Shown here one piece after another: positions 1 to 47,562 of a stretch of 47,562 bases of DNA; the first letter of the stretch is position 1, and each line of letters starts with the position of its first letter. The position numbers and the translations under genes are program-made. The notes beneath the pieces are model-generated. The model ran no database searches, was not told the origin of the DNA, and saw only the letters and a program-made list of their open reading frames with translations. Source of the stretch: Saprospiraceae bacterium (lineage in GTDB: Bacteria > Bacteroidota > Bacteroidia > Chitinophagales > Saprospiraceae); contig JAHDDR010000007.1 in the NCBI GenBank assembly GCA_020629255.1, positions 1-47,562 on the forward strand, given 5' to 3'.

Positions 1-50
1 ATAGCTGACTAAAGGTGTGGGTGTGTATCACCCGCTATGCAATACAGAGG

Positions 51-82
51 ACCGGCCATCTACCCAGGTGGTCGGTTTTTTT
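51..82 (+). terminator. Rho-independent terminator of a gene left of the window
   Basis: A 7-bp stem (51-57 with 70-76, one G-T pair) with a 12-base loop is followed by a run of seven T. It reads as a terminator on the + strand and therefore belongs to a + strand transcript that begins outside the window. It abuts the convergent end of the HD-Pnk gene at 86. No coding sequence can be assigned to bases 1-50. Confidence 0.55.
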
Positions 83-85
83 GCG

Positions 86-1198
86 TCATGGATTTTCAAC
101 GTGGTATTCAATTTCGTGGGCTTCCATCCAAGAAGGCATTTCCAATTTCCCCATCATACGTTCCATTACATTCATGGGCACCACATCTTCTCTTTTTCTA
201 TTTTGTTGTAATAATTTTTGATGGGGCACTTCCAAATAAACAATTTTGGTACGTGCTTTATATGTCGTAAAAGTATTGATGTTTTTCGCTCTCAAATCTT
301 GGGTCAGGTTTGTCGCATTTAAAATAAAGGGTTCCCCTTTTCTTAAAAATACTTTCATCCTTTCTTTCGCCACTTGAGCAATCTTCCCTTGTGCTTTTCC
401 ATCCCTAGGAGAAATTTTAAATTCCTTTCGGATTTCATCTAAAGAAATAATCGGCAAATCCGGATAATTATTTTTGATGAATGTATCCTTACCCACTCCG
501 GGAAAACCACACATCATGATGACCTCACAAGTGGAATCATCGAAGGGGACATAATCAGGTGAGCTTTTTTCTTTTCGGAAATAAATAAATCGGGATAATG
601 ATGTTTCAAAATTTCTTGGATTTCCCCAGCAATCATTTTCCAGACAATACTCTTTGAATAATTCTACCCGATCTAAAAAATCATTTTTGTCTTTGGAAAT
701 CCTTCCTAAAATATCTGCCTTCGCTAAAAGATATAAGAGTGAAGTATCCACTTCCAAACTACAACGGAATAATTCTTTTTGCGGATTATTTTTTTCCAAA
801 ACCCAAATTGGCAAACCATGATATCGAACTAATTTTGCAATTTGTTCGCGATTTAAAAAAGGTGTTTTTACATCTTTGTATAATATTTTTCTTGTTGTAA
901 ATTCTCCTTTTTTAGCATGACGAGGAGAACGGATTTCTCCTTTTTCATTGATTTCGGTTGTGCTTCTTTTTTCTACATCATGCAATAAAGCTGCTGCAAA
1001 AAGAATTTCTTTTTGTTCGTCTTCTAATGCTTGATATTCTTCCAACTTTAATAATTCATCTATCACCATTTGTGTATGGATATCCACATTTCCTTCTGCA
1101 TGGAAAATAGGATCTTGTGGCACATCAGACATGTCTGCTACCCAATCGAATTTTTGTTGAAGAAATTCCCAATCTTTATTTTCTGCAATCGTCCACAT
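86..1198 (-). CDS. HD-Pnk: HD phosphoesterase fused to 5'-OH polynucleotide kinase
   Basis: A 370-residue two-domain end-healing enzyme. The N-terminal half carries an HD-type metal phosphohydrolase signature: H33 and H41, the HD pair H73-D74 (LLHDVEK), H94, H127 and D161. The C-terminal third is a P-loop kinase with Walker A GFPGVGKDT (231-239), SLDEIR with D254 and R257 as expected for the acceptor-activating Asp and substrate-binding Arg, and NATNLT near 294-299. This matches the domain order of the bacterial HD-Pnk family characterised from Runella slithyformis, in which HD removes a 2',3'-cyclic or 3' phosphate and Pnk phosphorylates a 5'-OH. That assignment is family knowledge, not shown here. 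It lies 24 bp downstream of an RNA ligase gene on the same strand, so the two probably form one healing-and-sealing operon. The products are likely cytoplasmic: no signal peptide or membrane segment is seen. Confidence 0.85.
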   Translation of the reverse strand: MWTIAENKDWEFLQQKFDWVADMSDVPQDPIFHAEGNVDIHTQMVIDELLKLEEYQALEDEQKEILFAAALLHDVEKRSTTEINEKGEIRSPRHAKKGEFTTRKILYKDVKTPFLNREQIAKLVRYHGLPIWVLEKNNPQKELFRCSLEVDTSLLYLLAKADILGRISKDKNDFLDRVELFKEYCLENDCWGNPRNFETSLSRFIYFRKEKSSPDYVPFDDSTCEVIMMCGFPGVGKDTFIKNNYPDLPIISLDEIRKEFKISPRDGKAQGKIAQVAKERMKVFLRKGEPFILNATNLTQDLRAKNINTFTTYKARTKIVYLEVPHQKLLQQNRKREDVVPMNVMERMMGKLEMPSWMEAHEIEYHVENP

Positions 1199-1222
1199 AA
1201 TCTATATTGTTTTTGAGATGTA

Positions 1223-1918
1223 TTATTCAAGTGGATATTCCCATTTTAATTTTGCCCGTTTCCAATTTCTTGTCCAATGCTCGTTTGTACTTACATGATT
1301 TTCCCTCACGTATTTAAATACATTTTTTTTGAAGTCATCCACTAAAAATTCGTTTTTATTTTTCGTTACGATGCCTTCCATGGTACAAGGTTCTTTTGTT
1401 TCTGCATCCACAGAATCAAAAAGGCTGGGTTCTTTAATGATATCCAAAACCCTTGTTTCAAAATTTTCTTTGTTATCCATAACATCTTCCTGTATGATGG
1501 GAACCGTCGGCAAATCAAAATAATGGGCATAGAATTCCACTTCTTCCCAGCACAACCATTTATCCAAATAACGGATGCCGAAAATAAAAAAGTGCTCATC
1601 GAGATCGGTGTACTCAATCGAATGGATCGCATAAAGATTTTCGCCGAATATTTCTAAATCGCCCAAATCATTTTTCATCCAAGACCAACGCTCTTTCAAA
1701 TAATTCGCCCACGGGTGAATCGTTGGTGCTGCATGTGATCTTGCAAAAACACCATATTTATTCAAACAAGAATTTTCACCATCCAATTTCTCGGTATGAA
1801 TAACGGTTTCAATTCCCGAAATATCTTCCCACCAATCGAAATTAATTCGATCGTCGTTGGTTGTACCGGGCGAAAATGGATAATGATAAGTCCGTCCATA
1901 TTTTTTTGACCAACTCAT
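1223..1918 (-). CDS. ATP-dependent RNA ligase family protein
   Basis: A 231-residue nucleotidyltransferase of the RNA ligase family. The expected motifs appear in order: motif I KLDG with the adenylated lysine K44, FARSHA at 58-63, a motif III-like stretch LEIFGENLYAIHS at 88-100, motif IV EGIVTK at 181-186 and a motif V-like FKKNVFKYV at 197-204. There is no sign of an OB fold, BRCT or other extra domain, so it is close to a minimal ligase core. It would join 3'-OH and 5'-phosphate RNA ends via a lysyl-AMP intermediate. The next gene (86-1198) encodes a kinase/phosphoesterase that makes exactly those ends, so joint RNA repair is the likely role. The start at 1918 lies a few bases from a good promoter element. 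DNA substrates cannot be excluded from sequence alone. Confidence 0.85.
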   Translation of the reverse strand: MSWSKKYGRTYHYPFSPGTTNDDRINFDWWEDISGIETVIHTEKLDGENSCLNKYGVFARSHAAPTIHPWANYLKERWSWMKNDLGDLEIFGENLYAIHSIEYTDLDEHFFIFGIRYLDKWLCWEEVEFYAHYFDLPTVPIIQEDVMDNKENFETRVLDIIKEPSLFDSVDAETKEPCTMEGIVTKNKNEFLVDDFKKNVFKYVRENHVSTNEHWTRNWKRAKLKWEYPLE

Positions 1919-1928
1919 AATTATGAAT

Positions 1929-1958
1929 TAAATGTAAGATAAAACAATCTTATTCCAA
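1929..1958 (-). promoter_or_regulatory. Promoter of the RNA repair cassette
   Basis: Reading the - strand, TTG (1958-1956) is followed by exactly 19 bases and then TACATTTA (1936-1929), one mismatch from the Bacteroidota consensus TTG-N19-TAnnTTTG. Transcription would begin close to 1923, leaving a leader of only about five bases before the ATG at 1918-1916. The spacer contains an inverted repeat (1935-1952), and two more dyads lie just upstream. Confidence 0.55.
1935..1952. repeat. Inverted repeat inside the RNA ligase promoter spacer
   Basis: TAAGAT (1935-1940), six bases, then ATCTTA (1947-1952). It overlaps the -7 element and spacer of the proposed promoter, a position suited to a repressor operator. 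It is short and AT-rich, so function is inferred. Confidence 0.4.
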
Positions 1959-1961
1959 TTG

Positions 1962-1976
1962 TATCTATTGTAGATA
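1962..1976. repeat. Inverted repeat upstream of the RNA ligase promoter
   Basis: TATCTA (1962-1967), TTG, TAGATA (1971-1976): a perfect 6-bp dyad with a 3-base centre, lying immediately upstream of the proposed -33 element. It is the second of three stacked dyads. Confidence 0.4.
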
Positions 1977-1978
1977 TG

Positions 1979-1996
1979 CACCTAAATATTTAGGTG
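1979..1996. repeat. 18-bp perfect palindrome upstream of the RNA ligase
   Basis: CACCTAAATATTTAGGTG is a perfect palindrome, two bases from the neighbouring dyad at 1962-1976. With its A-rich right flank it could also be a weak hairpin. Its place in the promoter region between divergent genes makes an operator more likely than a terminator. Confidence 0.45.
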
Positions 1997-2144
1997 AAAA
2001 AGAAATGATATGATAGAGAAATATTACATAGCTGACCTTTGAACGGGTTTCAATTTTAAACAGGCTCTTAATTCCGATTTTAATACAGCATTTAATATAA
2101 ATTAGTTCCAAAAGGATTTCTTTTCTTTTTCATCTTTCAAATCT

Positions 2145-2152
2145 TACCTTTG
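2145..2152 (+). promoter_or_regulatory. -7 promoter element of mfd
   Basis: TACCTTTG matches TAnnTTTG and ends four bases before the mfd ATG at 2157. The transcript would be leaderless or nearly so. No TTG is found at the -33 position, so the promoter is supported by the -7 element alone. Confidence 0.45.
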
Positions 2153-2156
2153 CACC

Positions 2157-5100
2157 ATGCAGGAAAATCTGAAAAGACTCCTAGAATATTATCGAGAGGA
2201 TGGCCGAACACAAAAACTAGTTTCGAGTCTTTCGACAGAGACTCCTATGCGTATTCAACCCGTAGGAGCCATCGGCTCTCTCCCTGCTTTCATTCTGACC
2301 GGAGCCTACATGAATGATCCCCGCCTTCATCTTTTTATCGGAAAAGATAAAGATGATGCCGGTTATTTCAAAGAAGATTTACAAACGCTTTTTGGACAAA
2401 AAAATATACATTGGTTCCCCGATTCTTTTCGAAGACCTCAAGATTTCACAAGATTGGAATCCAATAATATTTTACAACGAACGGAAACCGTTAATAAAAT
2501 TACGTCCGATAGTCGCCTCGGCGAAATTGTCGTCACCTACCCCGAAGCCCTTTTCGAAAAAGTAGTGGCTCCTGAAATTCTTGGAGAAAATAGAATTAAA
2601 ATAAAAGTAGGCGAAGAATTAGATGTTTCTTTTCTAATAGAAATTCTAACAGAGTTTGGATTTAATCGTGAAGATTTCGTTTATGAACCGGGGCAGTTTT
2701 CTGTAAGGGGATCTATTATTGATATTTTTTCTTATGGAAATGATTGGCCTTATCGTGTCGATTTATTTGATGAAGAAGTCGAATCCATCCGCTTGTTTGA
2801 TCCGACAACACAATTGTCTCAAAAAAATATTTCTGAAGTCAATATCATCCCGAACATTAATACTCGTTTCGAGAACAGTCAGAAAATATCTTTATTAAAA
2901 GTATTACCTAAAAATACAGTCATTTGGGTCAGGGATGTTCAGATGTTATTGGATGCCATAGAAAATTGTTTTGGCAAGGCGATTAAATTATCCAAAGAAA
3001 TAAAAATTGAAGAGGACGATGAAAATAAAATGGCTTTATTAAAAGATAGAGCCTTTGTTCGTCCTGATGATATTATTTCTGATTTGGAAAAATACCATAC
3101 CATTATTTTCAAAGGATTGCAATTAGATATCCAACCCGATGTAACGATACATTATAATGCATCTCCACAAAAATCTTTTAATAAAAATTTCCAATTATTA
3201 ATTGAAGATTTAAGAGAGAAAGAAAAAGATAAAAAAGAAAATTTCATTTTTGTCCCTCATAAAAAACAAGCAGAACGATATTTTCATATTTTCGAAGATC
3301 TAGAAGCCAAGGTTCCCTTCCACCCCATCACCAATGTCATACACCATGGGTTTTTAGATGATGATTTGAATGTAGCCTTATATACCGATCATCAAATTTT
3401 CAATCGATTCCATCGATACAATCTTAGAAAAGGTTTTACCAAAACCAAAGCCATTAATTTAAGATTGCTTCGAGAATTAACGCCCGGAGATTATGTTACA
3501 CACATCGATCATGGCATCGGAAAATATTCGGGTCTTGAAAAATTAAATGTCAACGGGCAGATACAAGAGTGCGTTCGTTTATTGTACAAAAACAACGACT
3601 TATTATATGTGAGTATTCATTCCTTACATAAAATATCAAAATATATTTCTAAGGAAGGAGCTAAAAAACCACTCGTTAATAAATTAGGGTCGGATGCATG
3701 GCAACGCATTAAAAGAAAGACCAAAAGAAAGATAAAAGACATTGCCGCCGACTTAATTCGACTCTATGCCAAACGAAAAGCCACCAAAGGATTCCCCTTC
3801 CCCCAAGACGGGTACATGCAAACAGAGTTAGAAGCTTCTTTCTTATACGAAGATACTCCCGATCAATTTAAAGCGACACAAGCCGTAAAGGAGGATATGA
3901 TGAAAGATTATCCAATGGATCGCTTAATTTGTGGAGATGTTGGGTTTGGCAAAACTGAAATTGCCATCCGGGCAACGTTCAAGTGCGTGATAGGGGGCAA
4001 GCAAGTCGCTATTTTAGTTCCTACAACTATTTTGGCACTGCAACATTTCAAAACCTTTAATGATCGATTAAAAGATTTTGGCGTTACCGTAGATTATATT
4101 AATCGATTCCGATCGGCAAAAGAAAAACGAATAATTTTCGAAAAATTAAAAGCAGGGGAAATAGATATTGTGATCGGTACGCACGGTTTATTAAACAAAC
4201 AAGTCGGCTTTAAAGATTTAGGATTATTAATTATTGATGAAGAACAAAAATTCGGTGTTGCTGCCAAAGAAAAATTAAGGAATTTAAAAGTCAATGTCGA
4301 TACCCTAACGCTTACTGCAACACCCATCCCTAGAACCTTGCAATTTTCCTTAATGGCCGCTAGGGATTTATCATTAATCAAAACACCTCCGCCTAACCGG
4401 CAACCTATTCATACAGAAATCAGAATGTTTAATGATGAAATCATTAAGGAATCTATTTATTATGAAATTTATCGAGGCGGGCAAGTATTTTTTGTCCACA
4501 ACAGAGTAAAATCTTTACCAGACATTCATGCTATGGTTGCCCGGCTTTGTCCCGATGTTGATATTGCTATGGCACATGGACAAATGGACCCCAAAAAATT
4601 AGAAACGACTTTAATTGATTTTATTAATCGGAAATTCGATGTTTTATTATGTACAAATATCATCGAAACCGGTTTGGATATTGCCAACGCTAATACCATC
4701 ATTATTAATAATGCCCATCAATTTGGCATGAGTGATTTGCATCAGCTTCGTGGTCGGGTAGGACGTTCTAACCGAAAAGCATTTTGCTATTTATTTTCTC
4801 CTCCTCTTTCTGTCCTTACTCCCGATGCTAGAAAAAGGCTACAAACTTTAGAAGAATTTTCTGACTTAGGTTCCGGTTTCGATATTGCCATGAAAGATTT
4901 GGATATACGGGGTGCCGGAAATTTATTGGGCGGCGAACAATCCGGTTTTATTGCAGACATCGGTTTTGAAACCTATCAAAAAATATTAGACGAAGCCATC
5001 CAAGAATTAAAGGAAAGTGAATTCAAAGACTTATTTAATGAAGAGGATGGAGAGAAAGAGTATGTAAGGGACGTTATTATCGAAACCGATGCAGAAATGC

Positions 5101-5546
5101 ACATCCCAGACAATTATGTAACGAACATACAGGAGCGTTTAAATTTATATCATCTTTTAGATAAATTGGAAAATGAAGAAGAAATAGAAAATTTCATTTC
5201 CCAAATGGCTGATCGATTTGGCAAAGTTCCTAAATCTGTTTATAATTTATTCGAAGCCCTACGCATGAGATGGCATTGCAAAGCCCTGGGTTTCGAGCGA
5301 CTAAATTTAAAAGGAAATAAATTAAGATGTTATTTTGTCAACGATCCCCAATCTTCTTTCTACGAAACGGATCATTTTAATCATTTAATTGATTATGTCA
5401 ACAACTTGGGTGATCGCCACATGCGTTTCAAACAATCGGTCAGGCATTTTTTCTTAGTGAAAGATGAATGCAAATCGCTAAAACAAGCTGTACATACTTT
5501 AGAAGGAATTGTAAAAGGTGTAAAAAAGAAAAAGGAGGGAAATTAA
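2157..5546 (+). CDS. mfd: Transcription-repair coupling factor Mfd
   Basis: A full-length 1129-residue Mfd. It displaces RNA polymerase stalled at DNA lesions and recruits UvrA, so it works with the uvrA gene at 23464. The order is an N-terminal UvrB-like part, an RNA polymerase interaction region beginning near TPGDYVTHIDHGIGKY (about residue 440), a helicase core with Walker A GDVGFGKTE, the Walker B form DEEQ (IIDEEQKFG), TATPIPRT and RGRVGRS, and a C-terminal TRCF domain. The first Met is preferred because the N-terminal stretch before the next Met (MRIQPVGAIG) belongs to the conserved fold. The gene stands alone and its stop codon lies inside a strong palindromic terminator. Confidence 0.98.
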   Translation: MQENLKRLLEYYREDGRTQKLVSSLSTETPMRIQPVGAIGSLPAFILTGAYMNDPRLHLFIGKDKDDAGYFKEDLQTLFGQKNIHWFPDSFRRPQDFTRLESNNILQRTETVNKITSDSRLGEIVVTYPEALFEKVVAPEILGENRIKIKVGEELDVSFLIEILTEFGFNREDFVYEPGQFSVRGSIIDIFSYGNDWPYRVDLFDEEVESIRLFDPTTQLSQKNISEVNIIPNINTRFENSQKISLLKVLPKNTVIWVRDVQMLLDAIENCFGKAIKLSKEIKIEEDDENKMALLKDRAFVRPDDIISDLEKYHTIIFKGLQLDIQPDVTIHYNASPQKSFNKNFQLLIEDLREKEKDKKENFIFVPHKKQAERYFHIFEDLEAKVPFHPITNVIHHGFLDDDLNVALYTDHQIFNRFHRYNLRKGFTKTKAINLRLLRELTPGDYVTHIDHGIGKYSGLEKLNVNGQIQECVRLLYKNNDLLYVSIHSLHKISKYISKEGAKKPLVNKLGSDAWQRIKRKTKRKIKDIAADLIRLYAKRKATKGFPFPQDGYMQTELEASFLYEDTPDQFKATQAVKEDMMKDYPMDRLICGDVGFGKTEIAIRATFKCVIGGKQVAILVPTTILALQHFKTFNDRLKDFGVTVDYINRFRSAKEKRIIFEKLKAGEIDIVIGTHGLLNKQVGFKDLGLLIIDEEQKFGVAAKEKLRNLKVNVDTLTLTATPIPRTLQFSLMAARDLSLIKTPPPNRQPIHTEIRMFNDEIIKESIYYEIYRGGQVFFVHNRVKSLPDIHAMVARLCPDVDIAMAHGQMDPKKLETTLIDFINRKFDVLLCTNIIETGLDIANANTIIINNAHQFGMSDLHQLRGRVGRSNRKAFCYLFSPPLSVLTPDARKRLQTLEEFSDLGSGFDIAMKDLDIRGAGNLLGGEQSGFIADIGFETYQKILDEAIQELKESEFKDLFNEEDGEKEYVRDVIIETDAEMHIPDNYVTNIQERLNLYHLLDKLENEEEIENFISQMADRFGKVPKSVYNLFEALRMRWHCKALGFERLNLKGNKLRCYFVNDPQSSFYETDHFNHLIDYVNNLGDRHMRFKQSVRHFFLVKDECKSLKQAVHTLEGIVKGVKKKKEGN

Positions 5547-5560
5547 TTTCCCTCCTTTTT
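5531..5560. terminator. Bidirectional terminator between mfd and a convergent gene
   Basis: A perfect 22-bp palindrome (arms GGAGGGAAAT and ATTTCCCTCC around a central TA) is flanked by A-run on the left and T-run on the right, so it can end transcripts from both sides. The mfd stop codon TAA (5544-5546) lies at its centre. Confidence 0.8.
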
Positions 5561-5577
5561 CTTTTTTATAAATTCTT

Positions 5578-6147
5578 TTATTTTTTCTTCTGGGGTATAA
5601 GTACATAACTAAAATTAAATTGCCCAAGCCCTGTTAATCCCGCGGCTCCTTCAAATTCATTCCAAGCATATCCAAGACCAATATTAAAACCTAATTGCAA
5701 ATTATTATTAAATGTTCTTTGTACTCCAAATATAGGTCCAAAATTAGCACCATTCCCAATCGTAACAAAATCCGTCGAAGACAATATTTCTTTCGTATTC
5801 CCTCCTATATGAACCCCAAAAAACAAACCCGAATTATTATATATGGATTTCTCTTTTCTAATTCGTTTTGCTTTATTAAAATACACTCGGTATTGTACAA
5901 AAAATGTAGGTGCAACCAAAAAATAATTTTCTGTTTGATTCCCGATGGTATATGATCCTCCCACGGCAGCTATATTAGCTCCTAGAGCCATCGTCTGATC
6001 TTTCGCCAATTGTATCTCCCCTGCAACACCCGGTGCAAGAAAATCAATACGTAATGATCCTTTTGTTTTTTCTTCATCTTCATCTTGTGCATGTAATGAA
6101 AAAACAAAAAAGCAACATGCAAACAATAATAAATTCTTCAGTGTCAT
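5578..6147 (-). CDS. Secreted outer-membrane beta-barrel-like protein
   Basis: A 189-residue protein with a clear signal peptide (MTLKNLLLFACCFFVFSLHAQ, cleavage after residue 20 or 21) followed by an acidic stretch DEDEEKTKG. The rest alternates polar and hydrophobic residues with many Gly, Asn and aromatic residues (SGLFFGVHIGGN, LGFNIGLGYAWNEF, FNFSYVLIP), as in small 8-stranded outer-membrane barrels. No specific family is recognised. It sits 29 bp downstream of another barrel protein (6177-6932) on the same strand and may be co-transcribed with it. An outer-membrane location is inferred. Confidence 0.65.
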   Translation of the reverse strand: MTLKNLLLFACCFFVFSLHAQDEDEEKTKGSLRIDFLAPGVAGEIQLAKDQTMALGANIAAVGGSYTIGNQTENYFLVAPTFFVQYRVYFNKAKRIRKEKSIYNNSGLFFGVHIGGNTKEILSSTDFVTIGNGANFGPIFGVQRTFNNNLQLGFNIGLGYAWNEFEGAAGLTGLGQFNFSYVLIPQKKK

Positions 6148-6176
6148 AATGGTTATTTTTTATGGTTAAAAATTAA

Positions 6177-6932
6177 TTACCCTTTATTAGAAAGAATCAG
6201 CCAGCTTGCTCCAATAGAAACATAATTCATCCGATCGGTTATCCCTGTTCCAAAGGAAAAATCGAATTGTAAATTATCATTCATTAAATAGGTAAAGCCT
6301 GCATCGAAATTGGCAACAAAATTTTCCATTTCTGATACTTCGCCATAAGGTTCAATATAAATACCTACTTTTTCACTCACTCCAATTCCTAGAGCCAACG
6401 AATAGGTCAAGTCTCCTTTTTTATTAATATTTCCGAAATAATTATATCCTATATTATATCCCAAACCTAAATTTTCTCCTAAGCCATGAGAAATACTTAA
6501 TTTATTAATCGTTCCATATTCTCCTGCCGACAATGCCTTTGTGCCGGACGGCAAAGACAAATGGGATAAAAAAGCTACTTCCGTATTACTCTCTTCTTTT
6601 TTAAAAAATTGGATTTTTGTTCCCACTTCAATATCACTTATCCCTTGTGTAGATTCATCACCAAATTTAACACTTTCTATTTGATTCAATAATCTTAATT
6701 CTATTCCTTTTGTAATTCCATATCTAAATAGAGTCGTTGGTAATAAAATCTGCCTCGTTGGTTTAATACTTTCTCCGGTATAACCGATTAAAAACCCCGA
6801 TTCTATTTGTAAATTCCCTTTTCCAACAGTAGACGAACTTTCTGTTTGGTCGGGTCTATCCGTAACGATTTGGGCTTGGGCTTTTCCTACAAAAAAAATT
6901 GCTAAAAAAAATAGTATTGAAATTTTATTCAT
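6177..6932 (-). CDS. Outer-membrane transporter-like protein (MetA phenol-degradation pathway family)
   Basis: A 251-residue exported barrel protein with signal peptide MNKISILFFLAIFFVGKAQA. The mature N-terminus IVTDRPDQTESSSTVGKGNLQIESGF is the hallmark of the family labelled putative MetA-pathway of phenol degradation (Pfam PF13557), common in Bacteroidota. The family name does not establish a role in phenol metabolism. Beta-strand-like alternation continues to the C-terminus. It is followed at 29 bp by another barrel protein, and a terminator separates it from the phosphatase gene upstream. Confidence 0.75.
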   Translation of the reverse strand: MNKISILFFLAIFFVGKAQAQIVTDRPDQTESSSTVGKGNLQIESGFLIGYTGESIKPTRQILLPTTLFRYGITKGIELRLLNQIESVKFGDESTQGISDIEVGTKIQFFKKEESNTEVAFLSHLSLPSGTKALSAGEYGTINKLSISHGLGENLGLGYNIGYNYFGNINKKGDLTYSLALGIGVSEKVGIYIEPYGEVSEMENFVANFDAGFTYLMNDNLQFDFSFGTGITDRMNYVSIGASWLILSNKG

Positions 6933-6953
6933 TCTTATAAATTTAACTTGAAT

Positions 6954-6987
6954 AAAACCAGCTCAAAAATATTTCTGAGCTGGTTTT
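6954..6987 (-). terminator. Terminator of the alkaline phosphatase gene
   Basis: A 12-bp perfect stem (6954-6965 with 6976-6987) has a 10-base loop and ends in TTTTATT on the - strand. It lies between the phosphatase stop at 7060 and the next - strand gene, so it separates the two transcription units. Confidence 0.75.
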
Positions 6988-7059
6988 AAAAAATGGCAAA
7001 AATAAAACAACTATTACATTTGCTTTCTATTCATTGACTATAAATCAATAAATCTTATT

Positions 7060-8160
7060 TTATTCGAAACCATATAATTTTTTCATCTTATCAAAAATGG
7101 CCGTGTTTTCGTAAATACCTCCGAAATTTTCTGCACCCGGGCCATAAGCAAAAACAGGAATTAAATCTGCCGTATGATAATCGGTTGTAAATGCAGTGAC
7201 TAGACTATCCATTTTAGATCCTTTATTAATGGCATAGCCTCCTGTTTCATGATCGGCTGTTACGATAACCAATGTTTCTCCATCTCTTTCGGCAAAATCC
7301 ATAACATGACCGATGGCTTTATCGAAATCATGCATTTCTGTAATAATGTAATTCGATTCGTTGGCATGCCCGCCCCAATCAATTTGTGAACCTTCAATCA
7401 TTAAGAAAAATCCATTTTCTTTTCCTCGTTCATTTAAAAAGGCTACCGACTTTTTTGACACCCCCGGCAAATAATTTCTTCCCTCAGCTGCTGTAACCGG
7501 ATCGGTATTCGCTGTATAAAACGCAAACGGTTTTGAAGGATCCATTTTTATATCATTAATCGGTTCTTGGAAAAAATCAGAAACGACATAACCTTTTTTC
7601 CTTAATTCTTCCGAAAGATTTTTTCCATCTTCTCTTTTTTCGAAATGATCTTTTCCGCCCCCTACAAATAAATCAATATCCGTTTTTAAAAAATCGGCTG
7701 CATTTTCCTGATGCATTTTTCTTTTTTTCTGATGGCAAATAAAACTTGCCGGCGTAGCATGGGTAATTGTAGATGTCGAAACCATCCCGGTAGCTAAACC
7801 TTTTTCTTCTGCTATCTCCAAAATAGTTTTTACAGGCACCGTATCCTTGTCCACACCAATCGCCCCATTATATGTTTTCACACCACAAGAAAATGCCGTT
7901 GCCCCCGCTGCGGAATCCGTCACCAAATTATCAAAGGCATACGATTTATGCAGTCCCACTGTTTTAAATCTTTCCAAATTCAAACGATTTCCATTGGTAT
8001 ATAAACCCGCCGAAATTTGGGTCACACCCATTCCGTCACCAACCATGAGAATAATATTTTTAGGTTTTTTTTCTTCCTGTTCGGTATTGGATGTTGATGG
8101 TGTTTCACAAGCAAAAAAAGCCATTGTGAAAATCAATATAAAAATGATGCTACGTTTCAT
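7060..8160 (-). CDS. Alkaline phosphatase family lipoprotein
   Basis: A 366-residue metal-dependent phosphomonoesterase, probably anchored as a lipoprotein (MKRSIIFILIFTMAFFAC, lipid Cys18) and facing the periplasm or surface. Alkaline phosphatase signatures are D42 in LMVGDGMG, the nucleophile S83 in TDSAAGATAFSCG, and the metal-binding ADHETGG near the C-terminus. The open frame extends 29 codons upstream to 8247, but that extension is not signal-like and overlaps the promoter element at 8190-8197, so the start at 8160 is chosen. It would release phosphate from organic phosphomonoesters. No pho-box is recognised. Confidence 0.9.
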   Translation of the reverse strand: MKRSIIFILIFTMAFFACETPSTSNTEQEEKKPKNIILMVGDGMGVTQISAGLYTNGNRLNLERFKTVGLHKSYAFDNLVTDSAAGATAFSCGVKTYNGAIGVDKDTVPVKTILEIAEEKGLATGMVSTSTITHATPASFICHQKKRKMHQENAADFLKTDIDLFVGGGKDHFEKREDGKNLSEELRKKGYVVSDFFQEPINDIKMDPSKPFAFYTANTDPVTAAEGRNYLPGVSKKSVAFLNERGKENGFFLMIEGSQIDWGGHANESNYIITEMHDFDKAIGHVMDFAERDGETLVIVTADHETGGYAINKGSKMDSLVTAFTTDYHTADLIPVFAYGPGAENFGGIYENTAIFDKMKKLYGFE

Positions 8161-8189
8161 GATGTCTAAATTTAATTTCTGTAAGTTTA

Positions 8190-8197
8190 CAAAGATA
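8190..8197 (-). promoter_or_regulatory. -7 promoter element of the alkaline phosphatase gene
   Basis: TATCTTTG on the - strand (CAAAGATA on the + strand) gives a leader of about 24 bases before the ATG at 8160. This supports the downstream start. No convincing -33 TTG at 19-20 bases is seen. Confidence 0.5.
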
Positions 8198-8281
8198 AGT
8201 ACTGGAACAAAATTATATTCATTTAATTTGTCCTTGTGCTTGAGCATATTTAAAGTTTAATTATCGTCAGCCATATTTATT

Positions 8282-9004
8282 ATGTCTACAAAAATCATCA
8301 ATGTTTGGTCAAGTCCGAGAAATATCTCCACTGCATTTATGTATGCTTGGGCTCAGCGTGATGATTTTTCTGTTGTCGATGAACCTTTATATGCGCATTA
8401 CCTTAGAGTAACGGATGCCGAACATCCAGGGAAAAAAGAAATTTTAGAAAGCCAACAACCACATGCCGTTGATGTGATTCGCGATGTTCTTCTGGCTTCT
8501 TATCCTACCCCTTGGGTTCTGCACAAACAAATGACCCATCATTTGGTCGATATGGATTGGTCGTTCATGAAGAAAACATACAATGTTCTTCTTATCCGAA
8601 ACCCGAGGGAAATTATTGCTTCTTATTCCAAGGTAATTCCTCATCCTACCATGAGGGATATTGGTATTAAAAAACAAATGGATTTGTATCAATACCTAAA
8701 AGAAAACAATTCCCTTACCGCTATTTTGGATACGAATGAAATTTTGAAAAATCCAGAAAAAATATTTCAAACCCTTTGTGCCCAATTAAATATTGAATTC
8801 CAAGAAAGCATGTTGCATTGGGATGCCGGAGCCAGACCAGAGGATGGCGTCTGGGCAAAATATTGGTATGCTAATGTGCATCGTTCCACTGGTTTTGCGC
8901 CTTATCGAGCCAAGGACATTTCTTTATCCGAAGAATTAGAATTATTGGCATTAGAATGCATGACTTATTATGAACAACTTTTTGAACATTGCTTAAAAGC
9001 TTGA
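8282..9004 (+). CDS. Sulfotransferase-like protein coupled to an aminotransferase
   Basis: A 240-residue P-loop protein with the two PAPS-binding signatures of sulfotransferases: the 5'-phosphosulfate loop WSSPRNISTAF (9-19) and the 3'-phosphate element LLIRNPREIIASYSK (about 101-115). It lacks a signal peptide and is probably cytoplasmic. Three bases separate its stop from the start of the class IV aminotransferase at 9008, so the two are translationally coupled. The substrate is unknown. From memory, sulfotransferase-like and BCAT-like domains also occur together in plant BCAT-like proteins, which would support a functional link. Sulfotransferase activity itself is not demonstrated for this branch. 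Confidence 0.75.
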   Translation: MSTKIINVWSSPRNISTAFMYAWAQRDDFSVVDEPLYAHYLRVTDAEHPGKKEILESQQPHAVDVIRDVLLASYPTPWVLHKQMTHHLVDMDWSFMKKTYNVLLIRNPREIIASYSKVIPHPTMRDIGIKKQMDLYQYLKENNSLTAILDTNEILKNPEKIFQTLCAQLNIEFQESMLHWDAGARPEDGVWAKYWYANVHRSTGFAPYRAKDISLSEELELLALECMTYYEQLFEHCLKA

Positions 9005-9007
9005 TGT

Positions 9008-9904
9008 ATGTTACAATCATTCAATGAAAAAAATAAAGACATCTTTGTATATGTAAAGGATCGTTTGGTGAAACGGAAAGATGCAAAAGTATCGGTTTTT
9101 GATAGTGTGGTACAAGGAGGAGATGCCGTTTGGGAAGGTCTTCGGGTCTATGATGGTCGGATTTTTTGCTTGGAGCACCACCTAGAACGTTTGCAGAATT
9201 CTGCCCATGCCCTTTGCTTCAATGATATCCCTTCCAATGAGGAAATTACCCGAGCTATTTTTGAAACCCTAAAGGCCAATAACATGATGGACGGTGTGCA
9301 CATCCGCCTTACTTTGACCCGAGGCGAAAAAACAACCTCAGGAATGGATCCCCGTTTAAATGTTTATGGTTGCACTTTAATTGTATTAGCCGAATGGAAA
9401 CCTCCGGTCTATCCTAGTTCCGTAAAATTGATGACCTCTAGTGTCCGCAGAAATAATCCCATGTTTTTGGACTCTAAAATCCATCACAATAATTTGCTGA
9501 ATAATATTCTGGCAAAAATCGAAGCCAATAATGCGGGTGCCAATGCCGGAATCATGTTAGATATGAATGGTTTTGTAGCAGAAGCGAATGGTGTGAATTT
9601 GTTTTGCATCCAGAAAGGAGTTGTTTTGACCCCTTTTGCCGATGCTTGCTTGCCGGGCATTACTCGAAAATTGGTATTGGATTTGTGTGAAGAAAATAAT
9701 ATTCCTTGTGCAGAGAAAAATCTGTCTTTATTGGAATTTTATACAGCAGATGAAGTTTTTTGCACCGGAACTATGGGAGAACTGACTCGGGTGGATGAAA
9801 TTGATAGTAGGAAAATCATCAATAAGAGTGGTATAGAACGATTGGAAGAGATAAACTTGTTGTTTATGGAGAAAACGAAATCATCGGGAACCCGGATTGT
9901 ATAA
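9008..9904 (+). CDS. Class IV PLP aminotransferase (BCAT / D-amino-acid aminotransferase fold)
   Basis: A 298-residue fold-type IV PLP enzyme. The catalytic lysine is K157 in DSKIHHNNLLNNILAK, and the phosphate-binding region VAEANGVNLF follows near residues 188-197. The N-terminus has the typical GGDAVWEGLRVYDG (37-50), and CTGTMGELTRV comes late in the sequence. Members include branched-chain and D-amino-acid aminotransferases and aminodeoxychorismate lyase. Which reaction applies here cannot be told from motifs. It is the second gene of a two-gene unit with the sulfotransferase-like gene, suggesting both act on the same amino acid-derived metabolite. A hairpin follows the stop. Confidence 0.85.
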   Translation: MLQSFNEKNKDIFVYVKDRLVKRKDAKVSVFDSVVQGGDAVWEGLRVYDGRIFCLEHHLERLQNSAHALCFNDIPSNEEITRAIFETLKANNMMDGVHIRLTLTRGEKTTSGMDPRLNVYGCTLIVLAEWKPPVYPSSVKLMTSSVRRNNPMFLDSKIHHNNLLNNILAKIEANNAGANAGIMLDMNGFVAEANGVNLFCIQKGVVLTPFADACLPGITRKLVLDLCEENNIPCAEKNLSLLEFYTADEVFCTGTMGELTRVDEIDSRKIINKSGIERLEEINLLFMEKTKSSGTRIV

Positions 9905-9910
9905 AAAAAT

Positions 9911-9940
9911 AAAGCCGTCATCTCTTTCGATAACGGCTTT
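9911..9940 (+). terminator. Probable terminator after the aminotransferase gene
   Basis: An 8-bp stem AAAGCCGT / ACGGCTTT (9911-9918 with 9933-9940) sits seven bases after the stop. The T-tract is only the three bases closing the stem, so termination would be modest. A second hairpin with a 7-bp stem (9976-9982 with 9987-9993, loop CGTT) follows and could add to it. Confidence 0.45.
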
Positions 9941-10237
9941 GAAATAAACGCACTATAAAACCCCGATATTCTTGAATTTCCCCGTTGGGAAATGTATTAT
10001 CGTTTTACAATTCTATATTTGCAAGCATTGTGCCAGTTATTTTCAATGAAAAATCAACTATTAATATGTGTTAATATTATATATTTAAATAACTTAAAAA
10101 CAGCCTCCAGCTTAAATGTCATTTTGAAAAACAATCAAAACTTTAACACTTGTTAAGAAAAGAACTTATTTTTGATATTATGATTCATTCCAATTTGGAA
10201 GGGAATTATATGATTCTGGGTTAAAATATGTTCCGAA
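9941..10237. other. Intergenic region without a gene
   Basis: AT-rich spacer between the aminotransferase and the small membrane protein. It holds a short hairpin (9976-9993), a 14-bp inverted repeat TTAACA-CT-TGTTAA (10143-10156) and a TATTTTTG promoter element (10167-10174). I see no RNA gene or credible small ORF. Confidence 0.5.
10167..10174 (+). promoter_or_regulatory. -7 promoter element for the small membrane protein gene
   Basis: TATTTTTG lies 63 bases before the ATG at 10238, with TTG 14 bases upstream (10150-10152), shorter than the usual 19-20. The TTG overlaps the right arm of the inverted repeat at 10143-10156, which could therefore act as an operator. Confidence 0.35.
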
Positions 10238-10681
10238 ATGAATGATCAGAAGTTTATGTTTTGGCAAAAATGGCTTACTTGGGCAAATGTCTTGACGCTA
10301 TTTGTGGGAATTCTTGTAGCTTTTGCCGGAAATTCTTTCTTTTTCGACCTCCACAATAGTTATACCAAAGAAATATACTTTGAAGGAAATAATATTGAAG
10401 GGAGCATGCTGGAATTCAAGAATTGGCTTTTTGGAATTATAGGCGGTACTATTGTTGGATTCCATCTTTTGGCTATCATGATTTCAGAGCATGCTTTCAA
10501 AAAGAAAGAAAAATGGGCTTATACTGCCATGTGGTTGGGTCTTTTATCTTGGTTCATCATTGATAGTAGTGTATCCATATATTGTAGAGCCATCCATAAT
10601 GTTGTCATCATTAATATTCTTGCTTTGCTCCTAATCGGCTTACCTTTGGTGATGACTCGAAAAGCCTTTGTAAAAAAATAA
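10238..10681 (+). CDS. Small four-helix membrane protein, unknown function
   Basis: A 147-residue protein I do not recognise. Hydrophobic segments lie at about 13-32, 63-83, 93-112 and 120-140, with a polar loop (33-62) between the first two and a basic cluster KKKEK (88-92) between the second and third, predicting four membrane-spanning helices with the basic loop inside. It ends in RKAFVKK. No catalytic motif is visible. It lies 72 bp upstream of rpsT, which has its own promoter, so the two are probably not functionally linked. Coding character is supported by an uninterrupted frame with typical codon use and coherent topology. Confidence 0.65.
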   Translation: MNDQKFMFWQKWLTWANVLTLFVGILVAFAGNSFFFDLHNSYTKEIYFEGNNIEGSMLEFKNWLFGIIGGTIVGFHLLAIMISEHAFKKKEKWAYTAMWLGLLSWFIIDSSVSIYCRAIHNVVIINILALLLIGLPLVMTRKAFVKK

Positions 10682-10690
10682 AGCTCAAAT

Positions 10691-10721
10691 TTGCCTAGTT
10701 TGTTGATTTCGATTACCTTTG
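10691..10721 (+). promoter_or_regulatory. Promoter of rpsT
   Basis: TTG (10691-10693), 20 bases, TACCTTTG (10714-10721): a complete Bacteroidota-type promoter. The predicted start near 10727 gives a leader of about 27 bases to the rpsT ATG. Confidence 0.7.
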
Positions 10722-10753
10722 CCCTCCGTTATTCAAAATAAGATAATTTTCAT

Positions 10754-11005
10754 ATGGCACATCATAGTTCAGCTAAGAAAAGAATCCGTCAATCGGCAAA
10801 ACGTCGTTTGCACAATAGATTTTACAAAAAAACCGCTCGTACCGCTATTAAGAACCTTAGGGGTATGACTGAGAAGAAAGATGCAGAAACATTCTTACCT
10901 AAAGTAGTAAGCATGATTGATCGTTTAACTAAGAACAACCAGTTCCACAAAAACAAAGCGGCCAATCTAAAAAGCAAGTTAACCAAATATGTAGCGAGTC
11001 TCTAA
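10754..11005 (+). CDS. rpsT: 30S ribosomal protein S20
   Basis: An 83-residue, highly basic protein with the S20 N-terminus MAHHSSAKKRIRQSAKRRLHNR followed by the helical KTARTAIKNLRG and a C-terminal half ending NKAANLKSKLTKYVASL. It binds 16S rRNA during early assembly of the small subunit. Length is normal for the family. It is a single-gene unit with a full promoter and a strong terminator. Confidence 0.97.
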   Translation: MAHHSSAKKRIRQSAKRRLHNRFYKKTARTAIKNLRGMTEKKDAETFLPKVVSMIDRLTKNNQFHKNKAANLKSKLTKYVASL

Positions 11006-11062
11006 ATAGGGGTTTGCTTGGATAATTTTTTTATCCATCATATATATACAAAAAGTACTTTG

Positions 11063-11096
11063 GGTGAAAGAAGTGTAATGCTTCTTTCACCTTTTT
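11063..11096 (+). terminator. Terminator of rpsT
   Basis: An 11-bp perfect stem (GGTGAAAGAAG with CTTCTTTCACC, 11063-11073 and 11081-11091) is followed by five T. It lies 57 bases after the rpsT stop and just before the convergent cytochrome gene. Confidence 0.8.
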
Positions 11097-11107
11097 CTGT
11101 GTTATAA

Positions 11108-12511
11108 TTATAATGTTTTCAAATACTCCATAACTTGCTCCCTTTCTTCATCGGATAAAGCATCCCCATAATAATGCCCTTCATTCCCATATCCCAGAAG
11201 TGTTGTATCATAAGTCTGCTTATTAACTTGGCTTCCCCTTTCTGTATAATTCCATCCGACCCGATCCAAATCATAATCATTAGAATCGAATGAGCGTTCC
11301 CAGTAAGTGGGTCGTTTACTACTATCTAATAAAGCTTCCAGTGTTGGAACCGATGCATTGTGCAAATAAGGAGCCGTTGCCCAGATACCATCCAAAGGAG
11401 GAGCAACATATCCCCGTTCCGGTTCTATGAACGCATCATAAGGTGCTTGTGAAAACCAACTCGAATTGTACCAATCAACAAATTGGGTATAGTCATCATA
11501 ACTCTCTACAATGTAGGGATCGGTCTGAATAGCATCTAAGCGAATCAAGAGGTTCGGGTAGGTTTCATTATCCCCATAAGTGCCATGACATTGTGCACAT
11601 TCATCATTAAAGATTTTTTCTCCTTGTGTAACCTTTGTTTCGTCTACGGCATTCGGAAATGTCGGTGGTTCTATAGTTTGAAGGTAAGCCAATACATCGG
11701 CAAAATGACCATCAATTTCTCTAGCTTTTACAGTGTCCTTTACGGTTAATAAACTAGAGGACATCATAAAACGGGCAAAATCTTTTCTTCCCAATGCATT
11801 ATAGAACATCGTGTTTTTCTTTTGCATGTGCCACCAGGCTGGAACATCTGTAGGAGGAACCGCTTCCGGGATCTCTACTAAAGGATTTTCACTCCAAGTC
11901 AGATCTTCCGGATTTCTATGGGCTGCCAAAACCGCTGCTAATTTATCCGCTGGATTTACTCCTTGAGATTCCGTAACTGTTTGGGGTCCTACTGCCAACA
12001 CTGCCCTCCTAAAGGGTTCATAGGCTTCCCATTCGGGCGATGGATTACCATATAAAACGCCCATTCCCAAATCAATAGTAGGAATCAAGTTGCTTTGGTC
12101 GTCTGTAAAATTGGCTTCAGAGGCTCCCATCCCCACCACCAACTCTCCTCGAAATACGGAAGCATGGCAGGCCAAACAATTCGCTGCCACCACCCGCACT
12201 CCATTGGGTGCATTGACGGCTGTAAAATCATAGGCGACATTTGCATTATCTCCCGTTCTTCCCAAACGATTATGGGCATTGCCCGCCAATGGGGATATCG
12301 AATACGCTTGAAGCGGTACTCCGGATCCTACATAATCTCCATATACCAAATATTCGTAGCCCGCAACGGGGTCGCCATCTCTTTGAGTATATGACGGTAA
12401 TTCGATGGCTCCAGGGGGGAGTCCATTATTATCCGAATTATCATCTTTACAATTGGAAAAAAATAGAGTTAGAGATAGTCCAAGTATCAATACAAGGGTT
12501 GTCTTCTTCAT
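11108..12511 (-). CDS. Di-heme cytochrome c lipoprotein
   Basis: A 467-residue exported protein with a lipoprotein signal (lipid Cys21 in LFFSNCKDD) and two covalent heme sites, CLACH (112-116) and CAQCH (305-309). The late motif PPLDGIWATAPYLHNASVPTL resembles the distal part of di-heme peroxidase and RoxA-like cytochromes. The protein probably faces the periplasm or cell surface and works in electron transfer or oxidation of an unknown substrate. It is longer than typical bacterial cytochrome c peroxidases. It is separated from cysS by a strong terminator and seems to be its own unit. The exact activity is not assignable. Confidence 0.8.
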   Translation of the reverse strand: MKKTTLVLILGLSLTLFFSNCKDDNSDNNGLPPGAIELPSYTQRDGDPVAGYEYLVYGDYVGSGVPLQAYSISPLAGNAHNRLGRTGDNANVAYDFTAVNAPNGVRVVAANCLACHASVFRGELVVGMGASEANFTDDQSNLIPTIDLGMGVLYGNPSPEWEAYEPFRRAVLAVGPQTVTESQGVNPADKLAAVLAAHRNPEDLTWSENPLVEIPEAVPPTDVPAWWHMQKKNTMFYNALGRKDFARFMMSSSLLTVKDTVKAREIDGHFADVLAYLQTIEPPTFPNAVDETKVTQGEKIFNDECAQCHGTYGDNETYPNLLIRLDAIQTDPYIVESYDDYTQFVDWYNSSWFSQAPYDAFIEPERGYVAPPLDGIWATAPYLHNASVPTLEALLDSSKRPTYWERSFDSNDYDLDRVGWNYTERGSQVNKQTYDTTLLGYGNEGHYYGDALSDEEREQVMEYLKTL

Positions 12512-12540
12512 TTTGATTCATTTTATCTGAAATGAAGATA

Positions 12541-12576
12541 AAAAAATCCCGATGGTATTCCAAAATACCATCGGGA
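12541..12576 (-). terminator. Terminator of cysS
   Basis: A 13-bp perfect stem (12547-12559 with 12564-12576) has a 4-base loop and a run of T on the - strand (A-run at 12540-12546). It lies directly downstream of cysS and upstream of the cytochrome gene. Confidence 0.88.
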
Positions 12577-12620
12577 CAAATCATCTCACTATCTTATTAT
12601 AAGATAGCACTTTAAACATT

Positions 12621-14144
12621 TTACTTATCTACCATCCAAGTCGTCCCTTCTTTACCATCCTTTACTTGGATGCTCAATTCTTTCAATTTATCCCGAATCA
12701 AATCGGATGTCGTCCAATCTTTCTTAACTCTGGATTCTTTCCGGATATCAAGAATCAAATCCATCAATCCATTCAAGGTATCACCACTGCCGCTGGAAGA
12801 TGTTTGGGTTTCATCCAACAATCCGAAAATGACGAAAATGAAATCATGGAAAAGTTTTTTCATTCTTTCCAACGTTTCTTCAGAAATGGAATGAATATCC
12901 AAATGCCCCGACTTAAACGAATTGATTTTATTGACCAATGTAAATAACCTAGACAATGCTTTGGGTGTGTTGAAATCGTCGTCCATGTCAAGAATAGCAT
13001 TATTCAATGCCTCATTGATTTGTTGATCTTCATCGTTTGGGTTCGTTTTCTTTTCATGTGCCAAGGACTGCAATGTATGGTATGCTTCCATCAACCTCAT
13101 ATATCCTTTCTCCGCAGCCAACAAAGCATTGTCGCTTAAATCCAATGTACTTCTATAATGGGCTTGTAACATAAAAAACCGAACAACCATCGGGCTGAAC
13201 GCTTTGGACAGCATTTCATTATTACCTGAAAATAATTCCTCAGGCATTACAGAGTTGCTTTTTCCAGTAATAGGATCCGGTGTCTTGCTCATTTTACGAC
13301 CATTCCCCAAAAGCATATCGGCATGCATCCAATATTTTACCGGAACAGTACCACATGCTCCACAATTCTGAGCTATTTCGTTTTCATGATGGGGAAATTT
13401 TAAATCTTCTCCTCCTCCGTGAATATCAAATTCGCTTCCGAGATATTTGGTACTCATGACGGAGCATTCCAAATGCCAACCGGGGAAACCTTCTCCCCAA
13501 GGAGAATCCCATTTTTGTAAGGTATTGTCTTCTGCTTTAATCCAAATGGCAAAATCAGCAGGATTTCTTTTCTCTCCCTGATTTTTTAATTCTCTGGATT
13601 CCGCGAGCATATCGTCCAATTTCCTCCCAGATAATTGACCATAAACATCTTTTTCTTGAGCGAACTTTACAGTATCAAAATAAATGGAACCATCTACCTC
13701 ATAAGCATAACCATTGGCTAGGATATCCTGAACCATTTTGATTTGTTCTGTGATGTGTCCGGTTGCTCTGGGTTCTATGCTAGGAGGAAGATTATTGAAT
13801 TTTTGCATCATTTCATGGAAGCCAACCGTATATTTATGAGCAACTTCCATCGGTTCGAGTTTGAGAGCCTTCGCCGTTTTTGCCATTTTATCTTCAGCAC
13901 CTATATCAGCATCACCTACCAAATGCCCTGCATCTGTTATGTTTCTTACATAACGAACGTTGTATCCTTTGTACATCAAATACCTGTAAACAACATCGAA
14001 ACTTGTAAAAGAACGGCAATTACCCAAGTGGACATCATTATACACTGTTGGACCACAAACATATAATCCCACAAAATCAGGATTAACCGGTTTGAACTCT
14101 TCTTTTTTCTTCGTCAGACTATTGTAAATGTACAAGGGCTTCAT
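12621..14144 (-). CDS. cysS: Cysteinyl-tRNA synthetase
   Basis: Charges tRNA-Cys in the cytoplasm. The chosen start gives 507 residues beginning MKPLYIYNSLTKKKEEF. The open frame runs ten codons further up, but the added residues are not family-like. Class I signatures are HLGN (39-42, the HIGH box) and KMSKT (the KMSKS box), with zinc ligands expected at C30, the Cys of WHLECS and the His of FPHHENEIAQ. The C-terminal part is the anticodon-binding helical domain. It is a single gene with a TATTTTTG element upstream and a strong terminator. Confidence 0.96.
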   Translation of the reverse strand: MKPLYIYNSLTKKKEEFKPVNPDFVGLYVCGPTVYNDVHLGNCRSFTSFDVVYRYLMYKGYNVRYVRNITDAGHLVGDADIGAEDKMAKTAKALKLEPMEVAHKYTVGFHEMMQKFNNLPPSIEPRATGHITEQIKMVQDILANGYAYEVDGSIYFDTVKFAQEKDVYGQLSGRKLDDMLAESRELKNQGEKRNPADFAIWIKAEDNTLQKWDSPWGEGFPGWHLECSVMSTKYLGSEFDIHGGGEDLKFPHHENEIAQNCGACGTVPVKYWMHADMLLGNGRKMSKTPDPITGKSNSVMPEELFSGNNEMLSKAFSPMVVRFFMLQAHYRSTLDLSDNALLAAEKGYMRLMEAYHTLQSLAHEKKTNPNDEDQQINEALNNAILDMDDDFNTPKALSRLFTLVNKINSFKSGHLDIHSISEETLERMKKLFHDFIFVIFGLLDETQTSSSGSGDTLNGLMDLILDIRKESRVKKDWTTSDLIRDKLKELSIQVKDGKEGTTWMVDK

Positions 14145-14171
14145 GAATAGATATTGATTATTGTTAGCCCG

Positions 14172-14179
14172 CAAAAATA
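14172..14179 (-). promoter_or_regulatory. -7 promoter element of cysS
   Basis: TATTTTTG on the - strand (CAAAAATA on the + strand), about 28 bases before the ATG at 14144, with TTG 14 bases upstream of it. This position overlaps the longer alternative reading frame and favours the shorter start. Confidence 0.45.
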
Positions 14180-14295
14180 CATGACTTTCTTATCAAATGC
14201 TAGTCTTGGATAGGGATAGCTGAAATAAGTTTAGCATGATGCTTTGGGCATCATCATAAAAAAACTAAATATGAAGAACGATAAAATGGATTACC

Positions 14296-14628
14296 TTACC
14301 TTTTGGATTCTTCCATTTTTCTTTCTTCCTCCAAAAATTTACGAACATGAACCATTACATCACCCACTTTATCATATTCGATATAATAGTATATGAATTT
14401 ACCTTCTCGTTTTGTCGTTACGATTCCTGCATTTCTAAGAATTCGAAGATGCTGAGAAGTGATGGATTGCTCTAGCTTTAGCGTATTGTAAATTTTATTT
14501 ACATTGATGTTTTCATTCTGATCAATGAATTGAAGGATTTTCATCCGGAGGGGATGACAAAGTGCTCTAAGTATCTCGGCAGAGACACGCAATTTATCAT
14601 TGTCAATAGATGGTTTAGTTTTTCCCAT
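14296..14628 (-). CDS. ArsR-family winged-helix regulator, copy 1
   Basis: A 110-residue DNA-binding regulator. The core is the ArsR/SmtB helix-turn-helix and wing: LRALCHPLRMKILQFI, then LEQSITSQHLRILRNAGIVTTKREGKFIYYYI. The classical metal motif ELCVCDL is absent, and only one Cys (LCHPLR) is present, so metal sensing is unlikely. It is paralogous to the next gene upstream (14784-15122), sharing LEQSxxSQHLxILRxAGxVxTxRxGKFIYY, and the two may share sites or form heterodimers. A terminator lies between them. Targets are unknown: neither neighbour is a transporter or detoxification gene. Confidence 0.85.
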   Translation of the reverse strand: MGKTKPSIDNDKLRVSAEILRALCHPLRMKILQFIDQNENINVNKIYNTLKLEQSITSQHLRILRNAGIVTTKREGKFIYYYIEYDKVGDVMVHVRKFLEEERKMEESKR

Positions 14629-14707
14629 GTTTAAAATCAGATTGTTTAGTCACAGCACAGTACACAATTTTAATGTATTTATGTTAAAAATTGAAATACT
14701 TGGTAAT

Positions 14708-14744
14708 AAAAATGCCAATAACTCCCAGTTATCGGCATTTTTTT
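14708..14744 (-). terminator. Terminator between the two ArsR-type genes
   Basis: A near-perfect stem centred on 14726 (AAATGCC..ATAACT with AGTTAT..GGCATTT, one mismatch) has T-runs on both strands. On the - strand it follows the stop of the upstream regulator gene (14784), so each regulator is likely to be transcribed separately. Confidence 0.7.
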
Positions 14745-14783
14745 AGTCCATATTAGAACTTTATTTACTGTGACAAGGCTTTT

Positions 14784-15122
14784 TTACTGAGCCAACTCTT
14801 CGATAAGTCTCGAAATCTGAGCCAATCTGTCTTTGTTCAAACCATAGTAAATGAATTTACCTTGCCTTTCAGTAATCACAACACCTGCTTTTCTCAGAAT
14901 AGCCAAATGTTGGGATGCCACAGATTGTTCCAGCCTTAGTTTGATGTAAATTTCAGTAACGGTCATCCGATCGTTTTCTTCTAGTAAATCAACGATGGAT
15001 TGCCTTAATTTGTGGTTGACAGCTCTAAGTACGAGAACGGCTCTTCTTAATTCAGAGTAGTCCAACTCTACTGAGCGATTACCACGATCCAATACGACAG
15101 TCTCGTTTTTTTGCTTCCTCAT
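14784..15122 (-). CDS. ArsR-family winged-helix regulator, copy 2
   Basis: A 112-residue ArsR-type protein. The core LRAVNHKLRQSIVDLL, LEQSVASQHLAILRKAGVVITERQGKFIYYGL shows the same recognition helix and wing as the paralogue at 14296-14628. It contains no cysteine, which rules out the usual thiolate metal or thiol-redox sensing. The N-terminal 25 residues (MRKQKNETVVLDRGNRSVELDYSEL) are charged and differ from the other copy. About 190 bp of AT-rich DNA separates its start from tsaB and holds no clear TAnnTTTG element. Autoregulation is likely for the family but not shown. Confidence 0.85.
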   Translation of the reverse strand: MRKQKNETVVLDRGNRSVELDYSELRRAVLVLRAVNHKLRQSIVDLLEENDRMTVTEIYIKLRLEQSVASQHLAILRKAGVVITERQGKFIYYGLNKDRLAQISRLIEELAQ

Positions 15123-15311
15123 TAGTATTAAATTTAGCGTTTAATTAAAAATTCGTTTTAGTATAAAAACATATATGAATTTTCAATAACTATGCCAATA
15201 TACGAATTGGTATACATATAGACAATCCAATATATGATTTTTTTCAAAATGAAATTTAATGACTTGCTGTCATTTACAAATAATGGCTAATCGCAATGTC
15301 ACAAAATCACA

Positions 15312-16001
15312 CTACAACCTTTTCTTAGGTTGGGTAATAAAAGGGGATTTGATATACAGGGGGGAGGTGTAGGCTAAACTTTCATGGGAGCCTTCTGCCA
15401 GTGCCTTAGCCGATAAACTCGCCATGTGTTTTGCCGAACATTGTACTTCGCTTATAATGGTCTTACTGCTAGCTATGACTGTTGACACTTTAAAAGACCC
15501 ATTACCACAAAATACTATATCTATTCCATTATCAAAAAACTTACCAAAAGAGTTTTTTTCTAATATAAATGCTTGATGAGGCATCTTTTTTTCGAAATTA
15601 TGGCTAAAAAGTGCCATATATACCTCCATTCGGCGGGCATCTATCATGGGGCAGACCCATTTTTGTTCGTTGAGGGTCTGTTCTTTTTCTACGGCCATCG
15701 CCATAGACAGAAGGGTGTCTACTGCAATAATTGGAATATCCAAGGCATAACATAATCCCTTGGCGGTAGAATACCCAATTCTTAATCCGGTATAAGATCC
15801 TGGACCTGAACTCACTGCTACTGCCGACAATTCTTCCTTATTGATCCCAATTTCTTCCATACATTCTTGAATAAAAATAGATAGTTTGCTGGAATGGGAA
15901 TTCGATTCGTGTGTTTCCCGGATAGACAGGATCTCATCGCCCTTGCTGATGGCAACGGAACAAACAGGGGTGGATGTTTCTAAATTGAGTATAATGGACA
16001 T
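15312..16001 (-). CDS. tsaB: tRNA threonylcarbamoyladenosine biosynthesis protein TsaB
   Basis: A 229-residue ASKHA-fold protein. It has the family N-terminus ILNLETSTPVCSVAI (about 4-18), the motif AVSSGPGSYTGLRIGYSTAKGLCYAL, and DTLLSMA shortly after. TsaB is the non-catalytic partner of TsaD and TsaE in making t6A at position 37 of ANN-decoding tRNAs. The usual metal-binding His residues of TsaD are absent, as expected. It follows the protease gene at 16099 on the same strand, but a strong terminator lies between, so it is probably transcribed on its own. Confidence 0.93.
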   Translation of the reverse strand: MSIILNLETSTPVCSVAISKGDEILSIRETHESNSHSSKLSIFIQECMEEIGINKEELSAVAVSSGPGSYTGLRIGYSTAKGLCYALDIPIIAVDTLLSMAMAVEKEQTLNEQKWVCPMIDARRMEVYMALFSHNFEKKMPHQAFILEKNSFGKFFDNGIDIVFCGNGSFKVSTVIASSKTIISEVQCSAKHMASLSAKALAEGSHESLAYTSPLYIKSPFITQPKKRL

Positions 16002-16031
16002 CGCCTTGAATACAATTTTTCTACCACAAAG

Positions 16032-16077
16032 AAAAACAAAAAAGAGCTTGTTGCATCCATTGGCAACAAGCTCTTTT
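16032..16077 (-). terminator. Terminator of the carboxy-terminal processing protease gene
   Basis: A 15-bp perfect stem (16040-16054 with 16063-16077) and an 8-base loop, followed on the - strand by TTTTTTGTTTTTC. It lies 22 bases past the protease stop and 31 bases before the tsaB start. Confidence 0.85.
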
Positions 16078-16098
16078 CCAAAAATGGTATAATTTTTC

Positions 16099-17739
16099 TT
16101 ATTTCAAGATGCCATTATATTTATTGGCATCATTCAATAGTTTTACTGCTTCTTTGATTTCACTATCATTCCTCAAACCAATTTGAACCTTTCCTTTTTG
16201 ATAATAGTAGCGTTTCATAATCTCTTTCTCAATAGATTCAGTAATTTGACTTTGATATTTTTTCAAATCATTCTTCTTGTTCTGTAATATTTTATCCTTC
16301 ATAGATTTTATCTCCGACTGAATCAATTCCTTATAGCCATCATCTTCTGCTTCTTTATCTAGAGCCTTTAGAGTTTTTTCTGTATCGGTATCGAAAGAAA
16401 ATGTTTCAGTGGCTACGAAATTCATAAACCCGGAATAATCATCGAATTTAAATTTATCCGGTGCCGCCACCTCACGATTTTTCATTTGATAGTCTGTTAC
16501 GTATTTAAAAATAAGATGCTCTTTGTTCAATCCTTTCAAAACATTGCTCAATTTGGCATCTTTCAAAGAAAGATCCGGTTTTACACCACCGCCATCAAGC
16601 ACTTTCCGTCCATTTTGGGTTTTGAATGGTGTTCGTTTTACATCGGGAATATCCAACGGTTCTCCATCCTTATAGCTTACGGCTTGAATACATCTTCCGC
16701 TTGGTATATAATACTTCGCAGTGGTTAATTTCACTTTAGAATTATATCCTACATCTCTGGTATTTTGAACCAATCCTTTTCCGTAGGAAGATTGTCCAAG
16801 CAAAACAGCCCTATCCAAATCTTGAAGAACCCCGGAAACAATTTCCGAAGCAGACGCAGAATTATTATCAATCAGAACAACAACACGAATTTCTTCATCG
16901 ACAGGAGCATTTAATGTCCTGAAACTCCTATCCCAATCTTTTACTTTCCCTCTTGTCACAACAATTTCCTCTCCTTTTGGAATGAAAACATTGCATACAT
17001 TGATGGCTTCCCTCAAAAGTCCACCACCATTTCCTCTTAAATCCAATATAAAACCTTTTAGGTTGGGATTCTCTTTTTTAAGTTTTTTCAAAGCGTCCGA
17101 TACATTTTTTCCTGCATCTTGTGTAAACGTAGTTAGAGCCGCGTACCCTACATCATCACTCACCATTCCACTAAAAGGAACATTAGGTACCTTTACTTCC
17201 TTACGGGTTACCGCTACTTGCTTCTTTTTATCCGAACCGGGGCTCTTATAATCAATATTCACCGTTGATCCCGGTGAGCCTTTTAAAATATCAGAAATAC
17301 TTTCCGAATTTTTCCCTTCTGTTGATTTACCATCCACAGCAACAATTACATCACCAGGTTTCAATCCTGCCTCATCGGCGGGGAAGCCTTCATGCGTTAA
17401 GACAATAGTAATATCACCACCGATATCTTTAGTATCTGCACCGATGCCCCCATACTTACCATCTATCATATATTTGAAGCCTTCAATTTCTGACTCAGAA
17501 ATATAATTGGTATAAGGATCGAGCGATTCTAGCATGGCATCGACACCCGTTCGCATCAACTTAGCGGGGTCTACATCATCTACATAATAGGTATTGATTT
17601 CCTTGTATAGATTGGTGAATATTTCGATGTTCTTGGCTATCTGGAAGTATTTCCCATTGTTATCCGTAACAAATGAAAAACCTACCCCGGCAATCAAAAA
17701 AACAACAAGGATAATTGAATATTTTTTTACTTTCTTCAT
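16099..17739 (-). CDS. Carboxy-terminal processing protease (S41, CtpA/Prc type)
   Basis: A 546-residue periplasmic serine protease. A signal anchor (about 8-24) is followed by an N-terminal helical region, a PDZ domain (about 95-175, starting GGIGADTKDIGG) and the S41 catalytic domain. The catalytic Ser is S296 in SASASE and the general base is K321 in SYGKGLVQN, a spacing of 25 residues as in E. coli Prc. It would trim or degrade envelope proteins by their C-termini. A charged C-terminal extension (about 440-546) is helical and lysine-rich. The gene is monocistronic by the position of its terminator. Confidence 0.93.
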   Translation of the reverse strand: MKKVKKYSIILVVFLIAGVGFSFVTDNNGKYFQIAKNIEIFTNLYKEINTYYVDDVDPAKLMRTGVDAMLESLDPYTNYISESEIEGFKYMIDGKYGGIGADTKDIGGDITIVLTHEGFPADEAGLKPGDVIVAVDGKSTEGKNSESISDILKGSPGSTVNIDYKSPGSDKKKQVAVTRKEVKVPNVPFSGMVSDDVGYAALTTFTQDAGKNVSDALKKLKKENPNLKGFILDLRGNGGGLLREAINVCNVFIPKGEEIVVTRGKVKDWDRSFRTLNAPVDEEIRVVVLIDNNSASASEIVSGVLQDLDRAVLLGQSSYGKGLVQNTRDVGYNSKVKLTTAKYYIPSGRCIQAVSYKDGEPLDIPDVKRTPFKTQNGRKVLDGGGVKPDLSLKDAKLSNVLKGLNKEHLIFKYVTDYQMKNREVAAPDKFKFDDYSGFMNFVATETFSFDTDTEKTLKALDKEAEDDGYKELIQSEIKSMKDKILQNKKNDLKKYQSQITESIEKEIMKRYYYQKGKVQIGLRNDSEIKEAVKLLNDANKYNGILK

Positions 17740-17929
17740 ATCTCGAATTCTATTCTTTCACAAATTTGGCTTCGTTCTTATTAATGAGACGAAAAAACTT
17801 GATATGGTTGCTCAAATTAATACAATAATAACACCTTTATTGCTAGGATGCCCAGACTAATACCATATCCAACATCTTTTCATCATATTTTAGTATAAAC
17901 TTGATGCCAAAAACCAATTTGCTTCTTAG

Positions 17930-17937
17930 TATTTTTG
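17930..17937 (+). promoter_or_regulatory. -7 promoter element of polA
   Basis: TATTTTTG ends 18 bases before the chosen polA ATG (17956). It overlaps the alternative upstream ATG at 17935, which argues for the later start. No -33 TTG at normal spacing is seen. Confidence 0.45.
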
Positions 17938-17955
17938 CTCCAAATCAAAAAATTC

Positions 17956-20757
17956 ATGTCGGATACAAAAAAATTATTTCTCTTAGATGGACATGCTTTA
18001 GTTTATAGAGCTCATTACGCATTTATTAAAAGACCCCTTATTAATTCAAAGGGGCTAAATACTTCGGCTATTACCGGTTTTACCAATTCTCTTTGGGAGG
18101 TCATTTCCAAACAGCAGCCATCCCATCTTGCTGTTGCTTTTGACATTTCGGATAAAACGGTATTCCGAAAAGAAATGTACCCGGAATACAAAGCCAATCG
18201 GGAAGAACAACCCGAAGACATTACTCTGGCATTCCCTTATATCCGGAAAATCGTTGAGGGGATGAATATCCCTATCCTAGAAAAATCAGGTTTTGAGGCG
18301 GATGATGTGATTGGTACGATTGCAAAACAAGCGGAAAAAGAAGGTTTCCAAGTATATATGATGACCCCCGACAAGGATTATGCTCAATTGGTGAGTGAAA
18401 ATATTTTCATGTATAAACCGGCTCGTTTTGGGAATGGCGTGGAAATCCTTGGCGAAAAAGAAGTACTTGAAAAATGGCAGATTAAACGAGTAGAACAAGT
18501 CATCGACGTCTTAGGTTTACAAGGAGACAGTGTTGATAATATTCCAGGCATACCGGGCATTGGTGCGAAAACCGCTGTTAAATTACTTGCAAAATACGAC
18601 TCTGTAGAAGGTCTTATCGAACATAGCCATGAACTAAAAGGGAAACAAAAAGAAAAGGTAGAAGAGTTTGCTGAACAAGGCATCCTTTCTAAGAAACTAG
18701 CTACTATTGATCTCCAAGTCCCTATCCAATTTGATGCCCGTGCTTGTAAAATTTCAGCGTTCGACAACCCTGCTCTTACAGAGCTTTTCAAAGAGCTTGA
18801 ATTTCGTTCCATTGCTACAAAAATATTAGGTATTTCTTCTTCGACAAAGAAGGCCGCTGTTCCAGCAGGAACCCAGACCAGTTTATTCGGGAATGCTCCA
18901 TCCACTACCATTGTGGCTCCCAAGGAGAGCATTGTTGCAGAGAAAAACATCACAAATGTAGATCACGAATATCATTATGTGGATTCTCCTTCGGAGCTGA
19001 AGAAATTGAAAACCCTTTTATCCAAACAAAAAGAAATTTGCTTCGATACGGAAACAACCGGTCTGGATGCCAACCAATCGGAATTGGTGGGTTTGGCTTT
19101 TTCGATAAAAGAACATGAAGCTTATTATGTTCCTGTTCCTGAAGATCAAAAAAAGGCAAAAGAGATTCTAGATATTTTCAAACCCATATTAGAAGATGAA
19201 TCCATTATGAAAATCGGGCAAAATATTAAATATGATTGTCTGATTTTGAAATGGTATGATGTGGATGTCAGGGGATCTTTGTTTGATACCATGATTGCCC
19301 ATTATTTGTTAGAACCTGAACTAAGGCATAACCTGAATTATCTATCCGAAACCTATTTGGATTATACTCCTGTTTCTATCGAATCACTAATAGGAAAAAA
19401 AGGAAAAGGACAATTATCCATGCGAGATGTCCCCGCAGAAAAAATCAAGGAATATGCTGGAGAAGATGCTGATCTGACCCTTCAGCTCAAGCAAAATTTA
19501 GAACCAGAAATCAAAAAAGAAAAATTTGAAAAATTATACTGGCAAACGGAGGCTCCCTTAGTAAACGCCTTAGTTGAAATAGAATACAATGGTATTAATT
19601 TGGATGCCGGCTTTCTTGCCACTTATTCTAAAGAATTAGAAAAGAAAATCATTGAATCGGAAACATCTATTTATGATACGGCCGGATTGAAATTCAACAT
19701 TGCCTCTCCCAAACAAGTGGGGCAAGTATTGTTCGAACATTTGAACGTTCCTTACCGCTGGAGAAAAACAAAATCCGGACAATATTCGACCAGTGAAGAA
19801 AAATTAGTTGAACTATCTGTGGATCATCCTATCATTTCTGAAATCCTTAAATTTAGAGGGCTCGCAAAACTAAAATCGACTTATGTCGATGCCTTGCCGA
19901 AAATGATCAACCCTAAAACCGGAAGAATCCATTCTTCCTTCAATCAAGCTTTGACTGCTACGGGGAGGTTAAGTTCCAACAATCCGAATCTGCAAAACAT
20001 CCCCATCCGTACTCCTGAGGGGAGAAAAGTTAGAGAAGCTTTTATACCAAGAGACAAAGATCATATTCTTTTGGCGGCAGATTATTCTCAAATAGAATTG
20101 CGTTTGATTGCAGAAATCAGCAAAGATGAAGCGATGCTGGAAGCATTTAAAAAAGGCTACGACATCCATAAAGCGACAGCGGCAAAAGTGTATGGTGTTC
20201 CTTTGGATGAAGTAACTGCCGATCAAAGAAGGAATGCTAAGACGGTCAACTTTTCTATCATTTATGGTGCTGGTTCTTTAAATCTTTCCAGACAATTAAA
20301 AATCAAGAGAACCGAAGCGAGCCAGCTAATCGAAAATTACTTCAAACAATATAAAGGCCTAAAAGCCTACATGGATAACCAAGTGAGTATCGCTCGGGAG
20401 CAAGGCTATGTCGAAACATTGTTGGGCAGAAGGAGATATCTAAGGGATATCAATTCTAAAAATGGCGTTTTGCGAAGCCATGCAGAACGGAACTCGATCA
20501 ACACACCTGTGCAAGGGACGGCTGCCGACATGATTAAAATGGCGATGATTAAAATCCACGAAGTTTTCAAGAAGGAAAACATCGCTTCTAAAATGATACT
20601 CCAAGTACATGATGAACTAGTTTTTGATGCCCGAAAGGATGAATTGGAAAAGATAAAACCGATTATCGAAGAAAATATGAAAACGGCATTACCCAATCTT
20701 TCTGTTCCTATTTTAGTGGGAATGGATACAGGTAATAATTGGCTCGAAGCTCACTAA
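17956..20757 (+). CDS. polA: DNA polymerase I
   Basis: A 933-residue three-domain polymerase from the start MSDTKKLFLLDGHA. The 5' nuclease is at 1-290 (FEADDVIGTIA, TPDKDYAQLV, LGLQGDSVDNIPGIPGIGAKTA). The 3'-5' exonuclease region has its DTE motif intact (CFDTETTGLD), so proofreading is plausible. The family A polymerase domain carries DYSQIELR, RRNAKTVNFSIIYG and QVHDELVFD. It fills gaps and removes RNA primers and acts after UvrA-dependent excision. Seven extra codons upstream are in frame but would overlap the promoter element. It is followed after two bases by a pyroglutamyl peptidase gene, so the two are probably co-transcribed. Confidence 0.97.
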   Translation: MSDTKKLFLLDGHALVYRAHYAFIKRPLINSKGLNTSAITGFTNSLWEVISKQQPSHLAVAFDISDKTVFRKEMYPEYKANREEQPEDITLAFPYIRKIVEGMNIPILEKSGFEADDVIGTIAKQAEKEGFQVYMMTPDKDYAQLVSENIFMYKPARFGNGVEILGEKEVLEKWQIKRVEQVIDVLGLQGDSVDNIPGIPGIGAKTAVKLLAKYDSVEGLIEHSHELKGKQKEKVEEFAEQGILSKKLATIDLQVPIQFDARACKISAFDNPALTELFKELEFRSIATKILGISSSTKKAAVPAGTQTSLFGNAPSTTIVAPKESIVAEKNITNVDHEYHYVDSPSELKKLKTLLSKQKEICFDTETTGLDANQSELVGLAFSIKEHEAYYVPVPEDQKKAKEILDIFKPILEDESIMKIGQNIKYDCLILKWYDVDVRGSLFDTMIAHYLLEPELRHNLNYLSETYLDYTPVSIESLIGKKGKGQLSMRDVPAEKIKEYAGEDADLTLQLKQNLEPEIKKEKFEKLYWQTEAPLVNALVEIEYNGINLDAGFLATYSKELEKKIIESETSIYDTAGLKFNIASPKQVGQVLFEHLNVPYRWRKTKSGQYSTSEEKLVELSVDHPIISEILKFRGLAKLKSTYVDALPKMINPKTGRIHSSFNQALTATGRLSSNNPNLQNIPIRTPEGRKVREAFIPRDKDHILLAADYSQIELRLIAEISKDEAMLEAFKKGYDIHKATAAKVYGVPLDEVTADQRRNAKTVNFSIIYGAGSLNLSRQLKIKRTEASQLIENYFKQYKGLKAYMDNQVSIAREQGYVETLLGRRRYLRDINSKNGVLRSHAERNSINTPVQGTAADMIKMAMIKIHEVFKKENIASKMILQVHDELVFDARKDELEKIKPIIEENMKTALPNLSVPILVGMDTGNNWLEAH

Positions 20758-20759
20758 AG

Positions 20760-21344
20760 ATGAAAGTATTACTTACTGGGTTTGGTCCATTTAAAGATTT
20801 CTCCATCAATCCATCTCAAATAATTGTTGAAAAATTTGAGATGGAGGAAGTCATCCTAAAAAAGAAAATTTTTGAGGTAGATAAAGAAGCTATCGAAGCT
20901 TCTTATATATCTCTATTGGATGGTTTCCAACCGGATTTCATTATCAATATTGGATTGAATGCCGGTTCGGGAGCTTTGAATCTTGAAACTTTTGCCATTA
21001 ATAGTCTAAAGGATAAGGAACAATTTTCTGATATTTCCCATCCTCCCGGATTCAGAACCTTCGTGGATACCGATGCTATTTCCGAGCATCTCTGCAGACA
21101 AGGAATACCAGCTATACGATCCGATTATGCCGGGAGCTATTATTGCAATTTCATTTATTATCTATCCTTACAATGGTGTGAAAAAAATCAAGGTAGTTCT
21201 CTTTTCTTGCATATTCCATTTACGACAAAATTAGCCAGCGACTACTGCAAGGAAAAGAAAAAGGCGGTCCCCTCTCTGGATGATGAAATTATCATCAGCG
21301 GAATAAAAGAAATCATCTATCATATAAAAGGAATAGAGGTGTAG
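20760..21344 (+). CDS. pcp: Pyroglutamyl peptidase I (C15 family)
   Basis: A 194-residue cysteine peptidase from start MKVLLTGFGPFKDFSINPS, which is the family N-terminus. An overlapping start seven codons earlier is rejected on that basis. The catalytic triad can be placed as E76 (NLETFAIN), C129 (GSYYCNF) and H151 (FLHIPF). It removes N-terminal pyroglutamate from peptides in the cytoplasm. The region after the active Glu is somewhat divergent from the well-studied enzymes (GLNAGSGALNLETFAIN). It follows polA by two bases. No functional tie to DNA replication is known, so the arrangement is probably only an operon of convenience. Confidence 0.85.
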   Translation: MKVLLTGFGPFKDFSINPSQIIVEKFEMEEVILKKKIFEVDKEAIEASYISLLDGFQPDFIINIGLNAGSGALNLETFAINSLKDKEQFSDISHPPGFRTFVDTDAISEHLCRQGIPAIRSDYAGSYYCNFIYYLSLQWCEKNQGSSLFLHIPFTTKLASDYCKEKKKAVPSLDDEIIISGIKEIIYHIKGIEV

Positions 21345-21351
21345 GATTTTT

Positions 21352-22254
21352 TTATGGCAATGCCTCCATCATTTCTATATATTCATCAGTATCCAACATT
21401 TCTTCTGTGCTATTGCAGGTATCCGAACCGAGGATCATGTTTTCTAAATCTTCTAGGACTTCTTTTCTGTAGGTAAAAGTATAAACATCATCATCATCTA
21501 CAGAAATACTGGGAGGCCTAGCATTCAACCAATGAAAATTAATCCAATTATTATTTTCTGCTTCCAACAGTAGGCTTTTAAGCCCCATCGGAGAATAAGC
21601 ATGCTCACAAATCACCTCATTCATCATAAATTCATCCGCTTCGAAAGTTACGCTGGGGTCATATTCTATATCCCTACAATAATCCACCATACTGACATTC
21701 ATATCTGATATGCCATTAATTACATCTTTAAATACTTTCGTTCCCATGCCATCATTATTAGACACCATGAACTTCAAGCGATCCATAACTTTGCTGATGG
21801 CATCTACCGCATTTTGATTGATTCGGTCATTATAATACGCTTCGTGCCCCATTACTGCCAGCAGTTGTGGCTCACTGGACATCTGTTTCAACATTCCGGT
21901 TGTGATACCGAGTTTCCCACCCGGGAGGGTGTAGGCATCTAAATTGACATCATCATGAAGAACGAAAACTTCCCAATCATAGTAATCTCTTATTTCTGTC
22001 TGGTTACGAACCATTGTCCAAGCCAAATTTAAATAGCTATAAACCTTTGGGTAAGCGGTTTTATCTAATAAATTGTAATCACTAGGATTATCATAAATGG
22101 TTCGCATCAGCTCGTTTCCTAGATCTCGTTCATCTGCTGCTATTAGGATAGGGTTGTATATGCCCAAGTCCTCTGTTTTGCACGAAAAATATCCCGTAAT
22201 AACAATCGTTATTAGAAAAAAGATTAAGATTTGTTTCGGTTGTATCAGTGCCAT
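21352..22254 (-). CDS. M48-metallopeptidase-like lipoprotein with a broken zinc site, copy A
   Basis: A 300-residue lipoprotein (lipid Cys25 in GYFSCKTED). It aligns with the intact M48 peptidase of this window (34290-35087) through DAYTLPGGKLGITTGMLK (there NAFCTPGGYIYVYTGLIK), QLLAVMGHEAYYNDR (there QLAGVMGHEIAHADQ) and FEADEF (there TEADNY). The zinc motif HExxH is HEAYY (137-141): the second zinc His is Tyr. The late THP motif of M48 is replaced by ARPP. So the fold is probably kept but zinc-peptidase catalysis is probably lost. It lies downstream of a paralogue with the same loss. A role as binding or scaffold protein on the membrane is inference. It could also be a divergent enzyme with other ligands. 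Confidence 0.75.
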   Translation of the reverse strand: MALIQPKQILIFFLITIVITGYFSCKTEDLGIYNPILIAADERDLGNELMRTIYDNPSDYNLLDKTAYPKVYSYLNLAWTMVRNQTEIRDYYDWEVFVLHDDVNLDAYTLPGGKLGITTGMLKQMSSEPQLLAVMGHEAYYNDRINQNAVDAISKVMDRLKFMVSNNDGMGTKVFKDVINGISDMNVSMVDYCRDIEYDPSVTFEADEFMMNEVICEHAYSPMGLKSLLLEAENNNWINFHWLNARPPSISVDDDDVYTFTYRKEVLEDLENMILGSDTCNSTEEMLDTDEYIEMMEALP

Positions 22255-22280
22255 AGTCCATATGTTTAGAATCGACTAAA

Positions 22281-22310
22281 TCCATTGCCTTTCGTTTGAA
22301 AAGCAATGGA
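22281..22310 (-). terminator. Possible terminator between the two M48-like genes
   Basis: An 8-bp perfect stem TCCATTGC / GCAATGGA (22281-22288 with 22303-22310) with a 14-base loop. The - strand tail ATTTAG is T-poor, so it may only reduce read-through from copy B into copy A. Confidence 0.35.
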
Positions 22311-22349
22311 TCCAATTTAATTATGTCTTATCTTCCATTTGGTGAGCCT

Positions 22350-23210
22350 CTATCTAAGCGGCTCTATAAAGTCATTATATCTTGAGATATATTGGTCTGC
22401 ATTTTCACTTCCGCATCCCATATACCAATCATTCATATTGTCCAATCTTTCTTGTAAGTTGTGAGTCATATCATTCATTTGGGAATATCGTCCCGGAGGG
22501 CGGTTATCCAACCAAATAAATTCTGAAATTTCACTTCCGGTAATAAGTACTTCTTCCAAACCATAAGGAGAATACAGATAATTTCCACAAATAGTATTCA
22601 AGGCGAATTCATCGGCATCCAGAACCTGATAAGGTTCGTACATGATATTTCTTAAAAATAGAACCATATTAGAGCCTTCGTCGGATGTTCCATCTACAAC
22701 ATCTAAGAATATTTTTGTGCCATAGGTACCAAATTTGCTTTTCAACAATTGCATTACAAGACTCAAATCATCTCTATCTCCTTGAACCGGACGGTCGGAA
22801 AAATAAACTTCATGGGACAAAAGGGCTATAAGTTGATGCTCTGCATTTAGGTGGGTAAGAATTCCGGTACTCATGAAAATCTTCCCTCCTGGTAATGCAA
22901 AGATATTATAATTATCGTCATCCTCATATATTGCAATTTCCCAATTGAACCTACTTTTTATTCTCGTATTGATAATGGCCATATTCAAAGCCGAATTCAA
23001 ATATTCGTAAAGGGCAGGGTAATCCTGCACTTCCAAAATATCCAATACCAACATAGATTCTTGGTACAACCGTTCTCCTAACTCACTTTCGTTAGACGGA
23101 GTGAGTACTGGATTTTGCAAATCCAAATTATCATCTTTGCACGCACTCAAAAATAAAATGAGAACGAGACTAAAAATAAATGGATTAAATATTTTGTTTA
23201 CTAGTTTCAT
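22350..23210 (-). CDS. M48-metallopeptidase-like lipoprotein with a broken zinc site, copy B
   Basis: A 286-residue lipoprotein (lipid Cys24 in LFLSACKDD). It is a paralogue of the gene at 21352-22254, sharing NIFALPGGKIFMSTGIL, ALLSHEVYFSDR, DADEFALN and YSPYGLEEVL. The expected HExxH is HEVYF (133-137), so the second zinc His is Phe, and the Glu of the downstream EAD motif is Asp (D198-A-D200). The final THP of M48 peptidases is replaced by NRPP. Two independent changes at zinc ligands suggest a stably non-proteolytic protein. It is the promoter-proximal gene of the pair. The 253-bp gap to uvrA contains no clear promoter motif on this strand. Confidence 0.75.
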   Translation of the reverse strand: MKLVNKIFNPFIFSLVLILFLSACKDDNLDLQNPVLTPSNESELGERLYQESMLVLDILEVQDYPALYEYLNSALNMAIINTRIKSRFNWEIAIYEDDDNYNIFALPGGKIFMSTGILTHLNAEHQLIALLSHEVYFSDRPVQGDRDDLSLVMQLLKSKFGTYGTKIFLDVVDGTSDEGSNMVLFLRNIMYEPYQVLDADEFALNTICGNYLYSPYGLEEVLITGSEISEFIWLDNRPPGRYSQMNDMTHNLQERLDNMNDWYMGCGSENADQYISRYNDFIEPLR

Positions 23211-23463
23211 AGCAAAAAACTTTCACATTTTAATTAACCATCGTTAGATTTGTGTGTTATGTTGAAGTTGGCTAATCGAAACACAACTAACAGGGATACG
23301 CCAATAATTATGCCAACGGCAACACACCCTCGTCAAATTCCAAACATTTTACCAACAATACAGAACGGTTAATATCATATATATCACCACAAAAATCATA
23401 CCCTAATCTTAATCAACATATAACAAATATTTTTAATACACATATCACATATAACTATCCATA

Positions 23464-26304
23464 ATGAATAATATTACTGATAACGAATCCTTAACGAAAA
23501 ATATTGATGTTGTTGGCGCAAAAGTCCACAACCTAAAGGATATAAATGTTAAAATACCAAGAAATAAGCTGGTTGTTATTACAGGAATTTCTGGCAGTGG
23601 CAAATCTTCTTTGGCATTTGATACCATTTATGCTGAGGGACAAAGAAGGTACATGGAAACCTTTTCTGCATATGCTAGGCAATTCATTGGTGATATGGAA
23701 CGACCCGACGTTGAAAAAATTACCGGATTGAGCCCTGTTATCTCCATAGAACAAAAAACAACAGGAAGAAATCCGAGATCTACTGTAGGAACTATAACAG
23801 AAGTCTACGATTTTTTGAGATTACTTTTCGCCAAAATTGGAGAAGCTTATTCCTACAATACGGGCAAGAAAATGACCAAATTCACCGAAGATCAAATTGT
23901 AGAACATATTCTTAAAAACTATTCCAATAAAAAAACTGCCATTTTGGCTCCCTTAGTTCGAGGAAGGAAAGGCCACTACAGAGAACTTTTCGATCAATAT
24001 AGAAAACAAGGGTACACCAAAATCAGGGTAGATGGTGAAATACTTGACTTAGTTCCCAAAATGCAAGTAGATCGCTACAAAGTACATGATATTGAACTGG
24101 TTCTGGAAAGGCTCAAAGTCTCGGAACAAAGAAAAAAACGCATTATTGATGCTTTGCGAATCGCTCTAAAATTAGGAAAAGGGTTATTGATGGTCGAAAA
24201 CTTAGAAACCAATACCATCAGTCAATATTCTAAGAATCTGATGTGCCCTGATACGGGCATTTCCTACGAAGAACCGTCACCCAATGCATTTTCTTTCAAT
24301 TCTCCTTATGGTGCTTGTCCGAATTGCAAAGGCTTGGGTCGTATCCAAGAAGTTGATTTAGACCTAGTGATCCCTGATGAGACCAAAAGCATCAATGAAA
24401 AAGGCTTGGCTCCTTTAGGAGAAGTAAGGGACAATTATTCTTTCAAACAGCTAAGGGTTATGGCTAAGGAATACAAATTTTCCTTTTCTACCCCCATCAA
24501 AGATATTCCCAAAGAAGTGATCCAAACTATCCTGTATGGAGGTAATGACAAATTGGCCATGAAAATGAAATTTGGTAAAGGTGAATACAACTACCACCTT
24601 GCCAATGAAGGCTTGGTCAACATGCTTACTCGGTGGCATAAGGACACCTCTTCCGAAGGCGTTCGGAGATGGGCTGAAGCATTTATGACCACCAATACTT
24701 GTTCCACATGCCACGGACAAAGGCTCAAGAAGGAATCGCTGCATTTTAAATTGGAGAAGAAAAACATTTCCGAATACAGCGAAATGGATTTGTCCCAACT
24801 CTATGAAGCAATAGAGAAACTGGAAAAGAAACTCAACGCTAGACAAAAACTCATTGCAAAGGACATCATCAAGGAATTAAAGCTTCGAATTGGCTTCTTA
24901 TTGCATGTAGGATTAGATTATCTAACATTGAACCGTCCCGCACGGTCATTGTCGGGAGGAGAGGCACAAAGAATTAGGCTTGCTACACAAATCGGATCTC
25001 AATTAACCGGCATCACCTATATTTTGGATGAACCCAGCATTGGCCTTCACCAAAGAGACAATCAAAAACTGATAGAAGCACTCAGAGAATTAACCGAAAT
25101 CGGCAATACTGTTTTAGTCGTCGAACATGACAAAGACATCATGCTGGCGTCCGATTTCCTAATTGATCTAGGTCCTGGGGCAGGGAAATATGGGGGTTCT
25201 CTTGTAGGAGAAGGACACCCCAGCCAATTCCTCAAAAAGGATACGATTACAGCATCCTATCTCAATGAAAAGGCAAAAATCGAAACGCCCAAAGAGAGGC
25301 GAAAGGGAAATGGTGAGTTTATCGAACTGAAGGGGGCTAAAGGCAATAATTTACAGAATGTCAATATCAAAATTCCCTTAGGGACATTTACTTGTGTAAC
25401 GGGTGTTTCGGGCAGTGGAAAATCCACTCTCATCAACGAAACGCTATACCCTATTTTGAGAAAACATTTTTATAAAAGCAAAAAAAATCCATTGCCTTAC
25501 GGCGAATTGAAAGGCATGGAACACGTGGATAAAGTCATCGAAATCGACCAATCTCCGATTGGTAGAACTCCCCGTTCTAACCCGGCTACATACATTGGAG
25601 TTTTTACTCATATCCGTAATTTATTTTCCAACATTCCGGAATCCAAAATAAGGGGTTACAAACCCGGGCGTTTCTCTTTTAACGTGAAAGGTGGTCGCTG
25701 TGAAGTTTGTCATGGAGGTGGAAAGCGAGTCATCGAAATGAATTTCCTTCCGGATGTTTATGTCGATTGCGAATCTTGCCTCGGCAAAAGATACAATCGA
25801 GAAACGCTGGAAATCATGTATAAGGGCAAGAACATTTCGGATGTTCTAAATATGACGGTCAACGAAGCGACCGATTTCTTCGAAGGCATCCCTTCTATTT
25901 ATAAAAAATTAAAAACGCTTAGAGATGTTGGATTAGGATACATCACTCTAGGACAACAAGCCACAACATTATCAGGTGGTGAAGCCCAACGAGTAAAATT
26001 ATCTGAGGAATTATCCAAACGGGATACGGGTAAAACCATTTATATCTTGGATGAACCAACCACCGGTCTCCATTTTGCAGACATCAAACAATTATTGGGC
26101 GTTTTGGATAAATTAGTCGAAAGGGGAAATACGGTTCTAGTCATTGAACATAATATGGATGTAATTAAGGTGGCCGATCATATTATTGATATGGGTCCCG
26201 AGGGTGGCAGACGGGGAGGAACTGTTGTTGTAGAGGGGACTCCGGAAAAAGTGGCCAAAAGCAAAAAGAGCCACACTGGGTTCTTTCTCAAAAAGGAATT
26301 ATAA
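23464..26304 (+). CDS. uvrA: Excinuclease ABC subunit A
   Basis: A 946-residue damage-recognition ATPase of nucleotide excision repair. It has two ABC modules: Walker A GISGSGKSS (41-49) and GVSGSGKST in the second half, signature LSGGEAQR twice, and Walker B ILDEPS / ILDEPT. Zinc-binding modules are visible: CPNCKGLG in the insertion region with CSTCHGQR, and CEVCHGGG with CESCLGKR in the second module. Length is normal. It acts with UvrB and with Mfd, also encoded here. The start has an AT-rich, weakly marked upstream region (a TATTTTTA near 23429 is one base off the -7 consensus). Confidence 0.98.
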   Translation: MNNITDNESLTKNIDVVGAKVHNLKDINVKIPRNKLVVITGISGSGKSSLAFDTIYAEGQRRYMETFSAYARQFIGDMERPDVEKITGLSPVISIEQKTTGRNPRSTVGTITEVYDFLRLLFAKIGEAYSYNTGKKMTKFTEDQIVEHILKNYSNKKTAILAPLVRGRKGHYRELFDQYRKQGYTKIRVDGEILDLVPKMQVDRYKVHDIELVLERLKVSEQRKKRIIDALRIALKLGKGLLMVENLETNTISQYSKNLMCPDTGISYEEPSPNAFSFNSPYGACPNCKGLGRIQEVDLDLVIPDETKSINEKGLAPLGEVRDNYSFKQLRVMAKEYKFSFSTPIKDIPKEVIQTILYGGNDKLAMKMKFGKGEYNYHLANEGLVNMLTRWHKDTSSEGVRRWAEAFMTTNTCSTCHGQRLKKESLHFKLEKKNISEYSEMDLSQLYEAIEKLEKKLNARQKLIAKDIIKELKLRIGFLLHVGLDYLTLNRPARSLSGGEAQRIRLATQIGSQLTGITYILDEPSIGLHQRDNQKLIEALRELTEIGNTVLVVEHDKDIMLASDFLIDLGPGAGKYGGSLVGEGHPSQFLKKDTITASYLNEKAKIETPKERRKGNGEFIELKGAKGNNLQNVNIKIPLGTFTCVTGVSGSGKSTLINETLYPILRKHFYKSKKNPLPYGELKGMEHVDKVIEIDQSPIGRTPRSNPATYIGVFTHIRNLFSNIPESKIRGYKPGRFSFNVKGGRCEVCHGGGKRVIEMNFLPDVYVDCESCLGKRYNRETLEIMYKGKNISDVLNMTVNEATDFFEGIPSIYKKLKTLRDVGLGYITLGQQATTLSGGEAQRVKLSEELSKRDTGKTIYILDEPTTGLHFADIKQLLGVLDKLVERGNTVLVIEHNMDVIKVADHIIDMGPEGGRRGGTVVVEGTPEKVAKSKKSHTGFFLKKEL

Positions 26305-26334
26305 GAACCGTTAACAACAAAACACATTCACACA

Positions 26335-26365
26335 TTGGGATACATATTGTAAATTCTTACATTTG
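26335..26365 (+). promoter_or_regulatory. Promoter of the non-specific endonuclease gene
   Basis: TTG (26335-26337), 20 bases, TACATTTG (26358-26365), followed by the ATG at 26385. A full match to the phylum promoter with normal spacing, and a leader of about 14 bases. Confidence 0.65.
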
Positions 26366-26384
26366 ATATTTAATCCAATACATT

Positions 26385-27290
26385 ATGAATAAAATATATC
26401 TACTTTTATTTTTTGCTTCCTTAATCCTGATTTCTTCTTGTAGGGAAGATGATACTTCCGATCGGGACCCTGTAGAATTTTGCCCCATCGGCAATCTGGT
26501 AGATCTACAAATGGCACTAGGCAATCCGAGTGGAGCCGTGGCCAACGTCAATTCTCCCAATAATTACCTGATGGAAATGGACGAATACACCATTTCGTAC
26601 AATCGGGACAGAGCCATCGCCAATTGGGTAAGCTGGTATCTTAGCCCTAATTGGTTTACTGGAGACGGAAGCCGTCAAGATGATTTTAGGGCTAACCCCT
26701 TCATTCCATCAGATTGGTACACCCCTAATGCCAACTCATATCAAGGAAGCGGTTTTGACCGAGGGCACAATTGCCCTTCTGCGGATCGTTTATGTTCTGA
26801 TAATTTCAATTCTGCCACGTTCTTCATGACCAACATGATTCCCCAAGCACCTCAAAACAACCAGGATGTTTGGAGAAGTTGGGAATGTTACTTGAGACAT
26901 TTGGCTAACCAGGGCAACGAACTGTACATAGTTATGGGAAATTATGGTATAGGAGGCGATGGCTTTTTCGGTTATAAAGAAAAAATTGTGGATGGAGATA
27001 ATGAAATCACTGTACCTGCTTCCATTTGGAAAGTCGCTATTGTTATTCCAGAACAAGATGGCGATGATATCAGTCGGATTAATGCACAAAGCACTGTTAT
27101 TGCCATAGATATTCCCAATGATCAAGAAGCAGGTGATTTTGCTTGGGACGATCCTTCTTTCATTACGACTGTAGATGATATCGAAAGCTTAACGGGTTAT
27201 GACTTATTTTCAGAGTTACCTGATAATGTAGAATCTGTTTTGGAAAATAAAGTACATGATGTAGAAGCGGGTTATCAAGCTTGTTTTTAA
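26385..27290 (+). CDS. DNA/RNA non-specific endonuclease, lipoprotein
   Basis: A 301-residue NUC-family (beta-beta-alpha metal) nuclease with a lipoprotein signal (lipid Cys19 in LILISSCRED). The active site is DRGH (125-128, catalytic H128), and the Mg-binding Asn is expected at N159 in TNMIPQAPQNNQDVW, with a following Glu in WRSWE. This is the Serratia/EndA nuclease arrangement. It would degrade DNA and RNA at the cell surface or in the periplasm for nutrient use or biofilm turnover. It has its own promoter and a shared bidirectional terminator. Cys residues at 33, 130 and 137 might form disulfides. Confidence 0.92.
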   Translation: MNKIYLLLFFASLILISSCREDDTSDRDPVEFCPIGNLVDLQMALGNPSGAVANVNSPNNYLMEMDEYTISYNRDRAIANWVSWYLSPNWFTGDGSRQDDFRANPFIPSDWYTPNANSYQGSGFDRGHNCPSADRLCSDNFNSATFFMTNMIPQAPQNNQDVWRSWECYLRHLANQGNELYIVMGNYGIGGDGFFGYKEKIVDGDNEITVPASIWKVAIVIPEQDGDDISRINAQSTVIAIDIPNDQEAGDFAWDDPSFITTVDDIESLTGYDLFSELPDNVESVLENKVHDVEAGYQACF

Positions 27291-27316
27291 ATCAACTTTT
27301 TAGAACTCTATTAAAA

Positions 27317-27352
27317 AAATAAGGGGAAGGCATATTAGCCTTCCCCTTATTT
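27317..27352. terminator. Bidirectional terminator between nuclease and hmgA
   Basis: A 15-bp perfect stem (27317-27331 with 27338-27352) with a 6-base loop, A-run before and T-run after. It serves the + strand nuclease gene and the convergent - strand dioxygenase gene, whose stop is 15 bases away. Confidence 0.88.
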
Positions 27353-27367
27353 TGTGGATCATTACTG

Positions 27368-28522
27368 CTACGACAACCAACTCTGATAATAGGTCGGATC
27401 TTCAATGCCTACGGTATGCTCTGTCAATTTCAATGGCTTGAAGGTGTCTACCATAACGGCAAGTTCATGGGTTGCCTTCTTGCCAATGCTCTTTTCCACG
27501 GTTCCGGGATGTGGGCCGTGTGGTATGCCTCCGGGATGAAGCGTAATCATGCCTCGTTCTACATGCTTCCTCGACATGAAATCACCATCCACATAATAAA
27601 GCACTTCATCACTATCAATATTCGAATGATTGTAAGGTGCCGGAATCGCCTGTGGGTGGTAATCGTATAATCGCGGGCAAAAAGAGCAAATTACAAATCC
27701 CCTTGCTGCAAAAGTCTGATGCACCGGAGGGGGTTGGTGCACCCGCCCGGTAATTGGTTCGAAATTATGGATCGAAAAGGCATACGGGTAACAATATCCA
27801 TCCCAACCAATCAAATCAAATGGATGATTTAAATAAGTGTATGGATAAATGATATCTTCTTTTTTGATGTAGAATTTGAAATCGCCTTGCTCATCATGGG
27901 TTTCCAAATCTTGTGGTTTTCGGATGTCTCGTTCACAAAAAGGGGAGTGTTCCAAGAGTTGTCCGAATTGCCCTCTATACCGTTTGGGGGTAACAATCGG
28001 GCTTGAGCTTTCCACTATGAATAAGCGATTGTTTTCATCATTAAAGATGAGTTGATAAATCGTTCCTCTGGGAATAACGAGGTAATCGCCATACTCGAAG
28101 GGAATATTGCCATACATGGTCTTTAAGACACCTGTTCCTTCATGGATAAAAATCACTTCATCAGCATCGGCATTCTTGAAAAAATAATCCGTCATGGATT
28201 TCTTTGGTGCGGAGAGTACAATCTTGCAATCATTGTTCACCAAAACCGGTTTCCGGCTTTTGATGTAATCATCCTCCGGATGGATTCCGAATCCTTTTAG
28301 GCTCCTATGCTTGAGTTGCTTGTCCGATACCAATTTAGGGGCTACGGAAAAAGGCTCTCCTACTTGCTTAATTTGAGTCGGAGCGTTGACATGATACAAC
28401 AAAGAGTACATATCATCAAAACCGATGGTTGAAAAGAGTTCTTCATGATACAACGAACCATTCGGTTGCCTGAATTGGGTATGACGTTTTTGAGGTATAT
28501 CACCCAATGTATAATAATGCAT
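27368..28522 (-). CDS. hmgA: Homogentisate 1,2-dioxygenase
   Basis: A 384-residue cupin-type Fe(II) enzyme that opens the ring of homogentisate to maleylacetoacetate in tyrosine and phenylalanine catabolism. The C-terminal half has the iron-site region: YNHSNIDSDEVLYYVDGDF, followed by TLHPGGIPHGPHPG and THELAVMVDTF. The early part is family-like (YHVNAPTQ, GFGIHPEDDY). The usual neighbours of the pathway (fumarylacetoacetase, 4-hydroxyphenylpyruvate dioxygenase) are not in the window, so it is encoded apart from them. The length is that of the shorter bacterial branch. Confidence 0.93.
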   Translation of the reverse strand: MHYYTLGDIPQKRHTQFRQPNGSLYHEELFSTIGFDDMYSLLYHVNAPTQIKQVGEPFSVAPKLVSDKQLKHRSLKGFGIHPEDDYIKSRKPVLVNNDCKIVLSAPKKSMTDYFFKNADADEVIFIHEGTGVLKTMYGNIPFEYGDYLVIPRGTIYQLIFNDENNRLFIVESSSPIVTPKRYRGQFGQLLEHSPFCERDIRKPQDLETHDEQGDFKFYIKKEDIIYPYTYLNHPFDLIGWDGYCYPYAFSIHNFEPITGRVHQPPPVHQTFAARGFVICSFCPRLYDYHPQAIPAPYNHSNIDSDEVLYYVDGDFMSRKHVERGMITLHPGGIPHGPHPGTVEKSIGKKATHELAVMVDTFKPLKLTEHTVGIEDPTYYQSWLS

Positions 28523-28689
28523 AACTAATTATTTTTCCTTTTCCGTGAAGTTAAATCAATTGTCTGTCAATACAAAGATTGGATGTTTTTAGTTCAGAAT
28601 TAATTTCCAAACCAAGCTGCCATTTTTAATTGTTATATTATTGAATATGAATTATTTTAATCGGATTATCAAATTGATTTGGTGATAAC

Positions 28690-29682
28690 CTAGGCATTTA
28701 TTTTTTGCCAAATCATATCCTTAAGTTTTGCTATTCCTTGTTGGGCAATGGCTGATATAAAAATGTAAGGAACCCTCTGGGGCAAGCCCGGCTCTAGCAT
28801 TTCTTTGAGTTCTTCGTCTAGCAAATCGCTTTTGGTAATGGCGAGTAGGCGAGGTTTATCCAACAATTCCGAATTGAATTGTTCCAACTCGTTGAGTAAT
28901 ATTGCGTATTCTTTTTGGATATCATCCGTATCCGCAGGAATCATAAAAAGAAGGATAGCATTTCGTTCGATGTGTCTCAAAAAACGATGCCCGATCCCTT
29001 TTCCTTCGTGGGCTTTTTCAATAATACCCGGAATATCAGCCATGATGAATGATCGTCCATCTCGATAACTGACAATACCCAAATTGGGTGTAAGGGTGGT
29101 AAAAGGATAATTACCAATTTTAGGTTTGGCTGCCGTTATTACGGAAAGCAATGTTGATTTTCCAGCATTCGGAAAACCCACCAAGCCTACATCTGCCAAG
29201 ACTTTCAGTTCAAGGATTTTCCATTCCTCTTTGCCATCTTCACCTGGTTGTGCATATCGAGGTGATTGGTTGGTAGAAGATTTGAAATGATCGTTGCCCA
29301 AACCGCCTCTTCCTCCGGAAACCAAAATTCTGGTCTCCCCGTCTTCGAGCATTTCGAATTCGACCTCTCCTGTTTCTGCATTTTTGGCCACCGTTCCTAA
29401 GGGAACATCTAAAATAACATCTTTTCCATCTGCTCCATGCTTGTGACTCCCTGAACCATTTGCCCCGACACCAGCAATAATGTGTTTCCTATATTTTAGA
29501 TGCAGTAATGTCCACATTTGGGCATTCCCTTTTAGAATGATGTGTCCCCCTCTTCCACCATCGCCGCCATCGGGCCCTCCCTTTGCCGTCATTTTATCTC
29601 TATAAAAATGGGCTGAACCTGCTCCTCCTTTACCGGATCGGCAACAAATCCTTACATAGTCGACAAAATTTTGTTCAGCCAT
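28690..29682 (-). CDS. obg: GTPase Obg/CgtA
   Basis: A 330-residue ribosome-associated GTPase. The glycine-rich Obg fold is at 1-158 ([38 protein letters not shown]) and the G domain follows with GFPNAGKST (G1), [16 protein letters not shown] (G3) and ITKSDL (G4). There is no C-terminal OCT domain. The start [12 protein letters not shown] is chosen. The frame continues 15 codons upstream, but that stretch lies in the hairpin between adk and obg and is not conserved-looking. It acts in 50S maturation and stress control. It follows adk, a common Bacteroidota order. Confidence 0.96.
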
Positions 29683-29716
29683 AATTATCGGTTTATTATT
29701 TTTTACAATTAAAACG

Positions 29717-29750
29717 AATGTCATCACATCAAAAATGATGTGATGACATT
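29717..29750 (-). terminator. Hairpin between adk and obg
   Basis: A 14-bp perfect stem (29717-29730 with 29737-29750), loop of six bases, with CGTTTTAATTG after it on the - strand. It lies between adk and obg and is likely a partial terminator or mRNA-processing hairpin, reducing obg expression relative to adk. Confidence 0.55.
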
Positions 29751-29777
29751 CTCATTACCCTTTTCCTCAACGAATAA

Positions 29778-30362
29778 TTATACCGTTTGGGATTGGGTTT
29801 CTATTCTTTGGCAAATTCTTTCGAAAACTTCTTCTATGCTCCCTACACCATCTACAACAAATGCTTTGTCTATTTGTGCGTAATGAAGAGCAACCGGAAT
29901 CGTTTCGTCTTTATAGACTTGTATTCTATTGGCAATTACATCCGGGTCTTGATCATCCACTCTACCGGAAGTTTTGCCTCTTTCCAACAATCTTTTTGTG
30001 AGTTCTTTATCTTCTACCCTCAATTCGATCAAGCAAGTAATGCTTTGTTCCATTTCCTCCATCAGTTTATCCAAGGCACTTGCTTGGGGAACGGTACGAG
30101 GAAAACCATCAAAAATAAATCCTTTGGCATCTGGATGTGCTTCGACTTCTTTTCTAAGAATGCCAATCGTAACACTATCTGGAACTAATTGTCCTTTGCT
30201 CGAATAACTTATGGCTTCTAAGCCTAGAGGTGTTTTATTTTTGATTTCCCTTCTGAACAAATCTCCCGTAGAAATGTGGTGCAATCCATACTTTTCTACA
30301 ATGTTAGCAGCTTGAGTTCCTTTCCCTGAACCCGGAGGGCCGAATAAAATCAGGTTTATCAT
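29778..30362 (-). CDS. adk: Adenylate kinase
   Basis: A 194-residue phosphotransferase that interconverts ATP+AMP and 2 ADP. It has P-loop GPPGSGKGT (8-16), STGDLFRREI, the AMP-binding DGFPRTVPQA and the short LID region RGKTSGRVDDQDPDVI with no zinc Cys, i.e. the short-LID form common in this phylum. It stands upstream of obg on the same strand, with a hairpin between them. A TAACTTTG element lies 38 bases before the start. Confidence 0.97.
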   Translation of the reverse strand: MINLILFGPPGSGKGTQAANIVEKYGLHHISTGDLFRREIKNKTPLGLEAISYSSKGQLVPDSVTIGILRKEVEAHPDAKGFIFDGFPRTVPQASALDKLMEEMEQSITCLIELRVEDKELTKRLLERGKTSGRVDDQDPDVIANRIQVYKDETIPVALHYAQIDKAFVVDGVGSIEEVFERICQRIETQSQTV

Positions 30363-30399
30363 TTTAATTTCTATTGTTTCTGTTTTCTAAAATGCGGCA

Positions 30400-30407
30400 C
30401 AAAGTTA
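30400..30407 (-). promoter_or_regulatory. -7 promoter element of adk
   Basis: TAACTTTG on the - strand (CAAAGTTA on the + strand), with a TTG 23 bases upstream (30433-30431). It gives a leader of about 32 bases before the adk ATG at 30362. Confidence 0.45.
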
Positions 30408-30476
30408 TAACAATATTCCGAGAAATATTACAACTCGAATTAGACTAAGGTTCGCTAAATAAAGAACTTGTTCAAA

Positions 30477-30512
30477 ATAAAACGCCCAAGAAAATTTTCT
30501 TAGGCGTTTTAT
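30477..30512 (-). terminator. Terminator of the membrane/HhH-like protein gene
   Basis: A 10-bp perfect outer stem ATAAAACGCC / GGCGTTTTAT (30477-30486 with 30503-30512) encloses an inner AAGAAAATTTTCTT palindrome. It lies 21 bases after the stop of the 30533-31846 gene and carries T-tracts at both ends of the stem. Confidence 0.75.
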
Positions 30513-30532
30513 TTTAGAATCTATGTTAAAAA

Positions 30533-31846
30533 TCAATCATAACTCTTAGGTATGTCATGAGGAATATCCAACTCTTTTTCTAATTCTTCATCTGTCATTT
30601 CATTAATCTTGTCTTTATCTTCCACTACTGTTTCCGGTTTCACTTCTTGATTTTCGTATAGAATGGCAACATTCTTTTTTCCATTGAGTTTATCCATAAA
30701 TCCTTTTAGAGATTTTGCTCCAACATCTTCGTTTATCAGTTCTGCTACTACAGCCAAAATTGGAGTTCTTAGACCAGATGCCATTCCCAACTCTTGGAGG
30801 GCATTCATATTATCCTTGCCTTTCTTGGTATAGGTTTCCTTTAATGAAATAAAATCATACACCGAACGGATGCCTACATCGTGGGCCTTATCCACATCTT
30901 CTTTCATGTAGCATAATAATTTGGCTTGTCCTATCCAGTCCAATAACTGCCGTGCTTCAAATGGTGTTTTCAACAACAATTGGATTAAACTGGATTGTGC
31001 CAGATTTTGTGCATTATCAATTCCCTCCTCCCATAGACGTTCTCTATGGGCGACGCTCAACCCGCCAATATTTTTAAGATGAAGTTCTTTGTTATTAATA
31101 TCCCTTCCACTAAATACTCCTTTTAAAAGTTCAAGGATATAATTGAAAAATCGTTCGGGTAAAGTACCTGCTACAAATGCGATGGCTGGAACAAATGCCG
31201 TATTGAATTCTAAATTTCCAAACAGATTAACTTCGTTGGAAATGAAAGAAAAAATCAATGCCACTGCACAAGCAAACAACATCCTGAATGCTGCTTTATA
31301 AAATAAAATAGGCGTGATATCTGCTTTGGATAATCGACGCACCATATTGGATGATGCCCAAAGGAAGGCTCCCATGAAACCCCAAGCAATTGTAGCAATG
31401 CTTCGACGTTGTAAGTCATTCGCTGTAATATTATCCAAATCGACATTATGCAATTCCAAATTACCGAAATACATCCCCATGAAAAATGGGTTATGGCTGA
31501 ACGTTTTGGCTGTTTCTATTACATTACCCGCAGCATCTTTGGTTTCCATAAATAGATGACCAAAAAATTCGGAAGGAAATAGAAAGATTGAACTAAGAAC
31601 AGTACTTGTAAGGGTATAGAATGCCAAGGGCAGAAAATAGTTGGAACCCGACAATACTGTACTCGGTTTCCGTTCCACTTTATTTCCTCTTACAGTCTCG
31701 TATTTCTTTTTGAGCCCGAAGGTTTCCATCACTTTGGCATATTCATTATCTTTCTTCCCCATCTTAAAATATCGGAAAGAAAAGAAAACGATAATACCAA
31801 AACCATTAACGATGAAAGCAAATAAGATTTTAATAATAAAATCCAT
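30533..31846 (-). CDS. Multi-pass membrane protein with helix-hairpin-helix-like cytoplasmic tail
   Basis: A 437-residue protein I do not recognise by name. Hydrophobic segments lie at about 5-24, 70-90, 150-166, 183-203 and 216-229. After residue 240 the chain is soluble. The region 256-312 (LKNIGGLSVAHRERLWEEGIDNAQNLAQSS, then TPFEARQLLDWIGQAKL) resembles tandem helix-hairpin-helix folds of the type that reads L-x-x-I-x-G...L-x-x-x-G-I-x-x, and a similar VGIRSVYDFISL follows near 324. The final 40 residues are acidic. It may tether a nucleic-acid- or protein-binding tail to the inner membrane. The gene is alone, between the adk promoter and a 272-bp gap. Confidence 0.7.
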   Translation of the reverse strand: MDFIIKILFAFIVNGFGIIVFFSFRYFKMGKKDNEYAKVMETFGLKKKYETVRGNKVERKPSTVLSGSNYFLPLAFYTLTSTVLSSIFLFPSEFFGHLFMETKDAAGNVIETAKTFSHNPFFMGMYFGNLELHNVDLDNITANDLQRRSIATIAWGFMGAFLWASSNMVRRLSKADITPILFYKAAFRMLFACAVALIFSFISNEVNLFGNLEFNTAFVPAIAFVAGTLPERFFNYILELLKGVFSGRDINNKELHLKNIGGLSVAHRERLWEEGIDNAQNLAQSSLIQLLLKTPFEARQLLDWIGQAKLLCYMKEDVDKAHDVGIRSVYDFISLKETYTKKGKDNMNALQELGMASGLRTPILAVVAELINEDVGAKSLKGFMDKLNGKKNVAILYENQEVKPETVVEDKDKINEMTDEELEKELDIPHDIPKSYD

Positions 31847-32118
31847 ATTGATTTTTTTTGACGGTGTTTTAATAATAATGCAGGTTCTTAAGAATACCCA
31901 CTAGCACCATGCCAAATTCGAATTATTTAGCGGCTTCTCATTGCATGATGATTAAAAGTAATGTAAATATTACTCTTTTGGTAGTGCTTGATACCTTTCA
32001 GCGTTCTTTTTTATTAATTTATTGCAATCGTCACCTTTATGGCATGAATTGATAGTTGAAAAATGCTATTTTCTGCTTAGCTTCGGGGTTTCTTTTATAT
32101 AGTTAATTTTCTCAGACC
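31847..32118. other. Divergent intergenic region without a gene
   Basis: AT-rich spacer between divergently oriented genes. It contains an inverted repeat AGTAAT-N6-ATTACT (31957-31974). A TACCTTTC, one base off the -7 consensus, lies near 31990. I see no RNA gene and no credible ORF. Confidence 0.4.
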
Positions 32119-33567
32119 ATGAAAAATATTTTTACATTATTTGCCCTTATTCTTTTCTCCTTTCAGTTACAAGGACAATTGTTTTATCAAGAACTTATTC
32201 GAACGTTCACCATCCCTGAAATAGAACAGTTAAGGGATGATATGGAACTTCCTGAAGGTCTTCTCCCTATTAACTACGAGGTAGATGTTTATAAGATTCT
32301 TTATAATACACCCTACAAACATCTAGATTCCTTGGTACAGGCCAGTGGTGCCATTTTTGTTCCTAAAAATACAGAATGCCCTGTTCCTTTGGGTAGTTAT
32401 GGACATGGAACACAGTCCATACGCTCTAATGTTGCCAGTAATTTGAATGGAGGCCAATGGGAAGTGAGTTTGTTTTTTGCTGCTGCTTATGGATATATGA
32501 TAACCAACCCCGATTATTTAGGTTTGGGAGACTCCGATCCTGCCGTAAAAATACACCCATATACACATGCATTCAGCCAAAGCCATACAACTGTTAATAT
32601 GCTTCGTTCTGCTCGCCAATTAGCCGAATCCATAGATATTGAAATGAATGGGCAAATCTTTTTATACGGATATTCTCATGGAGGCTTTACAACCGTGGCT
32701 ACCCACAGACTTATCGAAGAAGAATTTCCAGAGGAATTCCACATTGCCGCTTCCGCTCCAATGTCTGGGCCATACGATCTGATTGATGCACAAGTGGATT
32801 TGATTATCTCTACTGAGCCATACGCCACTCCAGGCTATTTGCCTTATATCGTTTTGGCATACAAAGAAATGTTCCCTGATTTGCTAGAAGATTTCATTAT
32901 AGATGAGGTTTTTGTGCCACCCTATAATACATTACTTCCTGATTTATTTTATTCCGGAGATTATAGCATTGGTTATATCAATGGGCAATGCACTCCTGTT
33001 CCGCGAGATATGATAAGCCCCCAAGTAATGTCAGAATTTGAAAACGATCCCAACCACCCATTACGACAAGCATTGGCAGAGAGCCATATGCTAGATTGGG
33101 CTCCTCAGGCTCCTATCAAATTATTTTATTGTAATGGAGATGAACAAGTGACGTATCTTAATTCTGAATTGGCTTATGATGCTTGGACCAATAATGGTGC
33201 TCCTAATGTTGAAAAGGTTGACCTAGGTGATTTGACACATGGAGAATGTGCTGAGTTTGCTTTTATCCAAGCGTTGTTTTTCTTTGAAGATCACAAAACA
33301 TGCTGGGGTACCTTAAACAATCATAATATTTCAAAAGAAGAAATTGAAGTCTTTCCGAATCCAACAAAAGGCTGGATTGAATTTAAAGGTATAGAAGACC
33401 GTTCCGAAATCAGAGTTGTTAATGCCATCGGAAAAGAAATTTTCAATGGAACTACTGATCTTAGAAAACTAGATGTTTCTTCTTGGAATAATGGTTTCTA
33501 TTTCTTTGAGATTGAAGATACTTTGTCAGACAAAATCCTGATAGGTAAGTTCTCTATTTTAAAATAG
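32119..33567 (+). CDS. Secreted alpha/beta hydrolase with type IX sorting domain
   Basis: A 482-residue exported hydrolase. The signal peptide ends near GQLF (about residue 20). The catalytic domain has the nucleophile elbow GYSHGG (S186), with the Asp expected in CNGDEQV (about 347) and the His in LTHGE (about 375). A VPKNTECPVPLGSYGHGT stretch and NPDYLGLGDS match secretory lipase/peptidase-like hydrolases. The last 75 residues (EVFPNPTKGWIEF, VVNAIGKEIF, LDVSSWNNGFYFFEI, ILIGKFSIL) form a type A T9SS C-terminal sorting domain, so it is sent across the outer membrane and secreted or surface-bound. The substrate (lipid ester or peptide) is not assignable. Confidence 0.85.
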   Translation: MKNIFTLFALILFSFQLQGQLFYQELIRTFTIPEIEQLRDDMELPEGLLPINYEVDVYKILYNTPYKHLDSLVQASGAIFVPKNTECPVPLGSYGHGTQSIRSNVASNLNGGQWEVSLFFAAAYGYMITNPDYLGLGDSDPAVKIHPYTHAFSQSHTTVNMLRSARQLAESIDIEMNGQIFLYGYSHGGFTTVATHRLIEEEFPEEFHIAASAPMSGPYDLIDAQVDLIISTEPYATPGYLPYIVLAYKEMFPDLLEDFIIDEVFVPPYNTLLPDLFYSGDYSIGYINGQCTPVPRDMISPQVMSEFENDPNHPLRQALAESHMLDWAPQAPIKLFYCNGDEQVTYLNSELAYDAWTNNGAPNVEKVDLGDLTHGECAEFAFIQALFFFEDHKTCWGTLNNHNISKEEIEVFPNPTKGWIEFKGIEDRSEIRVVNAIGKEIFNGTTDLRKLDVSSWNNGFYFFEIEDTLSDKILIGKFSILK

Positions 33568-33875
33568 TTCAATACCCAGAAACGTCTAAAAATAGGTGGG
33601 AAAATAAAAAACCTTGCGGCTAGTTGACCGCAAGGTTTTTTCTATAAATGAGGGTTTACATTGAATCTTTTTGCCTTTTGATTTGTTATATATATAAGAG
33701 ACAAAAAGTCCAAAAATAAATAATATGTAAAATTATTTTTGGTAAAATCTTGAAAATGACCATAGAAAAAACTACATTTATCAACAATAGCAAAATGAAT
33801 GCAGTTGTCACTTTCCTGCCTCACAACTCATTCAAGAGATACCACATTTGTTAATTTATAAACAACCTTAGCTTT
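33568..33875. other. Intergenic region with one terminator
   Basis: Between the hydrolase and the ribosome hibernation factor. It contains the terminator at 33607-33640. Beyond it the sequence is AT-rich, with an open frame of 60 codons on the - strand (33642-33824) that has no family features and is not called. Nothing else is seen. Confidence 0.5.
33607..33640 (+). terminator. Terminator of the secreted hydrolase gene
   Basis: A 13-bp perfect stem AAAAACCTTGCGG / CCGCAAGGTTTTT (33607-33619 with 33628-33640), 8-base loop, T-run at the end and into the flank. It lies 40 bases after the stop. Confidence 0.85.
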
Positions 33876-34178
33876 ATGAAAATTAAAACGCAAGCGGTAG
33901 GATTTAACGCAGATAGCAAACTAATAACTTTCATTGAACAACGATTACCAAAGTTAGACCAATTTTATGATAAGATTATCAGTGCAGAAGTTTCATTGAA
34001 ACTAGAAAACTCAGGCCAAGTGAAGGATAAAATTGCCGAAGTCAGAATTAATGTGCCGGGTAACACCCTCATATCCAAAGAAACACAAAAAACTTTTGAA
34101 GCTTCCATCGATTTTGCCATCGATTCCCTAAAAAGGCAAATCAAGAAACATAAAGAGAAACAGTCCGCCCGAAGATGA
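33876..34178 (+). CDS. hpf: Ribosome hibernation promoting factor, short form
   Basis: A 100-residue HPF/RaiA-type protein. The fold begins MKIKTQAVGFNADSKLITFIEQRLPKLDQFY and continues to the basic helix SIDFAIDSLKRQIKKHKEKQSARR. It lacks the C-terminal dimerisation domain of long HPF. It binds the 30S decoding region under stationary or starvation conditions and blocks translation. It is a single gene followed by a very strong terminator. A TAGCTTTATG overlaps the start and cannot serve as a promoter for this ATG. Confidence 0.92.
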   Translation: MKIKTQAVGFNADSKLITFIEQRLPKLDQFYDKIISAEVSLKLENSGQVKDKIAEVRINVPGNTLISKETQKTFEASIDFAIDSLKRQIKKHKEKQSARR

Positions 34179-34196
34179 TCGGGTTTTGAGGCAGGA

Positions 34197-34241
34197 ACAC
34201 AAGAGGCTACCTAAAAATTTTAGGTAGCCTCTTGTGTTTTT
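34197..34241. terminator. Strong bidirectional terminator between hpf and M48 peptidase
   Basis: A 20-bp perfect stem (34197-34216 with 34218-34237) has AAAA/TTTT at its tip, so the real loop is larger than the single central base. A T-run follows on the + strand. It can end hpf and the convergent peptidase gene, which stops at 34290. Confidence 0.85.
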
Positions 34242-34289
34242 AATCCTGAGTCATCCTTAATATTCAAAAAATAAGGACAAAGGAAAATC

Positions 34290-35087
34290 TTACAATAAAC
34301 TCTTCAATCTTTGATAACGAGTTTGATCCCTTATATCTGTCATTTTACATCCGTTCGCTGCTGCTTTGCTTCTAATGTTTTGAATCCTATTATCCGGGTT
34401 CGGGTGGGTACTCATGAATTCCGGCGGAGCTCCTCCTCCCTGACTTTGGATTTTTTGGAAGAAACCGGCTGCACCGGCACAATTGTATTTCGTACCACTC
34501 AAATAATGAACCGAATAATTGTCTGCTTCTGTTTCGTGCCCTCGACTGAATTTTAGGTTAATAAGCCCAGCCGTAATCGCAGCCAATTGTTCTCTATTTC
34601 CTGCCAATGCTGATACAAGTACAGAAATTCCATACATTTTTGTCATTTGTCGAGTAGAATGCCTTTGGTCGGCATGTGCGATTTCATGACCCATTACTCC
34701 TGCCAACTGATCTTCCTTATCCAAGAATTTGATGAGTCCAGTGTAAACATATATGTAACCGCCTGGTGTACAGAATGCGTTAAGTGTTTTATCATCATCA
34801 ATGATTTTCACTTCCCAGGCAAAATCATTTCTGTGATGTACTTTTCCTGAGTTAAGAATATCATTCGTCATGTCTCGAATGATTTTATAGGCTTCTCTAT
34901 TCGTCGATTCTTTTAAAATCGGGAATTGGCTAGGATTGCTTTCGATCTCATTCTTTACTTGCAAACCCAACTCTGCGTCTTGCTGTTTAGAGAACAGGTT
35001 AAAACCTCCTCCAGGTTTACTTCCTTTACAACCAGAAAAAAGTAGGGTGAGTATCATGATGGATAAAACCCAAAAATGCTTATTCAT
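34290..35087 (-). CDS. M48-family zinc metallopeptidase, lipoprotein
   Basis: A 265-residue periplasmic peptidase, lipidated at C20 (LLFSGCKGS) from the start MNKHFWVLSIMIL. The 13 extra upstream codons are not signal-like. The zinc site is complete: HEIAH (134-138), with the third ligand Glu in GHETEADNY and the late STHPNPDNRI motif of the Oma1/BepA branch. It is likely an envelope protein quality-control or outer-membrane assembly protease. Two zinc-site-broken relatives lie at 21352-23210. A TAAATTTG element stands 37 bases upstream. Confidence 0.9.
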   Translation of the reverse strand: MNKHFWVLSIMILTLLFSGCKGSKPGGGFNLFSKQQDAELGLQVKNEIESNPSQFPILKESTNREAYKIIRDMTNDILNSGKVHHRNDFAWEVKIIDDDKTLNAFCTPGGYIYVYTGLIKFLDKEDQLAGVMGHEIAHADQRHSTRQMTKMYGISVLVSALAGNREQLAAITAGLINLKFSRGHETEADNYSVHYLSGTKYNCAGAAGFFQKIQSQGGGAPPEFMSTHPNPDNRIQNIRSKAAANGCKMTDIRDQTRYQRLKSLL

Positions 35088-35123
35088 ATCAAATTGGTTT
35101 TGATTTACTTTTAAAAACGTCAT

Positions 35124-35131
35124 CAAATTTA
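35124..35131 (-). promoter_or_regulatory. -7 promoter element of the M48 peptidase gene
   Basis: TAAATTTG on the - strand (CAAATTTA on the + strand), about 37 bases before the ATG at 35087. It lies downstream of the TonB gene terminator, so the peptidase can be expressed separately. Confidence 0.4.
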
Positions 35132-35188
35132 AAACATATTGAAATATATCGTTAAATTTTTGACGGAAGGTTATTTGATTGTCACGTT

Positions 35189-35231
35189 AAAAAAGGAACC
35201 GTCGTATGGAAATGCACCCATACGACGGTTC
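35189..35231 (-). terminator. Terminator of the TonB-dependent receptor gene
   Basis: A 14-bp perfect stem (35196-35209 with 35218-35231), 8-base loop, followed by CTTTTTTAACG on the - strand. It lies 21 bases after the receptor stop. Confidence 0.85.
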
Positions 35232-35252
35232 TTGGAGAAGGTCAAAAGAGCA

Positions 35253-37868
35253 CTAATCCATCATATCGTCCATTCCTCCGCCCATGCCACCGTTTCGATC
35301 TCCCCGACCTCTTCTGTTGTTTCTTTCTTGTTTTCCGAAACGATACGAAAAGGAAAAGGTCGTTACATAAGGTTCTCTTTGCCGAGTTCCTTCTTGGTAA
35401 AAGGTATCTGACTCCGTGATAAATTGGAATTTTCCAATACCAAACGGATCTCTAATGTTAATACCGATGGTTCCTTTATCTTTTAAGATTTTTTTCTTCG
35501 CGCCTATTGTCATAAATATCATTCCCTTCATCCGACCTTGGGCAATTTTTGAGGGTAGTCGATAAAACGCAAAGGCTTGGATGTCACAGTTTTTCCAAAC
35601 GGTCATATTCGACATGATTCTTCCTCCTACCCTGAAATTGTTCGAATTCAAATCGGCATCAATATTATCGGTATCCAGAATGGTTTGCGTCAAATCTATG
35701 CTGGGCATAAGTCGCCACCATTTTGTCGGATTGTACATCACAGACAGTTCCAATCCGTAAGCATGCGAACTGGATAGGTTTACATAAGTCAATGTTGAAA
35801 CGCCTTCATCATTGACGGTCTTATACCGGTTAATAATGTCTGTGGTATAACGATAATATAAAGAAGGTGTAAGAGTAAGTTTTTCCCAGCGTTTCATATA
35901 CCCCAGTTCTACCGCATTGGTATATTCGGGATTTAGATCCGGGTTTCCTTCTCTAAAATTCAAGGGATCGGAATAACTGACGAAGGGATTGATCTGCCTT
36001 GTCCGTGGACGGTTAATTCTTCTACTATAACTCAAGGAAATTTGTCCGTGTTTTTCTAAATCCTGGCTTAAGGACAAACTCGGAAACCAACTGAAATAAT
36101 TTTTATCGAAGGATTGCCCGGTTGTAACTAGTTTGGAATCTGTCTTGGCTTGTTCTAGACGTAAGCCTCCTTTAACGGTAAATTTTTCTGTAATCGGGTA
36201 GGCATAAATTCCATAAACGGCATGGATTTGCTCATCGAAATTGAATTCATTATCCAAATCATCATTACTCGAATCGAAAACATTTTCTGTGAACCGCCAA
36301 ATGCTTTTATAACCAACTTCCATTTTTGATTTATTCTCGAAAGGCTTTTCGTAATCTATTCGGGCTTGTATAACTTGCCGTTCTTGATCGGTAATATCGG
36401 TTTGCGTAGTTATGGCTTCTAGAGGGTCGACAAAATCAACATCTCCTACGGCATAAAGACCGTTCTCGATAAAAGCTGTTTCTTCTTCAAAATTATCGGA
36501 ATAATTGATATCCGCATTCAAGGTGTGGCTCCAATTATTTTTGAAGCGCTTTTGGTATCCTAATGTAAATTCTTTATTCCTAGATGGTTCATCTTCTTGT
36601 TCCAACACTCTGCCCCGATGAGTGAAATTTTCGGCATCATCAAAATATTCATAAATATTTTCTCCTTTGTCATCTCCAGTATTGAATCCGAATAAAGCGG
36701 ATGTATAAATCGTACTGCTGGAATTCGGAAAAAAATCCACGCCTGTTTTCATATTATGGGAAATGCTTCTTCTGGCTCCGGCTCCATCTTGGATAAATGA
36801 AAAAGTAGTATCCGATAATGTATTTATTCTTGAATTGTATCGGGTAAATTCCCTTTCGCTGTTTCGATGAGTGTAGGTTCCGTAAATATTTACCTTCTTG
36901 TTTTTGTAACCCAATGTACCACTCAAATTATATTCATCCACAATCGTATAAGCGGCAGAAACCAATCCGTTCAAACCGATTTTCTTATTTTTTTTGAGGA
37001 TGATATTGAGGATACCTGCCATTCCATCTGGATCATACTTTGCAGAAGGATTAGTGATGACTTCAATTTTTTCGATGTTATCCGCAGGTATCAGTTGAAG
37101 AACCGCCGAAGGGTCTCCACCTGCCAAAGCCGAAGGGCGGCCATCCACCAAGATGGTTAAATTTTGGCTTCCTCTAAGACTTACATTACCATCCATATCT
37201 ACTTCCACGGAAGGCACTTGTTCCAGGACCTCCGTTGCCGTTCCTCCCGCCACTGTAATATTATCCGCTACATTGATGACTTTCTTATCCAGCTCCAATT
37301 CCATGAAGGGTTTCTTTTCCTTCACCACCACTTCTTCCAAAATTTCGGAAGAAAAATTCATCTGAATCGTACCTAAATCTGCTTCTGGAGAACGGCGGGG
37401 ATTGAGCATAAAGGGTTCGGAAGTGTAGCTTTCAAAACCCATATATTCGGCTGTGATGTGGAATCGCCCCACTGGCAATTCTTCCATCACGAATTGACCT
37501 TTAGCATTGGTAACGGTTCCATCAATAATGGAAGAATCAATTCCTAAAACCAAAGCGATAGTGGCATATTCGATGGGCTTGCCTGAATTTTCATCGATAA
37601 TGATTCCGGAAACTTTACCAATTTTAGGCATTCGTTCCGACATCATTTTCCATTGTTCGATGGTCATGTTCCCACGCCCACCTCCCGATCTGCCTTGATC
37701 TTCGCCCCGAGGGGGTCGTTCGCCTGAAGGACGAGAATGGCGTTCACCTTTTGGTGGACGGTCTTGTTGCTCTGTTTTTTCCTTTTCATTCTTTTGCTCT
37801 TCTTCTTGTGCTATTCCGAAATGGAATAAAAAAAGTATGAAAAGGCAAAGGGTGATCTTACGTTTCAT
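35253..37868 (-). CDS. TonB-dependent outer-membrane receptor (carboxypeptidase-regulatory / OMP_b-brl_3 type)
   Basis: A 871-residue receptor from the signal-peptide start MKRKITLCLFILFLFHFGIAQ. The frame extends 31 codons upstream without signal features. After the signal there is a charged low-complexity part (residues about 22-70, rich in E, K, R, P and G), a carboxypeptidase-regulatory domain (GKVSGIIIDENSGKPIEYATIAL), a plug with LRGSQNLTILVDGRPSA, and a large barrel ending in TTFSFSYRFG. Instead of ending at the barrel signal, it has a 28-residue tail rich in Arg, Gly and Met ending MGGGMDDMMD. It takes up an unknown ligand with energy from TonB. No SusD partner is adjacent, so it is not a standard polysaccharide utilisation pair. 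Confidence 0.92.
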   Translation of the reverse strand: MKRKITLCLFILFLFHFGIAQEEEQKNEKEKTEQQDRPPKGERHSRPSGERPPRGEDQGRSGGGRGNMTIEQWKMMSERMPKIGKVSGIIIDENSGKPIEYATIALVLGIDSSIIDGTVTNAKGQFVMEELPVGRFHITAEYMGFESYTSEPFMLNPRRSPEADLGTIQMNFSSEILEEVVVKEKKPFMELELDKKVINVADNITVAGGTATEVLEQVPSVEVDMDGNVSLRGSQNLTILVDGRPSALAGGDPSAVLQLIPADNIEKIEVITNPSAKYDPDGMAGILNIILKKNKKIGLNGLVSAAYTIVDEYNLSGTLGYKNKKVNIYGTYTHRNSEREFTRYNSRINTLSDTTFSFIQDGAGARRSISHNMKTGVDFFPNSSSTIYTSALFGFNTGDDKGENIYEYFDDAENFTHRGRVLEQEDEPSRNKEFTLGYQKRFKNNWSHTLNADINYSDNFEEETAFIENGLYAVGDVDFVDPLEAITTQTDITDQERQVIQARIDYEKPFENKSKMEVGYKSIWRFTENVFDSSNDDLDNEFNFDEQIHAVYGIYAYPITEKFTVKGGLRLEQAKTDSKLVTTGQSFDKNYFSWFPSLSLSQDLEKHGQISLSYSRRINRPRTRQINPFVSYSDPLNFREGNPDLNPEYTNAVELGYMKRWEKLTLTPSLYYRYTTDIINRYKTVNDEGVSTLTYVNLSSSHAYGLELSVMYNPTKWWRLMPSIDLTQTILDTDNIDADLNSNNFRVGGRIMSNMTVWKNCDIQAFAFYRLPSKIAQGRMKGMIFMTIGAKKKILKDKGTIGINIRDPFGIGKFQFITESDTFYQEGTRQREPYVTTFSFSYRFGKQERNNRRGRGDRNGGMGGGMDDMMD

Positions 37869-37884
37869 TTCTTTCCAGTTTCTT

Positions 37885-37902
37885 ATCAGTCTTTGGACTG
37901 AT
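37885..37902. repeat. Small hairpin between thioredoxin-fold gene and TonB receptor
   Basis: ATCAGTC-TTTG-GACTGAT: a perfect 7-bp stem with a 4-base loop in the 61-bp gap. No T-tract follows on the - strand, so it is not a standard terminator. It could influence mRNA stability or read-through. Confidence 0.35.
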
Positions 37903-37929
37903 CTTTTATCGAATGGTTTAAATAAAAGA

Positions 37930-38487
37930 TTATTTTTTCCACTTGATGTTGCAACCAGCACTCGGGTATTGTGTACCTGAAATTTCTTTTCCTTCCAAAA
38001 CCGCCTCTAGGGCTGCACGTAAATCTTTTCCGGTTACCGGTTTTCCTGATTTAGGTCTAGAGTCGTCCAATTGTCCTCGATATACCAAAATGGTTTCTTT
38101 ATCAAAAAGATAAAAATCGGGTGTGCATGCCGCATCATAAGCTTTCGCTACTTCTTGACTTTCATCATATAGATAAGGAAAAGGATACCCCAATTCTTCG
38201 GCTAATGTTTTCATTTTATCCGGAGCATCTTGTGGATAATTTATCACATCGTTGGAACTGATCGCTACGAAGCCAATTCCTTTCTCTTTGTATTCATTCC
38301 CCAATCTCACTAATTCATCATTTACATGAATTACATAAGGGCAATGATTACAAGTAAACATTACTAATGTTCCATTTTCTCCTTTAATATCTGAAAATGT
38401 AATATTGTTACCGGATACGGTATCTGGTAAATTAAAATCGGGAGCTTTTGTTCCCAAGTCCAACATATTTGATTCTGTTAGTGCCAT
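37930..38487 (-). CDS. Thioredoxin-fold (AhpC/TSA redoxin) family protein
   Basis: A 185-residue redoxin from the start MALTESNMLDLGTKAPDFNLP, which fits the family. The 30 upstream codons in frame are lysine- and cysteine-rich and overlap the promoter element, so they are rejected. The CxxC motif is C46-N-H-C49 in MFTCNHCPYVIHVNDEL, typical of the branch with a CNHCPY site. The cis-Pro region is ACTPDFYLFD. No signal peptide, so cytoplasmic. It probably reduces peroxides or disulfides; the partner is unknown. It lies 61 bp upstream of the TonB receptor gene and may share its transcript. Confidence 0.9.
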   Translation of the reverse strand: MALTESNMLDLGTKAPDFNLPDTVSGNNITFSDIKGENGTLVMFTCNHCPYVIHVNDELVRLGNEYKEKGIGFVAISSNDVINYPQDAPDKMKTLAEELGYPFPYLYDESQEVAKAYDAACTPDFYLFDKETILVYRGQLDDSRPKSGKPVTGKDLRAALEAVLEGKEISGTQYPSAGCNIKWKK

Positions 38488-38503
38488 GATATTTATTTTT
38501 TTG

Positions 38504-38511
38504 CAAAGGTA
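38504..38511 (-). promoter_or_regulatory. -7 promoter element of the thioredoxin-fold gene
   Basis: TACCTTTG on the - strand (CAAAGGTA on the + strand), 17 bases before the ATG at 38487. It lies inside the longer alternative frame and supports the shorter start. Confidence 0.5.
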
Positions 38512-38655
38512 ACAACAAATCATGAATGGTTGTTCGCAGATATATTTTTTATTCTTTTTCTTTTTTGGCTTTGCCAAAAAAGAAAAAGAATAAAAAACGG
38601 TTTTAATGGATCACACAACTTACTTCAAATGAAACAAACTAATTTCATGATTAAA

Positions 38656-38683
38656 ATAAAAGCGGAATTAATTCCGCTTTTAT
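38656..38683 (-). terminator. Palindromic terminator containing the glucosaminidase stop codon
   Basis: A 28-bp perfect palindrome (ATAAAAGCGGAATT and its complement) ending in TTTTAT on each strand. The TAA stop of the glucosaminidase gene (38682-38680 on the - strand) lies in its arm. It resembles the mfd terminator in having an AATTAATT-like core. Confidence 0.75.
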
Positions 38684-39402
38684 GGAACATCGAATTGATA
38701 CAGTTTATATTTTTCAATTAAAGCAATTAATTTTTCTGGGTATTTTTTATCTGTTGCATAACCTGCACGTTTCAATTCATACGCCCATGATTTATAATCC
38801 TTTTCCCTAAAAGAAAATAATTTTTTATACCTTTCTTTTTTTAGAAAAACAGAATGTGCTCGATAAGATTCTTTTACTGATTTATATTTTTTAAAAAAAT
38901 CTTTATGTGAATCATCACTAAAATTTAAGCAATGCCCTTTTTTACATTTTCTTGAAAAACATTTAATCCCAAAATGATTATTACAATTTACTGCCAATTT
39001 AGAAGCCCCTCCATTTGTTTCCAATAATCCTTGTGCTAATTTAATTGAAGCAGGAATATCATACAATTCCATTTCTTGTTGAGCTAATAAAAAATGATTT
39101 TCAATATAATTTAAATATCTTTTTTCTTTTTTGGTTACTTTTCGATCGTCAATTAATATTTTATTTTTATTGGGTTTATAACTATTTTTCACACCAAATA
39201 AAGAATCATTTTTAATCGGATTAATTATTTTGTAATCCGAATTATTTTTTAATTCTATATGAAAATTAAAATCTTTTTCCCATAATAAAACAACAGCTGT
39301 TAATACAGCAAAATACTTCAGTCCCTTGGTTTTCCAACAACAATATAACTTATGGTACAAAACATGAGTAACATAACGCAATTGTATGATTTTATTTTTC
39401 AT
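38680..39402 (-). CDS. Glucosaminidase-domain peptidoglycan hydrolase (GH73 type)
   Basis: A 240-residue cell-wall hydrolase. A hydrophobic stretch at 29-41 (KYFAVLTAVVLLW) is a signal anchor after a basic N-terminus. The catalytic domain (about 105-237) has the Glu of LLETNGGASKLA (E128), then CNNHFGIKC, KYKSVKESYRAHSVFL and AGYATDKKYPEKLI, as in FlgJ-like N-acetylglucosaminidases. It would cleave glycan strands between GlcNAc and MurNAc. Four cysteines cluster near CNNHFGIKCFSRKCKKGHC. It lies downstream of a gene with a probable peptidoglycan-binding domain, separated by strong hairpins. Confidence 0.88.
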   Translation of the reverse strand: MKNKIIQLRYVTHVLYHKLYCCWKTKGLKYFAVLTAVVLLWEKDFNFHIELKNNSDYKIINPIKNDSLFGVKNSYKPNKNKILIDDRKVTKKEKRYLNYIENHFLLAQQEMELYDIPASIKLAQGLLETNGGASKLAVNCNNHFGIKCFSRKCKKGHCLNFSDDSHKDFFKKYKSVKESYRAHSVFLKKERYKKLFSFREKDYKSWAYELKRAGYATDKKYPEKLIALIEKYKLYQFDVP

Positions 39403-39497
39403 TGTTATTATATTTTAATCATTAGATACCCTATATTAAAAACATTTTGTATGTAGTTTACGTTCCTTTAATTTGGATTTTGGTTCCAAAAGTTTTC

Positions 39498-39526
39498 CAC
39501 TATTTTTCAACATTTGGAAAATAGTG
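39498..39526. repeat. Second hairpin upstream of the glucosaminidase gene
   Basis: CACTATTTT (39498-39506) and AAAATAGTG (39518-39526) with an 11-base loop. It lies directly next to the 24-bp terminator hairpin and 96 bases from the glucosaminidase start. It has no T-tract on the - strand and may be a regulatory or processing hairpin. Confidence 0.4.
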
Positions 39527-39529
39527 CCT

Positions 39530-39580
39530 CGATCAAAAAAAGCCTTTTCTGCTAAAAGCAGAAAAGGCTTTTTTTGATCG
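39530..39580. terminator. 24-bp perfect hairpin terminator after the PG-binding protein gene
   Basis: The arms 39530-39553 and 39557-39580 are fully complementary with a loop of three A. Seven T stand inside the right arm and seven A in the left, so it works on either strand. It lies 18 bases past the stop at 39599. Confidence 0.85.
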
Positions 39581-39598
39581 ACTTAAAATTAAATCGAA

Positions 39599-40540
39599 TT
39601 ATATTTTTTCATTTAAAATACATTTTACGGTATCCTTATCCAGTTGCCCGACGGGTAAATTATTCTTTACTTGATAATCTACTATTGCCTTTTTCGTTTC
39701 CAGATTTAAATCACCATAAAAATTGCCTTCATACAAATCTAAGTAATACAATTGACTTTGAAGGTTAGCAATTAATTCTTTCGTCGGATTACAATATATT
39801 TCTTGAAGCTCGACACCTGCCTTTTTCCTTATTTCTATTCCTTGATATGTACCTGTCACTTCTGGCACTACTTTTTCTTTGGTTGTCCTATACACACTTT
39901 TTACTTGATAACTTTTACTACATAACAAATCGATTAATTCTTTCTGCCGAATGGTAATGCTAGCATGAGGTTTGACAATAGCAATGGTAATATATTCTGC
40001 TGGAATAGATATTTCCCTGAGATGCCAAAGTCCGGCAATTACTCTTTTTGTAATGACTCCATAGTTCGCTTCTTTATTTCTTTTTTCCCAATTTATACTT
40101 TTCGAATTATCTTCTACCTTCGAACTCCAAAAATGATGGGGAGGGCAGGTCATTACTTGTTCTGTCACTGTTGCATATAACATAGAATCGGGAGGAAGGC
40201 CAGACAATCTCCGGTCTTCTTCTGTTACCAGAATCAATTGATGGACGGTATCTGCAAAGGGAAGTAATTGGTTTACATTTTCGTCAAAAGCAGGAATAAA
40301 ATAATTATCGGTCTTGATAGTATCCCAAATTATTTCTTCTATTAAATCCAGCTTGCTGGTTTCATGGCGGACAATATATTCTTTTTCGATGGTATCATAT
40401 TCAGGGGGGATAAGGCTCTTACCATAACAAAGCCCTGAAGAATCATAAGCTATCTGAAAGAAAAAATCGCTAGTATCCTGTTTTACATTTTGAGAAAATG
40501 AAAACAAAGGAATCAACAATAATAATAAAACATACCTCAT
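39599..40540 (-). CDS. Exported protein with C-terminal peptidoglycan-binding-like domain
   Basis: A 313-residue secreted protein with signal peptide MRYVLLLLLIPLFSFSQ. The C-terminal part (about 250-313: IANLQSQLYYLDLYEGNFYGDLNLETKKAIVDYQVKNNLPVGQLDKDT) matches the helical PG_binding_1 repeat pattern of a substrate-binding fold. The middle part has two repeated-looking charged blocks (TEEDRRLSGLPPDSMLYATVTEQV and EKVVPEVTGTYQGIEIRKKAG) with no family I can name. The gene is upstream of the glucosaminidase on the same strand, suggesting a cell-wall role, although a strong terminator stands between them. No catalytic motif is seen. Confidence 0.7.
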   Translation of the reverse strand: MRYVLLLLLIPLFSFSQNVKQDTSDFFFQIAYDSSGLCYGKSLIPPEYDTIEKEYIVRHETSKLDLIEEIIWDTIKTDNYFIPAFDENVNQLLPFADTVHQLILVTEEDRRLSGLPPDSMLYATVTEQVMTCPPHHFWSSKVEDNSKSINWEKRNKEANYGVITKRVIAGLWHLREISIPAEYITIAIVKPHASITIRQKELIDLLCSKSYQVKSVYRTTKEKVVPEVTGTYQGIEIRKKAGVELQEIYCNPTKELIANLQSQLYYLDLYEGNFYGDLNLETKKAIVDYQVKNNLPVGQLDKDTVKCILNEKI

Positions 40541-40730
40541 AATGAATGAATTTTGGTTGTCCCTTAGACTTCAATTTATTTAAAATGGTTGCTTTAACAA
40601 TCACGCAAAAAACATCAATATTAATTTCATATTAAATCCTTATCTAGAAGGAACCTTTAAAAAGGTTTAATTGTATTACTTCATGTCCTACCTCTTAGCA
40701 ACATTATTATCCCAAATTCATATCTTTGTC

Positions 40731-40738
40731 CACCAATT
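40731..40738 (+). promoter_or_regulatory. -7 promoter element of metH
   Basis: TATCTTTG lies 15 bases before the metH ATG. The rest of the 213-bp upstream region has only a small AACCTTT/AAAGGTT hairpin (40652-40667). I see no cobalamin or SAM riboswitch core. Confidence 0.5.
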
Positions 40739-40753
40739 CAAAAACAGGAATAG

Positions 40754-43700
40754 ATGAGTATAGATATAAGAGAAATTGCCAAGAATAGAATACTAGTTAT
40801 TGACGGAGCTATGGGAACCATGCTCCAACAATATAAACTGGATGAAGCTGGCTTCAGAACGGAACGATTCAAGGATCATCCTTGCGATATCAAAGGAAAT
40901 AATGATATTTTATCCATCACCCAACCGGACATTGTTGAAGCCGTCCACAAGGCTTACCTAGAAGCCGGGGCTGATATAATCGAGACTAACACTTTTAGTG
41001 GGACATCCATTGCTCAGGCCGACTACAAAATGGAAGACCTGGCTTATGAAATCAATTTTGCCTCGGCACAAGTGGCAAAAAAAGCATGCGCTGCTTTTTC
41101 TACGCCCGACAAACCTCGTTTTGTAGCCGGTGCCATGGGACCGACCAACAGAACTCTTTCCATTTCTCCGGATGTGAATGATCCAGGGTATCGAGCTGTA
41201 ACCTTTGATGAAATGGCAGATGCCTATTATACTCAAGTCTGCGGTTTGATGGATGGCGGCGTTGACGTCATTCTGGTAGAAACTATTTTTGATACCCTCA
41301 ATGCAAAAGCGGCACTTTTTGCCATAGATAAAGCATTTGAGGAAAAAGGAAGAACCCTCCCCATCATGGTTTCGGGTACAATTACCGATGCAAGTGGTAG
41401 AACACTTTCCGGTCAAACTGCCGAAGCATTTTGGCTGTCTGTTAATCATGCGAATTTATTTTCTATCGGTTTCAATTGTGCTTTAGGTGCTACCGAAATG
41501 CGACCCCACATCCAAGAACTTTCTAAAATGGCAGACTGCTTGGTCAGTGCCTATCCTAATGCCGGGTTACCGAATCGCTTCGGTGAATATGATCAGGATG
41601 AAAATGAAATGGGTGGCTATATTGAAGAATTCATTGATTCTGGCTTAGTGAATATTATAGGAGGCTGTTGCGGAACATCACCGGATCACATTAGAGAAAT
41701 GGCCGAAAAAGCCAAAGGAAAAAAACCGAGGGAAGTGGTTACTCGTACTACTCTTTCCCAATACTCCGGACTAGAACCATTAACTATCCGAGAAGACATG
41801 AATTTTGTGAATGTCGGTGAAAGAACCAATGTAACCGGTTCACGAAAATTTGCTCGATTGATCAAGGAGGAACAATACGGAGAAGCACTTTCTGTTGCCA
41901 GACAGCAAGTAGAGGGGGGTGCCCAAATTATTGATGTAAATATGGATGAAGGCATGTTGGATTCCAAAAATGCCATGACGACCTTTCTTAATCTCGTTGC
42001 TTCCGAACCAGACATTTCCAAACTTCCCATCATGATTGATTCTTCAAAATTTGAAGTAATTGAAGCCGGGCTGAAATGTATCCAAGGAAAATCCATTGTT
42101 AATTCTATTTCCTTGAAAGAAGGCGAAGAAGAATTCATCCGACAAGCAAAAATTATACGGCGGTATGGAGCAGCAACAGTGGTAATGGCTTTTGACGAAG
42201 AAGGTCAAGCTGAAACCATAGAACGTAAAGTCGCTATTTGTGAACGGGCCTACCATATACTTACGGAACAAGTCGGTTTTCCTCCGCAGGATATTATTTT
42301 TGATCCAAATATTTTTGCCGTTGCCACCGGTATCGAAGAACACAATGAGTATGCTATAAACTTTATAGAAGCTACTCGCCTCATCAAACAAAAAATGCCT
42401 TTGGTAAAAGTAAGCGGGGGGGTTAGTAATATTTCTTTTTCCTATAGAGGCAACAATGTGATTCGTGAAGCTATGCACTCAGCGTTCCTTTACCATGCTA
42501 TTAAGGCGGGAATGGATATGGGAATTGTAAATGCAGGTATGTTGGAAGTGTATGAAGATATTCCCGAAGATTTAAAAAAATTGGTAGAGGATGTTTTGTT
42601 CAATAGACATCCTGATGCGACGGATGCTTTGACCGAATATGCAGAAAAAGTAAAAGGAACCGGAGGTAAGAAAAGAGTGCAAGATCTTACTTGGAGAGAA
42701 GGTAGTGTTGAAGAACGACTGAGCCATGCCCTAGTAAAAGGATTGACCGAATTCATTGTAGAGGACACCGAAGAAGCTCGACAAAAATTCGCTAGGCCCC
42801 TCGAAGTTATTGAGGGACCGTTGATGGATGGAATGAATGTGGTTGGTGATTTATTTGGTGCCGGGAAAATGTTTTTACCTCAAGTGGTGAAATCCGCAAG
42901 GGTCATGAAAAAAGCAGTAGCTTATTTAAATCCATTTATCGAAGCCGAAAAAGAAGGTGCCGGAGCGCAAGCAAAAGGAAAAATATTGATGGCAACGGTA
43001 AAGGGGGACGTACATGACATCGGTAAAAATATTGTAGGGGTTGTTTTGGGTTGCAACAATTATGAAATTGTTGATATGGGCGTAATGGTTCCTGCTGCCA
43101 ACATCCTTAAAAAAGCCAAAGAAGAAAATGTAGACATTATCGGATTAAGTGGATTAATTACACCAAGCCTGGATGAAATGGTTCACATAGCCAAGGAGAT
43201 GGAACGACAAGATTTTAATATTCCATTATTAATTGGGGGTGCCACAACGTCTAGAACACATACTGCAGTTAAAATTGCTCCTGAATATTCCGGTGGTGTC
43301 ATCCATGTTTTGGATGCTTCGAAATCTGTTACGGTTGCTTCTGATTTATTAGGTGAAAATAAAAATAATTTTATCGGAAAAATAAAATTAGAATATCAAG
43401 ATTTAAAAGAAAAATTCGGCAACAGAAAACAAATTAAAAAATATATTTCTATTGACGATGCCCGAAAAAATAAAATAAAAATAGATTGGGAAAATTACAT
43501 ACCTCCCGTTCCTAAAAAAATCGGCATTACTGTTTTTGACAATTATGATTTAAAAGAAATTTCCAATTATATTGATTGGACTCCATTTTTTACTTCATGG
43601 CAATTGTGGGGGAAATTCCCTGCTATTTTATCGGATGAAAAAGTGGGAGAACAAGCAACATCTCTTTACAAGGATGCACAAGCTATGCTCGAAAAAATCA

Positions 43701-44425
43701 TAGATGAACAATGGTTGATCGCCAAAGCTACTATTGGTTTATTCCCTGCCAATTCCATTCATGATGACGATATAGAAATCTATTCGGATGAGACAAGAAG
43801 CACTGTTTTAAAAACCTTATTTAATTTAAGGCAACAACGAAAAAAAGCACCCGGCCAAGCAAATTTTTCTTTAAGCGATTTTATGGCTCCTAAAACTTCG
43901 GGCAAAAAAGATTATATCGGAGCCTTCGCTATTACCACCGGCTTGGGGATAGAAAATAAAGTAAAAGAATTTGAACGCAACAACGACGACTACAATGCCA
44001 TCTTGTTAAAAGCGTTAGCAGACAGATTAGCAGAAGCTTTTACAGAATTGTTACACGAAAAAGTAAGGAAAGAATATTGGGGCTATGCATCCGAAGAAGC
44101 TCTTGAAAATGATGATTTAATTTCTGAAAAATACAAAGGCATCCGTCCGGCACCGGGTTATCCTGCCTGTCCGGAACATACAGAAAAAATTACTTTATTC
44201 GATTTATTGGATGTTGAAAAAAATGCCCATATTTCTTTAACCGAAAGTTGTGCCATGTATCCTGCGGCGTCTGTAAGCGGTTGGTATTTTTCTCATCCTT
44301 CATCTAAATATTTTGGCTTGGGTGAAATTTCTAAAGACCAAGTAGAAAGTTATGCTCAGAAAAAAGGTTGGGATTTAGAAACAGCAGAACGTTGGTTACA
44401 AAGTGTCTTGAATTATGATGCTTGA
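40754..44425 (+). CDS. metH: Cobalamin-dependent methionine synthase
   Basis: A full-length 1223-residue enzyme that methylates homocysteine with methyltetrahydrofolate via cobalamin. Four modules in order: the homocysteine-binding barrel with zinc ligands C242, C305 and C306; the pterin barrel ([26 protein letters not shown]); the cobalamin domain with the cobalt-ligand H754 in DVHDIGKN; and a C-terminal activation domain with [12 protein letters not shown] for reactivation by SAM. All modules are present without interruption. It is a single gene ending in a hairpin. Requirement for B12 is known for the family; uptake genes are not in the window. Confidence 0.98.
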
Positions 44426-44466
44426 TTAAAAAATAAAAACCCAACATTTTACAACGATCCAAAAAA

Positions 44467-44499
44467 GAAATCGGCATGGAAAATTTCCATACCGATTTT
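44467..44499 (+). terminator. Terminator of metH
   Basis: A near-perfect stem (AAATCGG-ATGGAAA with TTTCCAT-CCGATTT, one mismatch) starting 42 bases after the metH stop, closing in a TTTT tract. Confidence 0.75.
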
Positions 44500-44599
44500 C
44501 TATTTTCATGAAGCTATTAAAAAAATACTCCATGTTCTTTCGTTTCGATTGATCCGTAAAAATGGAATGTTTTTATGGATATTAATATTGGGTAACTAT

Positions 44600-45373
44600 T
44601 TAATCTTCTTTATTCGATTTTAATAAATAATCTTCGATGGCCATCGTCATGGATTTAAACTCCGGTGTGGGAGCATAAATATTAACGTTAAGTCCATGAT
44701 CTTCTACAGCTTGTCTTGTGCTAGAACCCCAGATCGCCAAACGTGTTTCGTTTTGTTTGAAGTCTGGGAAATTTTCATACAAAGAATGGATTCCTAATGG
44801 GCTGAAGAAAACAAGAATGTCATACGTAACATTGCTTAGATCTGATAAATCACTAGGAACCGTTTTGTGCATGACCGCCTCTTTCCAATCGAATTCATTT
44901 TCTGTTAAAAATGAAGAAACTTCTTTGGCCCCTAAATTTGAACAAGGCAACAAGAATTTTTCTTTCTTATGCTTTATCAAACTTGGTTTCAAATCTTCTA
45001 TTGTCCTTTTACCTACTGCCACTTTCCTTTTGCGGTAAACAATGAATTTTTGAAGATAATTGGCAATAGCTTCTGTCATACAGAAATAACGGGTTTCACC
45101 AGACATCGACACTCTCATTTCTTCATTCAATTTGAAGAAGTGATCAATGGATGTTTTTGATGTGAAGATGATTCCTGTAAATTCATCAGGCCTGATTCTC
45201 GCCTTTCTAAATTCTTTAGAAGGAACGGGTTCTACCTGTATGAACTGCCTAAAATCTATTTGAAGATCCCACTTCTTTTCAAGATTGAAATAAGGTGACC
45301 TTTCCGGCTTAGGCTGCGAAATAAGTATTGATTTTACTCGTTTATACATCTCGGCTGAATGATTTGCTGGCAT
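44600..45373 (-). CDS. hemD: Uroporphyrinogen-III synthase
   Basis: A 257-residue HemD. It has the Bacteroidota-type N-terminus VKSILISQPKPERSPYFNLEKKWDLQIDFRQFIQVEPVP and the two-lobed pattern IIFTSKTSIDHFF, ...DILVFFSPLGIHSLYENFP, RLAIWGSSTRQAVEDHGL. It closes hydroxymethylbilane to uroporphyrinogen III in heme and corrin synthesis. The sequence of this enzyme is poorly conserved, so the neighbourhood helps: it is the last gene of a run after DUF4271, a pairing common in the phylum. The start may be at 45373 or eight codons later (MYKRVKSIL); the longer form is given. Confidence 0.88.
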   Translation of the reverse strand: MPANHSAEMYKRVKSILISQPKPERSPYFNLEKKWDLQIDFRQFIQVEPVPSKEFRKARIRPDEFTGIIFTSKTSIDHFFKLNEEMRVSMSGETRYFCMTEAIANYLQKFIVYRKRKVAVGKRTIEDLKPSLIKHKKEKFLLPCSNLGAKEVSSFLTENEFDWKEAVMHKTVPSDLSDLSNVTYDILVFFSPLGIHSLYENFPDFKQNETRLAIWGSSTRQAVEDHGLNVNIYAPTPEFKSMTMAIEDYLLKSNKED

Positions 45374-45388
45374 CCAGAAAAATTTTTA

Positions 45389-46312
45389 TTAGCTCCCACC
45401 CAAAATGAGTTGGATTGTTGCGATTATTAATATCAATGGTGCGATTTCGACGGTGCAAAGGTAAGCAAAAAAACGGAAAATGTTTACACTCAAAAATTTA
45501 CCTCCAATTTGAAGTCCTCTCAAGGCTCGTAAAATCCACCATAAACCCAAGAAAAAAAACGAAACCCATGTTACATACTTGGCTATTCCGACATCGGCGA
45601 AAGCCATAAAAACAACAAAGGGCAATAAAAACAATCCTAACAAATGATTGAGCTGCCCTACCATAAATATATATTGGCCGAATTCATCCTTATTTGGAAA
45701 TATATGTTTTAACGCATGCAAAACAAAAAGCTTTGCACATATATATAAAGCAGACAAACCTACTGCAATGGATGTTGCCTTTATAAAGTTTCCTTGATTA
45801 AGGTTGCTTTCTCGAAAAACGAGCATTCCATACAAGCCGAAAACAATGATACAGATTATGTATGTAAATATACTATGGGGATGGAACCGCCCTTGTGCTT
45901 CCCGATAGGCAATGTTCATGAGATTGGCACTCCTCGCCGACGGAACAAGGCTAGTTAACCTATCCCTGAATATGGATACGACAAAAGTAACAAAAAGTAA
46001 GAGGGGCAATATCAAATATAAAAAAGTAATTCTTGATACGGGTTTGTCTTCTTCATAACGATAAATAGCCAAAGGGTTTTCACTCTTGATTTTACTCCTC
46101 TCCTTTCTTTCCATAATGAGAGATTCTGCCAAAGGAGACACATCGAAGGGATTGATGTCCGGCTGTGCGATGGCGGTCTGTTCCTCTTCGTCCAAACGAA
46201 ATACCAGATCGAAGGGGTTTCCCTTTCCGCTTTGTCCAAAAGAACCCAAGGGCATCACAAAAAGGAAAGCCATAAAAGGAATAATAAGATATTTTAGGAC
46301 AGGGTTCTCCAC
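45389..46312 (-). CDS. DUF4271-type membrane protein
   Basis: A 307-residue membrane protein of the Bacteroidota family DUF4271. A leading hydrophobic segment (about 7-22) is followed by a long polar region (25-95) and then at least six hydrophobic helices, beginning ITFLYLILPLLLFVTFVVSIF and with a conserved-looking NLMNIAYREAQGRFHPHS loop. Function is unknown. It lies 15 bp upstream of hemD and 14 bp downstream of a barrel gene, all in one direction, so they form one operon. The stable link to hemD hints at a role around heme or the envelope, but that is inference. Confidence 0.85.
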   Translation of the reverse strand: MENPVLKYLIIPFMAFLFVMPLGSFGQSGKGNPFDLVFRLDEEEQTAIAQPDINPFDVSPLAESLIMERKERSKIKSENPLAIYRYEEDKPVSRITFLYLILPLLLFVTFVVSIFRDRLTSLVPSARSANLMNIAYREAQGRFHPHSIFTYIICIIVFGLYGMLVFRESNLNQGNFIKATSIAVGLSALYICAKLFVLHALKHIFPNKDEFGQYIFMVGQLNHLLGLFLLPFVVFMAFADVGIAKYVTWVSFFFLGLWWILRALRGLQIGGKFLSVNIFRFFAYLCTVEIAPLILIIATIQLILGGS

Positions 46313-46326
46313 TCCGTTTCCTTGAT

Positions 46327-46797
46327 TTATTGTATCACATACCGGATAGATAATCCGAATTCATTAAACCCAAACCCCTTGATTCCGAAATCTCGGTTAA
46401 TGGGGGAGTAATACGGTTTATAATCCACGGAAAAATTAATGGGGTAATTCGATATCGTATAATCTATACCCATAATGGCTTCGGCATTTAGGATAAAGAG
46501 ATTTTTCCCTCCTCCGATAGACAAACCACCTCCGGCAAAAAGATTGAACCCTTCGGTCACATAGACATGATATTCGTATAAACCTGTAATGGCCATGCCC
46601 AATCTTTTAGGGGCGTTATAGGAAAAATTAATGCCTGCTATTCCTTCAATCACGCCATATCGACCAATAAAATGCTTGTAGGTAACTCCAGTTGGATTGC
46701 CCCCCCGAAGGCCAATCGCATTGATATAATTGTCTTGTGCCCAACTCGACTGAAGGCTTGAAAAAAACAAAAATGCTAGAACTACAATTTTCCTCAT
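46327..46797 (-). CDS. Small outer-membrane beta-barrel protein
   Basis: A 156-residue exported protein with signal peptide MRKIVVLAFLFFSSLQSSWAQ and a Gly/aromatic-rich body (IGLRGGNPTGVTYKHFIG, LFAGGGLSIGGG, SVDYKPYY) ending FGLSIRYVIQ, the terminal pattern of outer-membrane barrels. I do not recognise a specific family. It sits between DUF5606 and DUF4271 genes with gaps of 9 and 14 bp, so it is co-transcribed with hemD. Eight strands are likely from the length. Confidence 0.72.
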   Translation of the reverse strand: MRKIVVLAFLFFSSLQSSWAQDNYINAIGLRGGNPTGVTYKHFIGRYGVIEGIAGINFSYNAPKRLGMAITGLYEYHVYVTEGFNLFAGGGLSIGGGKNLFILNAEAIMGIDYTISNYPINFSVDYKPYYSPINRDFGIKGFGFNEFGLSIRYVIQ

Positions 46798-46806
46798 GTT
46801 TGCTGT

Positions 46807-47250
46807 TTATTCTTCAGAAGGAGCTTCTTCTTTATTTTCTTCTGTTTCTTCTTCAGTGAAATCCAGTAGATTCCTGTCATTCAAGTAAGAAAACCATTTC
46901 ACTAATTTTTTCACGTCATTGAAATACACCTGATCTCTATCATAATTCGGTAGGATTTGTCCCAAATAACCAAAAGCTTCGTCAGATGTCATTTTGTTAC
47001 CGGAAGTGGGTAATGGACATTCCTCCATTTTTTCCTGCATGGTTTTGAATACATCAAACAAAGCAACGGTATTATTATCTTCGGTGTAAATAGAAATGGA
47101 TTCTAAAGGCGTGAATTGGTGCTTCCTGGAAGATACGAATTTACGTTTCCCCGTATCGAAATTTTCTACGATCAAACCATTCGCTCTATTTCCAATCATT
47201 GCATGTACCCCCGACATCTCACTGATGACTACAAACTTCTTCAAACTCAT
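46807..47250 (-). CDS. DUF5606 domain protein
   Basis: A 147-residue soluble protein whose N-terminus MSLKKFVVISEMSGVHAMIGNRANGLIVENFDTGKRKFVSSRKHQFTPLESISIYTEDN matches the Bacteroidota family DUF5606. The fold looks like a small SH3-like beta domain (to about 65) plus a helical part (70-130), and the last 17 residues are nearly all acidic. No signal peptide. It is the first gene of the operon running to hemD. Function is unknown; binding to RNA or protein is plausible from the fold but not shown. Confidence 0.8.
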   Translation of the reverse strand: MSLKKFVVISEMSGVHAMIGNRANGLIVENFDTGKRKFVSSRKHQFTPLESISIYTEDNNTVALFDVFKTMQEKMEECPLPTSGNKMTSDEAFGYLGQILPNYDRDQVYFNDVKKLVKWFSYLNDRNLLDFTEEETEENKEEAPSEE

Positions 47251-47295
47251 TTTGTGTTGTACGTTTTAATTATTGCTGATAAATATATTATTATT

Positions 47296-47316
47296 TCAAG
47301 TTGCAAGGCAACTTGA
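47296..47316 (-). terminator. Weak hairpin after the partial gene at the right edge
   Basis: TCAAGTTG / CAACTTGA (47296-47303 with 47309-47316), loop of five bases, followed on the - strand by AAATAATAATA. It is a possible terminator of the gene ending at 47429 but lacks a T-run. Confidence 0.3.
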
Positions 47317-47320
47317 GACC

Positions 47321-47387
47321 ATAGCCAAATGGTTTTATAGATCATAGAATAATTAAATTTAAGTGAATTCTATGGACTATTTGCTAT
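47321..47387. repeat. Imperfect long inverted repeat
   Basis: Nested arms pair across 67 bases: CATAGAAT (47343-47350) with ATTCTATG (47367-47374), then ATAG (47337-47340) with CTAT (47377-47380), then ATAGC..AA (from 47321) with TTGCTAT (47381-47387), with bulges. It lies in the non-coding gap between the right-edge gene and the DUF5606 operon. It could be an RNA structure or operator; no T-tract supports a terminator. Confidence 0.35.
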
Positions 47388-47428
47388 CTAACTACAGTCA
47401 TTGCGGATAAATCTGCAACTTAGTTTTA

Positions 47429-47562
47429 TTAGTATTCGAACTCCATCCTTTCACAAGGGTAATTGAACAAACATTCTTCTTTAATTAATTTGGATACCTT
47501 ATCCGGTACCATTTTCTCCCATCCTTTTTCTCCTGTTTGGAGCATGTGAAGTACTTCCTTCG
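47429..47562 (-). CDS. C-terminal end of an unidentified protein (cut by window edge)
   Basis: A partial frame of 43 residues plus stop, open to the right edge. It reads KEVLHMLQTGEKGWEKMVP, then DKVSKLIKEECLFNYPC, and ends MEFEY. The MVP...LIKE...LF arrangement has the look of a conserved helical C-terminus, and codon use fits its neighbours, so it is likely a real gene end on the - strand. I cannot name the protein from this fragment. Confidence 0.5.
   Translation of the reverse strand, partial: KEVLHMLQTGEKGWEKMVPDKVSKLIKEECLFNYPCERMEFEY

Follow-up and report, generated by a model that had tools for sequence, protein, structure and literature searches.

A zinc-less clade of M48-fold predicted lipoproteins in Saprospiraceae that may bind envelope polypeptides without cutting them

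Introduction

BepA, an M48 peptidase of Escherichia coli that also carries a TPR domain, both cuts outer-membrane proteins and assists their assembly, and these two modes of action are hard to separate. Its zinc ligands are H136, H140, E201 and H246, the last of which lies on the plug motif HPx4R, as given in the relevant section of PMC7950410. According to the mechanistic part of a further BepA study, the edge strand contacts substrate and is required for both proteolysis and the chaperone-like activity, and a His switch has been proposed through which substrate could rest uncut at the site (PMC8423444). The same part describes the protease-dead mutant E137Q, whose chaperone activity is only partial; loss of catalysis therefore has a cost in BepA (PMC8423444). 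Another M48 peptidase of solved structure, Q74D82 (PDB entry 3c37), comes from Geobacter sulfurreducens, again according to the relevant section of PMC7950410.

Pseudoenzymes that have lost the metal site of a metallopeptidase, kept its fold and taken on binding or scaffold roles are known from families M12, M13, M14, M41 and others, as set out in the available text of a review (PMC11266112). M48 does not occur in that portion of the review text (PMC11266112), and a search of mainly freely available literature found no described family of M48 pseudopeptidases. Here we describe a tandem pair of M48-like lipoprotein genes from a Saprospiraceae bacterium (contig JAHDDR010000007.1, positions 1 to 47,562; this whole stretch of 47,562 nucleotides is referred to as the window), together with the relatives of the pair.

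Results

The tandem pair and its surroundings

An earlier note, made from the DNA letters of the window, had pointed to two adjacent paralogues with altered M48 motifs and to an intact HEIAH homologue elsewhere. Both open reading frames were found on the minus strand with the motifs described, and the homologue was located with its GHEIAH, HETEAD and STHP motifs. The features concerned are as follows.

20739-21344, plus strand: pyroglutamyl peptidase gene (Peptidase_C15, Pfam PF01470), convergent neighbour of the pair
21352-22254, minus strand: P0001, zinc-less M48-fold predicted lipoprotein, 300 aa, tandem copy 2
22255-22349, minus strand: intergenic gap of 95 bases between the co-directional genes P0002 and P0001
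22350-23210, minus strand: P0002, zinc-less M48-fold predicted lipoprotein, 286 aa, tandem copy 1
23464-26304, plus strand: divergent neighbour of the pair, which from its sequence we take to be uvrA
34290-35087, minus strand: P0003, intact M48 lipoprotein (HEIAH, HETEAD, STHP), comparison paralogue

On the minus strand P0002 comes first and P0001 follows. The two probably form a single transcription unit; no terminator-like site is listed in the 95-base gap, and promoter- and terminator-like sites as a whole are no more frequent than in shuffled sequence. P0003 lies 11 kb from the pair within the same window. A gene for a lipoprotein-like DNA/RNA non-specific endonuclease (26385-27290, PF01223) adjoins uvrA. 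The genome from which the window comes (4.38 Mb in 271 contigs, 89% complete) yielded no additional zinc-less copy when searched with P0002; M48-domain matches above the cut-off occur on three of its other contigs, one of them borderline. A comparison of P0001 with viral contigs gave no match.

Predicted fold and lipid anchor

The M48 domain of Pfam (PF01435) matches P0001 and P0002 above its cut-off (E 4.1e-9 and 5.8e-8), as it does P0003 (E 1.2e-34). The match to the two tandem proteins stops at the HE region, whereas P0003 is matched over nearly the whole domain. Against the BepA model NF052400, P0002 and P0001 scored 25.3 and 20.9 bits, compared with a cut-off of 570. AlphaFold2 models were built from alignments of 12 zinc-less sequences and no intact ones, and reached a pLDDT of 83.0 with a pTM of 0.80 for P0001 and 85.3 with 0.82 for P0002. 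A Foldseek search with the P0002 model returned, at E <= 0.001, nine chains, all belonging to 3c37 or BepA. In a second structural alignment the models superimposed on 3c37 over 215 residues with Z 23.8 and an rmsd of 2.4 Å (P0002) or Z 23.4 and 2.5 Å (P0001). The corresponding Z values were 23.2 and 22.1 for BepA (6ait), 18.5 and 17.7 for a second BepA entry (6sar), and 8.9 and 8.3 for the next best solved fold, ZMPSTE24. On these models and profile matches, both proteins are of the M48 fold that the earlier note had assumed, and no unrelated fold was obtained.

The N-terminus of each protein has a hydrophobic stretch and a Cys resembling that of a lipobox. This Cys, read from the sequence, is invariant after the hydrophobic stretch in 39 of 39 aligned rows, and P0001 and P0002 are predicted to be exported lipoproteins.

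Zinc-ligand positions

P0001 carries the motifs PGG..TG, GHEAYY, FEAD and NARPP, and P0002 carries PGG..TG, SHEVYF, LDAD and DNRPP. The positions of interest, all on the minus strand, are listed below.

21517-21519, minus strand: P0001 R246 in WLNARPP, which aligns with the BepA switch His (ligand 4)
21646-21648, minus strand: P0001 T203, where intact M48 has the Glu that is zinc ligand 3
21832-21846, minus strand: P0001 HEAYY, residues 137-141; the His of ligand 1 and the catalytic Glu are retained, and Tyr stands in for the His of ligand 2
21916-21924, minus strand: P0001 PGG, residues 111-113, adjoining the kept edge strand
22500-22502, minus strand: P0002 R237 in WLDNRPP, at the switch His position
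22611-22613, minus strand: P0002 D200, the Asp of ExxxD, kept in intact and zinc-less rows covering it
22623-22625, minus strand: P0002 V196, at the position of zinc ligand 3
22800-22814, minus strand: P0002 HEVYF, residues 133-137; the His of ligand 1 and the catalytic Glu are retained, and Phe stands in for the His of ligand 2
22884-22892, minus strand: P0002 PGG, residues 107-109, adjoining the kept edge strand

In the alignment, ligand positions 1 to 4 are occupied by H133, F137, V196 and R237 in P0002 and by H137, Y141, T203 and R246 in P0001. Three of the four are changed in each protein (Y/F, V/T and R), and the catalytic Glu (P0002 E134, P0001 E138) and the ExxxD Asp (P0002 D200, P0001 D207) are retained. 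A profile comparison of zinc-less with intact homologues (probability 100, E 7e-44) places V196 on the ligand-3 Glu and R237 on the switch His. The exchange of HExxH for HEAYY or HEVYF, and of THP for ARPP or NRPP, is confirmed and is far from chance (182 homologues compared); the His of THP is BepA ligand 4, H246, and is Arg in both proteins. Neither the HExxH nor the third-ligand Glu of an active M48 peptidase is present. With ligands 2, 3 and 4 gone, M48-type binding of the catalytic zinc is no longer possible.

One detail of the earlier reading needs correction. It had described the EAD motif as kept in one copy and as DAD in the other. The letters are as described, but that E or D is no zinc ligand, because ligand 3 is a Glu that precedes the Asp by four residues; a hand count along the aligned BepA sequence puts E201 at this place and rules out the E of EAD. 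V196 of P0002 and T203 of P0001 stand here instead, and this ligand is therefore lost in both. Tyr as a replacement ligand was rejected because P0002 carries Phe at that position.

Relatives across Saprospiraceae

From loci L001-L216 we obtained 182 distinct homologues, 96 with HExxH and ExxxD and 86 without. Two fragments gapped at the motif columns (L142:828-1325 and L187:1-465) were dropped from the latter, leaving 84 zinc-less rows, the HExxY group, which all come from Saprospiraceae and the shortest of which has 211 aa and lies at a contig edge. A further protein, L311 (G003, NExxY), is included in an 85-row table and stands outside the 84.

Ligands 2 and 3 are lost together in 84 of 84 zinc-less rows. 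Position 2 has Tyr in 77, Phe in 5, Leu in 1 and Ile in 1, and position 3 has Val in 74, Ile in 7, Thr in 2 and Ala in 1. Ligand 1 is His in 72 rows, Asn in 8, Ser in 2, Tyr in 1 and Arg in 1; the catalytic position is Glu in 77/84, and the ExxxD Asp is present throughout (84/84). The switch position has Arg in 52 rows, Lys in 17 (Arg or Lys in 69/84), His in 9, Met in 5 and Tyr in 1, the column being unsure in five rows that read Thr or Asn in the 85-row table rather than Met. The Pro after the switch is retained in 66/84. The plug column has Trp in 79/84, compared with Phe in 86/96 and Trp in 9/96 of the intact rows, and all four ligands are found in 95 of the 96 intact homologues, one being gapped. 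No mixed form, with one of ligands 2 and 3 lost and the other kept, was seen in the 180 rows covering these columns; this holds among the matches listed, the 100 places fetched for typing having come nearly all from one listing. The loss of the zinc site, proposed earlier for the pair itself, is conserved in related genomes in every zinc-less row covering the motifs (84/84).

Zinc-less genes are present in all nine genomes of the window genus, as a tandem pair in seven and as a single copy in two (G136 and G252), and, by tblastn of window proteins, adjoin uvrA in all nine and in one genome of another genus (G184). A search of 298 genomes of the family with P0002 gave matches in 62 at E <= 1e-15, a few of them through an intact gene (at least two, G041 and G144). 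A scan of 84,980 species, which used one pattern with PGGK and misses zinc-less genes with other letters there, gave 333 relatives. The best 80 of the 333 loci were examined: nine belong to the zinc-less group and hold 10 zinc-less genes, and the other 71, mostly of cyanobacteria and planctomycetes, all have HExxH (71/71). An order-level search gave 21 loci of other families within L068-L090, all HExxH among the matches listed, and ten class-level loci (L297-L306) have HExxH, ExxxD and THP. Since all these relatives outside the family have HExxH, the zinc-less clade is, by these motifs and among the loci examined, confined to Saprospiraceae.

The loci examined share no common neighbour indicating a client. 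A DUF2400 gene adjoins the zinc-less gene in two genera (L220 and L225), and genes for a ROK-family protein and a PKD-cyclophilin lie convergent after it in three genomes (L222, L223 and L224). In 24 of the 84 zinc-less loci (L016, L018, L021, L024, L027, L030 and L033 among them), and in 17 of the 44 loci with at least 900 bases of upstream sequence, the zinc-less gene is preceded by a same-strand gene for a TPR protein of about 470-500 aa. In L204 (G248) a weak homologue of the TPR gene is convergent beside an intact M48 gene, with no zinc-less copy among the matches listed. We claim no functional link to the TPR gene; by eye its product has no signal peptide, and its homologues in the window genome sit on other contigs.

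A second zinc-less group

Weaker matches led to a second zinc-less group of 26 rows (L307-L310 and L326-L347), here called FExxL, in which all four ligands are lost. Ligand 1 is replaced by Phe (24), Tyr (1) or Cys (1), ligand 2 by Leu (22), Met (2) or Asn (2), ligand 3 by Val (18), Ile (3), Leu (3) or Thr (2), and the switch His by Arg (24) or Lys (2). The catalytic Glu, the ExxxD Asp and the plug Trp are each present in 26/26 rows, and the Pro after the switch in 12/26. Pfam M48 E-values for the four FExxL proteins tested ranged from 6e-6 to 0.0024, three being above the cut-off. At E <= 1e-25 the FExxL profile has a match in 42 of 199 family genomes; HExxY or intact genes account for the weaker ones. 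In a tree of 129 rows, made by a quick method with every second intact row, FExxL forms one clade (99) that groups with HExxY against the intact rows (100); its branching position within the HExxY group has no supported placement. On contigs G169:C99 and G079:C121, from a pair of genomes in one genus, a HExxY gene lies about 7 kb from an FExxL-profile match. The earlier view of the genes as a local pair is therefore right in that the pair exists, but falls short in that the pair belongs to a family-wide clade with a second group that has degenerated further.

The residues that remain raise the question of another chemistry. The His, Glu and Tyr of HExxY, with others, might bind a different metal or run a different reaction, and His (72/84), Glu (77/84), Tyr (77/84) and the Asp (84/84) are indeed kept in most HExxY rows. 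Such an altered metalloenzyme is very improbable, since P0002 and four other rows have Phe in place of the Tyr at position 5 (5/84), the His is lost in 12/84 and the Glu in 7/84, both His and Tyr are gone in FExxL, and the ligand positions show no newly conserved His, Cys or Glu. No complete alternative metal site is conserved.

The residues following the lipid anchor bear on where the proteins may reside. Counted over the five residues that follow the lipid Cys, acidic residues average 1.52 in HExxY (65 of 73 rows with a detected lipobox), 1.27 in FExxL (22/26) and 0.61 in intact homologues (51/59), an excess with p 7.5e-8 and 0.0026 for the two zinc-less groups by tests that ignore descent. 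P0002 begins C-K-D-D-N, which resembles the lipoprotein export signal of Capnocytophaga, K-(D/E)2, as stated in the section of PMC5080379 on that signal. The proteins might on this evidence be displayed at the cell surface and capture outside polypeptides for uptake or attachment. We regard this as unlikely, since the Capnocytophaga signal needs its Lys one place later (same section of PMC5080379) and our home-made lipobox finder misplaces some sites; the position and the rule are not those of the Bacteroidetes export signal.

Phylogeny and selection

A tree calculated without the motif columns (132 of the 182 rows after thinning, by a quick method and with several long branches) has one branch parting 73 zinc-less from 59 intact rows, with SH-aLRT 100. 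The rows nearest the intact set are L149, L151, L153, L167, L181, L187 and L192. Four of these seven retain the switch His with ligands 2 and 3 gone, which points to a later change at the switch than at those two ligands. At two loci in genomes from near the base of the zinc-less clade (G099:C84:29998-31664, L187; G192:C383:280-2061, L153), the zinc-less gene and an intact M48 gene are direct neighbours in the same orientation, with the zinc-less one upstream. Origin of the clade through tandem duplication of an intact gene would be expected to leave this arrangement.

A second duplication came later. The tandem copies of the window genus sit deep inside the zinc-less clade and single-copy G136 branches before both sets of copies; on this topology the tandem duplication took place within the genus, after the zinc site was lost, in line with the order of events proposed in the earlier note. 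Single-copy G252 and copy 1 of G033 form an unresolved fork with both sets. Copies 1 and 2 of one genome are 34-40% identical, compared with 54-63% for the same copy between the four closest genomes; the pair is therefore old and its copies have been held apart.

Comparison of close genomes gave dN values of 0.30-0.39 for either zinc-less copy and of 0.09-0.11 for the intact paralogue. A dS value was obtained in 3 of 12 zinc-less pairs (3.2-4.5) and 1 of 3 intact pairs (2.4), and the remaining values are taken to be saturated. Reading frames stay open and, where dS is computable, amino-acid changes are far fewer than silent ones. Judged by these rates, the zinc-less genes are constrained, three to four times less than the intact paralogue. 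That they are decaying relics without function is scarcely credible. At least one broken relative exists, a G244 copy with an in-frame stop (G244:C84:22748-23491), but no internal stop occurs in the other places among the matches listed, dN is far below dS where the latter is computable, the tandem pair is present in seven of nine genus genomes, and the plug Trp and Arg/Lys are conserved.

The same rates and the distribution of intact genes bear on whether the zinc-less proteins act as regulators or decoys of the intact paralogue, by pairing with P0003 or competing for its substrates. The two share a fold, P0003 lies nearby in the window, a P0003-type gene is found in 40 of 71 carrier genomes, and in G099 and G192 the zinc-less and intact genes are neighbours. 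This hand-compiled tally of 71 includes the broken G244 copy and leaves out G003. However, the other 31 of the 71 carriers, including 10 of the 28 that are at least 95% complete, have no intact-profile match (E <= 1e-45), with the caveat that draft genomes may miss a P0003-type gene and that a different M48 peptidase could take the partner's place. Protein change is also three to four times faster in the zinc-less copies than in the intact paralogue. Obligate regulation of P0003 is therefore less likely, and regulation of the active enzyme, which the earlier note had put forward as one possible role, is weakened as a general function. We consider a regulator or decoy role distinctly unlikely.

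Discussion

P0001 and P0002 fit the description of a metallopeptidase pseudoenzyme: by the models and alignments the fold is kept, and the ligands have been lost through a change conserved across relatives. The zinc-less M48 proteins of Saprospiraceae form an old, conserved clade, on our preferred reading one of pseudopeptidases that bind envelope polypeptides without cutting them; we give this reading an even chance. P0001 and P0002 would hold on to envelope polypeptides that are unfolded or being assembled, using the retained edge strand, in the manner suggested for BepA while its His switch represses the site. The two diverged copies in the window genus would hold different clients.

Binding without cutting at the envelope is favoured by the retention of the edge strand together with the role of that strand in BepA. 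Of five segments compared, the edge-strand one, W..AF..PGG...I.TGLLK.L, ranks first in conservation in HExxY and second in FExxL; its mean top-residue frequency in the two zinc-less groups, 0.57 and 0.59, is below the 0.83 of intact rows. The non-catalytic envelope role raised in the earlier note fits the lipobox Cys, the open frames and the edge strand; the function itself we infer.

The plug Arg or Lys might pair with the kept catalytic Glu and so replace the latch of zinc and His, although we are less sure of this step. The main reason for proposing an ion-pair latch is that Glu and plug cation are retained in FExxL with all four ligands gone. In HExxY the cation accompanies the Glu in 68 of 77 rows, as against 1 of 7 rows without Glu (Fisher p 7.8e-5, not independent of descent); the other 9 Glu-bearing rows of the 77 lack a switch cation. 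When counted by independent pairs on the starred branches, about two agree, none oppose and three tie, which is not significant. A broader version, in which an exchange of cation for zinc in some ancestor within Saprospiraceae turned a protease that also had a chaperone-like mode into pure holdases (HExxY and FExxL), some of them placed at the surface, is offered tentatively and is rather unlikely.

A natural, long-lived M48 lineage that lacks the zinc site and keeps the edge strand and Glu would show the non-catalytic capacity of the fold, and would also reveal which residues matter for non-catalytic work. A caution for annotation follows from the motifs: P0001 and P0002 pass the Pfam M48 cut-off, yet the label 'peptidase' appears unsuitable for them.

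Among described proteins, BepA has the M48 fold, edge strand, catalytic Glu and ExxxD Asp in common with P0001 and P0002. Of its plug motif HPx4R, the Pro and the later Arg are kept and the His is Arg, and its ligands 2 and 3 and switch His are lost. Unlike BepA, the two proteins have a predicted lipid anchor and give no TPR match (Pfam scan, E <= 1). The closest solved structure to P0002 by both sequence (E 9.4e-6) and fold is 3c37, which, unlike P0001 and P0002, keeps HExxH, ExxxD and THP. The intact P0003-type M48 lipoproteins of the order share size, lipid anchor, a Cys pair and a C-terminal Tyr/Leu tail with the zinc-less proteins, and differ in having the full catalytic motifs (95/96, one row being gapped at THP). 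Metallopeptidase pseudoenzymes as such are already known; the family-wide, coordinated change in M48 and the FExxL group appear to be new, as far as we are aware. Compared with the known metallopeptidase pseudoenzymes, the zinc-less M48 proteins are distinguished as predicted bacterial lipoproteins with a changed plug.
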